Shown here: positions 1 through 64,000 of the stretch, piece after piece
Layout of the letters: the number at the start of each line of letters is the position of its first letter
How positions within the stretch are numbered: position 1 is the first letter of the stretch
Assembly: GCF_900129775.1 (NCBI RefSeq)
Contig: NZ_FQWV01000002.1
Coordinates: forward strand, 372,001 to 436,000
Origin: Halobaculum gomorrense
Lineage (GTDB): Archaea > Halobacteriota > Halobacteria > Halobacteriales > Haloferacaceae
DNA length: 64,000 bases
Reading direction: 5' to 3'
Notes under the pieces: generated by a model
What the model was told of the DNA's origin: nothing
Seen by the model: only the letters and a program-made list of their open reading frames with translations
Databases searched by the model: none
Position numbers and translations under genes: made by a program

Positions 1-193
1 TCGCGACGGCGATGCCCGTTGCCTCGGTCAGGTCGGTGAGGACGAACAGGGCCGCGTCGTCGATCCCGGCGTCGTCGAGCGTGCCGCCGGTGACGGCGCC
101 GTCGATGTGGGAGACGGCAACGTCGTGGGATTCGAGTTCGCCGGCGAGGTCTTCGGCGTCGGGTCCGGCGACGATGGCGGAGATGTCGGCCAT
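1..193 (-). CDS. DUF7126-like haloarchaeal protein, N-terminal part only (runs off window)
   Basis: The first 64 residues of a protein that continues beyond the window edge. It begins MADISAIVAGPD, and a stretch with a Rossmann-like beta-alpha look follows, including ALFVLTDLTEATGIAV. This resembles the small haloarchaeal family often found directly after guaA, thought to be related to TrkA-N-like nucleotide-binding folds. It lies 115 bases downstream of guaA on the same strand, so a pyrG-guaA-this gene order is likely. Its function is unknown. The family name is from memory and moderately secure; that the frame is coding is more certain because acidic haloarchaeal composition is kept to the window edge. 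Confidence 0.7.
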   Translation of the reverse strand, partial: MADISAIVAGPDAEDLAGELESHDVAVSHIDGAVTGGTLDDAGIDDAALFVLTDLTEATGIAVA

Positions 194-308
194 GACCGAA
201 GGAAGTCCGGTAGCGGGGATAAGCTTCGTGTCTCGGCGTCGACGGAGGGAGATCCCGGCGGGCCCGCCCGATCGGAGCGCCGAGCCGCGTCCCTCGCCGA
301 CCGGAGCC

Positions 309-1226
309 TCACTCGTATTCGATCGTCGCGGGCGGCTTGTGCGTCACGTCGTACACCACCCGAGCCACGTCGTCGTTCTCGCCGGTGATCCGCGACTGGA
401 TGCGCTGGAGCGTCTCCCAGGGGAGGTTCTGCGCCCGCGCGGTCATCCCGTCGCGGCTCTCGACCGAGCGGACGGAGACGACCCAGCCGTGGACGCGGTT
501 GTCGCCCTTCACGCCGGTCGCTTTCCCGATGACGGCGGCGAACGCCTGCCACGGCTCGTGTTCCGCGACCTCCTCCTCGACGATGTGGCACGACTCGCGG
601 GCCACCTTCAGCTTCTCCTCGGTGATCTCGCCGATGATGCGGACGGCGAGTCCGGGACCGGGGAACGGCATGCGCTCGGAGATCACGGCCTCCAGGTCGA
701 GCGCGCGGGCGACCTCGCGAACCTCGTCCTTGTAGAGGTCGCGAACCGGCTCGACGATTCCCTCGAAGTCGACCACGTCGGGCAGGCCGCCGACGTTGTG
801 GTGGGATTTGATGTTCCCCTCGCTTTCGATACGGTCGGGGTAGATCGTCCCCTGCACGAGGTACTCCGCGTCCGTCTCGTTCGCCTCGCGCTCGAACTCC
901 CGGATGAACTGCTCGCCGATGACGTGGCGCTTCTCCTCGGGGTCGGTGACGCCCGCGAGCGCGTCGAGGAAGCGGTCCTGCGCCTCGACGACCTCCAGCG
1001 ACTCCATGAAGGAGAACGTCTCGCGGATCTGGTCGGTCTCGCCTTTGCGCATCAGGCCGGTGTCGACGTACACAGGGGTGAGCTGCTCGCCGATGGCGCG
1101 GTAGGTGATCGCCGCCGCGACCGACGAGTCGACGCCCCCCGAGAGGGCGATGATCGCGTTCGCGTCGCCCACGGCCTCCTTGATCTCCGTCGTCGCTTCG
1201 TCGATGAACTCGTCGACGTTCACCAT
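309..1226 (-). CDS. guaA: GMP synthase subunit B (ATP pyrophosphatase/dimerisation subunit)
   Basis: Makes GMP from XMP and ammonia using ATP, in the cytoplasm. The 305-aa protein carries the PP-loop motif [12 protein letters not shown] near residue 28 and ends with the GMP synthase dimerisation domain. No glutamine amidotransferase domain is present. This fits the archaeal split enzyme, in which the amidotransferase (subunit A) is encoded elsewhere; it was not seen in this window. The start ATG overlaps the pyrG stop by one base (TGATG), which indicates translational coupling and a shared transcript. Length and motifs fit the archaeal family well. Confidence 0.95.
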
Positions 1227-2908
1227 CAGGCGGTCACCTCCTCGTCGGCGACGGCGTCGCGTTCGTCCGTCGACTCCGCCACGTCCGAATCCGTCTCATC
1301 GAGAACCGCATCAAGGAGGCCGACGAACGGCGGCGAGGCGCGATCAGGGCGCGAACGGAACTCGGGGTGGAACTGTGTGCCGACGAAGTACGGGTGGTCG
1401 TCGCGTTCGAGGATCTCCATACGCGGTCCTGCGCGCCCCGAGAAGACGAGTCCGTCGGTCTCCAGCTCGTCGATGTAGTTCGGGTTCACCTCGTAGCGGT
1501 GGCGGTGACGCTCCGTACAGGAGTCGGCACCGTAGATTCGCTCGGCGAGCGTGCCGGGCTCGATCTCCGTCTCGTGGGCGCCCAGGCGCATCGTGCCGCC
1601 CATGTCCTCCTCGTCGTGCTGGTCGGGCAGCAGGTCGATGACGGGGTACGGGGTCTCCGGCTCGAACTCTGCGGAGTCGGCGTCCGTCCAGCCGAGGACG
1701 TTGCGGGCGTGTTCGACGACGGCCATCTGAAAGCCTAGGCAGAGGCCGAGGAACGGAACGTCGTGCTCGCGGGCGTAGCGCACCGCCTCGACTTTCCCCT
1801 CGGTGCCGCGGGAGCCGAAGCCGCCGGGGACAACGATGCCGCCGGCCGATTCGAGGCGGTTCGCGTGGGCGCCGTCGGCCTCGTCGGCGTCGACCCAGAC
1901 GACGTTCACGTCGACGCCGTGTTCGAGCCCGGCGTGTTTGAGCGCCTCATGGACGCTCATGTACGCGTCCTCCAAGTCGTACTTGCCGACGAGGGCGATG
2001 TCGACCTCACTGGTGCGCTCTCGCGTGACGAGATCGCGCCAGGTGTTCTCGCGCTCGGCCGGCGGCAGCGCCTCGTCGGTCAGGTCGAGCCGCTCCATCA
2101 CGTACTCGTCGAGCCCCTCCTCCTCGACGGTGAGCGGGACGTGGTACACGTCCTCCACGTCGGGGTTCGAAAAGACGGCCTCCGTCGGTACGTCACAAAA
2201 GAGCGCGATCTTCTCTTTCGTCTCGGGGTCGAGTTCGTCGTCACAGCGCCCCACGAGGATATCCGGCTGGAGCCCGATCGAGCGCAGTTCCTTCACGGAG
2301 TGTTGCGTCGGCTTCGTCTTCTGCTCGCCGTTCTTCGAGTACGGGACGAGCGTGACGTGGGTGAGGAGGATGTCCTCGTCGTCCTCCTCGTGAGCGAACT
2401 GCCTGAGGGCTTCGAGGTAGGGCATCCCCTCGATGTCGCCGACGGTGCCGCCGATCTCGACGAGACAGATATCGGTCCCCTCGGCAGCCTCGCGGATCCG
2501 CCGCTTGATGTCGTCGGTGACGTGCGGGATGACCTGCACCGTCTTCCCGAGGTAGTCGCCGGCGCGCTCCTTCTCGATGACGTGCTGGTACGTCTTGCCC
2601 GTCGTGACGTTGTGGTCGGAGGTCATGTCGACGCCGAGGAAGCGCTCGTAGTTCCCCAAGTCGAGGTCGACCTCGCCGCCATCCTTCAGGACGTACACCT
2701 CGCCGTGCTGGTACGGGTTCATTGTCCCCGCGTCGACGTTCAGGTACGGGTCGATCTTGACGGCGGTCACGTCGAAGCCGGCGTTGGCCAGCAGCCGCCC
2801 CGTCGAGGCGGCGGTGATCCCCTTCCCCAGGCCGGACATCACCCCGCCCGTAACGAAAATGAACTTGCGACCCAGCGACGGGTCGTACCCCGTTTGTTCA
2901 GTCGGCAT
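1226..2908 (-). CDS. pyrG: CTP synthase
   Basis: Converts UTP to CTP with ATP and glutamine. The 560-aa protein has the N-terminal synthetase domain (start [20 protein letters not shown]) and a C-terminal class I glutamine amidotransferase domain with the nucleophile elbow in [11 protein letters not shown] and the His/Glu pair in [12 protein letters not shown]. It is somewhat longer than bacterial PyrG because of an acidic C-terminal tail (about residues 535-560), a usual haloarchaeal feature. It is the first gene of the pyrG-guaA operon. The upstream gap of 120 bases to the next same-strand gene probably holds its promoter. Confidence 0.97.
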
Positions 2909-3028
2909 ACTGAGCGTGCGGCAGGCCCGTGGAAAACCGTTTCGGAGCCGTCGTCCGGGCCGCTCGCGCTCGCGGGCGACCCGCCCGACAGCGTCGGGAT
3001 GTTCGGCCGTCGACAGCGATCCCGCAAC

Positions 3029-4100
3029 TCACTCCTCTGTGATCCCGCGGATGTCGCCGGCGCGCTCGCCCGCGACGAACTGGCCCGCGCCCTGGGTGCG
3101 CCGGGTGACGACCGCCACTCGGAGGACGTAACTCGCGACGAGGACGAACGGGAGAAAGGCGAGTGTCTCGATGCCCGCGACGACGAGGTGGCTGTCGGGT
3201 ATACCGTTCAAGAAGTGGAGCACGACCGCCAGCGCAGCCGTCGTCGGCACCATCGTGACTACGAGGTCCCGCGAGAGCCGAGCGAACTCGTCGCGGAGGT
3301 ACAGCGTCTTGAAGTACTCCCTCGCGGTCGCGAAGTACTGCAACAACCGGAGCAGGTCGTCGATCCGGTCGTCGGCTCCCTCGCCGTGGTCGTCGCCGTA
3401 CTCTCCGCGAATGCGCCGGAGATCGTTGATCTGGCGGTCCTGGTCGTAGTCCATCACCGCGCGGAACTGCGCGAACGTGTCCGTCACGTCCGCCAGCCGC
3501 TCGTTCGTCTCGCCGGTCTCGACTGCCAACCGGTCGACGTACGAGCCGAACGCCTCGCGGATGTCCGCGTCCGCTGCCGCGAGGTCGTCCTCCAGTTCCC
3601 GCGCCCGCGCGAGGATGTCGCCCGACAGCAGGCGGACCAACCCCGTCGCGTCGGCGGGGACGTGGTCGTCGTCGACCACCGATTCGAGGTTGCGTCGGTA
3701 CTCCACCACGCTCTGAATCCGACCGAACTGCTGCCCCCAGCGGGTTCTGCTCTTGCGAGACGAACAGCGAATTGACCGAAACGACGATCGAAAACAAGAG
3801 GAGATTTCCCGACAGCAGTGCCGTCACGAGCGGAACCGTCGTGTGCCGTTGAGCAAGCGCCTCCCCGGCCTGCGGGACGACCCGGTGGAAGAACACGTGG
3901 CCGAGAGGCCCCGCGAGGAGGAACCCCGCCGCGAGGGCGGCGACGGTGAGCACCCGCCGGTCGCCGTCGAGCGCGATCCGCCGCCACAGGCGTTCACCCG
4001 GGTCGCGGCGCGGGTCGGCCGCGGGGGACCCGCCGTCACCGGAGTCTCCGGACTCCACCGAGCCGCGAGACCCCGGCACCGACCCGCTCGTGTCGTTCAT
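3029..4100 (-). pseudogene. Four-TM haloarchaeal membrane protein, interrupted by an apparent frameshift
   Basis: Two abutting frames read as one protein. From the ATG at 4100 (MNDTSGSVPG) the first frame has an acidic/Gly-rich N-terminus and two TM helices (RRVLTVAALAAGFLLAGPLG and TVPLVTALLSGNLLLFSIVV), running to SLFVSQEQNPLG. Translation then continues sensibly only in another frame (QQFGRIQSVVEYRRNLES), through a long coiled-coil-like soluble region, to two more TM helices before the stop at 3029. The switch falls on the C5 run at 3734-3738 (G5 on the coding strand); one base fewer would restore a protein of about 356 aa. This may be a sequencing error, a true mutation or slippage. Function is unknown. 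Confidence 0.75.
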
Positions 4101-4217
4101 GTTCCAGCGTATGGAGGCACCCACAAGAAGTCTCGGCCGGCCGGACGGGACGCCTTCTTCGCGCCCGCCGCCGTTCGCCCGGGCCGCCTCCTGGTCGGAG
4201 GGTCGTTCCGTCCGCAC

Positions 4218-4224
4218 CTTTAGG
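4218..4224 (+). promoter_or_regulatory. TATA-like box for the epimerase gene
   Basis: CTTTAGG lies about 28 bases before the ATG at 4249, the expected spacing for a leaderless haloarchaeal transcript. No Shine-Dalgarno sequence lies between them. Confidence 0.5.
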
Positions 4225-4248
4225 TTCGTTCCGCCCCTATGTCGGTGC

Positions 4249-5184
4249 ATGCGCATTGCAGTCGCCGGCGGCACCGGCTTCATCGGGACGCACCTCTGTA
4301 CGGAACTCGACCAGCGCGGCCACGAGGTGGTGGCGCTCGCCCGCGACCCGTCCGGCGCCGGACTCCCCGACGGGGTGATCACGAAGGCGGCCGACGCGAC
4401 CGACCGCGACTCGCTCGCGGGCGCCGTCGAGGACGCCGACGCGGTCGTGAACCTCGTCGCCCTGTCGCCGCTGTTCAAGCCCGACGGCGGCGACGAGATG
4501 CACGAGCGGGTCCACCTTCGGGGGACGGAGAACCTCGTCGCGGTCGCAGAGGACGCGGGCGTCAATCGGTTCCTCCAGATGTCCGCCCTCGGCGCCGATC
4601 CCGACGGCACCACCCACTACATCCGCGCGAAGGGACGGGCCGAGGAGGTCGTCCGCGAGAGTCCCCTCGAACACGTGATCGCCCGCCCGTCGGTCGTCTT
4701 CGGCGAGGGCGGCGAGTTCGTCTACTTCACCAAGCGCCTGAAGGAGATCTTCGCGCCGGGCGTTCCGGTGTACCCGCTGCCCGGCGGCGGTCGCAACCGC
4801 TTTCAGCCGATCTGGGTGGGCGACCTGGTCCCGATGCTCGCCGACGCCATCTCCGACGCCGAACACGCCGACCAGACGTACGAGTTCGGCGGGCCCGACG
4901 TGCTCTCGCTGCGCGAGATCTCCGAGATGGTGTTCGAGTCCGAGGGCACGTCGATCACGGTCGTCCCGCTCCCGATGGGACTCGCGAAAGTCGGGCTCAG
5001 CGTCCTCGGGTCGGTCGGCTTCCCGATGGGCAGCGACCAGTACCGCTCGCTGCAGTTCGATAACGTCGTCTCCGAGAACAACGTCGGGGCGTTCGGCGTC
5101 GCCGAGGCGGACCTGAAGCCGTTCGATGAGTACCTGCGTAGCACGACGGGACAGGAGGGGCCAGACGCGACCGCGGCCGCCTGA
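4249..5184 (+). CDS. NAD(P)-binding NDUFA9-like/atypical SDR epimerase
   Basis: A 311-aa extended short-chain dehydrogenase-like protein. The N-terminal Rossmann motif GGTGFIGTHL (residues 7-16) binds NAD(P), and the body (NLVALSPLFKP, HYIRAKGRAEEVVRESP) matches the complex I NDUFA9-like subgroup. The usual SDR YxxxK is represented by the Y/K of HYIRAKGRAE. The substrate is unknown; in bacteria and archaea these proteins are annotated as NAD-dependent epimerases or complex I assembly-like proteins. The start at 4249 was chosen because it begins the Rossmann strand (MRIAVAGGTG) and has a TATA-like box at -28. Longer in-frame starts upstream would add low-complexity sequence. Confidence 0.85.
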   Translation: MRIAVAGGTGFIGTHLCTELDQRGHEVVALARDPSGAGLPDGVITKAADATDRDSLAGAVEDADAVVNLVALSPLFKPDGGDEMHERVHLRGTENLVAVAEDAGVNRFLQMSALGADPDGTTHYIRAKGRAEEVVRESPLEHVIARPSVVFGEGGEFVYFTKRLKEIFAPGVPVYPLPGGGRNRFQPIWVGDLVPMLADAISDAEHADQTYEFGGPDVLSLREISEMVFESEGTSITVVPLPMGLAKVGLSVLGSVGFPMGSDQYRSLQFDNVVSENNVGAFGVAEADLKPFDEYLRSTTGQEGPDATAAA

Positions 5185-5454
5185 CAGACGGGTTTACCGC
5201 GTGTCTGCGGCTCTGTCGTCTCGGGTCGGCCACCCACCGCCCCGCGACCGCTCGCGCCAGAGACACGTCCGCGCGCCGCCGACGGAAACGGTCTACACAC
5301 GAGACGGCTCGGACGAACGGGATAAAAGTGTCACCCTGTCGTCTCGTTTGGCGCTGTTCCGATACGGTTACATGCTGGCGATCGCGCCCTGGTATTGCGG
5401 TTTTCGGACGTGTGAGCGGCGCGGAAACTCTCGTGAGTGATAGCCCCATCAGAA

Positions 5455-5462
5455 GGTTTATC
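5455..5462 (+). promoter_or_regulatory. TATA-like box of cetZ
   Basis: GGTTTATC, preceded by purine-rich AGAA as a possible BRE. It lies about 50 bases before the ATG, leaving a leader of roughly 20 bases that includes the ribosome binding site. Confidence 0.5.
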
Positions 5463-5492
5463 ACCGCGCTCTCTCTGAATCTGGCGTAATGA

Positions 5493-5497
5493 GGAGG
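5493..5497 (+). promoter_or_regulatory. Shine-Dalgarno site of cetZ
   Basis: GGAGG in GAGGAGGGGAGAC, eight bases before the ATG at 5506. Strong SD sites are uncommon in haloarchaea, where leaderless mRNAs dominate, so this one supports both the start and high translation. Confidence 0.7.
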
Positions 5498-5505
5498 GGA
5501 GACGT

Positions 5506-6687
5506 ATGAAACTGGCACTCATCGGATTCGGTCAGGCGGGGGGGAAGATCGTCGATAAATTCGTCCAATACGACCAGCGAACGGGGAGCGACATCGTCCG
5601 TGCGGCGGTCGCAGTCAACACGGCGAAGGCGGACCTCATGGGGCTGGAGGAGATCCCGAAGGACCAGCGGGTGCTCATCGGGCAGTCCCGCGTCAAGGGC
5701 CACGGGGTCGGTGCGGACAACGAGCTCGGCGCGGAGGTCGCTGAGGAAGACATCGACGAGGTGCAGGGGGCTATCGACTCGATCCCGGTCCACGAGGTCG
5801 ACGCGTTCCTCGTCATCGCCGGGCTCGGCGGCGGCACCGGCTCGGGCGGCGCGCCGGTGCTCGCGAAGCACCTGAAGCGCATCTACACCGAACCCGTCTA
5901 CGGGCTGGGCGTGCTGCCCGGCTCTGACGAGGGTGGCATCTACACGCTGAACGCAGCGCGCTCGTTCCAGACGTTCGTCCGTGAGGTGGACAACCTCATG
6001 GTGTTCGACAACGACGCGTGGCGCAAGACCGGGGAGTCCGTCTCGGGCGGCTACGACGAGATCAACGAGGAGATCGTCAAGCGGTTCGGCATCCTCTTCG
6101 GCGCGGGAGAGATCGACCAGGGCCAGGAAGTCGCCGAGTCCGTCGTCGACTCCAGCGAGATTATCAACACGCTATCGGGCGGCGGCGTCTCGACGGTCGG
6201 CTACGCCAGCGAAGAGGTCGAAGAGAGCGCCGGCGGCGGCGGGCTGCTGTCGCGGCTCACCGGCGACGCCGGCGACGACGACCTCGACACCGCCCACACG
6301 ACCAATCGCATCACCTCACTCGTTCGCAAGGCGGCGCTGGGCCGGCTCACGCTTCCCTGCGAGATCGAGGGCTCCGAGCGCGCGCTGCTGGTCATGGCGG
6401 GGCCGCCCGAGCATCTCAACCGCAAGGGGATCGAGCGCGGCCGCAAGTGGCTCGAAGAGCAGACCGGCTCGATGGAGGTCCGCGGCGGCGACTACCCCGT
6501 CAGCGGCTCCGGATTCGTCGCGAGCGTGATCCTCCTGTCGGGCGTCACGAACGTTCCGCGGATCAAGGAGCTCCAGCAGGTCGCCATCGAGGCGCAGGAC
6601 AACATCGACGACATCCAACAGGAGAGCCAGGACAACCTCGACAGCCTCATCAGCGATGACGAGGACGAACTTGAGTCGCTGTTCTGA
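5506..6687 (+). CDS. cetZ1: Tubulin/FtsZ-superfamily cell-shape protein CetZ (CetZ1-like)
   Basis: A 393-aa GTP-binding cytoskeletal protein of the archaeal CetZ family; CetZ1 of Haloferax is needed for rod formation and motility. The N-terminal GTPase domain starts MKLALIGFGQAGGK and has the tubulin signature GGGTGSG at residues 108-114. The C-terminal domain runs to an acidic tail ending ELESLF, as in CetZ1 orthologs. It lacks the hydrophobic FtsA/ZipA-type binding tail of FtsZ. A strong SD site and TATA-like box precede it. The next gene overlaps its end by 32 bases. CetZ1 rather than another paralog is inferred from length and tail. Confidence 0.93.
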   Translation: MKLALIGFGQAGGKIVDKFVQYDQRTGSDIVRAAVAVNTAKADLMGLEEIPKDQRVLIGQSRVKGHGVGADNELGAEVAEEDIDEVQGAIDSIPVHEVDAFLVIAGLGGGTGSGGAPVLAKHLKRIYTEPVYGLGVLPGSDEGGIYTLNAARSFQTFVREVDNLMVFDNDAWRKTGESVSGGYDEINEEIVKRFGILFGAGEIDQGQEVAESVVDSSEIINTLSGGGVSTVGYASEEVEESAGGGGLLSRLTGDAGDDDLDTAHTTNRITSLVRKAALGRLTLPCEIEGSERALLVMAGPPEHLNRKGIERGRKWLEEQTGSMEVRGGDYPVSGSGFVASVILLSGVTNVPRIKELQQVAIEAQDNIDDIQQESQDNLDSLISDDEDELESLF

Positions 6688-7447
6688 GCTCACTGCGGTC
6701 CTCGCGGTTCTCGCCCTCCTCGTCGCGGCGGTCGCGCCGGCGGCGGCGGTGTCGGTCGAGCAGACCGACGTGCCCGAGACGGGCGAGGTGGACTCGCAGG
6801 TGACGGCGACGGTGACGCTGACAGAGCTGTACGGGACCTACGAGACGTGGCAGCTCGCCGGGCAGACCGGACTGCAGAACGTGACCTGGACCGTGACGTT
6901 CGTCAATCAGGCCGGCAACCAGATCCGCCAGGAGTCGTACGACGGCCAGAACTTCACCGGCGCGACCGTCGACATCGACGAGGGGACCGCCGAGGTTCGC
7001 GTTCGCGTGACCGGCACTGTCCCGGCCATCGAGGAGTACAGCTACGACCCGCAGCAGTCGTTCACGCTACTGGCGCTGGACCAGACCCGCGAGGGCGGCA
7101 CCTCGACCGACCTGGCGAGCGTCTCGGCGACTCACTACACCGCCGACAGTCGGGAGGCCCGTCAGGCGCTCCAGTCGGCCAGCGCGGCGATCGACGCCGC
7201 CGGCAACCCGGCAGAGGCCCGAGAGACGTTCCAAAGCGCAGTGAGCGCGTACAACGCTGGTAATTTCGACAACGCGATCCGCCTCGCGAACAACGCCGAG
7301 GAGGAGGCCGCGCAGGCGCAGAGCTCCCAGCAGCGCACCCAGCTCATCCTCTACGGAGTCGGGGCGCTCGTCGTCCTCGGCGTCCTCGGGGGCGGCGCCG
7401 TGCTGTTCCTCCGCAGTCGCGGCGACGGCTACGACAAGCTCGGCTGA
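6656..7447 (+). CDS. Secreted/membrane-anchored protein coupled to cetZ
   Basis: A 263-aa protein with an N-terminal signal peptide (hydrophobic AVLAVLALLVAAVAPAAA), an extracellular beta-rich region of about 120 residues, an Ala-rich helical stretch (about residues 160-220, ARQALQSASAAIDAAGNPAEA) and a C-terminal TM helix (LILYGVGALVVLGVLGGGAV) followed by a short basic/polar tail. It would sit with its bulk outside and the C-terminus in the cytoplasm. The ATG overlaps the last 32 bases of cetZ in another frame, so the two are probably translated from one message. A later in-frame TTG (6671) would also give a signal peptide. The function is not known; the linkage suggests an envelope link to CetZ. 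Confidence 0.8.
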   Translation: MTRTNLSRCSELTAVLAVLALLVAAVAPAAAVSVEQTDVPETGEVDSQVTATVTLTELYGTYETWQLAGQTGLQNVTWTVTFVNQAGNQIRQESYDGQNFTGATVDIDEGTAEVRVRVTGTVPAIEEYSYDPQQSFTLLALDQTREGGTSTDLASVSATHYTADSREARQALQSASAAIDAAGNPAEARETFQSAVSAYNAGNFDNAIRLANNAEEEAAQAQSSQQRTQLILYGVGALVVLGVLGGGAVLFLRSRGDGYDKLG

Positions 7448-7471
7448 ACAGCCCGTCGAACCCCACTTCTC

Positions 7472-8128
7472 GTGACCGATCACGTCGACGCGCTCGTTCC
7501 GTTCGCACCCGACCGCCCGAAGACGCGGCTCTCTGACACGCTGTCGCCCGCCGAGCGACGCGCGTTCGCGGGGGCGATGCTGTCGGACGTGCTCGCGGCG
7601 CTTGCAGGGGCGGGCTTCGCGCCGCGACTCCTCACCACCGAGGCGACCGGCCGCGACGTGTCCGAGACGGTCGACGATCGGCCGCTCACTGAGGCGGTGA
7701 ACGCCGCCCGCGACGTGCACGGTCCCGCCCCGGAGTCGCCGCTGGCAGTGGTGATGGCGGATCTGGCGCTCGCGACACCGCGGGCGCTCGCGCGCCTGCG
7801 CGGTCGCGACGACGCCGGCGACCGTATCGCCGGCGTGACGATCGCGCCGGGTCGCGCCGGCGGGACGAACGCGCTGGTGGTTCGTCACCCCGAGTTCCGC
7901 GTCGACTACCACGGCGCCTCGTACCTCGATCACCTCCGCGTCGCCCGCGATATCGGCGCGAGCGTCCGCGAGGTTGACTCCCGGCGGCTCGCGACCGACA
8001 TCGACGAGCGCGCGGACCTGGCGGAGGTGCTGATCTCGGGCGAGGGCGCCGCTCGCGACTGGCTGGTCGACGCCGGGTTCGAACTCGACACCGGCGACGG
8101 GCGGGTCTCGATCGCGCGAACCGGATAG
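7472..8128 (+). CDS. cofC: 2-phospho-L-lactate guanylyltransferase
   Basis: Activates 2-phospho-L-lactate (or phosphoenolpyruvate) with GTP in coenzyme F420 biosynthesis. The 218-aa protein has the CofC nucleotidyltransferase pattern: PFAPDRPKTRLS near residue 10, the central VVMADLALATP and the GGTNALV motif around residue 130. It uses a GTG start, chosen because the next residues (TDHVDALVPFAP) align with the family N-terminus. It lies 24 bases after the cetZ partner gene and within 850 bases of cofG on the same strand, which supports the F420 assignment. Confidence 0.9.
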   Translation: MTDHVDALVPFAPDRPKTRLSDTLSPAERRAFAGAMLSDVLAALAGAGFAPRLLTTEATGRDVSETVDDRPLTEAVNAARDVHGPAPESPLAVVMADLALATPRALARLRGRDDAGDRIAGVTIAPGRAGGTNALVVRHPEFRVDYHGASYLDHLRVARDIGASVREVDSRRLATDIDERADLAEVLISGEGAARDWLVDAGFELDTGDGRVSIARTG

Positions 8129-8170
8129 CGCCGGGCTCGTTCGCGCGAGCGCGGAGGTCTCCGGCGCGGC

Positions 8171-8833
8171 CTACTCGATGTCGAGACTCGTCACCATCGC
8201 CTTCGCAGCGTTCAGTTCGTCCTCGTTGACGCCGTGGCCCATCCCCTCGTAGATGCGCTCGTCCACCTCGGCACCCAGATCCCTGAGCGCCTCGGTCGTC
8301 TCTTTCACGCGCTCCAGCGGAATGTGCGGGTCCACGTCCGAGCAGCCGAGGAACGCGGGGGTGCCGTCGAGGTCGCCGTCGTACTCGCGCGGCGTCCCCT
8401 CGGGGCCGATGAGCCCGCCGGAGAACGCGACGAGGCCGCCGAAGCGGTCGGCGTTGCGGGCGATCCACTCCGAGGAGAGACACGCCCCCTGCGAGAAGCC
8501 GAGCAGGAGCACGTTCTCGCGGCCGACGGCGTCGGCGGCCGCGTCGACGACGCTCCCGACGAACTCCAGGGCGGAGTCGAGGTGCGGCTGGTTCTTCGTC
8601 GTTTCCTCCATGAACGAGTGCGGGTACCAGGTGTTCCGATCGGCTGAGGGCGCGAGGTAGGCGATCGAGTCGGTGCCGAACTCGCCTGCCATCCCGAGGA
8701 TGCTGTGGGCGGTCGCACCGCGGCCGTGAACCATCACGACGGCCGCGTTCGCCTCGTCCAACTCGGCGCCGCTGTGGCGGACGGGTCGGCCGCCGTGGGG
8801 GCCGTTGACGCCCGTGGTGTCGATGTCGGTCAT
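8171..8833 (-). CDS. Phospholipase/carboxylesterase-type alpha/beta hydrolase
   Basis: A 220-aa cytosolic hydrolase. It has the oxyanion motif MVHGRGATAHS (about residue 34), the nucleophile elbow GFSQGA, an Asp after CSDVDPHIP, and His in GMGHGVNEDE, forming the Ser-Asp-His triad of the phospholipase/carboxylesterase (Abhydrolase_2) family. Acyl esters are likely substrates; the true one is unknown. It lies antisense between cofC and cofG, so it splits an otherwise co-directional F420 pair. The start at MTDIDTTG was chosen because the longer frame upstream is Arg-rich and overlaps the cofG leader. Confidence 0.9.
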   Translation of the reverse strand: MTDIDTTGVNGPHGGRPVRHSGAELDEANAAVVMVHGRGATAHSILGMAGEFGTDSIAYLAPSADRNTWYPHSFMEETTKNQPHLDSALEFVGSVVDAAADAVGRENVLLLGFSQGACLSSEWIARNADRFGGLVAFSGGLIGPEGTPREYDGDLDGTPAFLGCSDVDPHIPLERVKETTEALRDLGAEVDERIYEGMGHGVNEDELNAAKAMVTSLDIE

Positions 8834-8969
8834 GGTCGGACGGTGGGGTGGGGGCGAGGTATCGGTTGTGGTGGCGGAACCTCGCGACGGGCGCCGCCGG
8901 CGGCGACGCCGTCGGCGAGGCGTGGTCCCGACCGACTCGCTTTTGTCCCTCCATCGGCGACTCCACGGC

Positions 8970-10142
8970 GTGTTCCCGGGCGCCGCGGAGTACGACATCG
9001 ACGTGACGGTCGCCGACGAGGAGGTCGAGCGCCTGCTGTTGGTCGGTCCCGGGGACGTGGCAGCCGCCTCCGAGTTGACGTTCGCGCGGAACGTGTTCGT
9101 CCCGTTGACGACCGCCTGCCGGTACACCTGCACATACTGTACGTACTACGACGTGCCCGGCGAGGCGAGCCTCCTGTCGCCCGAGGAGGTGCGCGAGCGG
9201 TGTCGGGTCGGCGCCGACGCCGGCTGCACCGAGGCGCTGTTCACCTTTGGTGACAAGCCCGACGGCCGATACACCGCGATCCACGACCAGCTATCCGAGT
9301 GGGGGTACGACTCCGTCGTCGACTACCACGAGCGGGCCTGCGAGATTGCCCTGGAGGAGGGGTTGCTGCCGCACTCGAACCCTGGCGACCTCACAGAGGC
9401 CGAGTTCCGTCGCCTCCGCGGCGTGAACGCCTCGATGGGCGTGATGCTGGAGACGACCGCCGACGTGGCCGCACACGCGGGCGGTCGTCGCAAGACGCCT
9501 GGACAGCGGCTGAACACGCTCCGCGCGGCCGGCGAGGCCCGAGTGCCGTTCACGACGGGGATCCTCGTCGGGATCGGCGAGGACTGGGCGGACCGAGCGG
9601 AGTCGCTGCTCGCGATCCGCGAGCTACACGAGCGGTACGGGCACGTGCAAGAGGTGATCGTCCAGCCAGTCGTCCCGAACGAGCGGTCCGACTTCGACGC
9701 CCCGTCCACGGCGACGATGCGACGGGTGACCGCGATGGCCCGCGCCGCCCTCCCCGCGGAGGTGTCGGTGCAGTCCCCGCCGAACCTCGCGCCCGTCTGC
9801 GACCTGCTCGACTGCGGCGTCGACGATCTGGGCGGCGTCTCCCCGGTGACGGACGACTACATCAACCCCGACTACGCGTGGCCCGCGCTGTCGGAACTGC
9901 GGGAGATCGCCGACGCCGGCGGCGTTCCACTGCACGAGCGGCTCCCGACCCACGAGCGGTACCTCCCCGCGGAGCGCCGCCGCGACGGGTTCGACGGCGA
10001 GGCCGCTTCGGGGTCGTGGCTCCACGGACAGATCCCGGATGCGATCGCCGACGAGGGAGTTCACGGCGAGCGCTTCCGCGCGGTCGCCCGGCGCGAAGGC
10101 CCGCTGTCGACGGCGCCGGACGACGGACCGCCGTCCCCATGA
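8970..10142 (+). CDS. cofG: 7,8-didemethyl-8-hydroxy-5-deazariboflavin synthase, radical-SAM subunit CofG
   Basis: Together with CofH makes the deazaflavin chromophore (FO) of coenzyme F420 from tyrosine and a ribityl-aminouracil. The radical SAM CxxxCxxC motif is CRYTCTYC, followed by the family sequences FTFGDKPDGRY, PHSNPGDLTEAE and GVSPVTDDYINPDYAWP. The GTG at 8970 (reading VFPGAAEYDIDV) was taken as start because it matches the expected N-terminus; an in-frame GTG at 8922 would add 16 residues. The product is about 390 aa, typical for archaea. CofH is not in the window. The C-terminal 60 residues are variable and acidic. Confidence 0.92.
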   Translation: MFPGAAEYDIDVTVADEEVERLLLVGPGDVAAASELTFARNVFVPLTTACRYTCTYCTYYDVPGEASLLSPEEVRERCRVGADAGCTEALFTFGDKPDGRYTAIHDQLSEWGYDSVVDYHERACEIALEEGLLPHSNPGDLTEAEFRRLRGVNASMGVMLETTADVAAHAGGRRKTPGQRLNTLRAAGEARVPFTTGILVGIGEDWADRAESLLAIRELHERYGHVQEVIVQPVVPNERSDFDAPSTATMRRVTAMARAALPAEVSVQSPPNLAPVCDLLDCGVDDLGGVSPVTDDYINPDYAWPALSELREIADAGGVPLHERLPTHERYLPAERRRDGFDGEAASGSWLHGQIPDAIADEGVHGERFRAVARREGPLSTAPDDGPPSP

Positions 10143-10196
10143 GGTTCGACTGGCCAGCAAGTTCTTACCCGATAGCGACCAAGCCAGCGACGATTG

Positions 10197-11087
10197 ATGC
10201 ACTCTGTCGTGTTGCAGACGACCATCGATGGCCTGGTCGACGCGTTCGCCGGCTACCTGACGAACGCGATCGGGTTCCTCGTCGGCTTCGTCGCGACGTA
10301 CCTCGTTGGTCGGTTCGTGCTGGTCCCGCTCGTCCGGCGGGTGTTGGACCGCCGCGGCTTCGACCGGACGGTGTTGAGCCTCGTGGACAGCGTGATGGGC
10401 GCGCTCGTCGTCGTCTTCGCGCTGTCGATCGGGTTCATGAGCGCCGGCTTCCCGCGGTTCCTGACGGCGGCGGCGACGCTCGGGGGCGCGCTCGCGCTGG
10501 CGGTCGGCTTCGCCGCGCAGGACCTGGTCGGGAACTTCGTCGCCGGCGTGTTCATCATCAAGGACAAGCCGTTCGAGGTGGGTGACTGGATCGAGTGGAA
10601 CGGCAACGCCGGGCGCGTCGAGGACATCGACCTGCGCGTCTCGCGCGTCCGGACGTTCGACAACGAGCGCGTCACCGTCCCGAACGGCGACCTCGCGAAC
10701 AACGCGATCACCAACCCCGTCGCCTACGACACGCTCCGCCAGAAGTTCGTCTTCGGCATCGGCTACGACGACGACATCGATCACGCGACCGACTGCATTC
10801 TCGAAGAGGCCGAAGGGATCGACGGGATCCTCGACGACCCGGCGCCCTCGGTACGCGTCACCGAACTCGGCGACTCGGCGGTCGGGCTCCAGAGCCGCTT
10901 TTGGATCGACGAGCCCGACCGCTCGGACTTCGTACGCGTCCGCTCGGCGTACGTGCAGGCGGTGAAAGAGCGGTTCGACGAGGAGGGCATCGACATGCCG
11001 TACGTCCACCGCCAGCTCACCGGCGAGGTGGAGGTGCTGGAGTCGGTCGCCGACGACGGTGACGCCTCCGCCGCCGCCGAGAACTGA
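10197..11087 (+). CDS. MscS-family mechanosensitive channel
   Basis: A 296-aa small-conductance mechanosensitive channel that would open under membrane tension during osmotic downshift. It has about three N-terminal TM helices, the Gly/Ala-rich pore helix (FLTAAATLGGALALAVGF, then AQDLVGNFVAG) and the cytoplasmic beta domain (KPFEVGDWIEWNG, TVPNGDLANNAITN). The C-terminal alpha/beta domain is complete, with a short acidic tail. ATG at 10197 was chosen over the TTG one codon earlier. It lies 54 bases after cofG; TTCTTACC near 10173 could be its TATA element. Confidence 0.92.
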   Translation: MHSVVLQTTIDGLVDAFAGYLTNAIGFLVGFVATYLVGRFVLVPLVRRVLDRRGFDRTVLSLVDSVMGALVVVFALSIGFMSAGFPRFLTAAATLGGALALAVGFAAQDLVGNFVAGVFIIKDKPFEVGDWIEWNGNAGRVEDIDLRVSRVRTFDNERVTVPNGDLANNAITNPVAYDTLRQKFVFGIGYDDDIDHATDCILEEAEGIDGILDDPAPSVRVTELGDSAVGLQSRFWIDEPDRSDFVRVRSAYVQAVKERFDEEGIDMPYVHRQLTGEVEVLESVADDGDASAAAEN

Positions 11088-11205
11088 TCCGCTCAACAAC
11101 GCGCGCTCGGCGCTCGCTTCCGTTTCTCCCCCGACTCTCTCCGGGAGGTCGTGCAGGAACGTCTGGAACTCGGCGGTCCGCCCGTCCGGGTCGGCGGCGA
11201 AGAAC

Positions 11206-11505
11206 TTAGCTGTCGTAGCGCTCGTTCACGTGCGGGTCCTCGCGCGCGTCGTCGTCGACGCGGTCGTGCGCGGCGTCGATCCCGGCTCTGTCCGGGTAGA
11301 CGAACGTGATGGTCCCTTCCGTCCCGGTCGAGGCGTCTCCGTCGCCGCGATGGTCGCAGAAGCCGAACCGGAAGCCGCCGCGTTCGAGGATCGTACAGCC
11401 CGGCTGTTCGAGCCACACGTCCGCGTCGGCGGCCTCGCGGTACCAGTCGACGACGCGCTCGCGGTTCGCGGTGCGGAAGCAGACGATTCCGTCGGGCCGT
11501 GACAT
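11206..11505 (-). CDS. VOC (glyoxalase-like) family protein, C-terminus apparently lost by frameshift
   Basis: The 99-aa open frame begins MSRPDGIVCFRTANRERVVDWY, a typical VOC-domain start, and contains CTILERGGFRFGFCDHRG. It stops at 11206 just after VNERYDS. In another frame the next bases read FFAADPDGRTAEFQTFLHDLP, the usual last strand of such proteins, where the final metal-ligand Glu normally lies. Two extra bases after the last Ser codon (11209-11212) would rejoin the halves. The gene is therefore probably broken, or the sequence carries an error. Substrate is unknown; the intact family includes dioxygenases and glyoxalases. Confidence 0.75.
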   Translation of the reverse strand: MSRPDGIVCFRTANRERVVDWYREAADADVWLEQPGCTILERGGFRFGFCDHRGDGDASTGTEGTITFVYPDRAGIDAAHDRVDDDAREDPHVNERYDS

Positions 11506-11580
11506 GGTTCCCCCCACAGTCGGCGGTGAGGAATCAGCTTCGGGCGAGGCTGTGGAGCGACTCGTCCGGCCGCCTCCCGC

Positions 11581-12225
11581 TCACTCGCGCGCGTCCTCGA
11601 TGACCGCTCGGAACGACTCGGCGCGCTCGGTGATGGCGTCGAACTCGCCCGCCTCGACGAGCTCGCGGTCGACGAGCGCGGAGCCGGCGCCGACGCAGAC
11701 GGCGCCCGCCTCGATGTAGTCGCCGGCGTTGTCGGGGGAGACGCCGCCGGTGGGCATGATCTCCAACTGGCCGAGCGGGCCCTTCAGTGCGGCGACGTGG
11801 TCGGGGCCGACGGTCTTGGCGGGGAACACCTTCACGACCTCGGCGCCGGCCTCGTACGCCTCGACGGCCTCGGTCGGCGTCATCACGCCGGGGGCGCACA
11901 GCACGCCGTAGCGGTTGCACGTCTCCACGACGCCCTCGTCGAAGGAGGGCGAGACGACGAACGCCGCGCCGGCCGCGATGGCCGCGCGGGCCGTCTCGCT
12001 GTCGAGAACGGTGCCGGCGCCGACGAGCGCGTCGTCGCCGAGTTCCTCGGACAGGGTCGCGATCATCTTGGTCGCGCCGGCGGTGTCGGCCGTGACCTCC
12101 AGCGCCGTCACGCCGCCGGCGACGAGCGCCTCCGCGGTGTCGACGACCGTCTCGGGCTCGGCGCCGCGCATGACCGCGACGACTCCCGACTCCCGCATCG
12201 TTGCGAACGCGTCTGTAGTACTCAT
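11581..12225 (-). CDS. KDPG/KHG-type class I aldolase
   Basis: A 214-aa TIM-barrel aldolase that cleaves 2-keto-3-deoxy-6-phosphogluconate or 4-hydroxy-2-oxoglutarate to pyruvate and a second product. Family motifs are present in order: GVVAVMRGAEPE, ALEVTADTAGA, VGAGTVLDS, VVSPSFDEGVV, APGVMTPTEA, the Schiff-base lysine in VVKVFPAKTVGP, and IMPTGGVSPDN. The enzyme could serve the semi-phosphorylative Entner-Doudoroff route used by haloarchaea or sugar-acid breakdown. No sugar kinase or dehydrogenase gene is adjacent, so the pathway remains open. The start MSTTDAF removes a weak upstream extension. Confidence 0.9.
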   Translation of the reverse strand: MSTTDAFATMRESGVVAVMRGAEPETVVDTAEALVAGGVTALEVTADTAGATKMIATLSEELGDDALVGAGTVLDSETARAAIAAGAAFVVSPSFDEGVVETCNRYGVLCAPGVMTPTEAVEAYEAGAEVVKVFPAKTVGPDHVAALKGPLGQLEIMPTGGVSPDNAGDYIEAGAVCVGAGSALVDRELVEAGEFDAITERAESFRAVIEDARE

Positions 12226-12345
12226 GTACGAGTGAACTTCGCGCCGGAGAATAAAGCCGGCGGGTGCGCGGTCGAGCCAGCCGAGCGGGTGAACGACGTC
12301 TCGGGACTCACCGGAGCGTCGGGGCATGTTCTACCTGTGTGATAA

Positions 12346-12356
12346 TTCATTTATTC
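12346..12356 (+). promoter_or_regulatory. TATA-like box of the zinc-ribbon winged-helix regulator
   Basis: TTCATTTATTC in an AT-rich stretch, about 27 bases before the GTG at 12377. This supports a leaderless GTG start. Confidence 0.55.
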
Positions 12357-12376
12357 GCCAGGTGGTTCCTCGGGGT

Positions 12377-13258
12377 GTGGACCCGGACGAACACCCGTCG
12401 CGTCGGACGTTCGAACTGCTAGCCAACGAGATCAGGCTGCGCATCATCACGGCGCTGGGCGACGCGAGCGGCGAGGACGGGTACGCGTCGCTCGCGTTCT
12501 CCGACCTCCGCGAGGCGACGGGCGTCGAGGACAGCGGGAAGTTCACTTACCACCTCAAGCAGCTGATCGGGGAGTTCGTCGAAGAGACCGAGCCGGGATA
12601 CAGCCTGACGCTCTCGGGAATTCGGGCGTATCAGGCCGTCGTCGGGCATCAGGCGGAGGGTGATGTCGTCATCGAGCCGTTCGACATTCCGGGCGAGTGC
12701 CCGACCTGCGGCGGTCAGCGCCGGGCGTGGTACGAGAACGGTCGTGGACACGTCGGCTGTGGCGACTGCGGCGAGACCGAGTTCCGCTACCCGGTCGACG
12801 CGAGGCACGTCGACCCCGAGGACGTCGAGTCGCTGCTTGACGCGATGCACGCGCAGTGCCTTCGCGACTACGGCTCCATGATCTGGGGAATCTGCCCGTA
12901 CTGCGGCGGGACCGCTGCGACCGAACTCCGGTTCGAGGCCGACCACTGGGAGGAGACAGGGATGATCGACGACGACGCGCTCGTCCACGGCGCCTGCGAG
13001 TCGTGTTCGTGGTTCTTCTACGCGAACCTCGCGGCGGTGTTGCGCCTCGAGGAGCCGGTGCAGGCGTTTTTCGCTGCCCGCGGGGTCGACATCTGGTCGG
13101 AGTACCTGTGGACCGACCACATCGACTGGATCGTTGACGCGGTCGATGTCGACCCGGTTCGGGTCCGCGGCCACTTCGCGCACGACGGCGATCACCTCTC
13201 GGTCGTGGTCGACGGCGACGTGCGGCTCATCGAGGCGAGAACGATCGAATCCGTGTGA
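12377..13258 (+). CDS. Winged-helix transcriptional regulator with paired zinc ribbons
   Basis: A 293-aa probable DNA-binding protein. Residues 8-85 form an ArsR-like winged helix (RRTFELLANEIRLRIITALG, then KFTYHLKQLIGEFVEE). Two treble-clef or zinc-ribbon units follow: CPTCGG with CGDCGE, and CPYCGG with CESCSW. The C-terminal region is aromatic and acidic. This architecture is common in haloarchaea as ArsR-like regulators with DUF7347/DUF7351-type domains; the domain numbers are from memory. The GTG start was chosen for its spacing to the TATA-like box and because MDPDEHPSRRTFELLANE is the usual N-terminus. Target genes are unknown; it could act on the divergent aldolase gene 152 bases away. 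Confidence 0.85.
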   Translation: MDPDEHPSRRTFELLANEIRLRIITALGDASGEDGYASLAFSDLREATGVEDSGKFTYHLKQLIGEFVEETEPGYSLTLSGIRAYQAVVGHQAEGDVVIEPFDIPGECPTCGGQRRAWYENGRGHVGCGDCGETEFRYPVDARHVDPEDVESLLDAMHAQCLRDYGSMIWGICPYCGGTAATELRFEADHWEETGMIDDDALVHGACESCSWFFYANLAAVLRLEEPVQAFFAARGVDIWSEYLWTDHIDWIVDAVDVDPVRVRGHFAHDGDHLSVVVDGDVRLIEARTIESV

Positions 13259-13294
13259 CCGGGATCGACGCTTCGGGGTCCGCTTCCGACCGTC

Positions 13295-14074
13295 CTACTC
13301 CCCGCGCGGCACCGCGACCGCGCCGACGCCGAACGCGACGACCGCCAGCGCCGCGAGGATCGCGAGGTTCGCGGCCGCGCCAAGTCCCGCGAGCCCGTCG
13401 CCCTCGGGCGCCGCGAAGGTGAGCGCGCGGACGCCCCGCGAGAAGTACGTGAGCGGCGAGAGGTTCACGACCGGGAGGAACCACTCGGGGAGGAGGTCGG
13501 GCGAGACGAACGTGTCCGAGAGGAACAGCAGGGGCAGCGCCACCGAGTTCGACGCGGCGATGACGCCGTCCTGCGAGTCCGACACCCGACCGAGCACGGC
13601 GCCGACCCCGCAGAACAGCACGACCGCGAGGGCGACGAGCGGGACCAGCAAGAGCAGATCCACCGACACCGGGATCCGCGCGCCGGTGACGAGCGTCACG
13701 AGCGCGAACACGAGCAGCGAGGCGACGCCGATGACGCCGACGTTGACGAGCGTGTGCGCCAGCAGCCACTCGCCGCGCGTCAGCGGGGTCGTCGCCAGCT
13801 TCTCGAACCGGTGGCCGTCGCGGTGGCGGGCGATCTCCGAGCCGACCCGCGACAGCGGCGTGAACAGCACCACGGTCGCGAGGTACCCCGGGAGGTAGTA
13901 CGCGTCGGGCTGGGCGAACAGCCCGCCGCCGCCCGGCTGCGTCCGCACGAGCACGCCGAAGATGAGCACCAACAGCAGCGGAAAAAAGAACGTGAAGATC
14001 ACCGCCGTCCGGCGGCGGAGGAACGACCGCGTCGCCGCGGCGGTCTCCGCGCGAATCCGCCCGACGCGACTCAC
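13295..14074 (-). CDS. ABC-2 type transporter permease
   Basis: A 259-aa integral membrane protein with six predicted TM helices (first AVIFTFFFPLLLVLIFGVLV, last ANLAILAALAVVAFGVGAV). The conserved ABC-2 segment FEKLATTPLTRGEWL lies after TM2. It forms an export complex with the ATPase encoded directly upstream; the two frames overlap by four bases (ATGA), a sign of coupling. Substrate cannot be told from sequence; haloarchaeal pairs of this type are linked to drug, polysaccharide or copper export. Confidence 0.9.
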   Translation of the reverse strand: MSRVGRIRAETAAATRSFLRRRTAVIFTFFFPLLLVLIFGVLVRTQPGGGGLFAQPDAYYLPGYLATVVLFTPLSRVGSEIARHRDGHRFEKLATTPLTRGEWLLAHTLVNVGVIGVASLLVFALVTLVTGARIPVSVDLLLLVPLVALAVVLFCGVGAVLGRVSDSQDGVIAASNSVALPLLFLSDTFVSPDLLPEWFLPVVNLSPLTYFSRGVRALTFAAPEGDGLAGLGAAANLAILAALAVVAFGVGAVAVPRGE

Positions 14075-15081
14075 CGCTCCGCCTCCGCGGTCGCGGCGGT
14101 GGTCGCGTCTCCGCGCTCGATTCCGGTCCTGTCCCCGTCACCGCCGACCGCGCTGGCTCCCGGCGTGGCCGCGCCTTCGAACTCCTCACCGGTGAGCCGG
14201 AGGTACACGTCCTCCAGCGTCGGCTCGGTCCACGTGAGCGACTCGTAGCCGACGCCGGCATCGGCGAGCGCGGCCACGGCGTCGCCGAGTTCCGCGGGGG
14301 ACACGTCGCCGACGACGAGTTCGTCGGCGCCGACCTCGACCCCGAATCCGGCCGCGCGAAGCGGCTCGGCGCCGGCTTCGATCTCGGGACCGGAGACGAC
14401 GAGTCGCGCGGGGCCGCCGTGATCGGCGACGAGCTCCGCGGGCGTGCCGACGGCGACCAGCTCCCCCCCGCGCAGCAGGCCGACGCGGTCCGCGAGCCGC
14501 TCCACCTCCTCCATCGAGTGGCTCGTCAGGAAGACGGTCACGCCGCTGTCAGCTAGCGCGTCGAGCAGGTCCCACAGCGCGCGCCGGCCGGCCGGGTCGA
14601 TGCCGGTGGTCGGCTCGTCGAGGAACAGCACGTCGGGGTCGTTCACGAGCGCGGTGGCGACGCACGCGCGGCGTTTCTGGCCGCCCGAGAGGTTCTCGTA
14701 CCAAGTGTCTGCGTCGGCGTCGGCCGCCAGCCCGACGTCCGCGAGCACGTCGTCGACGGGTCGCGACTCGTCGTACAGACCGCCGTAGTAGGCGACGAGT
14801 TCGCGCGCGGTGAGCCGCGCCGGCGGGCCGAACTCCTGCGGGAGCAGGCCGACTCTCGACCGGTCGGAGTCGCCCGCGGGCTCGCCGATCAGTTCGAGGG
14901 TGCCCTCGGCGTCGACGGTGCCCGTGAGCGCGCGCACGAGCGTCGTCTTCCCGGCGCCGTTCGGCCCGATGAGGCCGAACACCTCTCCCTCCCGTACGTC
15001 CAGCGAGACGCCGTCGAGCGCGACCGCCCCGTCGTACGACTTGCGGGCGTCGACCGCGCGGACGACCGTCGCGTCGTTCAT
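14071..15081 (-). CDS. ABC transporter ATP-binding protein (ABC-2 exporter)
   Basis: A 336-aa ATPase that powers the permease encoded next. Walker A is GPNGAGKTT, the Q-loop lies in LLPQEFGPP, the signature is LSGGQKRR, Walker B is VLFLDEPTTGIDP and the switch His is in TSHSMEEVERLA. The last 100 residues form the DrrA/CcmA-type accessory domain, followed by an acidic Thr/Ala-rich tail of about 40 residues. The start MNDATVVRAVDARKSYDG is the first methionine compatible with the ABC domain. Confidence 0.93.
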   Translation of the reverse strand: MNDATVVRAVDARKSYDGAVALDGVSLDVREGEVFGLIGPNGAGKTTLVRALTGTVDAEGTLELIGEPAGDSDRSRVGLLPQEFGPPARLTARELVAYYGGLYDESRPVDDVLADVGLAADADADTWYENLSGGQKRRACVATALVNDPDVLFLDEPTTGIDPAGRRALWDLLDALADSGVTVFLTSHSMEEVERLADRVGLLRGGELVAVGTPAELVADHGGPARLVVSGPEIEAGAEPLRAAGFGVEVGADELVVGDVSPAELGDAVAALADAGVGYESLTWTEPTLEDVYLRLTGEEFEGAATPGASAVGGDGDRTGIERGDATTAATAEAER

Positions 15082-15243
15082 ACCGCTCGGTCGGGGCGTC
15101 GCCGAAGTAAGGGTGCCGAAGGCGGCGTCGCGATCGGTCGCTCTGGCGGTCGGTCCGAGGATCAGTGGGTCCGGGGACCGATCCCGAACGGCTCCGCGCA
15201 CGGGCGGCGTCGCACGCGGGCACCGCCGGCACCGCCGACCGGT

Positions 15244-15579
15244 TCACCGCGAGGGGAGCGGCGCGTACGTCGTCGCGGGGGCGCCATCGCCCCGCCGGGC
15301 GCCCCTCGCGTCGGCGCCGCTCCGGGTTCGACCGGCGGTGACGCCGGGCGCGACGCCCGGGCCGGTGCCCGCGCAGACGCCGTGCAGACAGACGCCGGTC
15401 CCGGCGAGGAGTCGGACGACAGCGAAGGCGACGAGGAGCGCCCCGACCGGGTTCTCGGCGACGCCGAGGGCGGCGGCCCACTCGGTCGCCGTCCGGTGCA
15501 CCGGCAGCGATAACGGCGCGGAGACGGCCGTGGCGGCGCCCGCGATCCCCGCCGAGCGACCGGAGGCGACGAGTCGCAT
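15244..15579 (-). CDS. Small hypothetical membrane protein
   Basis: A 111-aa frame with two hydrophobic segments (AGIAGAATAVSAPLSLPV and VGALLVAFAVVRLLAGTGVC) and a Cys-containing, Gly/Ala-rich C-terminus ending in a basic tail. No family is recognised. A TTTAG-type element lies about 30 bases upstream of the ATG on the minus strand (around 15612), which supports expression. Composition of the C-terminal third is less protein-like, so the true extent is uncertain. Confidence 0.45.
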   Translation of the reverse strand: MRLVASGRSAGIAGAATAVSAPLSLPVHRTATEWAAALGVAENPVGALLVAFAVVRLLAGTGVCLHGVCAGTGPGVAPGVTAGRTRSGADARGARRGDGAPATTYAPLPSR

Positions 15580-15731
15580 ACGAGTTGCTTGAGGTGCCAG
15601 TTCCGAGAACTAAAGCGTTGGGACCGCTCCGACGCGGCCGGAACCGCCGCTGATGCCGTACCGGGACCGTCAGCGGTTCACACTCCGGGGGAACCGCTTT
15701 TAGCGTCGGTCAGAAAATCGTCGACCCAGCT

Positions 15732-16403
15732 GTGAGCGATGAGCCCGCAGACGCCGTTGATCCGCACGCTCAGCGCGTCGCCGTCCGCGAGGGGTACGAC
15801 GCGATGGCCGACGACTACCGGCGCGAGCGGGACGCGTCGACCCCGCCAGAGGCACCGCTCGTCGAGTCGTTCCTCTCGGACCCCGAGCCCGGTGCGAGGC
15901 TGCTCGACGCCGGCTGCGGACAGGAGACGCCGGTGTTGACCCGCGCCGCCGCCGGCGTGGACGCGGTCGGGATCGACCTCTCGGCGGGGCAACTCGACAT
16001 CGCGGCCGAGCGAACCGGCGCGGCGCTCGTCCGCGGCGACCTCACCCGGCTCCCGCTGGCCGACGGCGTCGTCGACGCGGTCACCGCCCTCCATTCGGTC
16101 ATTCACGTCCCGCTGGCCGAGCACCCCGTCGTGTATCGGGAGTTCGCCCGCGTCCTCCGTCCCGGGGGTCGCCTCTACGTCACGGCCGCGACCGACGAGG
16201 ACGGCTGGGCCGGCGCCAACCCCGACTGGCTCGACTCCGGCGAGCTGATGGCGTGGTCGTTCCCCGGGATCGACGAGACACGCGAACGGCTCCGCGCGGC
16301 CGGCTTCGAGGTGACGGCCGAGCGCACGCTCGGGGACACCGTCTCTGACGACGCCGACGGGGGGTCGTGGATGCACCTGTTCGCGCGCCTGGAATCGACG
16401 TGA
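15732..16403 (+). CDS. Class I SAM-dependent methyltransferase
   Basis: A 223-aa methyltransferase of the Methyltransf_11 type. Motif I is LLDAGCGQETPVL (about residue 57), the acidic loop is VGIDLSAGQ, motif II is LVRGDLTRLPLADGVVDAV, and the post-motif is VLRPGGRLYVTA. The substrate is unknown. GTG at 15732 was chosen because a TTTTAG box near 15698 gives leaderless spacing and the frame has no better start. It is transcribed alone, away from the small membrane protein and towards the converging DUF7546 gene. Confidence 0.88.
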   Translation: MSDEPADAVDPHAQRVAVREGYDAMADDYRRERDASTPPEAPLVESFLSDPEPGARLLDAGCGQETPVLTRAAAGVDAVGIDLSAGQLDIAAERTGAALVRGDLTRLPLADGVVDAVTALHSVIHVPLAEHPVVYREFARVLRPGGRLYVTAATDEDGWAGANPDWLDSGELMAWSFPGIDETRERLRAAGFEVTAERTLGDTVSDDADGGSWMHLFARLEST

Positions 16404-16472
16404 GCCGGCCGGCGATCCCCCGACGCTCCCTCGCACGCGTCGGGTCGCTCGCCGCCGGGGAGTCCGGCGGAG

Positions 16473-17153
16473 CTAGCTGAGCAGATCGACGCCCGGCCGC
16501 CACCACAGCAGCCCGACGGTCGCGACGAACACGAGCGTCGAGGGACCGTAGCCGACCCCGGAAACCGCGGCGGCGACGAACGCGCCGCCGCCGACGATCG
16601 ACGCCGCCGCGCCCGCCAAGATCGGCAGCGAGCACGACAGACACGAGAACAAGCCGACGATCCCCGCGACGCCCGCGCCCGCCGCGTCGACGACCGCGCC
16701 GTACAGCAGGTACGCTAGCGCGGCGTAGCCGAGCACCTTCGCGGGCATGAGCACGGCCGCGGCGACGCCGACGTTGACGATGAGCGCCGGTCCCCACCCC
16801 GGCGGAAGCAGCGCGAGCTCGACGCCGGGCGTCGTTCGCGGCGGCGCCACGCCCACAACGCCGCCGAAGACCGCAAGCAACAGCGCGTAGCCGACGGCGA
16901 CCGCGAGCGCGCGGCGACGCTCGCGGTCGCCCCCGAGCCTCGGCGGTCGGTAGCGCGCGAAGACGGTGATCGCGACGTTCACCCAGATCAGTCCGTACAG
17001 TGTGAACAGCGGCGAGGTGAGCGTGACGCCGGTGAGCGCGAAGTACGCGACGACCGCCGCGAGTTCGACGTTGATCGTGAGCGCTCCGACCAGCAGGTCG
17101 CGACGAGTGATCGGGAGGTCGACGCCGCCGACGGAGAACGTGCGCGTGCTCAT
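16473..17153 (-). CDS. DUF7546-like polytopic membrane protein after ctaB
   Basis: A 226-aa protein with six TM helices. A conspicuous FSCLSCSLPILAGAA motif (CxxC) sits at the end of a TM segment near residue 175 and could bind a metal or be redox active. It lies 31 bases downstream of the heme synthase fusion on the same strand, a linkage I believe is common in haloarchaea. A role in heme A or copper delivery to cytochrome oxidase is inferred from that position and from the CxxC. The family name is from memory. Confidence 0.8.
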   Translation of the reverse strand: MSTRTFSVGGVDLPITRRDLLVGALTINVELAAVVAYFALTGVTLTSPLFTLYGLIWVNVAITVFARYRPPRLGGDRERRRALAVAVGYALLLAVFGGVVGVAPPRTTPGVELALLPPGWGPALIVNVGVAAAVLMPAKVLGYAALAYLLYGAVVDAAGAGVAGIVGLFSCLSCSLPILAGAAASIVGGGAFVAAAVSGVGYGPSTLVFVATVGLLWWRPGVDLLS

Positions 17154-17184
17154 TGGTTGGGTGGAAGTTCCGGCCTGAGAACGA

Positions 17185-18618
17185 TCACAGCGCGAGCGCG
17201 TCGACGACGACGGCCAGCAGCACGACGCCGAGGTAGGCGTTCGACGCGTGGAACGCCCGGAAGGCCGCCGCCTCGTCGCGCTCGTAGTGGAGACGGACGA
17301 TCGTCCATAGGAACACGGCGCCGCCGGTGACGCCGGCGAGCGCGTACAGCCAGTCGAGGCGGCCGAGGCCGACCATCGCGGCGGCGACGGCCAGGGTCGC
17401 CCCGAAGTACCAGACGATGTGGCGCCGGGTGGCCGTCTCGCCGCGCACGACCGGCATCATCGGGAAACCGCCGCGCTCGTAGTCGTCTTTGTACGCCAGC
17501 GCGAGGTTGTAGAAGTGCGCCGGCGTCCACAGGAAGATGAGCGCCGCCAGCGCCAGCCCGCCGAGGCCGACCTCGCCGGTCACGGCGGCCCAGCCGATGA
17601 GCGCGGGGAGCGCGCCGGCGGCGCCGCCGATGACGGTGTTCTGGACGGTGTTCGGTTTCAACACGAGTGTGTACACCACCGAGTAGAACACGATCGCGAC
17701 GAAGCCCAGCACCGCCGCGAGGAGGTTCACCCACGCGAACAGGCCGACCGAGGCGGCAGTGAGCAGCAGGCCGAACGCGACGGCGTTGCGCACCGACACC
17801 AGATCGACCGCGAGCGGACGGTCGCTCGTGCGCTGCATCCGGCGGTCGATGTCGCGTTCGAGCACGTGGTTGAATGTCCCGGATGCGCCGATCGAGAGCG
17901 CGCCGCCCGCGAGCGTCGCAGCGACGACCGGAACGGACAGTCCCGTCCCGCCGGCGAGCGCCATCGCCGCGCTGGCGACGAGACACAGCAGCCACATCAG
18001 CCGCGGCTTCATCAGTCGGAAGTACGCCGCGGCCGTGAGCCGCGCGCGGCGGGGCGGGTTCGCGCGCCAGGACGGAATCTCCGGGCGCGGACCGGGGTCC
18101 AGCGGCTCCTCGGCGGACTCGGGTCCGCCGGGGCCGACCGCGGGGTCGTCGTCTGGGTCGCCGGTTCGGTCCTCGAGCTCCCAGGCGAGCGCGGCGAGCA
18201 GCCCGAAGAACACGAGGAGCCCGCCGGCGAGATGGACCGCCGACAGCGTCACCGCGGTGCCGGCGACCGTCGCGAGCGTCTCCCGGCCGCCGATCGCGAC
18301 GTACGCGCCGAGCAGCGACTGGACCGGATACAGGAGAAACGAGGCGACGAGCGCGGCCGCGACCCGGCGGCTCGGTCGAGCGCGCCAGGCGGCGACGCCC
18401 GTCACGAGTACGAGCACGCCGACGACGGCCGCGACGGCGCGATGGCCGATCGCGACCCAGCCGGCGCCCGCCGTCGGCAGCTCGAATCCGTTCCCGCAGG
18501 CCGGCCACGACGCGCACGCCGCAGCGGCGTCGGTGACGGCCGTGGTCGCACCCACCACCAACAGCAGGTACACCCCCATCGCGCTGGCCGCGAGTAGCGG
18601 CGGGAACCGCTTCGACAT
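17185..18618 (-). CDS. ctaB: Fusion: half-sized heme A synthase (CtaA/Cox15-like) plus heme O synthase (CtaB)
   Basis: A 477-aa membrane protein. Residues about 1-160 have four to five TM helices with CtaA features: CASWPACGNGFELP, then heme-ligand-type histidines in AIGHRAVAAVVG and SAVHLAGGLLVFFG. After an acidic linker, residues about 190-477 are a UbiA prenyltransferase: NHVLERDIDRRMQRTSDRPL carries the first Asp-rich motif, and YKDDYERGGFPMMP carries the second. The C-terminal half farnesylates heme B to heme O; the N-terminal half resembles one repeat of heme A synthase. It is divergent from coxB and precedes the DUF7546 gene. The start ATG at 18618 has a TTGATATGC element about 28 bases upstream. 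Confidence 0.92.
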   Translation of the reverse strand: MSKRFPPLLAASAMGVYLLLVVGATTAVTDAAAACASWPACGNGFELPTAGAGWVAIGHRAVAAVVGVLVLVTGVAAWRARPSRRVAAALVASFLLYPVQSLLGAYVAIGGRETLATVAGTAVTLSAVHLAGGLLVFFGLLAALAWELEDRTGDPDDDPAVGPGGPESAEEPLDPGPRPEIPSWRANPPRRARLTAAAYFRLMKPRLMWLLCLVASAAMALAGGTGLSVPVVAATLAGGALSIGASGTFNHVLERDIDRRMQRTSDRPLAVDLVSVRNAVAFGLLLTAASVGLFAWVNLLAAVLGFVAIVFYSVVYTLVLKPNTVQNTVIGGAAGALPALIGWAAVTGEVGLGGLALAALIFLWTPAHFYNLALAYKDDYERGGFPMMPVVRGETATRRHIVWYFGATLAVAAAMVGLGRLDWLYALAGVTGGAVFLWTIVRLHYERDEAAAFRAFHASNAYLGVVLLAVVVDALAL

Positions 18619-18732
18619 CACTGGCGATGCTTGCCGCCGGGCGCATATCAACCCCGCGTTTTCCGCGTTCTCTCCCCGGATCGATCTCGTGAGAGAAGGC
18701 CTCGCTATCCGGTGGTTCGAGCGACAACAGTA

Positions 18733-18741
18733 GGTATTTAC
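18733..18741 (+). promoter_or_regulatory. TATA-like box of coxB
   Basis: GGTATTTAC about 28 bases before the ATG at 18765; no SD sequence is present, so the mRNA is probably leaderless. Confidence 0.55.
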
Positions 18742-18764
18742 GTGGCCTGGGCCAAGCGCGGGTA

Positions 18765-19580
18765 ATGACGCGTACGCGATTGGGGAGCCTGCTAGTCGGG
18801 CTTGTTGGCCTGGCGCTGTTCGCGACGCCGGTCGCGGCACAGCCGTCCACGACGGCGGGGCTGATCAACAGCCTGAACGGAAAGTTACTGTACGTCGCGG
18901 TCCCGGTCACGCTGTTCGTCGAGATCATGCTCATCTACGCGGTGTTGAAGTTCAGAAACAACGATGAGCCGGCGCCGACGCGTGAGAACCGGCGCCTGGA
19001 AGTCACCTGGACGGTCGCGACGGCGATCATCCTCTTGTTCGTCGGCGTCGCCTCCTACGGCGTGCTGGCGAACCCCGACGTGACGTACACGGGCGCCGAA
19101 GAGATCGAACCTTCGGAGGGCGACGTGCACGTCAAGACTGTCGCCTACCAGTGGAACTGGCGGATGAACTACCAGACGGCGAACATTACCGAACTGACCG
19201 CAGACGACATCGACACTGCGGTCGTTCCGCAGGCGGAGGGGGTCGAAGGCCCGGTGATCGTGGTTCCACAGGGCCAGGATCTCTACTTCACGACTGCCTC
19301 TGAGGACGTGATCCACGGCTTCAGTGTCCCCGCACTCGGGCTGAAACAGGACGCCATCCCGGGGCAGACGAACACGATCAAAACAGTCGCCAAGGAAACG
19401 GGCGTTTACCAGGGGTACTGTACGGAGTACTGCGGTGTCGCTCACTCCAAGATGTACTTCACCGTCATCGTCGTCGACCAGGGTACCTACGACGAGTTCG
19501 TCGACAGCCAGACCGGTTCCAGCGACTCCAGCGGCTCAAGCAGCGCGTCGCTAGCAGCGCCGACCAGGCTCGGCGCGTAG
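18765..19580 (+). CDS. coxB: Cytochrome c oxidase subunit II
   Basis: A 271-aa subunit of a heme-copper terminal oxidase; it receives electrons at the CuA centre outside the membrane. It has a signal-like N-terminal helix (residues 8-24), two TM helices (about 42-62 and 85-103), the aromatic YQWNW at 128-132, and the complete CuA ligand set H184, C219, C223, H227 and M230. A Ser-rich C-terminal tail follows. The gene lies back to back with the heme O/A synthase fusion. Subunit I is not in the window, which is unusual enough to note because coxA often follows coxB. Confidence 0.95.
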   Translation: MTRTRLGSLLVGLVGLALFATPVAAQPSTTAGLINSLNGKLLYVAVPVTLFVEIMLIYAVLKFRNNDEPAPTRENRRLEVTWTVATAIILLFVGVASYGVLANPDVTYTGAEEIEPSEGDVHVKTVAYQWNWRMNYQTANITELTADDIDTAVVPQAEGVEGPVIVVPQGQDLYFTTASEDVIHGFSVPALGLKQDAIPGQTNTIKTVAKETGVYQGYCTEYCGVAHSKMYFTVIVVDQGTYDEFVDSQTGSSDSSGSSSASLAAPTRLGA

Positions 19581-19704
19581 TGCGACCGGACGGTAGCGGA
19601 CGGTAGCTCCGATCAGTTCGGTGGCGGTCACCGCTCCGCGGGGGCGACCGCCGGTCCGACGGCGTCGCCCCCGCGTTCAAGTCGACGGTCCCCGTAGCGT
19701 CCGT

Positions 19705-19851
19705 ATGCGCGACGAGGCGGAGATCCGAGAGCAGTACGAGTACCTCGCCGAACAGTTGGACTCCGAGGAGATGCGCCATCAGGGCGTCCGAGAGCTGTTC
19801 ACCCACTACAAGCGCGCCCTCGGGTGGGTGCTGGAGGAAGAGCACATCTGA
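19705..19851 (+). CDS. Conserved-looking 48-aa acidic protein
   Basis: A 48-aa, highly charged helical protein (MRDEAEIREQYEYLAEQLD to GWVLEEEHI) with coiled-coil-like heptads. Composition and the clean start suggest a real gene. I recall similar short proteins in haloarchaea but no function. An AT-richer CAAG element about 28 bases upstream may be its TATA box. Confidence 0.65.
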   Translation: MRDEAEIREQYEYLAEQLDSEEMRHQGVRELFTHYKRALGWVLEEEHI

Positions 19852-20045
19852 GCGGTCGCCGGACCGATCGCCGGCCCCGGTAGCTTAATATCGATTCCGC
19901 GGCTATCGGTATGTGACGCTTCGTCTGGAGGGCCGAAGCGTCAGCGGGGACCGATCCGGGCGGCGCGCCGCGGGTGTTTCCGCGGCGCGCCCCCGTTCGT
20001 TCTCGGGTCCCACACCGCCGGTCCGTGAGCCACGGCCCACGCCAA

Positions 20046-20327
20046 CTATTCGATGCTGAACCCCGTTTTTTCGCTCTCGTTTCCGTCCCCGTCGTTCCAC
20101 TCGATCTCGAACTCGACGCTCAACTCGTCCGGTCCGCTCCCGGTCTCGCGTTCGGCTTTCACCTCGAACGTCGCCGACGCGGGCACGCGCATCGTAATGG
20201 AGTCCCCGGTTCCCGACAGCGTGAACGAGCCGTCCGATTCGAGTTTCTCGGCGAGTTCGCGGAGGTGCGCGGCGATCTCGCTGCGGTCCTGCCGACGCTC
20301 CGATTTGAACAGCACTTCTTCAGGCAT
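20046..20327 (-). CDS. Amphi-Trp domain-containing protein
   Basis: A 93-aa protein beginning MPEEVLFKSERRQDRSEIA. The helical N-terminus is followed by a beta-rich amphi-Trp domain (TLSGTGDSITMRVPASATFE, then LSVEFEIEWND). This small domain is widespread in haloarchaea; its function is not established. A perfect 7-base inverted repeat with an 8-base spacer lies 6 bases upstream of the ATG. It is the only gene on its strand between coxB and padR. Confidence 0.85.
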   Translation of the reverse strand: MPEEVLFKSERRQDRSEIAAHLRELAEKLESDGSFTLSGTGDSITMRVPASATFEVKAERETGSGPDELSVEFEIEWNDGDGNESEKTGFSIE

Positions 20328-20332
20328 GTGTG

Positions 20333-20354
20333 TTGCTACGGCGTACGGTAGCAA
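20333..20354. promoter_or_regulatory. Inverted repeat (candidate operator) upstream of the amphi-Trp gene
   Basis: TTGCTAC and GTAGCAA form a perfect dyad with an 8-base spacer (GGCGTACG), 6 bases before the start codon of the amphi-Trp gene. The position between a T-rich promoter-like stretch and the start fits a repressor site or a short hairpin in the leader. Confidence 0.45.
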
Positions 20355-20589
20355 AAACCAGTCGGCGATGCCGCCGACGGATCCATCATCCATGTGGGTG
20401 GGGCGTGGAGTCGAGTACATCCCGTCGAGCGATCTCGGATCTCGTGATACGACGACGAAAATATATTATTTCTGAGGTGATTGCGACTCGGCGTAGCGTG
20501 CGTGAACCGCCGGTTCGAGCCCGAACGACCCGATCAACGAGCGGCACATTTATCTCGGACCGATAGTAACAAGCTAGGAGACAGTACCA

Positions 20590-20862
20590 ATGTACGACCT
20601 GACAGGGTTCCAGCGCGACCTGCTGTACGTGATCGCTGGCCAGGACGAGCCCCACGGGCTCGCGATCAAAGCGGAGCTCGAGGACTACTACGAAAAGGAG
20701 ATCCATCACGGTCGGCTGTACCCGAACCTCGACACGCTGGTCGAGAAGGGGCTCGTCGAGAAAGGCCAGCGCGACCGGCGGACGAACTTCTACACGCTCA
20801 CGCGCCGCGGGCGACGAGAGATCGAAGCCCGTCGCGAGTGGGAGCAGCGGTACGTCGACTAG
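20590..20862 (+). CDS. PadR-family transcriptional regulator
   Basis: A 90-aa winged-helix protein with the PadR core: FQRDLLYVIAGQDEPHGLAI, the recognition region IHHGRLYPNLDTLVEKGLVE and the wing RRTNFYTLTRRGRREI. It lacks the C-terminal dimerisation domain of long PadR proteins, as is normal for the short haloarchaeal type. A CATTTATCT TATA-like box near 20548 and an AGGAGA SD at 20577-20582 precede it. The spacer has near-dyadic GTAAC/CAGTAC strings that could be an autoregulatory site. Its targets are unknown; it converges on the AI-2E transporter gene. Confidence 0.92.
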   Translation: MYDLTGFQRDLLYVIAGQDEPHGLAIKAELEDYYEKEIHHGRLYPNLDTLVEKGLVEKGQRDRRTNFYTLTRRGRREIEARREWEQRYVD

Positions 20863-20933
20863 CGCCGACGGGGCACCGATCGCTTCCCGCTTCAGCTCTC
20901 TATTGCCGCTGTTCTCCCTCCCCCGGGCGCGAC

Positions 20934-22184
20934 TCACTCCTCCTCGGTTGCTTCCCGCTCTCCGTGAGTGGAATCGCCCTCTGAGTCGGGCCCGGAATCG
21001 ACGTTGCCCCGGGTATCGGCGTTCGCCTTCGCGGCGGCGACGGCGTCTGATCCCGACTCTTCTGGGGGACCCGCGGCCGTGAGATGCGTCGGGTCGACGG
21101 CGTACGGTCGGAGCGGTTCGCCGGCGAGCAGTTCCGGGAGGACGATTCGAACGAAGTGCACGACTAGCACGAGCAGGATCGGCATGAGGAAGATCCCGTA
21201 CCAGCCGAACAGCAGCGGTCCGAGCGTGTACGCCAGCATCACGGCGCCAACGTGCAGCGACCGGCCGGAGACGTACGGTCGCAACACGAGGTCCGGGATC
21301 GTGTCGACGACGACCAGCGACGCGAGCGCGAACACGAGCACGAACGCAAGCCCGCCGGTGACGCCGTTCGCGACCGCCCGCGCCGCCATGAACACGGCGA
21401 CCGGGACGTACACCAGCTTCATCCCGACGATCGGGACCAGGCTCGCGACGCCGGCAAGCAGCCCGACGAGCGCGGCCGCCGGGATGGACCCGCCGACGGG
21501 CGCGAACACGTTGAGCACCGAGTAGACGATCACGGCGATCGTCCCCGTGACGATCGCGTTGAGGATATTCCCGAAGAAGACCGACTTCAGGTCGCGGTCG
21601 ACCGCGAGACCGTACGCGTCGACGATCCCGGCCTGGTCGGTGAACCGAACCAGATAGCGGCCGAGGCGCGCCCCGTCGCGGAGCAGGTAGAACGCGACCG
21701 CGAGCATGACGAACAGATGGATCGCCCCGGTACCGATAAACGCGAGGGTGCCAGCGGCCTGCGTGAGTGAGTTCACCGTCCCGCTGACCGTCTCGATAGT
21801 GATGTACCGCTGCCAGTCGAGGGCGGCGATCTGCGACGGGTCGGTCAGCGCGTCGAGCGTGCTCTCTGTGAACGGGAGCTGCGCGAGGTACCCGTTGGCG
21901 GCGATGTTCAGCTCCTGGACCTGGTTGGCGACGATGAGCAGGGCGTAGCCGACGAGCAACAGCGCCGGGAGCGTCATCGCGAAGATCGCTACCGCGGCGG
22001 CGACGCTCGTCTGCGGGATCCGCCTGCGGATCCGGTTGTAGATCGGTCGCGTCGCGTAGTAGATGAACACTCCGAACACGAACGTCCCGACGAACGAGTA
22101 GACCACGAACGTCAGCGCCGCCGTTAGCAGCGCGCCCACCCCCCACCACGCCGTCCGCGACCAGTCGACGTCCGAAAGCGTCAT
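20934..22184 (-). CDS. AI-2E/PerM-family transporter
   Basis: A 416-aa membrane protein of the AI-2 exporter-like (UPF0118) superfamily, with about eight TM helices. Family sequences include FVFGVFIYYATRPIYNRI near the N-terminus, VAFYLLRDGARLGRYLV, and the conserved SLVPIVGMKLVYVPVA. The last 60 residues are acidic and low complexity. Bacterial relatives export AI-2 or act as Na+/H+ antiporters; the haloarchaeal substrate is unknown. It is divergent from the MgtC-like gene, sharing the 103-base region that contains a dyad operator candidate. Confidence 0.88.
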   Translation of the reverse strand: MTLSDVDWSRTAWWGVGALLTAALTFVVYSFVGTFVFGVFIYYATRPIYNRIRRRIPQTSVAAAVAIFAMTLPALLLVGYALLIVANQVQELNIAANGYLAQLPFTESTLDALTDPSQIAALDWQRYITIETVSGTVNSLTQAAGTLAFIGTGAIHLFVMLAVAFYLLRDGARLGRYLVRFTDQAGIVDAYGLAVDRDLKSVFFGNILNAIVTGTIAVIVYSVLNVFAPVGGSIPAAALVGLLAGVASLVPIVGMKLVYVPVAVFMAARAVANGVTGGLAFVLVFALASLVVVDTIPDLVLRPYVSGRSLHVGAVMLAYTLGPLLFGWYGIFLMPILLVLVVHFVRIVLPELLAGEPLRPYAVDPTHLTAAGPPEESGSDAVAAAKANADTRGNVDSGPDSEGDSTHGEREATEEE

Positions 22185-22257
22185 ACGCAGTGCCCTCCGT
22201 GCGCCGCCAAAAGCGTGTCGCGGCGACCGACCGATCGCGCCCACGCCGCCCGAAAAA

Positions 22258-22281
22258 GTATATACTACTATAGAGTAGTAT
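22258..22281. promoter_or_regulatory. TATA-like box overlapping a palindromic operator candidate
   Basis: AGTATATACT at 22258-22267 lies 26 bases before the ATG at 22288. It overlaps a perfect dyad, ATACTAC (22262-22268) and GTAGTAT (22275-22281), with a 6-base spacer. A protein bound here would block TBP/TFB access, so this looks like a repressor-controlled promoter for the MgtC-like gene. Confidence 0.6.
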
Positions 22282-22287
22282 TGTGTC

Positions 22288-23571
22288 ATGGATACGTCGG
22301 GTGCGGGTATCGTCGGCGATCCGCTGGCGCTGCCCGTCGCGCGGCTGGCGTTGGCGGCGGCGCTCGGGCTGTTTCTCGGGCTGGAGCGCGAGTGGTCCGA
22401 GAAGTCGGCCGGTATCCGGACGTTCTCGCTGACCAGTCTCGTCGGCGCGGTGTTCACGCATCTGGCGACGGAGACGGCCGTCGGCGGCGCGCTGCTGGCA
22501 GTCGGCGGCGTGCTCGTCATCGTGCAGGGCGTCCTGTTGGCGGTTCGCGGACTCCGGACGGGCGCGGACGGCTCGCTGTCGCTCACCACGTCCGTCTCGC
22601 TGTTGGCGGCGTACGGCGTCGGCGCGCTCGTCGCCGTCGGCGCTGTCGTCGAGGGCGTGACCGTCGCGGTGGTCTCGGCGGCACTACTGGTGTTGAAGCG
22701 GGAGCTGCACTCGTTCGCGGGCGACCTCTCGCGTGCGGAGCTGCGCTCGATGACCGAGTTCGCGATCCTCGCGTTCGTCGTCTACCCGGTGTTGCCGGCG
22801 GGCGAGCGGGTGGTGTTCGGGGTCTCGCTGGAGCCGCGGGTCGCGTGGCTCATGGTCGTCACCGTCGCCGGGATCGGCATCGCGAACTACGCGCTCGTGC
22901 GGACCTACGGCGGCCGCGGAATCGCCGTGACGGGCTTTCTGGGCGGGCTTGCCTCCTCGACGGCCGTCGTGGGCACGATGCTCGACCACGCGACCGACCG
23001 GACGGAGTCGGTGTCGTACGCCGTCGCCGGCGTGCTGTTGGCGGACGCGGCGATGGCGCTGCGCAACCTCGCCATCGCCGTCGCGTTCACTGTCGGGGGC
23101 GATTCCCCCGTGCTCCTCGGGGTCGCCGCGCCGTTGGGCGCGCTCGCGCTGGGCGCTGTCGCCGTGGCGGCGGCGACCGCCGACTGGCGCGCTCGGGTCG
23201 ACCTCGACATCGAGTCGCCGTTCTCGCTGCGCAACGCCTTAGCGTTCGGCGCGGCGTTCCTCGTCATCCTCGCGGCCAGCAGCCTCGCACAGGCCCGCTT
23301 CGGCACCGCCGGGCTGTACGCGTCGGCGGTCGTCTCGGGACTGGTCTCCTCGGCCGGCGCGACCACCTCGGCGGTGTTGCTGTACCGCAGCGGCACCGTC
23401 GGCGCCGGCGCGGCGACGGTCGCTGTCCTGCTCGCCACCGTCTCCAGCGTCGGGGTGAAGGCGGCACTGGCGTTCGCCGGCCCGCGGGCGTTCGTGCGAC
23501 GCGTCGCCGTCTACAGCCTCGCGCTCGTCGCCGGCGCAGCCGCGGTCGCGCTCGCGACGACGATTGCGTGA
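22288..23571 (+). CDS. MgtC/SapB-type membrane protein with DUF4010
   Basis: A 427-aa polytopic membrane protein. The N-terminal third is MgtC-like (ALGLFLGLEREWSEKSAGIR, then TFSLTSLVGAVF), with several TM helices; the rest matches the DUF4010 repeat of Gly/Ala-rich TM segments (GFLGGLASSTAVVGTM, LVSSAGATTSAVLLY). About 12 TM helices in all. MgtC relatives are linked to Mg2+ or phosphate homeostasis; the role here is unknown. The promoter carries a dyad overlapping its TATA box, so expression is probably repressed under some metal or stress condition. Confidence 0.9.
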   Translation: MDTSGAGIVGDPLALPVARLALAAALGLFLGLEREWSEKSAGIRTFSLTSLVGAVFTHLATETAVGGALLAVGGVLVIVQGVLLAVRGLRTGADGSLSLTTSVSLLAAYGVGALVAVGAVVEGVTVAVVSAALLVLKRELHSFAGDLSRAELRSMTEFAILAFVVYPVLPAGERVVFGVSLEPRVAWLMVVTVAGIGIANYALVRTYGGRGIAVTGFLGGLASSTAVVGTMLDHATDRTESVSYAVAGVLLADAAMALRNLAIAVAFTVGGDSPVLLGVAAPLGALALGAVAVAAATADWRARVDLDIESPFSLRNALAFGAAFLVILAASSLAQARFGTAGLYASAVVSGLVSSAGATTSAVLLYRSGTVGAGAATVAVLLATVSSVGVKAALAFAGPRAFVRRVAVYSLALVAGAAAVALATTIA

Positions 23572-23692
23572 TCCGGCGTGGTCGACGCGGTTTGCCCCGG
23601 CCGGCCCGATTCGTTCCGACAATACTGGCCAGTTATTGAAGTCTATTACAATGAATTTCGAAACCGTTGAATCTCTCGTCAATCCAGGCCAC

Positions 23693-23705
23693 TATTTTAT
23701 ATTTC
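23693..23705 (+). promoter_or_regulatory. TATA box of the class III aminotransferase
   Basis: TATTTTATATTTC, 20-32 bases before the ATG at 23725. The 90 bases upstream are strikingly AT-rich for this genome and include an ATTG-N10-CAAT dyad (23635-23652), a possible Lrp-like site. Confidence 0.6.
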
Positions 23706-23724
23706 GGCGTCCAGATCCATCGGC

Positions 23725-25074
23725 ATGGACCGAGACACGGCCGACGTGCAGGTCGCCGGGATGCCGGGCGACCGCGCCCGCGAGTGGGCCGCGTACCACC
23801 GGGAGGTCGCCGCGACGACGACGTACGTGTACGACTTCGTGTGGGACATCACCGCCGAGGCGGAGGGGCCATTTTGCACCGACGTGGACGGGAACGTCCT
23901 GCTGGATTTCACCTCGCACGTCGCCGCCGCGCCGCTGGGCTACAACAACCCGAAGATCATGGACCGGATGGCGGAGTTCGACATGGTCGACCCGACGAAG
24001 ATCGCCGGGCAGGACTTCTACGTCTCTGACGGCGCGGACCCGGGCGAGTCCGCGCTCCCCGGCCCCGCCGACCTGATGCACGAGCTCGTCGACCGCACCG
24101 ACCACTACGGGCTCGACACCGTCTTTCTCTCGAACTCCGGCGCGGAGGCCGTCGAGAACGCGATCAAGATCTGCTACGACGCCTCCGACGGCGGGAAGTA
24201 CGGCGTCACCTTCGACGGCGCGTTCCACGGCCGGACGCTCGGGGCGCTCTCGCTCAACCGCTCGAAGTCTGTGTACCGCAAGCAGTTCCCCGAGGTGCCC
24301 GGCGTCCACGACGTGCCCTTCTGCGAGGACCGCGGGTGTTCGCCCGAGACGTGCTCGTGTGGCTTCTTCGTCGACGACGGCGACACGTCGCTGCTGCGGA
24401 AGAAGCTCGACCCGAAGACGGGCCACGTCGACCCCGAGGAGACCTCTTACATCGTCATGGAGCCGATCCAGGGCGAGGGCGGCTATCGCTTCCCCTCGGA
24501 GTCGTTCATGGCGGAGGTCGCCGACCTCGCGGAGACGCACGACATCCCGCTGATCGCCGACGAGATCCAGTCGGGGATGGGCCGCACCGGCGAGCTGTGG
24601 GGCTCGGACCACTACCCGATCGAGCCGGACGTGATCACCGGCGCCAAGGGGATGCGCGTCGGCGCGACCATCGCCAACGAGGAGACGTTCCCCGAGGAGC
24701 GCGCGCGCCTCTCCTCGACGTGGGGCGCTGGCGACATCGTCTCGTCGGCGCAGGGCGTCTTCACGCTGCGTGCCATCGATGAGTACGACCTGCTCGACAA
24801 CGCCGTCGTCCGCGGTGCGCAATTCAAAGAGACCGTCCGCGACGCCGCTCTCGACGGCGTGACCGACGTGCGCGGGAAGGGACTGATGCTCGCCGTCGAG
24901 TTCGGGTCCGCCGACCTCCGAGACGAGGTGCTGGAGGCGGCGCTGCACCGCGGGCTGCTCACGCTCGCGTGTGGCTCGACGGTGATCCGGTTCCTCCCGC
25001 CGCTGGACGTGACCGAGCGGGAGATCGAACTGGGCGCGCACCTCCTGATCGACGCCGTCGGCGACGCGACGTAG
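23725..25074 (+). CDS. Class III (GABA/ornithine-type) PLP aminotransferase
   Basis: A 449-aa fold-type I aminotransferase. It has SNSGAEAVENAIKICYD, the VTFDGAFHGRTLGALSL segment, the PLP-contacting IVMEPIQGEGGYRFP, LIADEIQSGMGRTGELW, and the Schiff-base lysine in DVITGAKGMRVGA. A Cys-rich insert near residue 198 (CEDRGCSPETCSCGF) is unusual for the superfamily and may bind zinc. The substrate is probably an amino acid with a distal amino group such as GABA; this is inference. The AT-rich promoter with a possible Lrp-like dyad suggests control by amino-acid supply. Confidence 0.9.
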   Translation: MDRDTADVQVAGMPGDRAREWAAYHREVAATTTYVYDFVWDITAEAEGPFCTDVDGNVLLDFTSHVAAAPLGYNNPKIMDRMAEFDMVDPTKIAGQDFYVSDGADPGESALPGPADLMHELVDRTDHYGLDTVFLSNSGAEAVENAIKICYDASDGGKYGVTFDGAFHGRTLGALSLNRSKSVYRKQFPEVPGVHDVPFCEDRGCSPETCSCGFFVDDGDTSLLRKKLDPKTGHVDPEETSYIVMEPIQGEGGYRFPSESFMAEVADLAETHDIPLIADEIQSGMGRTGELWGSDHYPIEPDVITGAKGMRVGATIANEETFPEERARLSSTWGAGDIVSSAQGVFTLRAIDEYDLLDNAVVRGAQFKETVRDAALDGVTDVRGKGLMLAVEFGSADLRDEVLEAALHRGLLTLACGSTVIRFLPPLDVTEREIELGAHLLIDAVGDAT

Positions 25075-25086
25075 TCGGGGGCGGGG

Positions 25087-25590
25087 CTACGCCGCCGGGT
25101 CGTCGCCGGCGTCGCGCGCCTCCGCCTCGCTCTCGCGTTCCTCCTCCTCGGCGAAGAAGTCGGACTCATCGTCCTCCTCGTCCCGCCGCAGGTAGTCGCT
25201 CTCCAGCATCTCCGAGATGGCCCGGCCGAGGTCGTCGAGCTCCTCGTCAACGCCGTCGGCGCCGCGGTCGGGGAACACCTCGCGGTCCGCCTCGGGGATC
25301 GACGGGGCACGATAGCCGACCTCGTCGCCGGCGGGGTCCCAGTAGAAATCGAACTCCCCGAACAGTCCGAGTCGGCCGACCGTCTCGAACTCTTCGACAG
25401 ACAGGTAGGTGCTGTCCGCCCACTCCGCGAAGGCATCCCCCCACGCGCCGTCGTGGAGGGCCGTTTGGATCGTCTCGCGTCGGTAGTCGTCGCCGGACTC
25501 GTCCTCGCCGGCGTCGACCGCGTCGTACTCGCCTCTGCTCCGGGGGCCGCGCAGGCTCGGCGGGTCGGAGACATCCACGTCCAGTGTCAT
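25087..25590 (-). CDS. Conserved haloarchaeal acidic protein
   Basis: A 167-aa soluble, acidic protein. The central part (QTALHDGAWGDAFAEWAD, then TYLSVEEFETVGRLGLFGEF and DFYWDPAGDEVGYRAPSIPE) looks like a defined family seen in haloarchaea; the last 45 residues are mostly Glu/Asp. No catalytic motif is evident. It converges on the class III aminotransferase gene with only 12 bases between stops. Function unknown. Confidence 0.75.
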   Translation of the reverse strand: MTLDVDVSDPPSLRGPRSRGEYDAVDAGEDESGDDYRRETIQTALHDGAWGDAFAEWADSTYLSVEEFETVGRLGLFGEFDFYWDPAGDEVGYRAPSIPEADREVFPDRGADGVDEELDDLGRAISEMLESDYLRRDEEDDESDFFAEEEERESEAEARDAGDDPAA

Positions 25591-25667
25591 ACCGACCGTT
25601 CGGCGCCCCGGGACAAGGTCCTTCCTCCGGTTCCCGCGCAGCCGAGCCGAGTCGGGACGGAGCGGGC

Positions 25668-26009
25668 TTACTGCTGGTAGCGCCGCTCGTCGCTGCGCTC
25701 GGGGTAGCCACCGGCGCCGCCGGTCCCGTCGGCGCCCCCGGTCATCTCGTCGTACGTCATCCCAGACAGGTACTCGTCGTACGTCACGTCGAACGCCTGC
25801 CGGAGGTGGAAGTCGAGGTCGCCGGTGTCGAGCGTCCGCCGGAACAGCGCGTGGATCCCTCGCCGAATCAGCTCGTCGCGGTCAGTGCCCAGCGCCGCCG
25901 CGAGCAGCGACAGCTCGTGTTTCGTCTCGCGGTCGAAATCGACCGCGATCTCGTCGTCGAGATCGCCGTACTCCGCGGTGATTGCGTCGTCGAGGTCGTC
26001 GAGGCTCAC
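25668..26009 (-). CDS. Small acidic protein, possible ribbon-helix-helix
   Basis: A 113-aa protein. Residues 20-58 (EIAVDFDRETKHELSLLAAA, then DRDELIRRGIHALFRRTL) have the strand-helix-helix pattern of a CopG/ribbon-helix-helix DNA-binding unit. The C-terminus is Gly/Tyr-rich. It is divergent from mutY, with 119 bases between starts. The RHH reading is inference from pattern only. Confidence 0.65.
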   Translation of the reverse strand: MSLDDLDDAITAEYGDLDDEIAVDFDRETKHELSLLAAALGTDRDELIRRGIHALFRRTLDTGDLDFHLRQAFDVTYDEYLSGMTYDEMTGGADGTGGAGGYPERSDERRYQQ

Positions 26010-26128
26010 GGTGGGTGGGTGTCGCGGCCGGCGGAAACCGGTTGCGCTCTGGCTCGGCCTCCCTCGCCGAGCGCGACCGCCGACCCGGGACCGTCAGCGC
26101 TTTTCGCCCGGCGACCCCCGACCCGGTA

Positions 26129-27043
26129 ATGAGCGCACACCTCCCCGACGACCGCGACGCGGTGCGGGAGGCGCTGATCGCGTGGTACGAGACCGATCAC
26201 CGCGAGTTCCCGTGGCGGCGAACCGACGACCCCTACCGGATCCTCGTCTCGGAGGTGATGAGCCAGCAGACGCAGCTCTCGCGGGTTGAAGAGGCGTACG
26301 CCGACTTCCTCGACCGCTGGCCTGCGGTGGCGGATCTCGCGGCGACTGAGCGCGGCGCGGTGGTCTCGTTCTGGTCGGGCCATTCCCTCGGCTACAACAA
26401 CCGCGCGAAGTACCTCCACGAGGCGGCCACGCAGGTCGTCGACGAGTACGACGGGGAGTTCCCGACCGACCCCGAGAAACTGCAGGAGCTGATGGGCGTC
26501 GGCCCGTACACCGCGAACGCGGTCGCGTCGTTCGCGTTCGACAACGGCGACGCGGTAGTCGACACGAACGTGAAGCGGGTGCTCCACCGCGCGTTCGGCG
26601 TCCCCGACGACGACGACGCGTTCGAGGCGGCCGCGAGCGACCTCATGCCCGACGGCGAGTCGCGCGTCTGGAACAACGCGATCATGGAACTGGGCGGGGT
26701 CGCCTGCGGCCAGTCGCCGCGCTGCGACGAGGCGGGCTGTCCGTGGCGCCGCTGGTGTCGCGCATACGAAACCGGGGACTTCACGGCGCCGGACGTGCCC
26801 GAACAGCCGAGCTTCGAGGGGAGCCGGCGGCAGTTCCGCGGGAAGGTCGTGCGCGCGCTGGGGAATCACGACGAGCTGACCCTCGACGAACTCGGCCCGC
26901 GCATCCGGGTCGACTACGCGCCCGACGGCGACGGCGAGGGGAGCGAGGACTGGCTCCGTGGACTCGTGGGCGACCTGGCGGACGACGGTCTCGTCGAGGT
27001 CACGGAGACGGAGGAGGGAACCGCGGTTCGGCTTCGGCGGTAG
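26129..27043 (+). CDS. mutY: A/G-specific adenine DNA glycosylase MutY
   Basis: Removes adenine mispaired with 8-oxoguanine in base excision repair. The 304-aa protein has the MutY catalytic Glu42 in SEVMSQQTQL, the helix-hairpin-helix LMGVGPYTANAVASFAF with catalytic Asp145 in VVDTNVKRVL, and four iron-sulfur cysteines. Their spacing is C-x5-C-x4-C-x5-C rather than the bacterial C-x6-C-x2-C-x5-C. The bacterial NUDIX-like C-terminal domain is missing; instead the last 80 residues look like a small winged-helix unit. The start ATG (MSAHLPDDRD) follows GGTA and fits the family. Confidence 0.92.
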   Translation: MSAHLPDDRDAVREALIAWYETDHREFPWRRTDDPYRILVSEVMSQQTQLSRVEEAYADFLDRWPAVADLAATERGAVVSFWSGHSLGYNNRAKYLHEAATQVVDEYDGEFPTDPEKLQELMGVGPYTANAVASFAFDNGDAVVDTNVKRVLHRAFGVPDDDDAFEAAASDLMPDGESRVWNNAIMELGGVACGQSPRCDEAGCPWRRWCRAYETGDFTAPDVPEQPSFEGSRRQFRGKVVRALGNHDELTLDELGPRIRVDYAPDGDGEGSEDWLRGLVGDLADDGLVEVTETEEGTAVRLRR

Positions 27044-27110
27044 CGCGACCGTCACCCCGTCCCGGGACGAACGTGGCACGGAGTGACCCGGAGGCCGTCG
27101 ACCGTAATTC

Positions 27111-27118
27111 GTTTATTC
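27111..27118 (+). promoter_or_regulatory. TATA-like box for the 48-aa zinc-ribbon protein
   Basis: GTTTATTC about 26 bases before the ATG at 27140; spacing fits a leaderless transcript. Confidence 0.55.
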
Positions 27119-27139
27119 GAGGTGCCCCGCCGAGGTTGT

Positions 27140-27286
27140 ATGCCCATCTGCCAGAACTGCGAATCGTTCGTGACCGAGCGATACGTGAAGGTGTTCGAGC
27201 CGGAGGATATCGCCCGGCCCCGCGCGTGCCCCCACTGCGAGGACATGGTCCGGCGTGGGAAGGAGGTCCGCGCAAAAAAGAACTGA
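27140..27286 (+). CDS. DUF7563-like small zinc-ribbon protein
   Basis: A 48-aa protein with two CxxC knuckles, CQNC (residues 4-7) and CPHC (30-33), consistent with one zinc ribbon. It ends with a basic Lys-rich tail (RRGKEVRAKKN). Small zinc-finger proteins of this kind are frequent in haloarchaea and some affect biofilm or motility; a specific role is not known for this one. A good TATA-like box supports expression. The DUF number is from memory. Confidence 0.8.
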   Translation: MPICQNCESFVTERYVKVFEPEDIARPRACPHCEDMVRRGKEVRAKKN

Positions 27287-27370
27287 GTCGGCACCGATCA
27301 GCCGCCTGGTCTCTCTGCCGCCGATCTCTTCGTTCTCACCTCGCTTGCAGACCCCGAACGTCCCCGTCGA

Positions 27371-28333
27371 TCAGGGTTCGATCACGAGCTTCCCGAGGAA
27401 GCTGTCTTCCATCACTGCGACCTGGGCCTCCGCGGCGCCCTCGAGGTCGTAGCTGTGGGCGACTTCGATCGTGATGTCCTCGCCCCACAGCGACCCGATG
27501 TCCGCGAGCGCGTCCGCGAGGCTCGGCGTGTTGAACATCGACATGAGCTGGAGGTTCAGGTCCTTGCCGCGCGCGGCCGACGACTGCGGGAACCCGATCT
27601 GGGGGTCGTTCTCGCCGATGCCGACGACGCGACACCCCTGTGCGGCGACCTCGGCGTCGAAGCCGAGGTACTCGTCGAGCCGGTGGTCGAGGATCACGTC
27701 GACCCCGTCGCCGTCGGCGGCGGCGACGACCGCCTCCGCGAGGTCGTCGCGGTTGTAGTCGAGCACCGCATCGGCGCCCAGTGCCGCGACCTCGTCGTGG
27801 TAGCTCTCGGCGGCAGTGGCGATCACGTGCGCGCCGGTCGCGGCGGCGACCTTCACCGCCGCGTGGCCGACGCCGCCGGAACCGCCGTGGATCAGCACCG
27901 TCTCGGCGGGACGCAGGGTCGCGTGCTGGACGAGCGCCCGCCAGGCGGTGACGGCGGCGACGCCCGCGCCGCCGGCGGCGACGAGGTCGGCGTCGTCGGG
28001 CAGTACCGCGATCCGATCGTCGGGGACCGCGACGTACTCGGCGTAGCCGCCGGGCATCGCCCCCGACAGGCCGGTCGCGAACGCCCTGTCGCCCGCGGCG
28101 ATCCCTTCGACGGCGTCGCCGACCTCGACGGCCGTGCCGGCGGCGTCGACGCCGGGGACCGCGGGCAGGCCGTACGGCTCGTAGGAGCCCTCGCGGAAGT
28201 ACGTGTCGACGGGGTTGACGCCCGCCGCTGCGACCTCGACGATCACCTCATCGGGGGCCGGCTCCGGCCGGTCGACCTCGTCCACCTGGAGCACCGATTC
28301 GTCGCCGTGTTCGTGGAAGCGGACTGCGCGCAT
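27371..28333 (-). CDS. NADPH:quinone reductase-like MDR dehydrogenase
   Basis: A 320-aa medium-chain dehydrogenase/reductase of the zinc-free quinone oxidoreductase type. It opens MRAVRFHEHGDESVL, has the GroES-like fold up to about residue 120 (AGVNPVDTYFREGSY), and the Rossmann motif HGGSGGVGHAAVKVA near residue 150. No structural zinc Cys cluster is present. It would reduce quinones or enones with NADPH in the cytoplasm. It converges on the zinc-ribbon gene. Confidence 0.9.
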   Translation of the reverse strand: MRAVRFHEHGDESVLQVDEVDRPEPAPDEVIVEVAAAGVNPVDTYFREGSYEPYGLPAVPGVDAAGTAVEVGDAVEGIAAGDRAFATGLSGAMPGGYAEYVAVPDDRIAVLPDDADLVAAGGAGVAAVTAWRALVQHATLRPAETVLIHGGSGGVGHAAVKVAAATGAHVIATAAESYHDEVAALGADAVLDYNRDDLAEAVVAAADGDGVDVILDHRLDEYLGFDAEVAAQGCRVVGIGENDPQIGFPQSSAARGKDLNLQLMSMFNTPSLADALADIGSLWGEDITIEVAHSYDLEGAAEAQVAVMEDSFLGKLVIEP

Positions 28334-28432
28334 GGGCGATACGTCCACCCGGGCCGACTTAACTCCGGGCGGCAGCGGAGCCGGTCGGTGCGGTGACGGC
28401 GCGGCGGCGGAACCGACGCGGCGGGTCGAGCG

Positions 28433-28469
28433 GTGACATCCTTCCCGGCGTACACGCCGGGGCTTCCCG
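28433..28469 (+). mobile_element. Solo right-end-like remnant of an IS200/IS605 (IS1341-type) element
   Basis: GTGACATCCTTCCCGGCG, a TACA loop and CGCCGGGGCTTCCCG match the conserved end seen after tnpB genes of haloarchaeal IS605-type elements, as I recall it. The stem is CCCGGCG/CGCCGGG (28444-28450 with 28455-28461). No tnpB or tnpA frame is present nearby. It could be a deletion remnant, or a solo unit related to a TnpB guide RNA scaffold. It lies in the divergent gap between the quinone reductase gene and a small membrane protein gene. Confidence 0.55.
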
Positions 28470-28529
28470 TACCGCAGGTGAGATAGCCGACCGGTGGAGT
28501 GAAATCGTCCCCCGCGGTAGCGGTCGGAT

Positions 28530-28820
28530 ATGTCTCTCCGGCACGCCGGCGCGACGCTGTTCGGCACCGGGCTGCTCGTCTGCACGGCATTGCTCGTGAC
28601 CGTCGGCCCGGCCGCGGCGACGACGCTCGTGGCCTGTCCCGGTCCGGAACGACTCGCCGAGTTCGCCGTGACTGGGGTGCGGACGTGGCCACCGACGCTG
28701 ACGTACACCGACGGCTGCAACGCCATCGTCCTCCGACCGTCGGTGCTGTGGTCGGCCGTCGCCGCCGCGGTCGGGCTCGCGCTGGCGGGTGTCGGGCAGG
28801 CGCTCGTCCAGCGGACGTGA
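28530..28820 (+). CDS. Small hypothetical membrane protein with two TM helices
   Basis: A 96-aa protein with an N-terminal hydrophobic helix (GATLFGTGLLVCTALLVTVG), a short external loop holding two cysteines (VACPGPERL and YTDGCNAI) that could form a disulfide, and a C-terminal helix (LWSAVAAAVGLALAGVGQAL). No family recognised. It begins 60 bases after the IS605-end-like hairpin. Confidence 0.65.
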   Translation: MSLRHAGATLFGTGLLVCTALLVTVGPAAATTLVACPGPERLAEFAVTGVRTWPPTLTYTDGCNAIVLRPSVLWSAVAAAVGLALAGVGQALVQRT

Positions 28821-28821
28821 G

Positions 28822-28871
28822 CGAGGAGGCGACCCGGCGCTGCGAACGAGGAGGCGACCCGGCGCTGCGAA
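28822..28871. repeat. Two perfect tandem copies of a 25-base unit
   Basis: CGAGGAGGCGACCCGGCGCT plus GCGAA occurs at 28822-28846 and again at 28847-28871. It lies directly after the stop of the small membrane protein and upstream of the sucC promoter. Probably a slippage duplication. Confidence 0.85.
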
Positions 28872-28899
28872 CGGACGCGAACGCGACCGGAATCGGCGG

Positions 28900-28908
28900 G
28901 ATTTAACC
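28900..28908 (+). promoter_or_regulatory. TATA-like box of sucCD
   Basis: GATTTAACC about 30 bases before the sucC ATG at 28934; leaderless or very short leader. Confidence 0.5.
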
Positions 28909-28933
28909 CCCCGAGTGGCTGCTATCCACACGC

Positions 28934-30079
28934 ATGAAACTTCACGAATATCAAGCGAAGCAGATCTTCGCCGACGCCGGGATCCCGACCCCGGACTCGC
29001 GGCTCGCGTCCACCGTCGACGAGGTCATGGACGCGGTCAACGAGATCGGCTACCCGGCGGCGATCAAGGCTCAGGTCCACGTGGGCGGGCGTGGCAAGGC
29101 CGGGGGCATCGAGATCGCCACGAGCGAGGCGGAGGCGCGCGAGGCCGCCGAGTCCATCCTCGGGATGGACCTCAAGGGCTACACCGTCGACAACGTCCTC
29201 GTCGAGGCCGGCGTCGACTTCGAGAACGAGCTGTACGTCGGGATCACGATGGACCGCGGCGAGGGCGAGCCCGTCGCGATGGTGTCGACCGAGGGCGGCG
29301 TCGACATCGAGTCGGTCGCCGAGAAAACGCCCGAGAAGATCGCTCGCGAGCACATCGACCCTGCGTTCGGCCTGCACCCGTACCAGGCCCGCAAGGTCGT
29401 CTTCGAGGCCGGCATCCCGGCGGACGTGGCGATGGACGTGGCGTCGATCCTGGGGACCCTCTATGACCTGTACGAGTCGAAAGACGCCTCCGAGATCGAG
29501 ATCAACCCCGTCATGATCACCTCGGATCGCGAGGTCGTCGCCGCGGACGCGGTGATGAACATCGACGAGGACGCGCTGTTCCGCCAGCCCGAGCTGGCCG
29601 AGATGGAAGACGAGGCCGCCGAAGACGACTTGGAGGCCAAAGCCAACGAGTACGGCTTCGACTACGTCCGCCTGTCGGGTAACGTCGGCATCATCGGCAA
29701 CGGCGCGGGGCTGGTGATGACGACGCTCGACCTCGTCGACTACTACGGCGGCGAGCCCGCTAACTTCCTCGACATCGGCGGCGGCGCCAAGGCCGAGCGC
29801 GTCACGCACGCCCTGGACATGGTGTTCGCCGACGAGAACGTCGATTCGGTCGTGTTCAACATCTTCGGCGGGATCACCCGCGGCGACGAGGTCGCAAAGG
29901 GGATCAACGAGGCGCTGGCGGGGTTCGACGAGATCCCCAAGCCGGTCGTCGTCCGCCTCGCGGGGACGAACGCCGCCGAGGGAATGGAGATCCTCAACAA
30001 GGACCTCGTGCAGGTCGAAGGCACCCTTGAGGACGCGGTCCAACGTGCAGTGAAGAACGCTGAGGAGGTAGAAGCATGA
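28934..30079 (+). CDS. sucC: Succinyl-CoA ligase (ADP-forming) beta subunit
   Basis: Citric-acid-cycle enzyme subunit that binds nucleotide and forms succinyl-phosphate-linked intermediates with SucD. The 381-aa protein has the ATP-grasp N-terminus ([20 protein letters not shown]), the nucleotide loop [13 protein letters not shown] and the C-terminal CoA-ligase domain ([28 protein letters not shown]). Length is typical. It overlaps sucD by four bases (ATGA), so they are co-translated. Confidence 0.97.
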
Positions 30080-30945
30080 GTATCTTCGTCGACGACGACA
30101 CCCGGGTCGTGGTGCAGGGCATCACGGGCGGGGAAGGCAAGTTCCACACCGAACAGATGCTGGCGTACGGCACGAACGTCGTCGCGGGCGCGGTGCCCGG
30201 GAAGGGCGGTCAGGAAGTCACCGGCGTCCCAGTCTACGACACCGTCGACGAGGCCGTCGACGCCGAGGACGCCGACGCCTCCGTCGTGTTCGTCCCGCCG
30301 GCGTTCGCCGGCGACGCCGTCTTCGAGGCGCTCGACACCGACCTCGACCTCGTCGTCGCCATCACCGAGGGCATCCCCACCCAGGACATGGCCAAGGTGA
30401 ACAAGCGCCTCTCGGAGGTCGACACCCGCCTCATCGGGCCGAACTGTCCGGGCATCATCACCCCCGGCGAGGCGAAGCTCGGCATCCTCCCGGGCAACAT
30501 CTTCGAGTCGGGCGACGTGGGGCTGGTCTCGCGCTCCGGGACCTTGACGTACCAGGTCGTCTCCAACCTCACCGAGCGCGGTATCGGCCAGACGACCGCC
30601 ATCGGCATCGGCGGCGACCCGATCATCGGCACCTCCTTCGTCGACGCGCTGGAGGCGTTCGAGGCCGACCGGGACACGAAGGCCGTCGTCATGTGCGGCG
30701 AGATCGGCGGCGAGGACGAGGAGCAGGCCGCCCGCTACATCGCACAGAACATGGACACGCCCGTCGCCGGCTTCATCGCCGGGCGCACCGCCCCGCCGGG
30801 CAAGCGCATGGGCCACGCCGGCGCCATCGTCTCCGGCTCCGGCACCGGCACCGCCGAGTCGAAGATCGGCGCGCTCAACGACGCGGGCGTCCCCGTCGGC
30901 GACACGCCTAACGAGGTCGCCGACCACATCGAGGACTTCCTCTAG
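30076..30945 (+). CDS. sucD: Succinyl-CoA ligase alpha subunit
   Basis: Binds CoA and carries the phosphohistidine of succinyl-CoA synthetase. The 289-aa protein has the CoA-binding Rossmann domain ([19 protein letters not shown]), [14 protein letters not shown], and the active-site histidine in [12 protein letters not shown]. Second gene of the sucCD operon. No further co-directional gene follows closely. Confidence 0.97.
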
Positions 30946-31296
30946 ACGCTCCCGTTCTCCGGTCCCCGTTTTCTCACCCGTCGTCGACGCCGAGCGCCGC
31001 CCGCAGTTCCGCTCGCGTCACGGTCTCGGCGTTCGTCGCTTCGCCGTCCCCACTCCCGCCGTAGCCGACGCCGGTGGCGACGAGCGCGACGTGCGCACCG
31101 ACATCCACCGCACCGGCATCCACCGCACCGACGATGTCGCGAGTGGTCGCCGCGGCCGCCGGCGGGAGCGGAGTTCATCGCCACCGATCCCCGTGCCGTA
31201 TGCCATCTTTCCACGTTCGGGAACGACGGACTCTTTCGTGTGAGTCGTGAACCGCGACGTAGCTCCGACAGCACCGCTGTCGCGAGTCCCGCTCTC
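30946..31296. other. Intergenic region after sucD
   Basis: About 350 bases. It holds a minus-strand gene remnant (30974-31171, listed separately), a GCATCCACCGCACCG-type direct repeat near 31101-31131, and the upstream region of the surface-protein gene. No intact gene is seen. Confidence 0.5.
30974..31171 (-). pseudogene. Remnant of the C-terminus of a threonine-synthase-like PLP enzyme
   Basis: A 65-codon open stretch without a start codon, preceded at once by an in-frame TGA. It reads PPAAAATTRDIVGAVDAGAV, then HVALVATGVGYG and ends TRAELRAALGVDDG. Pro/Ala-Ala-x-Thr followed by a helix, an Asp-x-G-x-HVAL strand and TGxG is the ending of threonine synthase and related beta-family PLP enzymes. 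The N-terminal 300 or more residues are gone. The assignment rests on motif memory, so it is tentative. Confidence 0.5.
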
Positions 31297-31920
31297 ATGA
31301 ACGCACGCAACGCACTCCCCGCGCTCGCACTGCTCTCCGTGCTGGTCGGCGCGGTCGCCCTCGCGGGCGGCCTCGCCGCCGGCACCGCAACCGCACAGAC
31401 CGCCAACTCTTCGGCCGACATCTCCTTCAACGACCAGGTCGGCGTCGAGGAGGTCACCGTCGCCGAGGTGACGCTCCCTGAAGGCGGCTTCGTCGCCGTC
31501 TACAACTCTTCGGGCGGCCTCGTCGGCGCCTCCGCGTACCTGGAGGCCGGCACCCACGAGAACGTCACGGTCGCCGTCTCTCCGGCGTTCTCGCGCAGCC
31601 AGGTCGTCGTCGCGGAGGCCCACCGCAACAACGGCTCGGAGTCGTTCAACGCCTCCGCCGATCTCGCGTACACGAACGAGAATGCCCAGGCCGTCGCCGA
31701 CACGGCGTACGTCGCCACCGAGGAGTTCTCGCGCACGACCGCGACGGCGACTGAGACCGCCACCGCGACGGAGCCGCCGACCGGGACCGCCGCGACCACG
31801 GCGAGTGACGGCGGCGACGCGACGGCGACCGACTCCGCCACCGAGACGAGCGGCCCCGGCTTCACCGCCGTCGCCGCCCTCGTCGCGCTCGTCGGCGCGG
31901 CGCTGCTGGTCCGCCGGTAA
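31297..31920 (+). CDS. Secreted surface protein with DUF7282-like domain and PGF-CTERM anchor
   Basis: A 207-aa exported protein: signal peptide (ALLSVLVGAVALAGGLAAGT, residues 9-33), one beta-sandwich domain of about 105 residues (FNDQVGVEEVTVAEVTLPEG, with GGFVAVYNSSGGLVGAS), a Thr/Ala-rich, probably glycosylated linker, and a C-terminal tripartite signal: PGF, a TM helix (AVAALVALVGAALLV) and a terminal RR. This is the substrate signature of archaeosortase A, which would cut it and attach lipid. N-glycosylation sequons (NSS, NVT, NGS, NAS) are present. Ligand or role unknown. Confidence 0.88.
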   Translation: MNARNALPALALLSVLVGAVALAGGLAAGTATAQTANSSADISFNDQVGVEEVTVAEVTLPEGGFVAVYNSSGGLVGASAYLEAGTHENVTVAVSPAFSRSQVVVAEAHRNNGSESFNASADLAYTNENAQAVADTAYVATEEFSRTTATATETATATEPPTGTAATTASDGGDATATDSATETSGPGFTAVAALVALVGAALLVRR

Positions 31921-32058
31921 CGTACCGTCGCCGCTCCGACCGACCGGCAGACGCCGATTTTATGGTCGATTCCGTCGGTTCCGCCCTGCTTCGGATGCGG
32001 TGCCGGGACCGCCGGGACGGAACGCGGGATTGAACCCTCGCGGCGCCGAATCGAGCGT

Positions 32059-32685
32059 ATGACCGACGACGCCGCGGCCGACGAGTCGACCCGCGACGGC
32101 GACGAGGACGCGAGCGGCGCCGACGCCCGCGACGACGAGTGGCTCGCTCGGATCCGCGAGATGCGCGCCGAAAAAAATGAGTTCCTCGCGAGCGACCCGC
32201 AGTCGCCCGTCGACCCGGCGCTGCGCGACGATTTCGACGGCCTCGACTACTTCGACCCGGACCCGGCGTACCGCGTCGAGGCGGCCGTCGAGGTGCACGA
32301 CGACCCCGACACCGTCGAGTTGACCGTGCGCAACGGCACGGCCGAGCGGTTCCACCGCGTGGCGACGTTCTCGTTCACGCTGCCGAACGCCGAGGGCGAG
32401 CCGGTCGAGGAGACGCTGGAGGCGCTACGTGCGGAGGGGTCGGCCACGTTGTTCGTCCCCTTCCGGGACAAGACGACGGGCCAGCAGACGTACGACGGTG
32501 GGCGGTACATGGACCTGCATCCGGACGGCGACCTGGCCGACATCGACGCGGTGACGCTCGATTTTAACCTCGCGTACACGCCCTTCTGCGCGTTCGCGGA
32601 CGCGTTCGCCTGCCCGCTGCCGCCGACGGAGAACTGGCTGGAGGTGGCAATCCCGGCCGGCGAGCGCGGCCCCGAGATCGCCTGA
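32059..32685 (+). CDS. DUF1684 domain-containing protein
   Basis: A 208-aa soluble protein with a disordered acidic N-terminus (about 30 residues), then the DUF1684 fold: RIREMRAEKNEFLASDPQSP, FVPFRDKTTGQQTYDGGRYM and DFNLAYTPFCAFADAFACPLPPTENWL. These motifs are diagnostic for the family, which occurs in bacteria and haloarchaea and has no proven function. The Cys pair near the end is family-typical. Confidence 0.9.
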   Translation: MTDDAAADESTRDGDEDASGADARDDEWLARIREMRAEKNEFLASDPQSPVDPALRDDFDGLDYFDPDPAYRVEAAVEVHDDPDTVELTVRNGTAERFHRVATFSFTLPNAEGEPVEETLEALRAEGSATLFVPFRDKTTGQQTYDGGRYMDLHPDGDLADIDAVTLDFNLAYTPFCAFADAFACPLPPTENWLEVAIPAGERGPEIA

Positions 32686-32784
32686 GCCGGCGAGCGTGCG
32701 CTCGGCTGCGGCGACGGCGGCTTCGCTCGCGGCGCGACCGGTCGAAAAGTAACTCTTAGTACGCGCGAGGTGCCACCGACGCCC

Positions 32785-32961
32785 ATGCAACGAGACGTGG
32801 TCCTCGGCGGGATCCTCATGCTGGTCGGCACCGCGCTGTTCTTCCCGAGCGTCGCACCGCAGTCCGGGCAGCTCGCGACGTGGGCGCTGGTCCCGGCGGC
32901 GGCGCTGCTTACGTACGGGACGTACCTCATCGGCACCAGCGAACGCGGTCGCGCCGTCTGA
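32785..32961 (+). CDS. 58-aa membrane protein
   Basis: Two hydrophobic helices (VVLGGILMLVGTALFF and ATWALVPAAALLTYGTYLI) joined by a short polar turn, with a basic C-terminus. A TATA-like CTCTTAG near 32752 lies 30 bases before the ATG. Likely a real small membrane protein; no family recognised. It ends at the start of a hexanucleotide repeat. Confidence 0.7.
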   Translation: MQRDVVLGGILMLVGTALFFPSVAPQSGQLATWALVPAAALLTYGTYLIGTSERGRAV

Positions 32962-33026
32962 ACGGGAACGAAAACGAAAACGAGAACGAAAACGAAAACG
33001 AAAACGGAAACGAAAAACGAAAACCA
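32961..33026. repeat. Imperfect (AACGAA)n hexanucleotide microsatellite; probable T-tract terminator for the minus strand
   Basis: About ten imperfect AACGAA units. On the minus strand this is a run of GTTTTC units located after the stop of the HpcH aldolase gene. Archaeal terminators are T-rich, so it may end that transcript. It also separates two converging genes. Confidence 0.75.
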
Positions 33027-33067
33027 GAATCGCGACCGCCGATCCCGATCCGATCCCGAGCGCGCAC

Positions 33068-33901
33068 TCAGTTCTCTCGGCTCTCGTCGTACCGTGTCAG
33101 CGCCGCCTCAGCGCCGCCTGCGACGTAGCCCGCGTCGACGCCGACGATCTGGTAGTCGTACCCCAGGTCGGCCCACTCGTCGACCTCCCGAAGCGAGGTC
33201 GCCAGGGTGCCGACCGGCACCTCGCTGTCCGCCAGCACCGACTCGACGGCCGCGCGGAACCGCTCGGCCTCGTACTCGCCGAAGATGCCCAGGTCCGCCG
33301 AGAGGTCCGCCGGGCCGACGAGCAGCGCGTCGAGTCCGTCGACGGCCGCGATCTCCCCGGCGTTCTCCACCGCCGCCTCGGTCTCGATCTGTGCGATCGC
33401 GGCGACGCGGTCGTTCGCCCGCTCGTAGTAGCCGTCGAGGTCGCGCCCGTACGCCGAGGCGCGCGTCCCCGCGACGCCGCGGCGGCCCTCGGGCGGGTAT
33501 CGAACGGCGTCGACGAACGACTCGGCCTGCGCAGCCGTGTTCACCTGCGGCGCCATCACGCCCGCCGCGCCGGTGTCGAGGACGCGCTTGATGCGGACGT
33601 GGTCGTTCCACGCGACGCGGACCACGGCGGCCGTGTCGGCGGCCGCCGCCCGCTCGGTGTCGCCGCGGCCGCGGTCGCCGCTCCCGGCGCCGTCGCGTGC
33701 GTTCGCGGCGTCGACCGCGCGGACGGCCGCCTCGACGGATTCGAGTCCCGTCGGGGCGTGTTCGGTGTCGATCACGACGAAGTCGGCGTCGGTGAGCGCG
33801 AGCTGTTCGGCGAGCTGTGGCGACGGCGTCGACAGCCAGTGACCGGCGGGGCTCTCGCGGAGCGTCGCACGCAGTCCCGCGACGCCGGGGTCGTCACTCA
33901 T
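33068..33901 (-). CDS. HpcH/HpaI aldolase family protein
   Basis: A 277-aa class II pyruvate-type aldolase. Motifs: GHWLSTPSPQLAEQL, the FVVIDTEHAPTG metal site, VVRVAWNDHVRIKRVLDTGA, GVMAPQVNTAAQAE, GTRASAYGRDLD, QIETEAAVEN with the metal-binding Glu, and LLVGPADLSADLG. Likely splits a 4-hydroxy-2-oxoacid to pyruvate and an aldehyde with a divalent metal. A low-complexity insert (about residues 68-88) is unusual. A T-rich microsatellite follows the stop. Confidence 0.9.
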   Translation of the reverse strand: MSDDPGVAGLRATLRESPAGHWLSTPSPQLAEQLALTDADFVVIDTEHAPTGLESVEAAVRAVDAANARDGAGSGDRGRGDTERAAAADTAAVVRVAWNDHVRIKRVLDTGAAGVMAPQVNTAAQAESFVDAVRYPPEGRRGVAGTRASAYGRDLDGYYERANDRVAAIAQIETEAAVENAGEIAAVDGLDALLVGPADLSADLGIFGEYEAERFRAAVESVLADSEVPVGTLATSLREVDEWADLGYDYQIVGVDAGYVAGGAEAALTRYDESREN

Positions 33902-33958
33902 ATGAACCACTCCTCGCCGACGGGACATCAACTCCACACAACCCCCGTTCGACTGCCG

Positions 33959-34195
33959 CTACGCCGACGCCGACCGGACGATCCCCGCGAGCAGCGCGCC
34001 GCCGCCGACGGCGACCACGACGACCGCGACGCCGATCGCCTGGGTCGGCGACTGGTCGATCCACCGCTGGAGCCACCACGCCCAGTAGTGGAGCTGCGTG
34101 TACACGGCGAAGCGGTACGGGACGTGGATCCACGCGAGGAGCGTCACGGCCGCGACCCCCAGATAGTCGACGGCGTCCCGCTCCCGTACCCACAT
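33959..34195 (-). CDS. 78-aa membrane protein
   Basis: Two TM helices (YLGVAAVTLLAWIHVPYRF and AIGVAVVVVAVGGGALLAGI) around an aromatic, Trp-rich loop (YTQLHYWAWWLQRWID). A TATA-like box TCATAAAAG (read on the other strand) lies about 26 bases upstream. The Trp-rich loop makes random origin unlikely. No family recognised. Confidence 0.75.
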   Translation of the reverse strand: MWVRERDAVDYLGVAAVTLLAWIHVPYRFAVYTQLHYWAWWLQRWIDQSPTQAIGVAVVVVAVGGGALLAGIVRSASA

Positions 34196-34216
34196 GGGGG
34201 CCGCTCGCACTCCGGG

Positions 34217-34225
34217 TCATAAAAG
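34217..34225 (-). promoter_or_regulatory. TATA-like box for the 78-aa membrane protein
   Basis: Coding-strand CTTTTATGA lies about 22-30 bases before the ATG at 34195; the message is probably leaderless. Confidence 0.5.
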
Positions 34226-34306
34226 GGTTCGTCCCCGAGTCTCGGGCGTGAGAACCGTCGAGCCGCGTCGCCGGTCGGGGTCCGCCCCCGCCTCTCGGCT
34301 CGGCCG

Positions 34307-34591
34307 CTACTCGCCTCCCGCGGCCTCGACGCGAGCGGCGTACGTTTCGAGTTCTCCCGCGAGCTCGCGGGCCTCGGCCGCCGAGAGCGTGACGCCCTCG
34401 GCGTGGGGTGGGAGCTCCTCCAGTTGCGTGTTGTCGAGTTCGAGTTCGAGCGTCACCTCCTCGGGCTCCTCACGCGGCGCGGTGACGTTCAACACGGCGA
34501 CGGCCGCCTCCTCGAAGTCGTGGCCGCGGGCGAAGCCGTCGAGCAGGTCGAAGGTGGTGTAGGCGTTGACGCGGATGAGCCGGTCGGGCAT
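34307..34591 (-). CDS. DUF6360 family protein
   Basis: A 94-aa protein (MPDRLIRVNAYTTFDLLDGF, with the helix GVTLSAAEARELAGELETYAAR). I recognise it as the haloarchaeal DUF6360 family, usually found next to nitrite/sulfite reductase, as here (9 bases downstream of it). Function unknown; an assembly or regulatory role for the reductase is inferred from linkage only. Confidence 0.8.
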   Translation of the reverse strand: MPDRLIRVNAYTTFDLLDGFARGHDFEEAAVAVLNVTAPREEPEEVTLELELDNTQLEELPPHAEGVTLSAAEARELAGELETYAARVEAAGGE

Positions 34592-34600
34592 GGGCGGCCC

Positions 34601-36367
34601 TCAGTCGTCCGACGGGATAGGGCTGCCGTCCGCCCGCGCCGGCGCCGGCGAGGCGTCCATGTCGTCGTCCTCGGCGTAGGGGTACCACGTCATCTTCGTG
34701 TTGTGCATGTACGGGTCCTCGTAGTCGGTCTCCTCGGGCTCAACCAGCTCCGCCAGCGTCTCCTCGTCGGTGCGCTCGACGAAGTCGCGGAAGCTCTCGT
34801 CGCCGTTCTTCCGCTCCTCGAAGTTCGCGAGGAGGTTCTCGATGGCGCCGGGCACCTCGTCGGCGGGGACGCGCTGTTCGACCCACTCGGCGAAGCGCGG
34901 CTCGGCCCCGAGGCCGCCGCCGAGGCCGATGTCGAGCGCCTCGACCGGCTCGCCGTCCTTGCGGGTCTTCATCCCGCGCAGGCTGATGTCGGCGATCTGC
35001 GGCTGCGCGCAGGAGGCCGTGCAACCCGACAGGTGGATGTGGAAGTCCTCGACGCCGTCGGGCACCTCGACGTTGTCCTTGAGCCAGCGGGCGTACCGCA
35101 CCTGCCGGTTCTTCGTCTCGACGATGGACAGCGAGCAGAACTCCGTGCCGGTGCAGGCGATGGAGCCGCGCATGAACGGGTGCGGGTCCGGCTCGTAGGT
35201 GTCGAGCAGCGGCTCTTCGAGCAGCGCGTCGAGGTTCCCCTCGGGCACGTCGGTGACGATGACGTTCTGCCGCTGAGTGACGCGCACCTCGCCGGAGCCG
35301 TACTCGTCGGCGATCCGGGCGAGTTCGCGGGTGTCGTCGGCGCCCATCCGGCCGACGAGGACGTTCAGGCCGACGTAGTAGTTGCCGTCGTTCTGCTCGT
35401 GGACGCCGACGTGGTCGTGGTGCCCGTCGTCGTTGCGCCCGGAGTTGTACGTGTAGTCGTCGCGCAGGTCGTCGCCGGCGTGTTGGAGCTCGAAGTCCAC
35501 GTAGTCCTCTTGGAGGACGCGGCGGATCTTCTCGGTTCCCCACTCGTCGGTGAGGAACTTCATCCGGGCGTTATAGCGGTCCTCGCGGTCGCCGTGGTCG
35601 TTGAACAGCGCCGAGATGCCGCCCGCGACCGCATCGGCGTCCTCCGGCGGGACGAACACGTCGATGCTGCGCGCGAGGCGCGGCTCGTTGCGCGAGAGGC
35701 CGCCGCCGACGCGGACGTTGAATCCCTTGACGCCGTCCTTCTCGGCAGGCTCGAACGCGAGGTCGTTGATGTCGCCCTGGCCGCAGCCCTCCTCGCAGCC
35801 GGTGACGCTCACCTTCCACTTGCGCGGGAGGTTCGCGTGGTCGTCGTTGCCCTTGAACGTCTCGTTGAGATCCATCGCGACGGGCAGCGCGTCGACGAAC
35901 TCCGCGGAGTCCTTACCCGCGACGGGACAGCCGACGATGTTGCGCCAGGAGTCACCGCACGCCTGCTGGGTGGAGAGACCGTTCGCCTCCAGCTTGTCGA
36001 AGATCTCGGGCACGTCCTCCAGCCGGATCCAGTGGAGCTGGATCGACTGGCGGGTCGTCCAGTCGACGTACGCGTCGCCGAACTCGGGGTTCTCGCCCGG
36101 GCCGCGGGCGTACTCGTCGGCGATGTCGGCGACGACTTCGACTTGCCCCGGCTCCAGCACGCCGTTGGGCGTCCCGATCCGCATCATGAAGTAGCTCTCC
36201 TGGCCGTTCCGCTGGTGGTACAACCCCCACCACTTGAAGCGCTCGAACCAGGCGTCGTGTTCGTCCTCCGGGATCGACTCCCACCCCTCCTCGGCGAACT
36301 TCATCAGGTGCTCCCTGATCTCGTTGCCGTACACCTCCGATTTCCAGTTTTCGACGTCCGTGGGCAT
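34601..36367 (-). CDS. Ferredoxin-dependent nitrite/sulfite reductase (siroheme, 4Fe-4S)
   Basis: A 588-aa protein with the duplicated ferredoxin-like halves of assimilatory nitrite/sulfite reductases. The siroheme-[4Fe-4S] cysteines are in CTGTEFC (C-x5-C) and CTASC (C-x3-C). The first half carries VTGCEEGCGQGDIND and an extra CGDSWRNIVGCPVAG segment. It makes ammonia or sulfide from nitrite or sulfite using six electrons from ferredoxin. No nitrate reductase, transporter or APS/PAPS gene is adjacent, so the substrate cannot be decided. The start MPTDVENWKSEVYG is a good family fit. DUF6360 follows directly. Confidence 0.9.
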   Translation of the reverse strand: MPTDVENWKSEVYGNEIREHLMKFAEEGWESIPEDEHDAWFERFKWWGLYHQRNGQESYFMMRIGTPNGVLEPGQVEVVADIADEYARGPGENPEFGDAYVDWTTRQSIQLHWIRLEDVPEIFDKLEANGLSTQQACGDSWRNIVGCPVAGKDSAEFVDALPVAMDLNETFKGNDDHANLPRKWKVSVTGCEEGCGQGDINDLAFEPAEKDGVKGFNVRVGGGLSRNEPRLARSIDVFVPPEDADAVAGGISALFNDHGDREDRYNARMKFLTDEWGTEKIRRVLQEDYVDFELQHAGDDLRDDYTYNSGRNDDGHHDHVGVHEQNDGNYYVGLNVLVGRMGADDTRELARIADEYGSGEVRVTQRQNVIVTDVPEGNLDALLEEPLLDTYEPDPHPFMRGSIACTGTEFCSLSIVETKNRQVRYARWLKDNVEVPDGVEDFHIHLSGCTASCAQPQIADISLRGMKTRKDGEPVEALDIGLGGGLGAEPRFAEWVEQRVPADEVPGAIENLLANFEERKNGDESFRDFVERTDEETLAELVEPEETDYEDPYMHNTKMTWYPYAEDDDMDASPAPARADGSPIPSDD

Positions 36368-36414
36368 TCGTGGACGAACACACTCGCCCGACGACCCTAA
36401 AGTGCGCTCCCGCG

Positions 36415-36786
36415 TCAATCCTCCCCGACGCTGCCGGGAACCGGCAACCTTTGCGAGGTCGCCGGTGCGCCGAGGCCGCCGCCCGAAAACCGAACCGCCT
36501 CCGCCGCCAGCGACCGGAATTCCCCGTCGACCACGCGACCGACCGGAACCGCCCGGACCGACGCGTCGGTGCCACACCGGATGCACTGCCCGTACACGTC
36601 GGCGGTGACGGTCCGACCGTTGACGCCCACGTCGGTGAACCCCTCGACCACGAAGTCGGCGCACGCACAGGCGCACACCGGGGTGCTGCCGCCGGCAACG
36701 CGCCACAGTTCGCTGACGCTGACCCGGCGCTCGTCGTTCACGGACACCCACGCGCCGTCGTCGAGCACGCGGAGGGCGACGCTCAT
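36415..36786 (-). CDS. Haloarchaeal hypothetical protein with Cys cluster
   Basis: A 123-aa protein. The pairs CACACAD (residues 38-44) and CIRC (about 68-71) could bind one zinc ion. The N-terminus (MSVALRVLDDGAWVSVNDER) is beta-like. It lies just upstream of the reductase gene on the same strand, 47 bases away, so it may share its transcript. Function unknown. Confidence 0.7.
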   Translation of the reverse strand: MSVALRVLDDGAWVSVNDERRVSVSELWRVAGGSTPVCACACADFVVEGFTDVGVNGRTVTADVYGQCIRCGTDASVRAVPVGRVVDGEFRSLAAEAVRFSGGGLGAPATSQRLPVPGSVGED

Positions 36787-36883
36787 ACTCGATCGAAGCG
36801 GCCGGCGAACATACTCTCGTCGCCGGGCGCAACGGCCGACGGTTCCGGTGACGCCGGTGCGGTCGGGGATCGCCAGCAGTCGT

Positions 36884-36902
36884 CCGGATCCTCACGATCC
36901 GG
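36884..36902. repeat. Short hairpin CCGGATC-CTCAC-GATCCGG
   Basis: A perfect 7-base inverted repeat with a 5-base loop in the 215-base gap between two divergent genes. It could be part of an untranslated leader or a protein site; no further support. Confidence 0.35.
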
Positions 36903-36970
36903 CCGTCCCGGATAGCGGCAGCAAGATCCTCGACCGGGGAGCGTCGGTCACGTTTGACTGTGCGACGCGG

Positions 36971-36980
36971 CTTATGATAG
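36971..36980 (+). promoter_or_regulatory. TATA-like box for the 43-aa protein
   Basis: CTTATGATAG, about 27 bases before the ATG at 37002. Confidence 0.5.
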
Positions 36981-37001
36981 TTGGGTGTCTGTACGGTAGT
37001 G

Positions 37002-37133
37002 ATGGCAGAACAGACGACCGACGATCGATACGGCGACGAAGAAGTCGACACCTCTCATCTCGACGATCTCGAAGACGGATGCGGCTGCGCAGAGGTGTGG
37101 GAACACCTCTCTGAAGACGGGGAGTCGGAGTAG
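37002..37133 (+). CDS. 43-aa acidic microprotein with CGC motif
   Basis: MAEQTTDDRYGDEEVDTSHL is followed by DDLEDGCGCAEVWEHLSEDG and ESE. Very acidic, with a Cys-Gly-Cys pair next to an aromatic helix. A TATA-like box at -27 and a clean start and stop argue for a real gene. I believe similar short proteins exist across haloarchaea, but this was not checked. CGC could bind a metal or act as a redox pair. It marks the left edge of the low-G+C subtilase islet. Confidence 0.7.
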   Translation: MAEQTTDDRYGDEEVDTSHLDDLEDGCGCAEVWEHLSEDGESE

Positions 37134-37249
37134 AGGGTCAGCGAGCGACTAGCTATCAGTCCAACACGCACTTGCTCCATCCGAAGAGCGATCGGAAGCA
37201 ATGAACCAAACGGTCAAGATCTCTGTCCAATGACCCGCATAGTCATACC

Positions 37250-37603
37250 TCACTGATCCTCAGAGGAGGAGCTGATTGAGGCTGGGGCATCGCACGTGAC
37301 GCTTACAGAAACACTCGGTCCGGTCAGACTTCCGCCGACCGAGACCGAGTATGAGGACACGTTCTCCCTCTCGCATAACTCGTCCATCCGGTCGCGGATC
37401 GTGTCCACCCACTCTGAGAGGAGCGTCATCCGATCACCGGAGAAGCCGATCTCTGCGAATTCCTCCTCTGGCTCCGTCTGCAGTAGCTGATCTGCAAGCA
37501 GCAGGTGCGATTGGACCTCTGCTATCGAGTCTGCGTTCTGGATTCCCTGCTCCAATATCTCCAGTTCTTCTTCAGTTAGCACACGAGTTGATTTACATGG
37601 CAC
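37250..37603 (-). CDS. 117-aa protein of unknown function, third gene of the subtilase islet
   Basis: Helical N-terminal two-thirds (TEEELEILEQGIQNADSIAE, LLLADQLLQTEPEEEF, LLSEWVDTIRDRMDELCERE) and a beta-like, Ser/Val-rich C-terminus (SSYSVSVGGSLTGPSVSVSV). GTG start four bases after the subtilase stop, so it is very probably co-translated. No signal peptide. No family recognised. As the last gene of the cassette it could be a substrate, an adaptor or an immunity-like partner of the protease; all of these are speculation. Base composition is far lower in G+C than the surrounding core genes. Confidence 0.75.
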   Translation of the reverse strand: MPCKSTRVLTEEELEILEQGIQNADSIAEVQSHLLLADQLLQTEPEEEFAEIGFSGDRMTLLSEWVDTIRDRMDELCERENVSSYSVSVGGSLTGPSVSVSVTCDAPASISSSSEDQ

Positions 37604-37607
37604 CAGT

Positions 37608-38780
37608 TTATTCGTTCTCCTCAGGATCCGATCTCCGATCGATCGTCTGGGAAGCGCCGTTGACGTTCAGTCGGTTCCAGTTCTTTTTATCATGACGAAC
37701 GGTCATATCGCCGGACGATTCGATGATCGCATACCACTCCATCGGAGACAACTCTTCCGTTACCGAAGAAGCTAGCCGGCCGATAGCTCCGGCAACGATC
37801 GGTGCCGCAAAGCTCGTTCCCTCTGCAAACGCAACCCTGTCGTCGTCGATCAGTTCCGGACGGAGCGGCGGAGCCAACACGTTCGGGTTTCCTCGATAGG
37901 CCTCAATATTGCCGTCGTACCACTCCTCTGCCCGGTATTTCTCACACGGGTGATCCGAGGTGCATCCTTCAAAACTACAGTACGGTCCTTGGAGGGTCCG
38001 TTTCGTCCGATCTGATGCGCTGGTTTCAGCCCAGATCCGTCGATCCGCTTCAGGAGGGAGATCCCTGGTCGGACAGCGGTTGATCACGCCTCCGACTGAC
38101 AGAGTGAATTCAGATAACGCGGGACACAAAACGTGTTCCACCATCCGTTCGCTTTTATTTCCGGTCGCCGCCACGACGGCGGTCCCACTGGCGGTCGTTG
38201 CTTCGAGAGGTCTGTTGAGCACACAGCCCTTACAGAACTTGTGCAACACTCCAGCCGAGATATTTAGTATATCGATACTGTCGTCTATACATTGGCCGAG
38301 GACATCTGTCAGCCGGGCGTTGGGTCGGTCTGTCTCCAGTTCTCTGGGTTGTCCCGACGTCGATGGACCGCCTGTCGCGGCCGAGAACCGCTCGTCTTTC
38401 GCACTCCTTTGCAGTTCACGAGCGGACTTCAGTCGGTAGAAGTAGAACGTCGCATCTGGAAGCAAATACGAGAGGACGCCGAAAACTCGAGTTCCGTGTG
38501 ACCACTGTTCCTGTTTGTTTTCCCCCTCTGGGGAGAAGTCACGGGACTGTCCGATACTTAGGTCTTGCAAACCGGGGACTTCCGGTCCTTCAGGTAACTC
38601 GTAGAGAGTATCGGCGATCGCAACATTGAGATTGTTTCCAGTTTCCAGATCGCCTGGGAGGTTGATGAACTCTGAATAGGCAGAATTGACAGCTGAGAAA
38701 ACGAATGCGGGTTGCTTATCCGAGGCGGCGTGTTGGTCAGTTTCCCTCCGAACCTCGCCCGGCCGCGAACCGCAATTCAC
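37608..38780 (-). CDS. S8 subtilase, cysteine-rich, without signal peptide
   Basis: A 390-aa subtilisin-like serine peptidase. The catalytic Asp57 is in NVAIADTLY, His95 in WSHGTRVFGV, oxyanion Asn208 in AATGNKSE and Ser323 in GTSFAAPIVAGA, so the triad is intact. Eight cysteines (164, 183, 186, 219, 236, 268, 273, 279), including a CKGC pair, suggest a zinc site or disulfides inside an insertion. No Sec or Tat signal is seen, so it probably acts in the cytoplasm. It has a GTG start and overlaps the upstream I9-like gene by 44 bases in another frame; a single ancestral gene split by a frameshift cannot be excluded. Low G+C. Confidence 0.85.
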   Translation of the reverse strand: MNCGSRPGEVRRETDQHAASDKQPAFVFSAVNSAYSEFINLPGDLETGNNLNVAIADTLYELPEGPEVPGLQDLSIGQSRDFSPEGENKQEQWSHGTRVFGVLSYLLPDATFYFYRLKSARELQRSAKDERFSAATGGPSTSGQPRELETDRPNARLTDVLGQCIDDSIDILNISAGVLHKFCKGCVLNRPLEATTASGTAVVAATGNKSERMVEHVLCPALSEFTLSVGGVINRCPTRDLPPEADRRIWAETSASDRTKRTLQGPYCSFEGCTSDHPCEKYRAEEWYDGNIEAYRGNPNVLAPPLRPELIDDDRVAFAEGTSFAAPIVAGAIGRLASSVTEELSPMEWYAIIESSGDMTVRHDKKNWNRLNVNGASQTIDRRSDPEENE

Positions 38781-39006
38781 CCTCGGCGTTCATCGACGTG
38801 ACGGCGTTGAGTTCGTCCAGGTCAGCAATTCGATCTTCGGAGATCGAGATCTCTAACATATCGAACCGAAGTTTTTCGAGTACACTTCCGCCGAGTTCGT
38901 CAACTGCTCCGGCGACTGCCTCAACATCACCGTCCGTGGCGACGGTAAGAACCATCTCGCGTCCTTCCTCCGGAGCACGAATGGCCTCGGCGATACTTCG
39001 ACTCAT
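38737..39006 (-). CDS. Stand-alone subtilisin propeptide/I9 inhibitor-like protein
   Basis: An 89-aa protein with the beta-alpha-beta-beta-alpha-beta order of subtilisin propeptides and I9 inhibitors: strand VLTVATD, helix DVEAVAGAVDELG, strand SVLEKL, strand MLEISIS, helix EDRIADLDEL, strand AVTSMNAEG. It precedes and overlaps the subtilase, so it may act in trans as a folding chaperone and inhibitor. TTAAGA about 30 bases upstream of the ATG (near 39036) is a likely TATA element for the three-gene cassette. The family call is by pattern and context. Confidence 0.7.
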   Translation of the reverse strand: MSRSIAEAIRAPEEGREMVLTVATDGDVEAVAGAVDELGGSVLEKLRFDMLEISISEDRIADLDELNAVTSMNAEGELRFAAGRGSEGN

Positions 39007-39178
39007 CTTGCGAGTGGAGGATTGGGATCGGCCATCTTAACACCAGCGCAGGTTACTATCGTCGATAATTGAGAAATTCCCCGATTTCGGTTCATCCCAC
39101 GGCTGATCTGATCCTATCTGAACCCCGTGACAGGAGATCGCCGTACCGGGCGTTCCGGTACTGTATCTGTCCAAACAC

Positions 39179-39327
39179 TGCCGGGGGTGGGCTCCGAACC
39201 CACGATCTCCGCATGGCCCAGGTACGAGGCTCGGCGGGCCCCGTTGGGGCGGAGGCTTCCAAGGCGTTCCGCACCGAATCTCGAAACCCTATGAGTGCGG
39301 CGCTATGTCCAGCTAAGCCACCCCGGC
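39179..39327 (-). tRNA. Elongator tRNA-Met(CAU) with a 75-base intron
   Basis: Exon 1 (39290-39327) and exon 2 (39179-39214) join to a 74-base cloverleaf. The acceptor pair is GCCGGGG/CCCCGGC with discriminator A; the anticodon stem is CCGCA/TGCGG with loop CTCATAA; the T arm is GTGGG-TTCGGAG-CCCAC. CCA is not encoded. The intron sits after position 37, as in Haloferax, where elongator tRNA-Met also has an intron of about this length. Elongator rather than initiator or tRNA-Ile2 is inferred from the intron and the G-C first pair. Upstream TTCAAGAGT is a possible promoter box. Confidence 0.92.
39215..39289 (-). other. Archaeal tRNA intron (75 bases)
   Basis: Begins GGGTTTCGAG after the anticodon loop A37 and ends CTGGGCC before ATGCGG. 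It is G+C-rich, folds back on itself, and would be removed by the splicing endonuclease at a bulge-helix-bulge. No box C/D motif was seen in it. Confidence 0.85.
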
Positions 39328-39467
39328 TCACGTTGTCGTCGGGCAGTCGTACTCTTGAAGCTTCCCATCCCGACGCAGTACGATACACCGAGACACACCG
39401 GCGGACACATCGCCTGTGGATCACCTCGTTCGGGTCGCAAACCGGCTCGGTTCCGGCGTACCCGCCG

Positions 39468-39476
39468 GGTTTAAGC
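39468..39476 (+). promoter_or_regulatory. TATA-like box for the DUF7115 gene
   Basis: GGGTTTAAG, about 28 bases before the ATG at 39500; leaderless spacing. Confidence 0.55.
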
Positions 39477-39499
39477 CACGGGGCGGGCGAAACGCTGGT

Positions 39500-40609
39500 A
39501 TGAGTCTGCCGGAACTGGTCCAGGTGGAGTTGGGCGAGGAGGACCCCGTCGCCCGCGTCCACCTCGGCGGTGACGACGAGTTGTTCGTCACCCCGACCCG
39601 CACGCTGATCTACCGCGCCGAGGGGTTCCTCTCCGACGAGTCCGTCGAGGAGTTCCCGCACGACGCCGAGCGCGTCGCCGTCTCGGGGGGACGGAAGGCG
39701 ACGTTCACGCTGGAGTACGGCCTCGATGGCGACCGCACGTTCAAGATCCCGGGCGGCAAGCTCGACGAGGTCCTCCACCCCGTGCTCGCGGGCGTCCTCT
39801 CGGCCGCCGGGATCACAGCGCCCGGCGAGACCGTCGAGCGCACCTTCCGCTTCTCGGAACTCACGCTCGTCGTCACCTCCGCTCGCCTCGTCAAACACGT
39901 CGGCGCGGCCGTCTGGGACGACGACTACGAGGAGTTCCACTACGACGACGTGACGGACCTCACGTTCGAGGAGGGGAGCGTCGCGACCACGCTCGTGCTC
40001 ACCGCCGACGGTCGCCAGGAGCGCTTCAAGACGCCCAGCGACAGCGCACGGGCGATCAAGGAGCGACTCACGAACGCGCTGTTGGCCCACTACGAGGTCG
40101 ACACGCTCGAAGCGTTCCGCGCGCTCTCTGCCGGGGCCGACGGCGAGGACGGCCCCGAAGAGGGGGTCGACCGCACCGACTTCGGCGGCGGACCGGACCC
40201 CCTCTCGGCCGATCCGGCGTCGGTCGACACCGCCGCCGGCACCCGTGAGGACCCGCTCGACGACGACGCACTCGACAACGGGGACGCGGGTGAGGGCGCC
40301 GTCGCCACGGGCGGCGTCGCCGGCCCCGACGGCACCGACGCATCGGGCGCGGCGGGCGGAGGGGCGACCGCCGCGACGGAGGTACGCCGCGACGCCGAGG
40401 CGGCCGAGCCGGCCGAGTCCGACGCGCGCATGCACGGAGACGAGGAGGACGGCTTCGGCGACAGCGGCTTCGAGCCGGCCGAGCCGACCGACGACCTGGC
40501 ACAGGAGGTCGCGGCGCTGCGAGAGACCGTGGAACGGCAGGGCGAACGGATCGAGCGGCAAACGCAGATCGTCGAGAAACTGATCGAGGAACTGCGCCGC
40601 GGGCGCTGA
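39500..40609 (+). CDS. DUF7115-like protein (PH-like domain plus coiled-coil tail)
   Basis: A 369-aa protein. Residues 1-205 hold two PH-like beta units (FVTPTRTLIYRAEGFLSDES, then LTLVVTSARLVKHVGAAVW and FHYDDVTDLTFEEG). A long disordered acidic/Gly-rich linker follows, and the end is a coiled coil (LAQEVAALRETVERQGERIE). This layout is common in haloarchaea; function unknown. The ATG at 39500 was chosen for the TATA spacing and because the upstream extension is not protein-like. The domain number is from memory. Confidence 0.82.
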   Translation: MSLPELVQVELGEEDPVARVHLGGDDELFVTPTRTLIYRAEGFLSDESVEEFPHDAERVAVSGGRKATFTLEYGLDGDRTFKIPGGKLDEVLHPVLAGVLSAAGITAPGETVERTFRFSELTLVVTSARLVKHVGAAVWDDDYEEFHYDDVTDLTFEEGSVATTLVLTADGRQERFKTPSDSARAIKERLTNALLAHYEVDTLEAFRALSAGADGEDGPEEGVDRTDFGGGPDPLSADPASVDTAAGTREDPLDDDALDNGDAGEGAVATGGVAGPDGTDASGAAGGGATAATEVRRDAEAAEPAESDARMHGDEEDGFGDSGFEPAEPTDDLAQEVAALRETVERQGERIERQTQIVEKLIEELRRGR

Positions 40610-40651
40610 AGGCGCGCCGCCTCGGCCCGTTCCCGTCTCCCGCTGCTCGCG

Positions 40652-41041
40652 TCACTCCTCTCGCCCGGTCACCTTCCGGATGCACGAGGAGCCGAAGGGT
40701 CCGAGTTCCCCGGCATCGAGCGCGATGAAGTGGCCGGTGGTGATCCCGGCGCCGCACCGGCGACACGAGAACTCGCCCTCCCGGCAGATCACCTGCGAGT
40801 CGAACCGAACGAACCCGGAGCCGTGAACGCGAACGACCGCGTCTTCGCGCTCGATGACCCCCCGGCGCTCGGCCTCCTCCAGCACCTCGCGGGTGACCGC
40901 CGGACTGGTCGTCACCGTCTCCAGCCGGTCCATGAGGTCGGGCAGCGGTAGCTCCTCGTCCTCGAGGCGGTCGAGCAGTTCGACGCCGAGCGCGACCGTC
41001 TCCTCGCGGGTGCGCGTCGGCGCGCCGTCGTCGGGGGCCAC
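40652..41041 (-). CDS. DUF5830 family protein
   Basis: A 129-aa protein with an N-terminal helical, winged-helix-like part (TREETVALGVELLDRLEDEE, TREVLEEAERRGVIEREDA) and a C-terminal zinc ribbon (CRRCGAGITTGHFIALDAGE and a later SSCIRKVTG). Haloarchaeal family of unknown function that looks like a small regulator or RNA/DNA-binding protein. GTG start; no ATG is available upstream in frame. Confidence 0.8.
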   Translation of the reverse strand: MAPDDGAPTRTREETVALGVELLDRLEDEELPLPDLMDRLETVTTSPAVTREVLEEAERRGVIEREDAVVRVHGSGFVRFDSQVICREGEFSCRRCGAGITTGHFIALDAGELGPFGSSCIRKVTGREE

Positions 41042-41173
41042 GTCGCCCGTCGTTGGATGCGGGCGCTGTTAAGCGTCTCGGGGCGTCCGAGCGCGCGAGG
41101 CCCGAACGCCGCGACGGCGCGTCCGACTCCCGCGACCGCGACGCTTATTCGGTCGAGGGTCGCCACTGAGCCC

Positions 41174-41857
41174 GTGAACCGTCGCGCACTCGCTGGCGGC
41201 CTCGTCGCCGCCGCGATAGCGGTCGCCCTCCTGTCCGCCTCCCCGAGCGCCGTGCTCGATCGCCTCTCGTGGGCCGTCGCCACCCCGACCAGGCTGCTCG
41301 CCGTGCTCCTCGCGCTCACGCTGGTGCGACCGCTCCTCGCGTGGCCGGTGACGCTGCTGGCCGTCGTCGCCGGGTACGGGTTCGGACTGACGGCGGTCCC
41401 CCTGTCGCTGGCCGCGATGGTGCTCACGTCGGTCCCGCCGTACCTGTTCGCTCGCCGCGGACGGGGGTCCGACCCGGCCGCCGTCGGCGGAGATCGGTTG
41501 ACGGCCGCCGTCGGCGACCTCGTCGACCGGGCCGTTGGTGCTGGCGAACGCGCCGTCTCCGTCGCCGGCGGCACCCGCTCGGTCGCCGCCTCCCGACTCC
41601 TCCCGTTCCCGTCGGATGCCGTCTCCCTCGCCGCCGGCCTCGCGGGCGTCCGCGCCGGCCCGTTCGTCCTCGGGAGCGCGGTCGGGGAGCTCCCGTGGGC
41701 CGTCGCCGGCACGGTCGCCGGCGCCTCCGCCGGCAGGGTCGCCGAGGCGGGGCTCGCCGGGGCGGTCGACCCGCGACTGATCGCGGCGGCTGCGCTGGCG
41801 GGACTGCTCTTGCTCGCGGGACCGGCGTACCGCCACTACCTGTCGACGGCGACCTGA
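41174..41857 (+). CDS. VTT/DedA (TVP38-like) membrane protein
   Basis: A 227-aa membrane protein with about six hydrophobic segments. The VTT-domain region includes the re-entrant stretch VAGYGFGLTAVPLSLAAMVL and the SRLLPFPSDAVSLAAGLAGV, then GSAVGELPWAVAGTVAGAS. Family members act as lipid scramblases or flippases (DedA/UptA, TVP38). GTG start with a CTTATTCG TATA-like element about 30 bases upstream. It converges on the GNAT gene. Confidence 0.82.
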   Translation: MNRRALAGGLVAAAIAVALLSASPSAVLDRLSWAVATPTRLLAVLLALTLVRPLLAWPVTLLAVVAGYGFGLTAVPLSLAAMVLTSVPPYLFARRGRGSDPAAVGGDRLTAAVGDLVDRAVGAGERAVSVAGGTRSVAASRLLPFPSDAVSLAAGLAGVRAGPFVLGSAVGELPWAVAGTVAGASAGRVAEAGLAGAVDPRLIAAAALAGLLLLAGPAYRHYLSTAT

Positions 41858-41882
41858 CCGGCGGGCGAGTTCCGGCCGGGCG

Positions 41883-42323
41883 CTACTCCTCCGCCCCCGC
41901 GGGCGAGCTCGGGTCGCGAGCCAGCAAGATCGCGTCCGTGCCGTCGTCGTAGAACGACTGCCGCCGGGCGTCCGGACCGGCCAGCCGAAACCCCAGCGAC
42001 GCGTAGAGACCCCGCGCGGCGTCGTTGTCGGCGGCCACCAGCAGGGTGACGCGACCGTCGGCGCCCGCGAGGAGTCGACGGAGCAGTCGCGTGGCTCGGC
42101 CCTCCCGCCGGCGGTCGGGGTGGACGACGAGTTCGGCGACGTGGACGCCGTCGCCGCCGACCGTGAGGAGGTACCCGACCGCGGCACCGTCCTCGGCCTC
42201 GGCCACGAGCACGCCGTCGGTTCGCAGACCGTGTGACAGCAGCGGCGGGCTCGGCTCACGGAGTAGTGCCTGGAGACCCCTGAGGGCCGTCTCGTCGTCC
42301 GGACGGCCCGTCCGGACGGTCAC
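41883..42323 (-). CDS. GNAT family N-acetyltransferase
   Basis: A 146-aa acetyltransferase with the GNAT core: VAELVVHPDRRREGRATRLL is the acetyl-CoA pyrophosphate-binding segment and NDAARGLYASLGFRLAG is motif B. It overlaps the upstream DUF92 gene by four bases (GTGA), so they share a message. Substrate unknown; RimI-type N-terminal acetylation is possible but unproven. Confidence 0.85.
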   Translation of the reverse strand: MTVRTGRPDDETALRGLQALLREPSPPLLSHGLRTDGVLVAEAEDGAAVGYLLTVGGDGVHVAELVVHPDRRREGRATRLLRRLLAGADGRVTLLVAADNDAARGLYASLGFRLAGPDARRQSFYDDGTDAILLARDPSSPAGAEE

Positions 42324-43873
42324 AACAACGCGGGCAGCGCCCTCGACGCGGACGCCGTCGCGGTGAGGGCCGCCGACGCGAGCGGAGCGACCGCGCTGGC
42401 GACCGACGCGAGCGCGTCGGTGATCGCCGAGAGCGCCGCCGCCGAGGGAAGCGCCGCCGCGCCGGTCACGACCGAGAGGGCGACCCCAGCGAATCCGCCC
42501 GAGAGGGTCGCGAGCGTGTTCACCGCCTGGTTCCCGAGTCGGTCGCCCTCGACGGTCGCGCCCAACAGGCTGTCGACGGTCATGCCGACGAACCCCGCAC
42601 CCGTGACCGCGACGGCGACGGGGACCGTGACGAGCGCTCCGCCGCCCGCTCCCGCCGTCGAGCCGGCCGCGGCGCTCGCCGAACCGATGGCCGCGAGGGG
42701 CGCGTCGCCGAGCGGCATCAACAGCGCCGCGAGCGCGGCGACGAGTCCGGCGCCGGCGACGCCGACGACCTCCCCCTGCCAGGTGATCGCGCCGTCGGTT
42801 CCGGGGTCGACCGGTCGGAGCGTCGTCACCAGCCGGGGGGCGTCGAACAGCCCGCCGAACTCCGAGGAGAGCGTGTCCGCCATCGCCGTCGCGACTGAGC
42901 CGGCGAACGCGAACGCCACCAGCGTCGGGACGGGCGTTCCGGGGACGACGGCCCTGGCGGCCGCGAACGCGATCACGGCCACCAGCGCCACGCCGGCGTT
43001 CCCGAGTACGTTGCCGGCGCCCCGGGCGCCGTCGTTCCCTTCGGCGACGCCGCGGGCGTCCTTCTCGGTGAAGCGGAACTTCGCGGCGAGCCCCCCGATG
43101 CCGAAAAACGAGATGAGCACGACGAACCAGCCGAGGCCGCCAAGCACGACCGTCACGAACGCCAAGAGCACGCCCGTCAGCATCCCCGAGACCGACGCCG
43201 TTTCGAGGACGTACGAGACGAGCCCCAGCGCGGTCGAGAGCACGAGCCCGACGACGACGAGCGTCGGCGTGACCGAGACGCCGCCGGCGGTCACGAGCGC
43301 AGACGCGATCCACAGGAGCACGCCGACGGACACCATCACGATCGGGTCGTCGCGGGGGAACAGCACCGAGCGGAGGAGCGCGGCGACCAGCGCGGCGACG
43401 GCCGCGAGGAACACGTACGTCGGGACCGCCCCGGGCGCGAAGGAGTCGGCGGCGACGGCGACGGCCGCCTGTCCGAGCGTCGCGGCCGCGAACGCTCCCA
43501 CGGCGAACGCCGTCGTCGTGGCGAACTCGTCGGTCGTGGACTCGCGAACGACCTCGCGGGCGAGGACGCCGTACGCCAGCGAGAGGGCGCTGGCGGCGTA
43601 GACGGAAACCGGCATCGGCGCCTGTGGGAGCGCGGTCAACACGCCGAGGGCGGTCGCCGCGAGGGCGAAGCCCGCGAGGCCGTTGAGTCGGCGGTCCTCG
43701 TAGTCGCCCGGGCGGGCGAACAGATCGAAGAACCGACCCTCGTCGACGACGAACGCCGCGAGGACAGCGACGGCGGCGAACGGTGCCGCGGCGGCCGGCC
43801 CCAGCGCCGGCGCGGCCAGCACCGCCGAGGCGACGACGGCGAACGCGCCCGCGCGCCGGAGTCGGTGTCTCAC
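42320..43873 (-). CDS. DUF92/TIGR00297 membrane protein (phytol-phosphate-kinase-like)
   Basis: A 517-aa integral membrane protein with about 12-14 TM helices. The C-terminal half is the DUF92 domain: SFFGIGGLAAKFRFTEKDAR, the GNVLGNAGVALV segment, the Asp-bearing ATAMADTLSSEFGGLFD, and GNQAVNTLATLSGG. Plant VTE6 of this family phosphorylates phytyl phosphate, so an isoprenoid-phosphate kinase role is plausible. Two cis-prenyltransferase-like genes next door support a polyprenol context. The N-terminal 200 residues are an extra haloarchaeal membrane domain. GTG start. Confidence 0.87.
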   Translation of the reverse strand: MRHRLRRAGAFAVVASAVLAAPALGPAAAAPFAAVAVLAAFVVDEGRFFDLFARPGDYEDRRLNGLAGFALAATALGVLTALPQAPMPVSVYAASALSLAYGVLAREVVRESTTDEFATTTAFAVGAFAAATLGQAAVAVAADSFAPGAVPTYVFLAAVAALVAALLRSVLFPRDDPIVMVSVGVLLWIASALVTAGGVSVTPTLVVVGLVLSTALGLVSYVLETASVSGMLTGVLLAFVTVVLGGLGWFVVLISFFGIGGLAAKFRFTEKDARGVAEGNDGARGAGNVLGNAGVALVAVIAFAAARAVVPGTPVPTLVAFAFAGSVATAMADTLSSEFGGLFDAPRLVTTLRPVDPGTDGAITWQGEVVGVAGAGLVAALAALLMPLGDAPLAAIGSASAAAGSTAGAGGGALVTVPVAVAVTGAGFVGMTVDSLLGATVEGDRLGNQAVNTLATLSGGFAGVALSVVTGAAALPSAAALSAITDALASVASAVAPLASAALTATASASRALPALL

Positions 43874-43997
43874 GGTCGGAAGTATCGCCGACGCACACTT
43901 AACGGTCCCGGGACGGCGCCTCGGCCCCCGACGCGGCGCCGGCGCGACCGCGAGAGCGGTAACGCTTTCGGGCCCCCGGTCGGACTCTCGCCCCAGA

Positions 43998-44606
43998 GTG
44001 GGACTCTACGACGCGTACCTCGGCCTGCGCCACCGGCGCAACCCGGCGGACCCGCCCGCCCACGTCGCGCTGGTGATCACCGAGCGCGACCTGCTCGAAC
44101 AGGGCGCCTACAAGACGCTGGAGTCGTTCCTGGGCTGGGCGTTCGAGTTCGGCGCCAAGCGGGTCACCGTCTCCGTCTCGGTGCTCGACGAGGCCGTCGT
44201 CGACACGCTCGCGCGGGAACTCGCGGATGTCGACGCCCCCGAGGCAATCGCGGTGCGCACGCCCGCCGACACCGCGCGCGCGAACGCGCCGATCCGGGTG
44301 AACATCGGCCTCGGCGGCAAGCGGGAGTTCGCCGCCGCCGTCCGCGACATTGCCGAGGCCGTCGAGGCCGGCGAGCTTGACCCCGACGAGGTCGCGGAGG
44401 CAGACATCGAACAGCGGTTGATCTTCCCCGAGGAGCCGGACCTCGTGATCAAGACCGGCGCGGAGCGGCTCTCGGATTTCCTCATCTGGCAGTCCGTCTA
44501 CTCGGAGCTGTACTTCACCGACGTGAACTGGCGCGACTTCCGGAAGCGGGACTACCTCCGAGCGGTGCTCGACTACCAGAACCGCCAGCGGCGGTTCGGG
44601 AGATGA
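43998..44606 (+). CDS. Cis-prenyltransferase-like protein lacking the N-terminal catalytic motif
   Basis: A 202-aa protein. The end (DLVIKTGAERLSDFLIWQSV, ELYFTDVNWRDFRKRDYLRA, LDYQNRQRRFGR) matches the C-terminal signature of undecaprenyl diphosphate synthases. The expected N-terminal DGNRR segment with the catalytic Asp is absent; the start reads VGLYDAYLGLRHRRNPADPP. It is therefore probably not an active enzyme by itself and could be a partner subunit for the full UppS encoded 35 bases away on the opposite strand. I recall the pair as conserved in haloarchaea. GTG start. Confidence 0.85.
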   Translation: MGLYDAYLGLRHRRNPADPPAHVALVITERDLLEQGAYKTLESFLGWAFEFGAKRVTVSVSVLDEAVVDTLARELADVDAPEAIAVRTPADTARANAPIRVNIGLGGKREFAAAVRDIAEAVEAGELDPDEVAEADIEQRLIFPEEPDLVIKTGAERLSDFLIWQSVYSELYFTDVNWRDFRKRDYLRAVLDYQNRQRRFGR

Positions 44607-44640
44607 CCGGCCGGCGGCCGCGCTCGCGCCGCCGGCCGGC

Positions 44641-45588
44641 TCAGTCCGCCGGCTCGCCGGTGCTCGCCCCGCCCGCCTCCAGCGCCTCGTTCAGTTCATC
44701 GTCGGTCGCATCGCCCTGGAGCCGCTCGCGCAGGCGACCCGCGACCGCCCGCGCCTCGTCCAACTCGACCTCTGCGAGCGCGCGCACGAGCGCTGTCGCC
44801 CGCTTCGTTCGGGTTCGCCGCCAGGACTCCTCGCGCGCCTCGTAGGTGCGGATCGACCGCAGGAAGTCCGGCTTCGAGAACTCCGGCCAGTACGGCGAAC
44901 AGAAGTACGCCGCCGCCTCGTTGCCGTTGGCGTGCCACGGCAGGAAGTTCGAGGTGCGCTCGTCGCCCCCCGTCCGGATGATGAGGTCCACGTCGCGGAC
45001 GGGGCGGCGGTACAGCCGGGACTCCACCTCCGCGACGCCAACGTCGTCGGCCGCGAGGTCGCCGGCGGCAACGTCGCGGGCGACCGCGCGCACGGCGCCG
45101 AGCAGCTCGTTGCGGCCGCCGTACGCCAGTGCGATGTTGAGCGTGAAGTCGTCGTACCCGGCGGTGCGGGCCTCGGCGTAGTCGACGGCCTCGCGGACTC
45201 GGCCCGGAAGCCGCTCCACGTCGCCGAGCGCCCGGATGCACACGCCCTGATCGTGGACACGGTCGGCGTCGGCGAACTCGCGGAGCTTGTCCTCCAGCAG
45301 GTCGAACAGCGGCTCCAGTTCATCGTCCGGCCGCTCGAGGTTCTCCGTCGAGAAGGCGTACAGCGTCAGCTCCTCGACGCCGAGATCCGCACACCAGTCG
45401 AGCACCCGCTCGGTCGTGTCTGCGCCCGCGCGGTGGCCGTCGGGCGCGTCGTCGCCGCGGCTGCGCGCGTACCGGCGGTTGCCGTCCTGGATGATCGCGA
45501 CGTGGTCCGGGCCGTCGCCGATCTCACGGCGGAGCACCCGCTCGTAAGCGCTGTCGACTGCCCCGGCGAGTCGCGATCGGAGGGTCAC
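44641..45588 (-). CDS. uppS: Polyprenyl (undecaprenyl-type) diphosphate synthase
   Basis: Cis-prenyltransferase that builds the polyprenyl diphosphate used as dolichol-type lipid carrier. The 315-aa protein has the catalytic VAIIQDGNRRYARSRG, TLYAFSTENLERPDDEL, NIALAYGGRNELL and the C-terminal LIIRTGGDERTSNFLPW, then AAAYFCSPYWPEFSKPDFL. The C-terminal 40 residues are an acidic extension. GTG at 45588 (VTLRSRLAGAV) was taken as start; the ATG at 45639 would add a poorly coding stretch. It converges on the cis-prenyltransferase-like partner. Confidence 0.92.
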   Translation of the reverse strand: MTLRSRLAGAVDSAYERVLRREIGDGPDHVAIIQDGNRRYARSRGDDAPDGHRAGADTTERVLDWCADLGVEELTLYAFSTENLERPDDELEPLFDLLEDKLREFADADRVHDQGVCIRALGDVERLPGRVREAVDYAEARTAGYDDFTLNIALAYGGRNELLGAVRAVARDVAAGDLAADDVGVAEVESRLYRRPVRDVDLIIRTGGDERTSNFLPWHANGNEAAAYFCSPYWPEFSKPDFLRSIRTYEAREESWRRTRTKRATALVRALAEVELDEARAVAGRLRERLQGDATDDELNEALEAGGASTGEPAD

Positions 45589-45714
45589 TACCGACGCAGA
45601 GGACGCCCCGGAATATGTGTCTTGTGAGAGGAGTAGCACGTTCGTCGGTCGGGCGTCGGACGCCGGTCGCGCGTACGCGACGGCGCGCCGGCGGGTCCCG
45701 CTCGTCGTCGCCGC

Positions 45715-46239
45715 TCACCGGTCCGCGCGCGTTCGGTGGACCGTGTCGGTCTCGCCGTCGATCCAGTACGCCCACGTCTGGGTGAAGTAGTCCGCGTGCA
45801 TCACCGTCGAGGTCGCGGTGCCGTTCTCGACGGGATCGCCGCCGGTGTTGGAGGAGGCGGTGCAGGTGACGACGGCGCGCCAGGCGTCCCGCTCGCGCGA
45901 GACGCCGTCGAGCTCGCACTCGATTGACACCTCGGTCGACTCGTCGTACCAGAGGCTGTTGTACACGTAGCGGTACTCGTGGGTCCGCGCGAACGAGCCG
46001 ACCGAGGATTCGTTCCACGTCGCGGGCGGGTCCGGCTGCGTCTTCGGCCCGTCGGGCCACTCGACCGGTTCGCCGGGGAGGCCGGCGGCGGCGACGCTCG
46101 TCGCAGACGCGTCAGTGTAGGCCTCGGAGGAGGTCGCGGTGGGGCCGTCCGCCCGACCGCCGGGCGCGCCGAGACAGCCGGCGGTCACCAACAGCAGCGC
46201 GATGCCACACGCCAGGAGGGGAGGGGTGCGGGGACGCAT
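45715..46239 (-). CDS. Haloarchaeal lipoprotein of unknown function
   Basis: A 174-aa secreted protein with a signal peptide ending in the lipobox VTAGC (Cys at about residue 22). After a Thr/Ser-rich spacer comes a beta-rich domain (THEYRYVYNSLWYDESTEVS, AWRAVVTCTASSNTGG, HADYFTQTWAYWIDGETDTV). No family recognised. It would be lipid-anchored on the outer face of the membrane. Confidence 0.8.
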   Translation of the reverse strand: MRPRTPPLLACGIALLLVTAGCLGAPGGRADGPTATSSEAYTDASATSVAAAGLPGEPVEWPDGPKTQPDPPATWNESSVGSFARTHEYRYVYNSLWYDESTEVSIECELDGVSRERDAWRAVVTCTASSNTGGDPVENGTATSTVMHADYFTQTWAYWIDGETDTVHRTRADR

Positions 46240-46303
46240 CGACTCACCGATCCCGAGTGTCCGTGAAGTGTCTTCTGTCGGTGGCTCGCCGTCGCGCCCA
46301 CGA

Positions 46304-47104
46304 TCACTCCTCGTCGACGGGGATCTCGACCGCACCGTCGTCGGTGGTGGCGGCGCCGGTGCCGATACCGGCGGCGCCGTCGGCGACGGCGTCAGTGCCG
46401 GCGCTCGCGGTCGCCCTCGGGTTGAGGCGGCGGATCCGGTCGGCGGTCACCTCAGTTCCGGGTGAGTAGTGGAGGATCGGGTCGCCGACGGGCGGCTCGA
46501 ACCCGTTCGCCTCGAACAGCGTGTTCGTCCGGATCGCCGCGTCGGCGTCGGCCAGCGGCCACGGCTCGTGGGCGATATCGCCGTAGTAGACCCGGCCGCG
46601 GCCCTCGGTGTAGAAGCGGTAGTTCTCGACGAGGAACGCTTCGAGGCTCCCCGGCTCGGGCGAGCGCGTCTCGCCGGCGGGGCCGTACGTCGCGTCGAAG
46701 TGGACCTCGGGCGCGCCGCGGTGGGTGCGGTGGCTGGTGAACGTCACGCGGTCGCCGTCGCGGGTCACGTCCATCGCGGCGCGGTAGTACGGCAGTCGAA
46801 ACAGCGTCCGCGCGACGCCGACCCCGATCGGGTCGGCCGCGTCGAGGGAGAAAAAGTACACCCCCTTGGTGTCGCCGTCGCTGACGTACGTGCGGAGGTT
46901 CAGCTCCGGGAACGACAGCCCCACCGGCGCCCCGCGCGGCCGGATATCGGTCATCTCGAACGGGACGACCCCGAGGTAGGCGTCGCCGTCGTGGGTGGCC
47001 ACCGACAGCGGCTCCGGGAGGCGGGCCTCGACCGTCGCGGGGTCGACGCGCCAGTGGGCGAACAGGGCGTCGCGCCACTGCATCGACAGCAGGCGTCGCT
47101 GCAT
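46304..47104 (-). CDS. DUF2071 (YqjF-like) family protein
   Basis: A 266-aa soluble protein with the DUF2071 opening MQWRDALFAHWRVDPATVEA and the segments AYLGVVPFEMTDIRPRG, NLRTYVSDGDTKGVYFFSLD and FLVENYRFYTEGRGRVYYGD. It belongs to the acetoacetate decarboxylase-like fold. Function unknown. The last 40 residues are low complexity. Divergent from the DUF4349 lipoprotein gene. Confidence 0.87.
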   Translation of the reverse strand: MQRRLLSMQWRDALFAHWRVDPATVEARLPEPLSVATHDGDAYLGVVPFEMTDIRPRGAPVGLSFPELNLRTYVSDGDTKGVYFFSLDAADPIGVGVARTLFRLPYYRAAMDVTRDGDRVTFTSHRTHRGAPEVHFDATYGPAGETRSPEPGSLEAFLVENYRFYTEGRGRVYYGDIAHEPWPLADADAAIRTNTLFEANGFEPPVGDPILHYSPGTEVTADRIRRLNPRATASAGTDAVADGAAGIGTGAATTDDGAVEIPVDEE

Positions 47105-47191
47105 ACGATCCGTAGGAGCCGCGGACGGAAGGGTCAAACGGCCCTTTGAGCGTCCCGAACGGTTAGGCACCCCGCCTCGGTACGGACGCCC

Positions 47192-48085
47192 ATGCGACGT
47201 GGTCCACTCGTGACGGTGTGTTGTGCCCTCCTCGTCGTCCTCGCCGGCTGCGCCGGCGGCGACGGGGCCGACGGCGCGGGCGGCGGCAGCGACCTCGGCG
47301 CGACCGCCCGGCCCGAAGCCGCGGAGGCGACGGCGGCCGCGGGCGGCGCGGCCGACGGGGCGGGCGGCGCGGCGGTGAACGCGCAGGTCGCGAACCGGGC
47401 GATCATCTACGAGGCGACGGTCGAGCTGACGGTCGACGACTACGGGGCCGCCCGCGAGAACCTGACCGCGCTCGCCCGCGAGCGCGGCGGGTACGTCGAG
47501 CAGTCGACCCAGGAGGTCCGCGGCGAGGGCAACGAGACGTGGACCGTCGGTCGGATCGTGCTCCGGATCCCGTCGGGGAACTACTCCGGTGCTGTCGAGC
47601 GGATCCGTTCGACCGGCGAGCTCCGATCGTTCCACGAGTCGACCCAGCGCGTGGGCGACCGGATCGTCGACCTGGAGGCGCGCCTGAAGAGCCTCCGCGC
47701 CGAGCGAGAGCGCCTCCGCGAACTGTACGAGCGGGCGAACGACACCGAGGACGTGCTCGCGGTCCAGCGCGAGCTGTCGGACGTGCAAACGGAGATCGAG
47801 CGGACGCAGGCGCGGCTCACGAGCCTGCAGCGGCGGGTCGCCTACTCGACGGTGACCGTCGAGCTACGCGAACCGCGACCCGACTACGAGCCGCCCGAGC
47901 GGAGCGCGTGGTACGAGACACCCCTGACCGGGGCGTTCCTGCAGTCCGTCGACGGCGTCGTCGTCCTCGGGCGCGGCGCGGTCGTCCTCGCCGCCTACGC
48001 GCTGCCGTACCTGCTCGTGCTCGCGGTTCCGGCCGCCGGCGTCGCGCTCGGCTACCGGCGCGCCCGCCGTCGCCGCCGGCGGTGA
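47192..48085 (+). CDS. DUF4349 lipoprotein
   Basis: A 297-aa membrane protein. It has a signal peptide with lipobox VLAGC (residues 16-20), an Ala/Gly-rich linker, the DUF4349 domain (RAIIYEATVELTVDDYGAAR, GRIVLRIPSGNYSGAVERI), a coiled coil (VDLEARLKSLRAERERLREL to RTQARLTSLQRR), then a C-terminal TM helix and basic tail. Bacterial DUF4349 proteins are membrane-anchored with no settled function. Confidence 0.87.
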   Translation: MRRGPLVTVCCALLVVLAGCAGGDGADGAGGGSDLGATARPEAAEATAAAGGAADGAGGAAVNAQVANRAIIYEATVELTVDDYGAARENLTALARERGGYVEQSTQEVRGEGNETWTVGRIVLRIPSGNYSGAVERIRSTGELRSFHESTQRVGDRIVDLEARLKSLRAERERLRELYERANDTEDVLAVQRELSDVQTEIERTQARLTSLQRRVAYSTVTVELREPRPDYEPPERSAWYETPLTGAFLQSVDGVVVLGRGAVVLAAYALPYLLVLAVPAAGVALGYRRARRRRRR

Positions 48086-48125
48086 CGCCGTCGGCCCGAC
48101 TCCCCGTCCGATCGCGCGGCCGGGC

Positions 48126-48989
48126 TCACTCGTCGAGGGATTCCCGAACCGACGCGGGCAGCGCCTCCACGAGCGCCGCGAGCGTCTCCTCGTCGCCGGC
48201 GCCGACGTAGTAGCCGTCGCCGGACGCCGAGACGACGCCGGCCTCGCTCGCGAGCAACTCCCCGGCCTCCTGCTCGAACGGGTCGGGGTACGCGCAGACG
48301 ATCCCGGCGATGCTTCCGCGGGCGAGCAGCCCCCAGTCGACGCACGGCGACCACGTCTCGAGCACCCGCTTGCAGCGGTCGGCCAGTCCGCGGCGGACGG
48401 TCTCGACCTCGCCGCGCAGGGCCTCGTCGCGGACGGCGGGCAGCCCGACCACGAGCGAGACCGTCGAGCGGTCCAGCGGGCGGTCCCGCGGCGCCGCCGT
48501 CACCGGCTCGTCGTTCAGTGTCGCGCCCCCGCCGCGGACGGCGACGTAACAGTCGTCGACGAGCGGCTCGTAGATCGCCGCGACGAGCGTCTCGCCGTCG
48601 ACCTGCACTGCGACGGCGGTCGCGATCGAGGGGTAGTCGATGGCGTAGTTGTTCGTCCCGTCGAGCGGGTCGACGATCCACTCGACGCGTCCGCTGCCCG
48701 ACCGACCGGACTCCTCGCCGTGGAGGGTGTGGGCCGGGAACACCCCGCGGATCTCCTCGAAGATCAGCTCCTCGGCCGCCTCGTCGGCCTCGGCCTTCAC
48801 GTCGTCCGTGTGGAACTCCCCGACGGTGCCGCCGTCGCGGAAGCGCTCGGCGAGGTAGTCGCCGGCCGCGCGCACCGCCGCCTCCGCCGTCTCCGCGAGC
48901 GCCTCGGGCGTCGGGACCCCGGCGGCGTCCCAGGCGGCGTCGGCGGTCTCGTCGTCCCCGCGCTCGAAGCCGTCGTCACCGTCGGTCAT
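48126..48989 (-). CDS. Inositol monophosphatase family protein
   Basis: A 287-aa Mg2+/Li+-type phosphatase: HTDDVKAEADEAAEELIF, the GEESG metal site, VEWIVDPLDGTNNYAIDYPS with the diagnostic DPLDGT, and CVDWGLLARGSIAGIV near the end. Archaeal members act on inositol phosphates, fructose-1,6-bisphosphate or PAP; which applies here is unknown. The last metal Asp motif is CVDWG instead of the common WDxAAG. ATG at 48989 was preferred to a longer in-frame ATG at 49019. Confidence 0.88.
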   Translation of the reverse strand: MTDGDDGFERGDDETADAAWDAAGVPTPEALAETAEAAVRAAGDYLAERFRDGGTVGEFHTDDVKAEADEAAEELIFEEIRGVFPAHTLHGEESGRSGSGRVEWIVDPLDGTNNYAIDYPSIATAVAVQVDGETLVAAIYEPLVDDCYVAVRGGGATLNDEPVTAAPRDRPLDRSTVSLVVGLPAVRDEALRGEVETVRRGLADRCKRVLETWSPCVDWGLLARGSIAGIVCAYPDPFEQEAGELLASEAGVVSASGDGYYVGAGDEETLAALVEALPASVRESLDE

Positions 48990-49066
48990 TGCCGGTGGTG
49001 AGTCGCTCCGGCGCTTCAACGCCTCGATCCCGCGGACGGATGCGGCCGCGACGACCGGATGACGAA

Positions 49067-49074
49067 GCTATATC
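49067..49074 (+). promoter_or_regulatory. TATA-like box of the S9 peptidase gene
   Basis: GCTATATC, about 28 bases before the ATG at 49099. Confidence 0.55.
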
Positions 49075-49098
49075 CGCCGTCACCCGGCACCACGTGTC

Positions 49099-51273
49099 AT
49101 GACGGAACTACCGCTTTCCGCCTTCTACGACCTGACGCAGGTCGGCGAGGTCGCGGTCTCGCCGGTGGGCGACCGGGTCGCGTTCACCGCCACCGAGTAC
49201 GACGCCGACGCCGACGAGCCGATCGGCTCGCTGTTCGTCGCGCCGGCCGACGGCGGCCGCGAGCCCCACCGACTCACCCGCGTGTCGGGCGCCTCCGCGC
49301 CCGCGTGGTCGCCGGACGGCGACAGGTTGGCGTTTCTCGCCGCCCGGGACGAGGACGCAGAGCGCCGTGTCGGCCGCGACGAGGGTGACCGCGAGGACGG
49401 CGACGACGAAGCGAACGCCGAGGACGCCCCCGCGGCCGACGGCGACGGGGACGAGGAGCCCACCCAGCAGGTGTGGGCGTTCGACCTCGCGCTCGGCGGC
49501 GACGCGACCCAGGTCACCGACTTCGAGGAGGGCGCCAGGGAGTTCGACTGGGGCCCCGACGGGCAGCGCCTCGTCGTCGCCGCGCGCGACCCGACCGAGG
49601 CCGAGCAGGCCTACCTCGACGGCCGGAAGGAGGGCGAACCGGTCGAGACCGAGCGTCTACAGCACAAGCTCGACGGCGTCGGCTACACCGACACCGTCCG
49701 GACGTACCTCCACGTCGTCGACGCGGACACCGGCGAAGCCGAGCGCCTCGACGACGCCAACGGCGGCGGCGCCTATCAGGACCTCTCGGGAATGGAGCCC
49801 GCCTGGGGCGCGAGCGATCGGATCGCGTTCACCTCCTGTCGCGAGGACGACCCCGACGACACGCTCGTGCGCGACGTGTTCACCGTCGCGCCCGACGGCA
49901 CGGGCCTGCGGAAGCTGACGGACTCGGACCTGTCCGCGAGCGCGCCCGCGTGGTCGCCCGACGGCGAGCGCCTCGCGTTCCTCGGCGGCGACCCCGAGAA
50001 CTGGTGCATCCCGACGCAGGTGTACCTCTACGAGGACGGCGAGTACGCGTCGCTGACCGCCGACCTGGATCGAACGGTCGCCCGCGGCGGCGCGCCCGTC
50101 TGGGCCGACGAGGCGACCCTGTACTGCCTGTTCGCCGACGAGGCAAGGACTCGGCTGATGCGCGTCGCCGCCGGCGGCGACGCGGTCGAGACGGCCGCGG
50201 CAGCCGACGGGGACGGCGACGGTGCGAACGCCACCGAGCGCGTCTTCGAGGCGCAGGGGACGGACCGCGCGATGGCCGGGTTCGACCTCTCGGCGGACGG
50301 TGAGCGCGCCGGGTTCGTGTTCTCGCACCCGAGCGACGGGCGGGACGTGTACAGCGTCGATACGACTGACCTCGACGCCGACGAGGCGGTCGAGGCGGCG
50401 TCGCTGACGCGGCTCTCCGAGGTCAACACCGACCTCACCGAGGAGTACGCGATGCCCGAGTCGAAGCGCATCGAGTGGGAGAGCGACGGCGAGACGATCT
50501 CGGGGATCGTGTACCACGACCCCGGCGTGGACCTGTTCGACGGCGACCACCCGCTCGTCGTCGCCATCCACGGCGGCCCGATCAGCTACGACGAGCCCGT
50601 GTTCAGCTTCGACCACGCGGCCCTCACCAGTCGCGGCTACGTCGTCCTCCGGCCGAACTACCGCGGCGGCTCCTCGTACGGCCGCGAGTTCGCCGAGGCG
50701 CTGCGCGGCCAGTGGGGAACCCACGAGGTGACCGACATCGCCAGCGGCGTCGCGGACGTGGTCGAGCGCGGCTGGGTCGACGACGAGCGCGTGTTCGGCT
50801 ACGGCTTCTCCTACGGCGGCATCGCACAGGGGTTCCTCGTCACCCAGAAGCCGGACCTCTTCACCGCCGCCGCGCCCGAGCACGGCATCTACGACCTCCG
50901 ATCGGCGTACGGCACCGACGACTCCCACATCTGGATGGAGAACGAGTACGGCCTCCCGTGGGAGAACCCCGAGGTGATCGACGCCTCGTCGTCGATCACG
51001 GACATCGGCGGCGTGGAGACCCCGCTGCTTGTCACCGCCGGCGCCGAGGACTGGCGCTGCCCCCCCAGCCAGAGCGAACAGCTGTACGTCGCCGCGAAGA
51101 AGCAGGGCGTCGAGGCGCGCTTGGTCCTCTACGAAGACGAGCACCACAACATCGGCACGCCCGACCGGGCGATCCACCGGCTGGAGGAGCTGACCGCGTG
51201 GTACGCCCGCCACGACCCCGCAGTCGACGACCCCGCAGTCGACGACCCGCACGGGCGTGAGGACGCGGAGTAG
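49099..51273 (+). CDS. S9 family (acylaminoacyl/prolyl oligopeptidase-like) peptidase
   Basis: A 724-aa peptidase. The N-terminal two-thirds is a TolB/WD-like beta-propeller with repeated APAWSPDGERLAFL units. The C-terminal alpha/beta hydrolase has HGGPISYDEPVFSFDHAALT, RPNYRGGSSYGREFAEALRG, the nucleophile Ser in GYGFSYGGI (about residue 571), an Asp after LVTAGAEDWRCPPSQSEQLY and His in YEDEHHNIGTPDR. It trims short or N-acylated peptides in the cytoplasm. A long acidic insert (about residues 85-120) interrupts the propeller. The C-terminus has a tandem DPAVDDPAVDDP duplication. Confidence 0.92.
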   Translation: MTELPLSAFYDLTQVGEVAVSPVGDRVAFTATEYDADADEPIGSLFVAPADGGREPHRLTRVSGASAPAWSPDGDRLAFLAARDEDAERRVGRDEGDREDGDDEANAEDAPAADGDGDEEPTQQVWAFDLALGGDATQVTDFEEGAREFDWGPDGQRLVVAARDPTEAEQAYLDGRKEGEPVETERLQHKLDGVGYTDTVRTYLHVVDADTGEAERLDDANGGGAYQDLSGMEPAWGASDRIAFTSCREDDPDDTLVRDVFTVAPDGTGLRKLTDSDLSASAPAWSPDGERLAFLGGDPENWCIPTQVYLYEDGEYASLTADLDRTVARGGAPVWADEATLYCLFADEARTRLMRVAAGGDAVETAAAADGDGDGANATERVFEAQGTDRAMAGFDLSADGERAGFVFSHPSDGRDVYSVDTTDLDADEAVEAASLTRLSEVNTDLTEEYAMPESKRIEWESDGETISGIVYHDPGVDLFDGDHPLVVAIHGGPISYDEPVFSFDHAALTSRGYVVLRPNYRGGSSYGREFAEALRGQWGTHEVTDIASGVADVVERGWVDDERVFGYGFSYGGIAQGFLVTQKPDLFTAAAPEHGIYDLRSAYGTDDSHIWMENEYGLPWENPEVIDASSSITDIGGVETPLLVTAGAEDWRCPPSQSEQLYVAAKKQGVEARLVLYEDEHHNIGTPDRAIHRLEELTAWYARHDPAVDDPAVDDPHGREDAE

Positions 51274-51327
51274 TCGCGGTCCCGCAGTCGGACAACTCCT
51301 TTCCCCGTCGACGCGGATCGAACGCAC

Positions 51328-51831
51328 ATGGAGTTCGAGGTGATCCGCGGCGACATCGCCGACCAGTCCGCCGACGCGCTGGTGAGCGCCGCCGGCACGA
51401 GCCTTCGCATGGGTAGCGGCGTCGCCGGCGCGCTCCGCCGCACGGGGGGCGAGGAGCTGAACCGGGCCGCGATGGCGAAGGGACCAGTCGACCTGGGCGC
51501 CATCGCGGTCACGGACGCGTTCGCGCTCGACGCCGACCACGTGATCCACGCCGCCGCCATGCCCCACTACGGCGACGGTAAGGCGACCGCGGAGAGCATC
51601 CGCGACGCCACGCGAAACGCGCTCGCGGCCGCCGACGAGCGCGGCTGCGCGTCGCTGGTGATCCCGGCGCTCGGCTGCGGCGTCGCCGGGTTCGATCTCC
51701 GCGACGGGGCCGAGGTCATCGGCGAGGAGATCCGCGCGTTCGAGCCCGAGTCGCTCCGAGACGTGCGGTTCATCGCCTACTCTGAGTCCGAGTACGAGGC
51801 GGTCTGCGAGACGGTCGACGCCGACGGCTGA
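51328..51831 (+). CDS. Macrodomain (Appr-1''-p processing-like) protein
   Basis: A 167-aa macrodomain: FEVIRGDIADQSADALVSAA, the Gly-rich loop SLRMGSGVAGALRRTGG, VIHAAAMPHYGDGKA and LVIPALGCGVAGFDL. It binds ADP-ribose or related metabolites and may hydrolyse ADP-ribose derivatives. The usual Asn of the catalytic NAANxxL is replaced (SAAGTSL), so catalysis is less certain than binding. Located 54 bases after the S9 peptidase on the same strand. Confidence 0.9.
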   Translation: MEFEVIRGDIADQSADALVSAAGTSLRMGSGVAGALRRTGGEELNRAAMAKGPVDLGAIAVTDAFALDADHVIHAAAMPHYGDGKATAESIRDATRNALAAADERGCASLVIPALGCGVAGFDLRDGAEVIGEEIRAFEPESLRDVRFIAYSESEYEAVCETVDADG

Positions 51832-51946
51832 GGCCGTCGCCCTCGGGTCGCGTCGCCGCGGCGAGGGCTCCCCCCGGTGTCGACCCCACCGCGCCGGTCG
51901 CGACCGCCCCCGGTACCGATTTGTTCGCGGCGACCATCCCGTCGGC

Positions 51947-52156
51947 GTGAACGTTCCACGCGACGCGTCCGAGCCGTGTCCGACGTGCGGGACCGAGTAC
52001 GACTCCGTCTCGCTGCACGACGCGGGTCTCATGGTGAACCTCCTCGACAACGAGCGCTACCGTCGGGTCTGCTTCGACCCGGTCGCGGGCGACGACGGCG
52101 AGCCGCTGGTGGCGTTCTATCACCACACCCACGAGCAGGTCGACGCCGGCGGGTGA
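51947..52156 (+). CDS. Small protein with CPTCG zinc-finger half-site
   Basis: A 69-aa protein with CPTCG near residue 11 and a lone Cys later (RRVCFDPVAG), plus a His-rich end (AFYHHTHEQVDAGG). It resembles haloarchaeal small zinc-finger proteins but has only one canonical knuckle, so the metal site would be completed by His. GTG start with a TTTGTTC element about 27 bases upstream. Function unknown. Confidence 0.65.
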   Translation: MNVPRDASEPCPTCGTEYDSVSLHDAGLMVNLLDNERYRRVCFDPVAGDDGEPLVAFYHHTHEQVDAGG

Positions 52157-52159
52157 CAA

Positions 52160-52228
52160 TCGCGGCGCGAGCGGCTCGCTCGCGCCCCGTTCCCCGTTCG
52201 CATCGAGGCACTCACTGCGTTCGTGCCT
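52160..52228. terminator. Two G+C-rich hairpins after the small zinc-finger gene
   Basis: GGCGCGAGC-type stem (around 52164-52184) and CGAGGCAC-TCACTGCGTTC-GTGCCTCG (about 52204-52230). They may act as terminators or may just be hairpin-rich repeat debris. No T-tract follows directly. Confidence 0.35.
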
Positions 52229-52236
52229 CGCCCCGC

Positions 52237-52321
52237 TCAGGCCCACGGCCGCTCCTTCGGAACCCCCTGAACGGACTCGCTCGCATTCGCTCGCTCAGGC
52301 CCAGGGACGTTCCTCCTCCGA
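52237..52321 (-). repeat. Two extra degenerate copies of the 3' end of the downstream hydrolase gene
   Basis: On the minus strand, codons for ERPWA-stop occur three times: the true gene end (stop 52355-52357) and two copies beyond it with stops at 52295-52297 and 52237-52239. Spacing is 60 and 58 bases. Each copy is preceded by Glu/Lys-rich codons, as in the gene. This points to tandem duplication or repeated recombination at the gene end. Confidence 0.7.
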
Positions 52322-52354
52322 GCGCCCGTGAGGGACGCGGCGCACGGGGCGCCG

Positions 52355-53485
52355 CTATGCCCACGGCCGCTCGGAGAACTCCCCGCTGTCGACCTCCCGC
52401 TGGATCTCCGCGGCGGTCCCCTCGTCCACGCTCACGAGGTGACACAGGGGGTGCCCCGGCGCGGCCACGGGGTTCTGAAGCGCTCCCACGACCACTCCCG
52501 TGAACGGCGCGCGAACGGTCCGCTCGCGCGTCTTGAAGTGGTCTGTGATCGTGCAGATCGAGTCGCCCTCGCGCACCAGCGGCGCGTCGTACTCCATCTC
52601 GACGAGGCCGCCGGTGTCGGCGCGGAGCCACGTCTTGTCCCGCGCGGCGTCGACGACGCGTCGCCAGCCGGGGTAGATCACCGGCTTTCCGGGCAACACG
52701 TCGTGCTCCGCGAGGACACTCTCGACGCCGTCCAACCCCCGCTCGATCAGCTCGGGCTGGAAGCGATGAGCGCGTCCCATCTCGATCGTGATCGTCGGTA
52801 TCCCCGCGTTCGTGGCGACGCTCCGGAGGCTCCCGCCGTCGGCCTCCCCCGAGAGCACCACGTTGCTGCCGAACGCCCACGCCAGCCGCGCCACTGCGGG
52901 GTTCGTCATGTCCGCGCGGACGTGGTACATCGTCGTTCGCCCGCGCGTCGAGGTGTGAAAGTCGAGGGCCAGATCGCACTGCCGGACGAACGTCTCGTAG
53001 ATGGCGTTGGCCATGCGCTCGGCCGTGTTCGAGCGCGGCTTCCCCGGGAACGACCGATTGAGGTCCTGATCGTAGATCGGGAGGTAGCGCTGCTGGGCGA
53101 GGTAGCCGGGGACGTTGCACACGTGGATGCACACGAGCGTGCCGTGGATCTCCGCGGGATCGTAGCCGGCGGCGACCTCCTGAAGCACCTTCACGCCGTT
53201 GAGTTCGTCGCCGTGGATCGCCGCCGTCAGGAGGACGGTCGGCCCGTCGTGCTCGCCGTTGATCACGGTGACGGGAACCTCCACGGGGTCGCCGAGATAC
53301 GTCTCGCCCACCTCGTGGCGGAAGTGGCGAACCTCTCCGGGGTCGACCTCCACCTCGTACCGGAACGGCTCTGGTTCGCCTCTCACACTCCTCTCGACTC
53401 CGCTTCCGCTATCGCTTCCGCTGTCGTTCCCGGCATCGATCACGCGTCCGTTCACGCCCGTGTCGTCGCCATCGGGGCCGTTCAT
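52355..53485 (-). CDS. Succinylglutamate desuccinylase/aspartoacylase family hydrolase
   Basis: A 376-aa zinc-dependent deacylase. Zn ligands are expected in AIHGDELNG (His and Glu) and in CDLALDFHTST (His); the substrate-binding LNRSFPGKPRS lies between. The C-terminal 90 residues have a biotinyl/lipoyl-like barrel (TGGLVEMEYDAPLVREGDSI to APFTGVVVGALQNPVAAPG). The N-terminal 40 residues are acidic and variable. It removes acyl groups from amino acids or modified glutamates; the exact substrate is unknown. Divergent from the carbonic anhydrase gene. Confidence 0.9.
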   Translation of the reverse strand: MNGPDGDDTGVNGRVIDAGNDSGSDSGSGVERSVRGEPEPFRYEVEVDPGEVRHFRHEVGETYLGDPVEVPVTVINGEHDGPTVLLTAAIHGDELNGVKVLQEVAAGYDPAEIHGTLVCIHVCNVPGYLAQQRYLPIYDQDLNRSFPGKPRSNTAERMANAIYETFVRQCDLALDFHTSTRGRTTMYHVRADMTNPAVARLAWAFGSNVVLSGEADGGSLRSVATNAGIPTITIEMGRAHRFQPELIERGLDGVESVLAEHDVLPGKPVIYPGWRRVVDAARDKTWLRADTGGLVEMEYDAPLVREGDSICTITDHFKTRERTVRAPFTGVVVGALQNPVAAPGHPLCHLVSVDEGTAAEIQREVDSGEFSERPWA

Positions 53486-53616
53486 ACCGCGACGGTGGGA
53501 CGGGCGACAGGATGAACTTCCCGGAGGAATCGGCAAGCATTGTGACGTGATCGGATCGTCGGAGGGACTCTCGGTGGGCGAAACCGACCCTTCGGTCCGG
53601 TCCCTGTTTCTGATCG

Positions 53617-54243
53617 ATGTCCGACACCAGCGACCACGACCACAAGTACAGCCACATTCACGAGCGCGTCGACGAGTCGATCGACGCCCGGGACGACTGG
53701 GCGCGACGGCGACGCAAGGGGATCCCCACCGACGAGAACCTCCTCGTCGTCGCCTGCATGGACGAGCGCATCCCCGTCGAAGACGCGCTTGGCCTCGAAC
53801 TGGGCGACGCCCAGATCTACCGAAACGCCGGTGGGAAGGTAACCGACGACGTGATCCGATCGGCCGCGCTGACGACCAACTTTTTCGAGACCGACGAGAT
53901 CGTCGTCGTGAACCACACCGACTGCGGCATGATGTCCGCGAGCGACGACGACGTCGCCGCGGGCCTCAAAGTACAGGCCGAAGCTGCGGGCGTCGACCTC
54001 GACGAGGTCGATCTGGACCCCGCGCTCCCGGCTCTCGACATCGGCGATGCGAGCGTCGAGGAGTGGGTCCGGATGACCGACGATATCGACGAGACCTGCG
54101 CCGCGCAGGTCGAGTTCCTGGAGAACCACGAGTTGATCCCCGACGACGTGACCGTCTCGGGCTACGTGTACGAGGTCGAGTCCGGCGAGCTCCGCCGCCC
54201 GGGCGAGCGCGTCGCCGAGGAGATCAGCGAGCGGCGCGTCTGA
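53617..54243 (+). CDS. Beta-class carbonic anhydrase
   Basis: Interconverts CO2 and bicarbonate in the cytoplasm. The 208-aa protein has the Zn-site sequences LLVVACMDERIPVEDALG (Cys and the Asp-Arg dyad) and VVVNHTDCGMMSASDDD (His and Cys), with YRNAGGKVTDDVIRS between them. This is the compact clade of beta carbonic anhydrases found in archaea and Gram-positive bacteria. The His/Asp-rich N-terminal end (MSDTSDHDHKYSHIHERV) could bind extra metal. Confidence 0.92.
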   Translation: MSDTSDHDHKYSHIHERVDESIDARDDWARRRRKGIPTDENLLVVACMDERIPVEDALGLELGDAQIYRNAGGKVTDDVIRSAALTTNFFETDEIVVVNHTDCGMMSASDDDVAAGLKVQAEAAGVDLDEVDLDPALPALDIGDASVEEWVRMTDDIDETCAAQVEFLENHELIPDDVTVSGYVYEVESGELRRPGERVAEEISERRV

Positions 54244-54331
54244 GGCGACGGCGCCGCCCGCGCGACGGGGACCGCGATCGTCGTCCGCGCCGGCGACGGT
54301 CCCCCTGACGGGATCTCCCGGCCGAGCGTTC

Positions 54332-55666
54332 ATGCCCCCGGAGCGCCAGCGTTCGTCCGTGCCGGTGCTCACCGACTCGCTGGAGATTGGAGGTGTCACG
54401 CTCCCGAACCGGCTCTACCGCGCGCCGCTGCTCGAACACGCGGGCAACGGACCCGACGCGGTCGACACACTGATCGACGAACTGGAGCCGGCGGCCGTCG
54501 CTGGGGCGGGCCTCGTCTGTCAGGGCGCCACCATCGTCCGCGCGGAGGGCGGCTGTGCCGCCCCGGGGATGACGCGCGTGCACGACCCGGAGTTCGTCGC
54601 CCAGCTCGCTCGCCTCACGGGTGCGATCCACGACCACGGCGGCCGGATCGCGATCCAGCTGGAGCACGGCGGGCTCCGATCGATGGAGACCTGGCACCGC
54701 GGCTTCCGCGAGCGGAACCCGGACCTCGAACAGCTCGCCGTCTCCCGGTCGCCCCGCCCGCTCCGTCTCCTCGACCGCCTCGGCTTTCTGGAGTACGACC
54801 CGCACGTCCTCACGACCGCCGAGTGTCGGGAACTGGCCGCCGACTTCGGCCGCTCGGCGGCCGCCGCCGTCGACGCCGGCTACGACTTAGTCCACCTCGC
54901 GGGCGCCAACATGGGCATCCTCCACCAGTTCGCCTCGCCCTTTTATAACCGTCGCGACGACGAGTTCGGCGATCACGCCCGCTTCTTCGAGGCCGTGCTC
55001 GCGGAGATCCGCGACCGCGCCGGCGACGTGCCGGTGCTGACGAAGGTGCCCGCCGAGACCGAGGCGCCGCCGGGGGTCGCCCCGACGCTGTCGGCCGCCG
55101 AGTGCGTGCGTCTGTGCCAGCGCCTTGACGCGATGGGGTACGACGCGCTCGTCCCCGTGAACGGCTCGGCGTTCTGGGACATGAGCGTGATCCGTGGCGC
55201 GTTCCCCGGGCGGTCGTGGCGCGACGAGCGCTTCCGAGAGGGGTACGTCGACGCGTTCGGGTCGCGCCCGCGGGCGACGCTCGTCGCCGCCGCGAACTGG
55301 GTCGAGTCGTTCGTGTACTCGCGCGAGCCGGCGTGGAACGCCGGCCTCTGCCGACGGGTCCGCGACCGCATCGACGCGCCCGTGCTCTGTGTTGGCGGAA
55401 TCCGCGACCGGTCGACCGTCGATCGCCTGCTCGGTGATGCCGCCGACGCCGTGGGGATGGCCCGTCCGTTCTACGCCGAGCCCGAACTCCCGGCCCGATT
55501 GCTGCGTGAGGACGCGGCGGCGGACGGCGTCGCGGCAGTCTGCGAGGACTGCAACAACTGCGTCGTCCCGCAGGCGACCGGCGAGCCGGGTGTCTGCCGG
55601 ACGCCGGCCGTACTGGAGCGGGCGGGCGAACTCCGGAAGGACGGCGCCTACGACCGGGACCCGTAG
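54332..55666 (+). CDS. Old-yellow-enzyme family NADH:flavin oxidoreductase
   Basis: A 444-aa FMN-dependent ene-reductase-like TIM barrel: LEIGGVTLPNRLYRAPLLEH, IAIQLEHGGLRS, DAGYDLVHLAGANMGILHQF and SPFYNRRDDEFG, then VLCVGGIRDRSTVDRLLG. The C-terminal CEDCNNC, with a later Cys in GVCRTP, resembles the [4Fe-4S] ligands of 2,4-dienoyl-CoA reductases. However, the separate FAD/NADH domain is missing, so it is a short form. It reduces an activated C=C bond of unknown identity. It converges tightly on hel308 (22 bases). Confidence 0.88.
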   Translation: MPPERQRSSVPVLTDSLEIGGVTLPNRLYRAPLLEHAGNGPDAVDTLIDELEPAAVAGAGLVCQGATIVRAEGGCAAPGMTRVHDPEFVAQLARLTGAIHDHGGRIAIQLEHGGLRSMETWHRGFRERNPDLEQLAVSRSPRPLRLLDRLGFLEYDPHVLTTAECRELAADFGRSAAAAVDAGYDLVHLAGANMGILHQFASPFYNRRDDEFGDHARFFEAVLAEIRDRAGDVPVLTKVPAETEAPPGVAPTLSAAECVRLCQRLDAMGYDALVPVNGSAFWDMSVIRGAFPGRSWRDERFREGYVDAFGSRPRATLVAAANWVESFVYSREPAWNAGLCRRVRDRIDAPVLCVGGIRDRSTVDRLLGDAADAVGMARPFYAEPELPARLLREDAAADGVAAVCEDCNNCVVPQATGEPGVCRTPAVLERAGELRKDGAYDRDP

Positions 55667-55688
55667 CGGCGGTTGCGGGCGGCGCCGA

Positions 55689-57686
55689 TCAGAGCTTCGC
55701 TCGCGCCGACGAGAGCGTCGGCATCGACACCCCGACCACGTCGGCGAGCGCCTCGGCCGCGCCGAGCAGCCACTCCGCGCGCTCGATGCGCGACTCCAGG
55801 TCGCCGGGGCCGATGCGGTACGCCGCCACCAGCTCTTCGACGCTCGCGCCGTCGACCCACTCCGAGAGGATGCGGGCGGTCTTCACCGACTCCAGCCAGC
55901 CCTCGAAGTCCTCGGCGTCTGTCATCCCCGTCGTCAGCTCCGCCGAGTGCGCGCGCGCGAACTGGTAGATTTCGGCCCGCTCGGCGTTGCCGAGGTAGGT
56001 GTCGACCATGTCCGGGGTGTCGCAGATCACCTCGAAGGCGGTGAGTTCGGTCACGTCCGCGTCGTTCATTCCCGCGACCGCCTCCAGTCGCTCGACGATG
56101 CGGACGCCGGTCTCGGGGGTGACGTACTGTCGGGACACCTGCGCGCCGAGGTCGGTCGCCTCGATGCCGCTGCCGGTGTCTCCGGTGCCCCCGTTGCCGC
56201 CGGCGCTCCCCTTCGCCTTTCCTTCCCCCGCCTCCAGCATCCCGTCGTCGATGAGGCTCGCGATCGCGTCGCCGACGGCGCCGCCGAGGTCGGGGTTCGC
56301 CGTTCTGGAGGCGTAGAAGGTGCCCGAGAGCGCGTCGAGCACCGCCGCCTGCGACCCGGCGAACCCCGTCGCCACGAGCGCGAGGGTGTGCGTCCGGAGC
56401 GCCGCACGGTCCCTGAGCTTCGACTCGACCCGCTCGGGATCGGCGGTGACGTACCGGTTCCACAGCGCCTCGCGGCCGTCCTCGTCGTCGGCGACCAGCA
56501 CGGCCTCGCCGTACGGGTCGAGGTGGGGACGGCCGGCGCGGCCGCACATCTGGTGGACCTCCAGCACCGGGAGCCACTCGGTCCCCTCGCCGGTGTAGCG
56601 CTGCTGGTCCCGCACGACCACCCGTCGGGCAGGGACGTTGACGCCGGCGGCGAGGGTGGGCGTCGCGCAGATGACCGCCAGCCGGCGCTCTCGGAACGCT
56701 CGCTCGACGAGCGCGCGCTGGTCCGAGGAGAGACCGGCGTGGTGGAACGCGACGCCCCGATCGGCCGCCTCGGCGAGTCGCGACCCCGTCTCGGTGCCGC
56801 CGGCTTCGCGCAGTTCCTCGGCGACGGATGCGGCGTCCGACGTGCTGTCGGCGGTATCGACTGCGTCCGCGAGGCGCTCGTCGCGCAGCCGCTCGGCCAG
56901 TGCCTCGGCCTCTCGGCGCGAGGAGACGAACGCGAGCGCCTGCCCGCCGTCCTCGACGGCACCGCGGACGAGCGCGGCCGTCACCTCGGTGTCGGCGTCG
57001 GTCGACGGGTCGTCGGCGTCGACCGGCACCGACAGGGTCGTGCCGTCGTCGAACTCGACGGCGTCGGCCGCGTGGACGCCGACCCGGAGGTCGACCGGCC
57101 GCCACGTCGACTCCACCAGCTCGGCGTCGAGCCAGTCGGCGATGTCCTCGGGGTTGTCGACGGTCGCCGACAGCGCGACGATCTGCACCGCCGGCGTGCG
57201 ACGACGGAGAGTCGCGAGCGTCACCTCCAGCGTCGGCCCGCGGCCGGCCGCCCCGAGCAGGTGGACCTCGTCGACGACGACGCACGCGAGGTCGTCGACC
57301 CACCCGGCGCCGTTGCGGATGGCCGAGTCGACCTTCTCGCTGGTGGCGACGACGATATCGTTGCCCGCAAGCTCGCTCGCGGCGGAGTCGTAATCCCCCG
57401 TCGAGATGCCGGCGTCGACACCGGGGAGGCGATCGAACTCCTCGAACTTCTCGCGGGCGAGCGCGCGCAGCGGGCAGACGTACAGGCCCGGCCCGTCGGC
57501 CGTCAGCAGGGCCAGCTCGGCGACGAACGTCTTGCCCGAGGCGGTCGGCACCGCGGCGACGACGTTGTCGCCGTCGCAGACGCCGGCCTCGACTGCCGCG
57601 GCCTGCGGGGGGTACAGCTCCTCGATCCCCTCCCGCTCGAAGTGCTCGACGTGCTCGGGAGCCAGCGGGAGGTCGGCGACGCGCAT
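55689..57686 (-). CDS. hel308: Ski2-like DNA helicase of the Hel308 type
   Basis: ATP-dependent 3'-5' helicase of superfamily 2 used at stalled forks and in recombination. The 665-aa protein has the N-terminal Q-motif region (MRVADLPLAPEHVEHFEREG, YPPQ), Walker A PTASGKT at 47-53, DEVH at 139-142, SATVDNPEDI, FHHAGLSSDQRALVE, and motif VI QMCGRAGRP. A winged-helix and ratchet-like region follows. The usual C-terminal helix-hairpin-helix 'brake' domain seems shortened, ending MPTLSSARAKL. A low-complexity Gly-rich insert lies near residue 495. TATA-like box at 57714-57721. Confidence 0.88.
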   Translation of the reverse strand: MRVADLPLAPEHVEHFEREGIEELYPPQAAAVEAGVCDGDNVVAAVPTASGKTFVAELALLTADGPGLYVCPLRALAREKFEEFDRLPGVDAGISTGDYDSAASELAGNDIVVATSEKVDSAIRNGAGWVDDLACVVVDEVHLLGAAGRGPTLEVTLATLRRRTPAVQIVALSATVDNPEDIADWLDAELVESTWRPVDLRVGVHAADAVEFDDGTTLSVPVDADDPSTDADTEVTAALVRGAVEDGGQALAFVSSRREAEALAERLRDERLADAVDTADSTSDAASVAEELREAGGTETGSRLAEAADRGVAFHHAGLSSDQRALVERAFRERRLAVICATPTLAAGVNVPARRVVVRDQQRYTGEGTEWLPVLEVHQMCGRAGRPHLDPYGEAVLVADDEDGREALWNRYVTADPERVESKLRDRAALRTHTLALVATGFAGSQAAVLDALSGTFYASRTANPDLGGAVGDAIASLIDDGMLEAGEGKAKGSAGGNGGTGDTGSGIEATDLGAQVSRQYVTPETGVRIVERLEAVAGMNDADVTELTAFEVICDTPDMVDTYLGNAERAEIYQFARAHSAELTTGMTDAEDFEGWLESVKTARILSEWVDGASVEELVAAYRIGPGDLESRIERAEWLLGAAEALADVVGVSMPTLSSARAKL

Positions 57687-57713
57687 TCGATGCCGATGCT
57701 GGGTCCCTCTCGG

Positions 57714-57721
57714 GTATAAAC
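57714..57721 (-). promoter_or_regulatory. TATA-like box of hel308
   Basis: Coding-strand GTTTATAC about 28 bases before the ATG at 57686; probably leaderless. Confidence 0.55.
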
Positions 57722-57758
57722 CTCCGTCTCGGAGCGACGGCTGCCGGCCGTCGTCTCC

Positions 57759-58925
57759 TCAGTGACTCCCGGTGTGACCGTGGCCGTGGGTGCGGCTGTG
57801 GTCGTCGCCGTCGGCGTGATGGTGGTGCGCGCCGTCGGCGTGCCCCTCCGGGAGCCGGTCGGCGTGGGCGTGGGGGTCGCCCTCGACGAACTCGTGGGCG
57901 TTGCGCTGGCCGTCGGCGAACGCCCCCGCGCGGGCGGTGAACGCGTCGGCGTCGACGAGGTCGCGGTCGACGAGGAACCGTTCGAGGGCCGCGAGCCACG
58001 CGCCGTAGTAGTCGGCGTCGCTGCCGTCCTCGGCGCCCGGATCGGCGTCGAGTTCCGCGACGAGTCGGGCTCGAAAGTCGTCCCACGCGCGACCCGGTTC
58101 GTCCTCGTCGGTGAGGGCGACCGCGAGCGCGAACGACCGCGCCATCCACGGCTCCGCGAACGTCGGTTCCTCGGCGCTGCCGGCCCTCGGGACCGGCTTC
58201 GCCGCCGTGTCCGGGGGCGCGGCCGTGCCTGCGGTTGCGGCGCCCTCCTCCGCCCGCGCGCCGCCGTCGGCGGCGATTGCGCCGCCGCCGCCGAGGCGCT
58301 CGACGCCGATCATCGCGTTGCGGGAGACCAGTTCCGCGAGTTCGGTCTTGTCCATGTCCTCGGTTCCCTTAGGCTGCTCCGGAAGCACCATGTAGCGCAC
58401 CTCGGAGTTGGAGTCCCACACCTCCACGTCGATCGAGTCGTCCAGGTCGGTGTCGAACTCCTCGCGCAGCAGCGCGCGCGGTTCGTCCACGACGCGCGAG
58501 CGGTACGCGGGGGACTTGTACCACGTCGGCGGCAGGCCCAGCACGGCCCACGGGTAACACGAGCAGAGCGTGCAGACGACGACGTTGTGGGTGTCCTCGG
58601 AGTTCTCGATCACTCGAAGCTCCATCACCTCGTCGTTCACGGAGATGTCGAGGTCGGCGACGGCCTCGATGCCGTCATCCAGCAGCCACTCGCGGTACTC
58701 GGGGTCGGTCCACGCCCGCGCGACGACCCGGGCGCCGTTCATCGGGCCCACGTCGCCCTCGTAGGTCGCGATCACCTCGTCGACGGCGTCGGTGCTCAGG
58801 ATTCCCTGTTCGGTCAACAGCGACTGGAGCGCGCGTGCCCTCGCCTGTGGAGCGATCTCGTCGCGAAGCTCCGGATCCGGGTGAGACGGCGGGTCGGCGT
58901 CCGTCGCGTCGTGGTTGTCTGCCAT
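57759..58925 (-). CDS. Nitrile hydratase alpha subunit fused to an activator-like domain and His-rich tail
   Basis: A 388-aa protein. Residues 1-212 are a nitrile hydratase alpha subunit with metal site VCTLCSCYPW (C118, C121, C123), VVDEPRALLREEF and LPEQPKGTEDMDKTELAELV. Thr in the CTLC motif marks the cobalt type. After an Ala-rich linker, residues 254-340 (EPTFAEPWMARSFALAVALT, WLAALERFLVDRDLVDADAF) resemble the accessory/activator protein that shares a fold with the beta-subunit N-terminus. Residues 344-388 contain 13 histidines. Together they suggest built-in cobalt loading. It hydrates nitriles to amides with the beta subunit encoded 68 bases upstream. Confidence 0.92.
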   Translation of the reverse strand: MADNHDATDADPPSHPDPELRDEIAPQARARALQSLLTEQGILSTDAVDEVIATYEGDVGPMNGARVVARAWTDPEYREWLLDDGIEAVADLDISVNDEVMELRVIENSEDTHNVVVCTLCSCYPWAVLGLPPTWYKSPAYRSRVVDEPRALLREEFDTDLDDSIDVEVWDSNSEVRYMVLPEQPKGTEDMDKTELAELVSRNAMIGVERLGGGGAIAADGGARAEEGAATAGTAAPPDTAAKPVPRAGSAEEPTFAEPWMARSFALAVALTDEDEPGRAWDDFRARLVAELDADPGAEDGSDADYYGAWLAALERFLVDRDLVDADAFTARAGAFADGQRNAHEFVEGDPHAHADRLPEGHADGAHHHHADGDDHSRTHGHGHTGSH

Positions 58926-58993
58926 GAGATGTGGTGACGCGTGTGGAGGCTTAGGCGTTCGCCTGCGGCTGCGGGCGTGTCGTCGCCGGCGGG

Positions 58994-59686
58994 CTATCCG
59001 TCCGCGGGGTCGACCAGATACGGCTCCCACAGCTCGGTGTGCAGGCCGTTGGCGTCGGTGCAGTCCTCGCCCCACAGCTCCTCAGCGTCAAAGCGGACGT
59101 TGTATAGCTGTTCGGCGCGCTCGTCGTCACCCTCCTTCCGGGCGTTCTCATCGGGGTAGACGTGCGCGCCGCGGTCGGCGACGATCTCGCCCTCGGCGCC
59201 GCGGACGTAGCGCGGGCAGCGCGTGTGTCCCACGGGGTGGCGCTTCGCCACGCGTACGCGATCGCCGACGGCGAACGCCGGGTCGCCGTCGCCGCGGCGG
59301 CTCAGGTACTTCTCGCGCACGCCCTCCAGTAGCGTGGGAAGGCGGTCGGGGTCCTCCATATCCGGCACCTCGGCTTCCCCCGCCGCGAACGCCTCGGCGC
59401 GCTCGCGGAGTTCCGCGGCGTCGACGACGCCCGCCTCGACGAACAGCGTCTCGAGGGCGCCCAGCCAGCGCTCGTAGTAGGGGACCGTCAGGTACCGCTC
59501 GTGGTCGTCGCCCTCCAGCGTGTACCGGAACCGGTCGAGCTCGAAGCTGTCGGAGCCCAGGCCGGCGATGTACAGCGACTGAACGACGCCCTCCCACTCG
59601 TGGTGAAAGGGGCTGGCGTCGTCGGGTTGATCCGGCGGGAGGTCGCGAAAAGAGTCCATCCCGCCGAGGTCGTGGATCCCATCCAT
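58994..59686 (-). CDS. Nitrile hydratase beta subunit
   Basis: A 230-aa subunit that forms the active heterodimer with the alpha chain. It opens with the diagnostic MDGIHDLGGMDSF, has FHHEWEGVVQSLYIAGLGSD and YERWLGALETLFVEAGVVDA in the helical part, and ends with the SH3-like barrel (FAVGDRVRVAKRHPVGHTRC, PRYVRGAEGEIVADRG, YNVRFDAEELWGEDC). First gene of the operon; a GACTTTACC TATA-like element lies about 26 bases upstream. Confidence 0.95.
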   Translation of the reverse strand: MDGIHDLGGMDSFRDLPPDQPDDASPFHHEWEGVVQSLYIAGLGSDSFELDRFRYTLEGDDHERYLTVPYYERWLGALETLFVEAGVVDAAELRERAEAFAAGEAEVPDMEDPDRLPTLLEGVREKYLSRRGDGDPAFAVGDRVRVAKRHPVGHTRCPRYVRGAEGEIVADRGAHVYPDENARKEGDDERAEQLYNVRFDAEELWGEDCTDANGLHTELWEPYLVDPADG

Positions 59687-59708
59687 ACGCGGCCGTCGTA
59701 GAGGAAGT

Positions 59709-59718
59709 TGGTAAAGTC
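59709..59718 (-). promoter_or_regulatory. TATA-like box of the nitrile hydratase operon
   Basis: Coding-strand GACTTTACCA about 26 bases before the beta-subunit ATG at 59686. Confidence 0.5.
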
Positions 59719-59804
59719 TTGGTGAGTGGTGACATGGCTGTAGTCCGCGGCGATCGGCCCGAGTGGAACAGTACCGCCGACGCGACGAAGACCATCTTGA
59801 CCGC

Positions 59805-59903
59805 GAAAGCCCCCGCGGCTCTGCACTCCCGCGACTCGCTGCGGTCCTCGCTCTGCTGCGGTGCTTGCTTCGCCGGGGTTCGCGCAGAGCCGCGGCCCCT
59901 TTC
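59805..59903. repeat. Long inverted repeat with 12-base perfect core
   Basis: CCGCGGCTCTGC (59813-59824) pairs perfectly with GCAGAGCCGCGG (59884-59895); the arms extend to about 19 bases with a few mismatches. The loop is full of CTCGCTGCGG/CTTGCTTCGCC strings, like intergenic repeat elements of haloarchaea. It could be a terminator for the aminotransferase operon or a mobile MITE-like unit. Confidence 0.6.
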
Positions 59904-60023
59904 AGTCCCACCCGAAGTCGGGACAGGAGTCGTTGCTGGCCGGCCGGATGGATATCGTCGACCCCGGACCCCCGCGAGAACCCGCGGCGGGGAGTCGGCG
60001 TCGTCGTTTGGTCGGTCGCTCTC

Positions 60024-61208
60024 TCAGTCGTCGCCGAGGAGACCGGCGTCGAAGAGGCGCTGCATCCCCTCCTTGAGGCGCTCCTCGCTGGCGGCGTAGC
60101 TGATGCGGGCGTAGCCGGGCGCGCCGAACGCCGAGCCCGGAACCGTCGCGACGTGCGCCTCCTGGATCGCCTCCTCGGCCCAGGCGGAGTCGTCTTCGTC
60201 GACCGGTAGCATCATATAGAACGCGCCGTCGGGGACGGCCACGTCGACGCCGTGGCCGTCGAACAGCTTGACGAGCATGTCGCGGCGCGACTCGAAGGCC
60301 GCCCGCATCTCCTCGACCGAATCGTCGGTGTTCCGGAGCGCCTCGATGCCTGCGCGCTGGACGAAATTCGTCGCACACGAGACGGAGTGGCTGTGGAGCT
60401 TCCCCGCCTGCGAGACCAAGTCGCCCGTCGCGTGGAGGTAGCCCAGGCGCCACCCGGTCATCGAGTACGCCTTCGAGAAGCCGTTGATCGTCACCGTGCG
60501 GTCGGCCATGCCGTCGAGGCTCGCGAGGCTGGTCTGCTCGACGCCGTAGACGATCTCGTCGTAGATCTCGTCGGAGATGACGGCGAAGTCGTGCCCGACG
60601 GCGAGGTCGCGCACGCCCTCCAGCGCCTCCTCGGTGTAGACGGCGCCCGTCGGGTTCGACGGGGAGTTCACGATCAGCAGCTCCGTCTCCTCGGAGACCG
60701 TCGCCGCGAGGTCGTCGAGGCCGTCCGCGAGCGAGAAGTCGTGCGGCGCCAGGTCGACGCGCGCGAGGTCGCCGCCCGCGAGCTTCACCATCGCCTCGTA
60801 GGACACCCACGCCGGGTCCAGCAGGACGACCTCCTCGCCCTCGTCGACGAGCGTCTGGACCGTCTCGTACAGCGCCTGCTTGGCGCCGGGCGTGACGATC
60901 ACGTCGTCGGCGTCGGCGTCGATGTCGTCGGCGCGGAGCTTCTCGGCGATCGCCGCCTTCAGCTCGGGGACGCCGTTCGAGGAGGTGTAGCCCGTGTGAC
61001 CCGCGTCCATCGCGTCCTTGCCGGCCTCGACGACGTTCTCGGGCGTCGGGAAGTCGGGCGCGCCGACCGAGAGGTCGACCACGTCGTGCCCGGCCTCCTC
61101 CAGTTCGTTCGCGGCGTTCGAGATCGCCAGCGTCGCCGACGGCTCGACGCGATCGACGCGCGCGGCGAAGTCGTAGGCGAACTCGCCGTCGGCGCCCTGT
61201 CCGCTCAT
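60024..61208 (-). CDS. Class I/II pyridoxal-phosphate aminotransferase (aspartate aminotransferase-like)
   Basis: A 394-aa fold-type I aminotransferase: VDLSVGAPDFPTPENVVEAG, HTGYTSSNGVPELKAAIAEK, LLIVNSPSNPTGAVYTEEAL, FAVISDEIYDEIVYG and the PLP lysine in INGFSKAYSMTGWRLGY. It probably transfers the amino group of aspartate or an aromatic amino acid to 2-oxoglutarate. Its ATG overlaps the ribH stop by four bases, so the two are co-translated. The ribH link may be conserved but has no obvious metabolic reason. Confidence 0.92.
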   Translation of the reverse strand: MSGQGADGEFAYDFAARVDRVEPSATLAISNAANELEEAGHDVVDLSVGAPDFPTPENVVEAGKDAMDAGHTGYTSSNGVPELKAAIAEKLRADDIDADADDVIVTPGAKQALYETVQTLVDEGEEVVLLDPAWVSYEAMVKLAGGDLARVDLAPHDFSLADGLDDLAATVSEETELLIVNSPSNPTGAVYTEEALEGVRDLAVGHDFAVISDEIYDEIVYGVEQTSLASLDGMADRTVTINGFSKAYSMTGWRLGYLHATGDLVSQAGKLHSHSVSCATNFVQRAGIEALRNTDDSVEEMRAAFESRRDMLVKLFDGHGVDVAVPDGAFYMMLPVDEDDSAWAEEAIQEAHVATVPGSAFGAPGYARISYAASEERLKEGMQRLFDAGLLGDD

Positions 61209-61633
61209 GCGGCCACCTCCGGCGCCGGCAGGCCCTCCGCGAGGTCGACGGCGGCGGTCGCCGCCTCGGCACCCTTCTCTGCGCGCTCGCGCGCCTCCGC
61301 GCCGCTTTGCCCCGGACCCGACACGCCGAAGGTGACGGGCGTGTCGCGGTCGAGGCTCACGTCGACGAGCTTCGTCGCGACGGCGTGGCCGATCACCTGG
61401 TCGTGGTCGGTGTCGCCGGAGACGATGGTGCCGACGACCGCGACGGCGTCGATGTCGTCGCGGCGGGCGAGCCGGTCGGCCGCCAGCGGCGCGTCGTACG
61501 CGCCGGGTACGTCGACGGTCTGGGCAACGGCGGCGCCGCGCTCGGCGACCGCCTCGCGGGCGGACTCCTCCATGGCCTCGGCGATGGACGCGTAGTAGCG
61601 CGCGACCACTAGGCCGAGTGTCGTCTCGGTCAT
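61205..61633 (-). CDS. ribH: 6,7-dimethyl-8-ribityllumazine synthase
   Basis: Penultimate enzyme of riboflavin synthesis; condenses the ribityl-aminouracil with 3,4-dihydroxybutanone phosphate. The 142-aa protein has LGLVVARYYASIAEAMEESA, VPGAYDAPLAADRLARRDDI, VVGTIVSGDTDHDQVIGHAV (with the catalytic His) and TPVTFGVSGPGQSGAEARER. Typical archaeal length. First gene of a two-gene operon with the aminotransferase. Confidence 0.95.
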   Translation of the reverse strand: MTETTLGLVVARYYASIAEAMEESAREAVAERGAAVAQTVDVPGAYDAPLAADRLARRDDIDAVAVVGTIVSGDTDHDQVIGHAVATKLVDVSLDRDTPVTFGVSGPGQSGAEARERAEKGAEAATAAVDLAEGLPAPEVAA

Positions 61634-61778
61634 TGTGCGAGTCGACGGCGGGCCCGCAGAAATGCGTACCGCTCCGGGCGGATGTGTCCGGGCCGTCAGT
61701 GGCGCGCTCGGAGCCGGCGGAATCTCCCGACGGGCAATTCCACAAGAGTTGTTACCGCCGGCGTGTGAGCGCTCGTCA

Positions 61779-63713
61779 ATGAGTGACCCCGCCGGCGAGG
61801 CCGACGCCCCCGACGGGACCGCCGACGGCGACGAGGACGCTGCCAGCCCCATCGGGGGCCTTGAATCGCCGGTCGCCGCCCTCTGCGACCGCGTTGGCGA
61901 CCCCGCGACCGCGGCGGTCGTTCTGATCGTCGTCGGCTCGCTGCTCCTTCGGACGGTCCAACTGGGCGGGCGGATATTCCACTGGGACGAGGGGCGGGTC
62001 GGCTACTGGATCCTCCGGTTCGACGCCACGGGCGAGTTCTTCTACCGCCCGATCATCCACGGGCCGTTCCTCCCGGTCGTCAACAACGTCCTCTTCGATT
62101 TCATCGGCGCGTCCGACTTCGCCGCGCGGCTCCCGGTCGCGGTCGTCGGGGGCCTGCTCCCGCTGGTCGCGCTGCTGTTGCGCCACCGGCTCCGCGGGCG
62201 CGAGCAGGTCGCGCTCGCGCTGTTGCTGGCGGTCGACCCGCTGCTCGTCTACTACGGCCGGTTCATGCGCGGCGACGTGCTCGTCGGCTCGTTCGCGCTC
62301 GGCGCGTTCGCGCTCGCCGTGTACGCTATCGACACGCGCCGGACGCTCCCGCTGTTCGGATCGGCGACCTTGCTCGCGCTGGGGTTCTCCGCCAAGGAGA
62401 ACGCCCTCGTCTACCTTGCGTGCTTCCTCGGCGCCGGGTTCCTCCTCCTCGATCACCGGCTGGTGCGGACCGCGCGGCGGACCGGCTCGCCGCTGGACGC
62501 CGCGGTCGGCGAAGCCGTCGCGCTGCGGCACTTCCTCGACGACTGGACAGCGGGAGCGCGAACCAGACGACGGATAGCGGCGCTGGTCCGCGAGCGCGAT
62601 CTCGGGGCGCCCTGGGCGCCCGAGGCGGGGTTCCTCGGCCACCTCGCGATCTGGATCCCGATCGGCGCCGCCGGGGTCGCCGCGACGTTCCTCGGCGTCG
62701 TCGCGTTCTTTTACGCCCCGCGCCCGGAGCTGTGGAACGCGTTGGGGCTGGGGAACCTCATGTCCGGGGCGCCGACCCCCGACGCGTCGGTCGGCTCCGT
62801 GTGGTACGAGGCGACGTGGGGCGCCGGCGAGAAGTTCTGGAGCACGTGGGCCTCCGGGACTCACTCCGGGCACCCGTACGTCCCGTACCTCTGGGACATC
62901 CTCGAGACGCTGGCGTACGGCTCCGGCGTGCTCGTCGTGCTCGCGCTCGTGGGCTTTTTCGCCGACGGCTACGGCGAGACGCGCGGCACTCGACCGCTCG
63001 TCGCGTACGCGACCTACTGGGGCGCAGCGTCGGCGGTCGGGTACCCCGTCGCGACGGACATTCAGGCGCCGTGGGCAGCGGTCCACATCGTGCTCCCGCT
63101 GGCGATCCCGGCGGCCGTGGGGCTCGCCGAGGTCGGCGACTCGCTGCGGGGCGGCTTCGCGAGCGGCGACGCGGTCACAGCGGCGCTCGCGGGACTGGTG
63201 ATCGTCTCGGCCCTCGGGGGGGTCGTCGCTCCGAACGTCGACTACTGGAACTCGGCGTCGGCCGACGACAAGCAGGTGCTCCAGTGGGCGCAGCCGGAAA
63301 ACGAATACAAGACGGCGCTTCGAGACGCTGCAGCCGTCGCCCGCGACAACGAGGGAACCGACGTGCTGTGGATCGGGACGAGCACGAGCAGGGGGACGCG
63401 GCTGTACGTCTCTGAGGAGGCCAGCGTCGACCGAATGCCCCCCGGCGGGCCCAGTTGGCACTCCCGGCTCCCGACGCCGTGGTACCTCGAACGCGCGGGT
63501 GCGAACGTCACGTCGTCGCCGCCGGAGGCCCGGTTCGACGGCCTTCCGTCGGCCGAGGAGATGCCCCCGGTCGTCATCGCGAAGCCGAGCGACGCGGAGG
63601 AGCTGGAGCCCCGCCTCGACGGCTACCAGTCGCGCGAGTACGCCTTCCGGCTGTGGACCGAGCGAATCGTCGTGTTCATCGACGAGGACGCGCTGGCCGA
63701 CGCTCGCGAGTGA
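61779..63713 (+). CDS. TIGR03663 (Agl23-like) membrane glycosyltransferase family protein
   Basis: A 644-aa membrane protein with about ten TM helices and a C-terminal soluble domain of about 120 residues. The luminal acidic motif FHWDEGRVGYWILRF after TM1 is typical of GT-C/PMT-like transferases that use polyprenyl-phosphate sugars. Further signatures are LVYYGRFMRGDVLVG and GFSAKENALVYLACF. Likely adds sugar to surface glycans or acts in a flippase-associated step. The acidic N-terminal 35 residues precede TM1. It runs in the same direction as purK. Confidence 0.88.
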   Translation: MSDPAGEADAPDGTADGDEDAASPIGGLESPVAALCDRVGDPATAAVVLIVVGSLLLRTVQLGGRIFHWDEGRVGYWILRFDATGEFFYRPIIHGPFLPVVNNVLFDFIGASDFAARLPVAVVGGLLPLVALLLRHRLRGREQVALALLLAVDPLLVYYGRFMRGDVLVGSFALGAFALAVYAIDTRRTLPLFGSATLLALGFSAKENALVYLACFLGAGFLLLDHRLVRTARRTGSPLDAAVGEAVALRHFLDDWTAGARTRRRIAALVRERDLGAPWAPEAGFLGHLAIWIPIGAAGVAATFLGVVAFFYAPRPELWNALGLGNLMSGAPTPDASVGSVWYEATWGAGEKFWSTWASGTHSGHPYVPYLWDILETLAYGSGVLVVLALVGFFADGYGETRGTRPLVAYATYWGAASAVGYPVATDIQAPWAAVHIVLPLAIPAAVGLAEVGDSLRGGFASGDAVTAALAGLVIVSALGGVVAPNVDYWNSASADDKQVLQWAQPENEYKTALRDAAAVARDNEGTDVLWIGTSTSRGTRLYVSEEASVDRMPPGGPSWHSRLPTPWYLERAGANVTSSPPEARFDGLPSAEEMPPVVIAKPSDAEELEPRLDGYQSREYAFRLWTERIVVFIDEDALADARE

Positions 63714-63798
63714 GGCAGTCGTCGCCTCCGCCGCTGCGTCGCCGGCGTCGCCGCGGCTGACGCCACGATCGTGCACACTTCCGGGTGGGTGAAGCAAG

Positions 63799-63805
63799 AT
63801 TTATT
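63799..63805 (+). promoter_or_regulatory. TATA-like box of purK
   Basis: ATTTATT, 25-31 bases before the GTG at 63830, in AAGCAAGATTTATTCGCGG. Leaderless GTG start is likely. Confidence 0.6.
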
Positions 63806-63829
63806 CGCGGACCTGCCGAAGCCGCGGCC

Positions 63830-64000
63830 GTGAACCCGACCTGTCCCGGGCCGACGCTGGGCGTCGTCGGCGGGGGCCAACTCGGCCGCATGCTCGCTGA
63901 GGCCGCCTCGCCGCTCGGCGTCGACGTGGTCGTGCTCGACCCGACGCCGGCGTGTCCCGCCTCCAGGGTCGCCGAGCAGATCGAGGGACCGTTCGACGAC
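63830..64000 (+). CDS. purK: N5-carboxyaminoimidazole ribonucleotide synthase, N-terminal part (runs off window)
   Basis: The first 57 codons of PurK, the ATP-grasp enzyme that carboxylates aminoimidazole ribonucleotide in purine synthesis. GTLGVVGGGQLGRM-like sequence (here PTLGVVGGGQLGRMLAEAAS) and VVVLDPTPACPASRVAEQ are diagnostic for its N-terminal PreATP-grasp domain. GTG start supported by the TATA-like box. purE would be expected next, outside the window. Confidence 0.92.
   Translation, partial: MNPTCPGPTLGVVGGGQLGRMLAEAASPLGVDVVVLDPTPACPASRVAEQIEGPFDD

Follow-up and report, generated by a model that had tools for sequence, protein, structure and literature searches.

A mobile haloarchaeal propeptide-subtilase cassette probably decoded by programmed -1 ribosomal frameshifting

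Background

Beside a tRNA-Met gene of Halobaculum gomorrense, three minus-strand reading frames lie in close order: one for a small protein resembling a subtilase propeptide, one for a protease of family S8, and one for a third protein of 117 residues. The first two overlap out of register, which raises the question of how the protease is translated, whether as a gene of its own, as the remnant of a broken gene, or as an extension of the propeptide reached by a change of frame. The question was addressed within a window of 64,000 nucleotides (positions 372,001 to 436,000 of contig NZ_FQWV01000002.1, assembly GCF_900129775.1), the term denoting the whole stretch of DNA analysed. An earlier note made from the same sequence had described the block as a horizontally moved, intracellular module of protease, separate inhibitor and partner; it had overlooked the motif GGGAAAC at 38740-38746, the -1 relation of the two frames in relatives, and a frame break downstream of that motif in the window.

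The heptamer G_GGA_AAC is reported to be among the most shift-prone ones on mammalian ribosomes, and it is the reported shift site of the halovirus HCTV-1 (PMC5009743). As of a paper of 2021, fucA was the only gene known with -1 frameshifting in Archaea, and a review of the same year stated that its use by other archaeal genes was unknown (PMC8037382, PMC8211752). The later literature searched, in which few subscription papers were covered, yielded no newer archaeal case.

Results and discussion

The cassette and its tRNA-Met site

The cassette and its surroundings comprise the following features:

37124..39178, no strand assigned: low-G+C variable segment holding the cassette, delimited by comparison with ten same-genus genomes
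37250..37603, minus strand: third gene, 117 aa, a partner kept in the window's clade, with C-terminal motif SYSVSVxGSLTGPSVSV
37608..38780, minus strand: S8 protease frame of 390 codons, counted from a GTG (38780) that lies upstream, inside the propeptide frame (ORF list, S8 domain, fold prediction)
38690..38739, minus strand: one-base register break between the -1 frame and the long protease frame of the window copy (comparison by eye with L121 and L029)
38737..39006, minus strand: I9-like propeptide frame, 89 aa, 0 frame, ending ...GAG GGA AAC TGA (ORF list, fold prediction)
38740..38746, minus strand: slippery heptamer G_GGA_AAC, invariant in 16 members, with the 0-frame TGA directly after
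39179..39327, minus strand: tRNA-Met (CAT) with intron, synteny breaking exactly at the tRNA 3' end

In the ORF list the three frames show a 44-base overlap and then a 4-base gap, the 89-aa protein starts 172 bases from the 3' end of the tRNA, and the block is low in G+C (0.552 over 37124-39178, with 0.694 and 0.736 in the two flanking 5-kb segments), all as the earlier note had described. Its proposal that a block next to a tRNA had moved horizontally is borne out by synteny. In all ten same-genus genomes the match to the window stops at about 37117-37129 and resumes at exactly 39179, and between those points each holds 0.2-2.2 kb of other DNA. Since the flanks match and the interior is replaced, the cassette is cargo of a fast-changing, hypervariable tRNA-adjacent site.

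On the far side of the segment, the window shows no second copy of the tRNA 3' end that could serve as an integration repeat, and no known RNA element was found in the cassette region. In one other genome (G006), 22 bp of the tRNA end recur near the same tRNA-Met site. There the site (L143, 3853-6076) carries a 546-aa protein which by eye resembles a 552-aa protein close to the propeptide-protease pair of another locus (L039, 11307-12965), hinting at a common pool of cargo genes. The intron-containing tRNA-Met at 39179-39327 is missed by a default tRNA scan. Elsewhere in the window, ARAGORN calls a tRNA-SeC at 5818-5908, inside a conserved 393-aa tubulin-like (FtsZ/CetZ-type) frame on the opposite strand; the call is almost certainly false.

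A divergent family confined to haloarchaeal genomes in the samples searched

Genome samples at the levels of class, order and family, together with plasmids, gave 24 members of the family including the window copy, all of them haloarchaeal; these are related by descent, and counts of members are not counts of independent events. In the order-wide sample, 21 of 392 genomes (about 5%) carry a member. Carriers include Haloterrigena turkmenica (pHTUR02), Halomicrobium katesii, Natrinema salsiterrestre, the archaeon HArc-gm2, and plasmids of Natribaculum breve and Halomontanus rarus. The recurrence in other archaea for which the earlier note had proposed a neighbourhood search was thus found, for the propeptide-protease pair in 24 haloarchaeal loci and for the full trio in four. 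A single-protein search of genome contigs returned no relatives because the family is too divergent, and the phage and IMG/VR collections held no close relative that would point to a viral origin.

The change of frame at the junction

The propeptide and protease frames differ in every one of the 24 members, and an in-frame fusion occurs in none. Exactly at the junction, 17 of the 24 carry a -1 slippery heptamer, which is G_GGA_AAC in 16, the window among them, and C_CCA_AAT in one (L045). The propeptide frame of the 16 reads ...GGA AAC, and in the 15 outside the window similarity to the protease starts with the -1-frame reading GGG AAA C. None of 1,280 other positions in the propeptide region holds an in-frame heptamer of the slippery type. 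Within -24 to +39, no stretch other than GGGAAAC is fully invariant, most nearby positions scoring 0.4-0.8. Among nine close relatives with no heptamer mismatch, the most variable codon position moves across GGGAAAC from the wobble position of the 0 frame (0.55-0.60) to that of the -1 frame (0.62), and a short overlap of the frames at the junction is under double constraint. On this comparative evidence, the first two frames are probably part of a mobile gene family of haloarchaea that is read by programmed -1 ribosomal frameshifting.

Elements that might assist the shift are less uniform. Shine-Dalgarno-like pairing 5-22 nt upstream of the slip site averages -6.1 kcal/mol against -3.6 kcal/mol in controls and is present in only some members. 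No conserved stimulatory RNA structure was found downstream, strong folds occurring in a few members, and a consensus RNA fold of the junction showed almost no covariation, with part of the predicted pairing taking in the slip site itself. In Escherichia coli dnaX, a case cited in PMC8211752, one mRNA gives two products by a -1 frameshift, their ratio depending on a slip site and a Shine-Dalgarno-like element upstream of it; two products of one mRNA are expected here as well, whereas dnaX has a downstream stem-loop of which no conserved counterpart was found. One member without a canonical heptamer (L046, 2971-4406) has GAT TTT C at its junction, possibly a weaker one-codon slip site.

Six members (L036, L039, L041, L042, L043 and L119) form one group on the unrooted tree, with support of 100/98. 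In this group a GTG start overlaps the propeptide stop or follows it by 2-5 nt, so that from their sequences propeptide and protease read as separate proteins. Because their propeptide ends near the point where the other members shift, a free propeptide appears to be the constant feature of the family, and the shift site seems to lie near the boundary between propeptide and mature protease.

The same six relatives lend themselves to another explanation, namely that the two genes are translated separately throughout, the protease being started by reinitiation or from a non-standard codon and the heptamer being incidental. The upstream GTG at 38780 in the protease frame of the window would fit it as well; homology of that frame to the family begins downstream of the slip site. 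We regard this explanation as improbable. In all 17 heptamer members, the part of the protease frame that separates the preceding stop from the heptamer is free of ATG, GTG and TTG (stop and heptamer are adjacent in L122 and L045, and one codon lies between them in L120), and the first such codon downstream of the slip site comes 8-109 codons into the protein. Taken alone, this absence is weak, as start codons make up 0.5% of -1-frame codons and 1.4 were expected in 281; it was dropped as a stand-alone statistical test for that reason. Conservation of the protease frame, however, begins at the heptamer, and separate genes leave the invariant GGGAAAC unexplained.

The view that the frames are out of register through decay or sequencing error, in a pseudogene family of ordinary subtilases, is very hard to sustain: the window copy and L029 do have an extra frame break, and L044 and L122 are interrupted, but an identical frame change recurs at one heptamer among copies that are divergent and come from several families, decay is disfavoured by coding constraint that follows the matching frame on both sides of the heptamer, no in-frame homologue was found, and most copies are otherwise intact with conserved catalytic residues. 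Transcriptional slippage was judged unlikely on general knowledge, since GGGAAAC has no long homopolymer.

The frame break of the window copy

The -1 frame of the window ends 62 codons after the slip site, and its long protease frame lies one further base out of register. As sequenced, a full protease cannot be obtained from this copy by a single -1 shift, and the copy may be inactive. Read by eye, L121 and L029 continue from the slip site without the break, which is either a real mutation or an error of the draft sequence. If the break is real, the window copy would be dead cargo in the tRNA-Met hotspot, an outcome limited to this copy and compatible with frameshifting in the family as a whole. 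The chances of this seem to us evenly balanced: the early end of the -1 frame, the broken state of the closest relative (L029) and the quick turnover of the site argue for it, whereas the protease frame is open for all of its 390 codons with every catalytic residue in place, and a one-base error of the draft assembly would look identical. Three further members (L029, L044 and L122) are interrupted inside the protease; together with the window copy, these broken genes indicate that the gene is often lost or inactivated in the family, as is common for mobile cargo.

The propeptide-like protein and the protease

The 89-aa protein was modelled as a beta-alpha-beta-beta-alpha-beta fold (pLDDT 85), whose best structural matches are the subtilase propeptides 3afg, 2z58 and 1spb (probability 1.00, TM 0.57-0.64, E only about 0.01). 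No sequence match to Inhibitor_I9 (PF05922) was found in a Pfam search of 19 members. The earlier characterisation of this protein as I9/propeptide-like is therefore retained for its predicted subtilase-propeptide fold and given up as to sequence, and the label "I9-like" refers to predicted fold and position, not to a Pfam match. The division of the first two frames into separate inhibitor and protease genes has likewise to be amended: a free propeptide is still expected, but in most relatives the two look like one gene with a programmed -1 frameshift.

The protease of the window has an S8 domain (PF00082, E 9e-13), and AlphaFold predicts a subtilisin fold for the family's enzyme (pLDDT 92). 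The catalytic Asp, His and Ser reported as intact are invariant in the family alignment, and the reported lack of a signal peptide on the protease agrees with the N termini of all members, where none is evident by eye. A secreted halolysin was rejected as a candidate, no Tat signal peptide being seen by eye before the propeptide in any member. Throughout the protease family four cysteines are invariant (C196, C221, C226 and C232 in the protease part of L033, 7029-8033), possibly a metal site.

Proposed decoding and known counterparts

Under programmed frameshifting, the default reading would give a free cytoplasmic propeptide-like protein, acting as inhibitor or chaperone, and a minority of ribosomes would slip back one base at G_GGA_AAC to produce propeptide plus S8 protease, a zymogen. 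Because most ribosomes would finish the free propeptide, the inhibitor would stay in excess of the protease. With the slip site near the expected propeptide/mature boundary, the free product would resemble a pre-cleaved propeptide. In one clade, initiation at a GTG by the propeptide stop would take the place of the shift.

Several known systems share parts of this arrangement. The I9 propeptides of subtilases such as Tk-subtilisin and subtilisin BPN' have the fold predicted for the small protein, precede a protease of subtilisin fold, and occupy the same N-terminal position; unlike them, the haloarchaeal propeptide is missed by Pfam, is encoded out of frame with its protease and, for that last reason, is expected mostly as a free protein, in the cytoplasm. 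To our knowledge, no frameshift is involved in the intracellular subtilisin (ISP) of Bacillus and its inhibitor IPI. In that system, too, an intracellular subtilisin is restrained, either by a pro-peptide that inhibits it or by a separate inhibitor, but IPI has an Ig-like fold and there is no I9-type propeptide domain (PMC6220982, PMC3901451). The g-t tail gene of HCTV-1 has the same heptamer, G_GGA_AAC, read by halophilic archaeal ribosomes (PMC5009743); it is, however, a viral tail gene, whereas the gene described here is a cellular or plasmid protease cassette. Sulfolobus solfataricus fucA1 is, likewise, a cellular gene of an archaeon that is divided between a 0 and a -1 frame at a slippery heptamer, but it is reported from two strains of a single species, other Sulfolobales having full-length genes (PMC8037382, PMC8211752). 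The protease family, by contrast, keeps its -1 arrangement in divergent haloarchaea, and its 0 frame encodes a whole domain.

If the frameshift reading is true, the family would be a conserved cellular case of -1 frameshifting in Archaea with a plausible purpose, the setting of the inhibitor-to-protease ratio. The host group has good laboratory genetics (Haloferax), and the GTG clade offers a natural control with an ordinary start. Public gene tables overlook genes of this kind or cut them short: that of H. turkmenica gives the propeptide ORF as hypothetical and lacks the protease, and that of H. rarus has a truncated protease and lacks the propeptide. In such tables the protease is shortened or missing for L153 (NZ_CP135524.1) and L154 (NC_013745.1), the plasmid table used being one that omits pseudogenes; these gaps probably arise from the frameshift not being modelled.

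The third protein and the genomic neighbourhood

Most loci do not adjoin defence-type genes. Three do, one lying inside a type I restriction system (L035), one beside a type IIG enzyme (L043) and one beside a McrB-like ATPase (L044), and these are suggestive only; other loci adjoin housekeeping genes, e.g. a class I tRNA synthetase and HisG. The stress or defence role put forward earlier is a guess. In a more specific and rather doubtful version of it, the one recoded gene would be a mobile conflict module, with the free propeptide as antitoxin by default and the propeptide-protease, made by frameshifting, as toxin zymogen; a change in frameshifting or in propeptide supply, e.g. by a virus altering translation, would unleash the protease. 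The IetAS anti-phage system was rejected as a counterpart, the matches to IetS covering short segments (E 0.009 and 0.024) and the neighbourhoods showing no conserved ATPase partner.

In L029, L030 and L121, the remaining members of the clade to which the window copy belongs, a relative of the 117-aa protein lies directly downstream of the protease, which makes four of four with the window. The protein is a genuine partner in this clade and belongs to no known family; that it regulates the protease or serves it as an adaptor is a guess. Its Ser/Thr-rich tail had suggested a RiPP precursor, to which the conserved tail motif in the four members and the solo occurrence elsewhere give no support. 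Relatives without the protease are found in a few other genomes (L164, L165, L166 and L167): one of them lies downstream of a membrane protein (L166), and another stands beside a gene named by eye as methylmalonyl-CoA mutase-like (L164).
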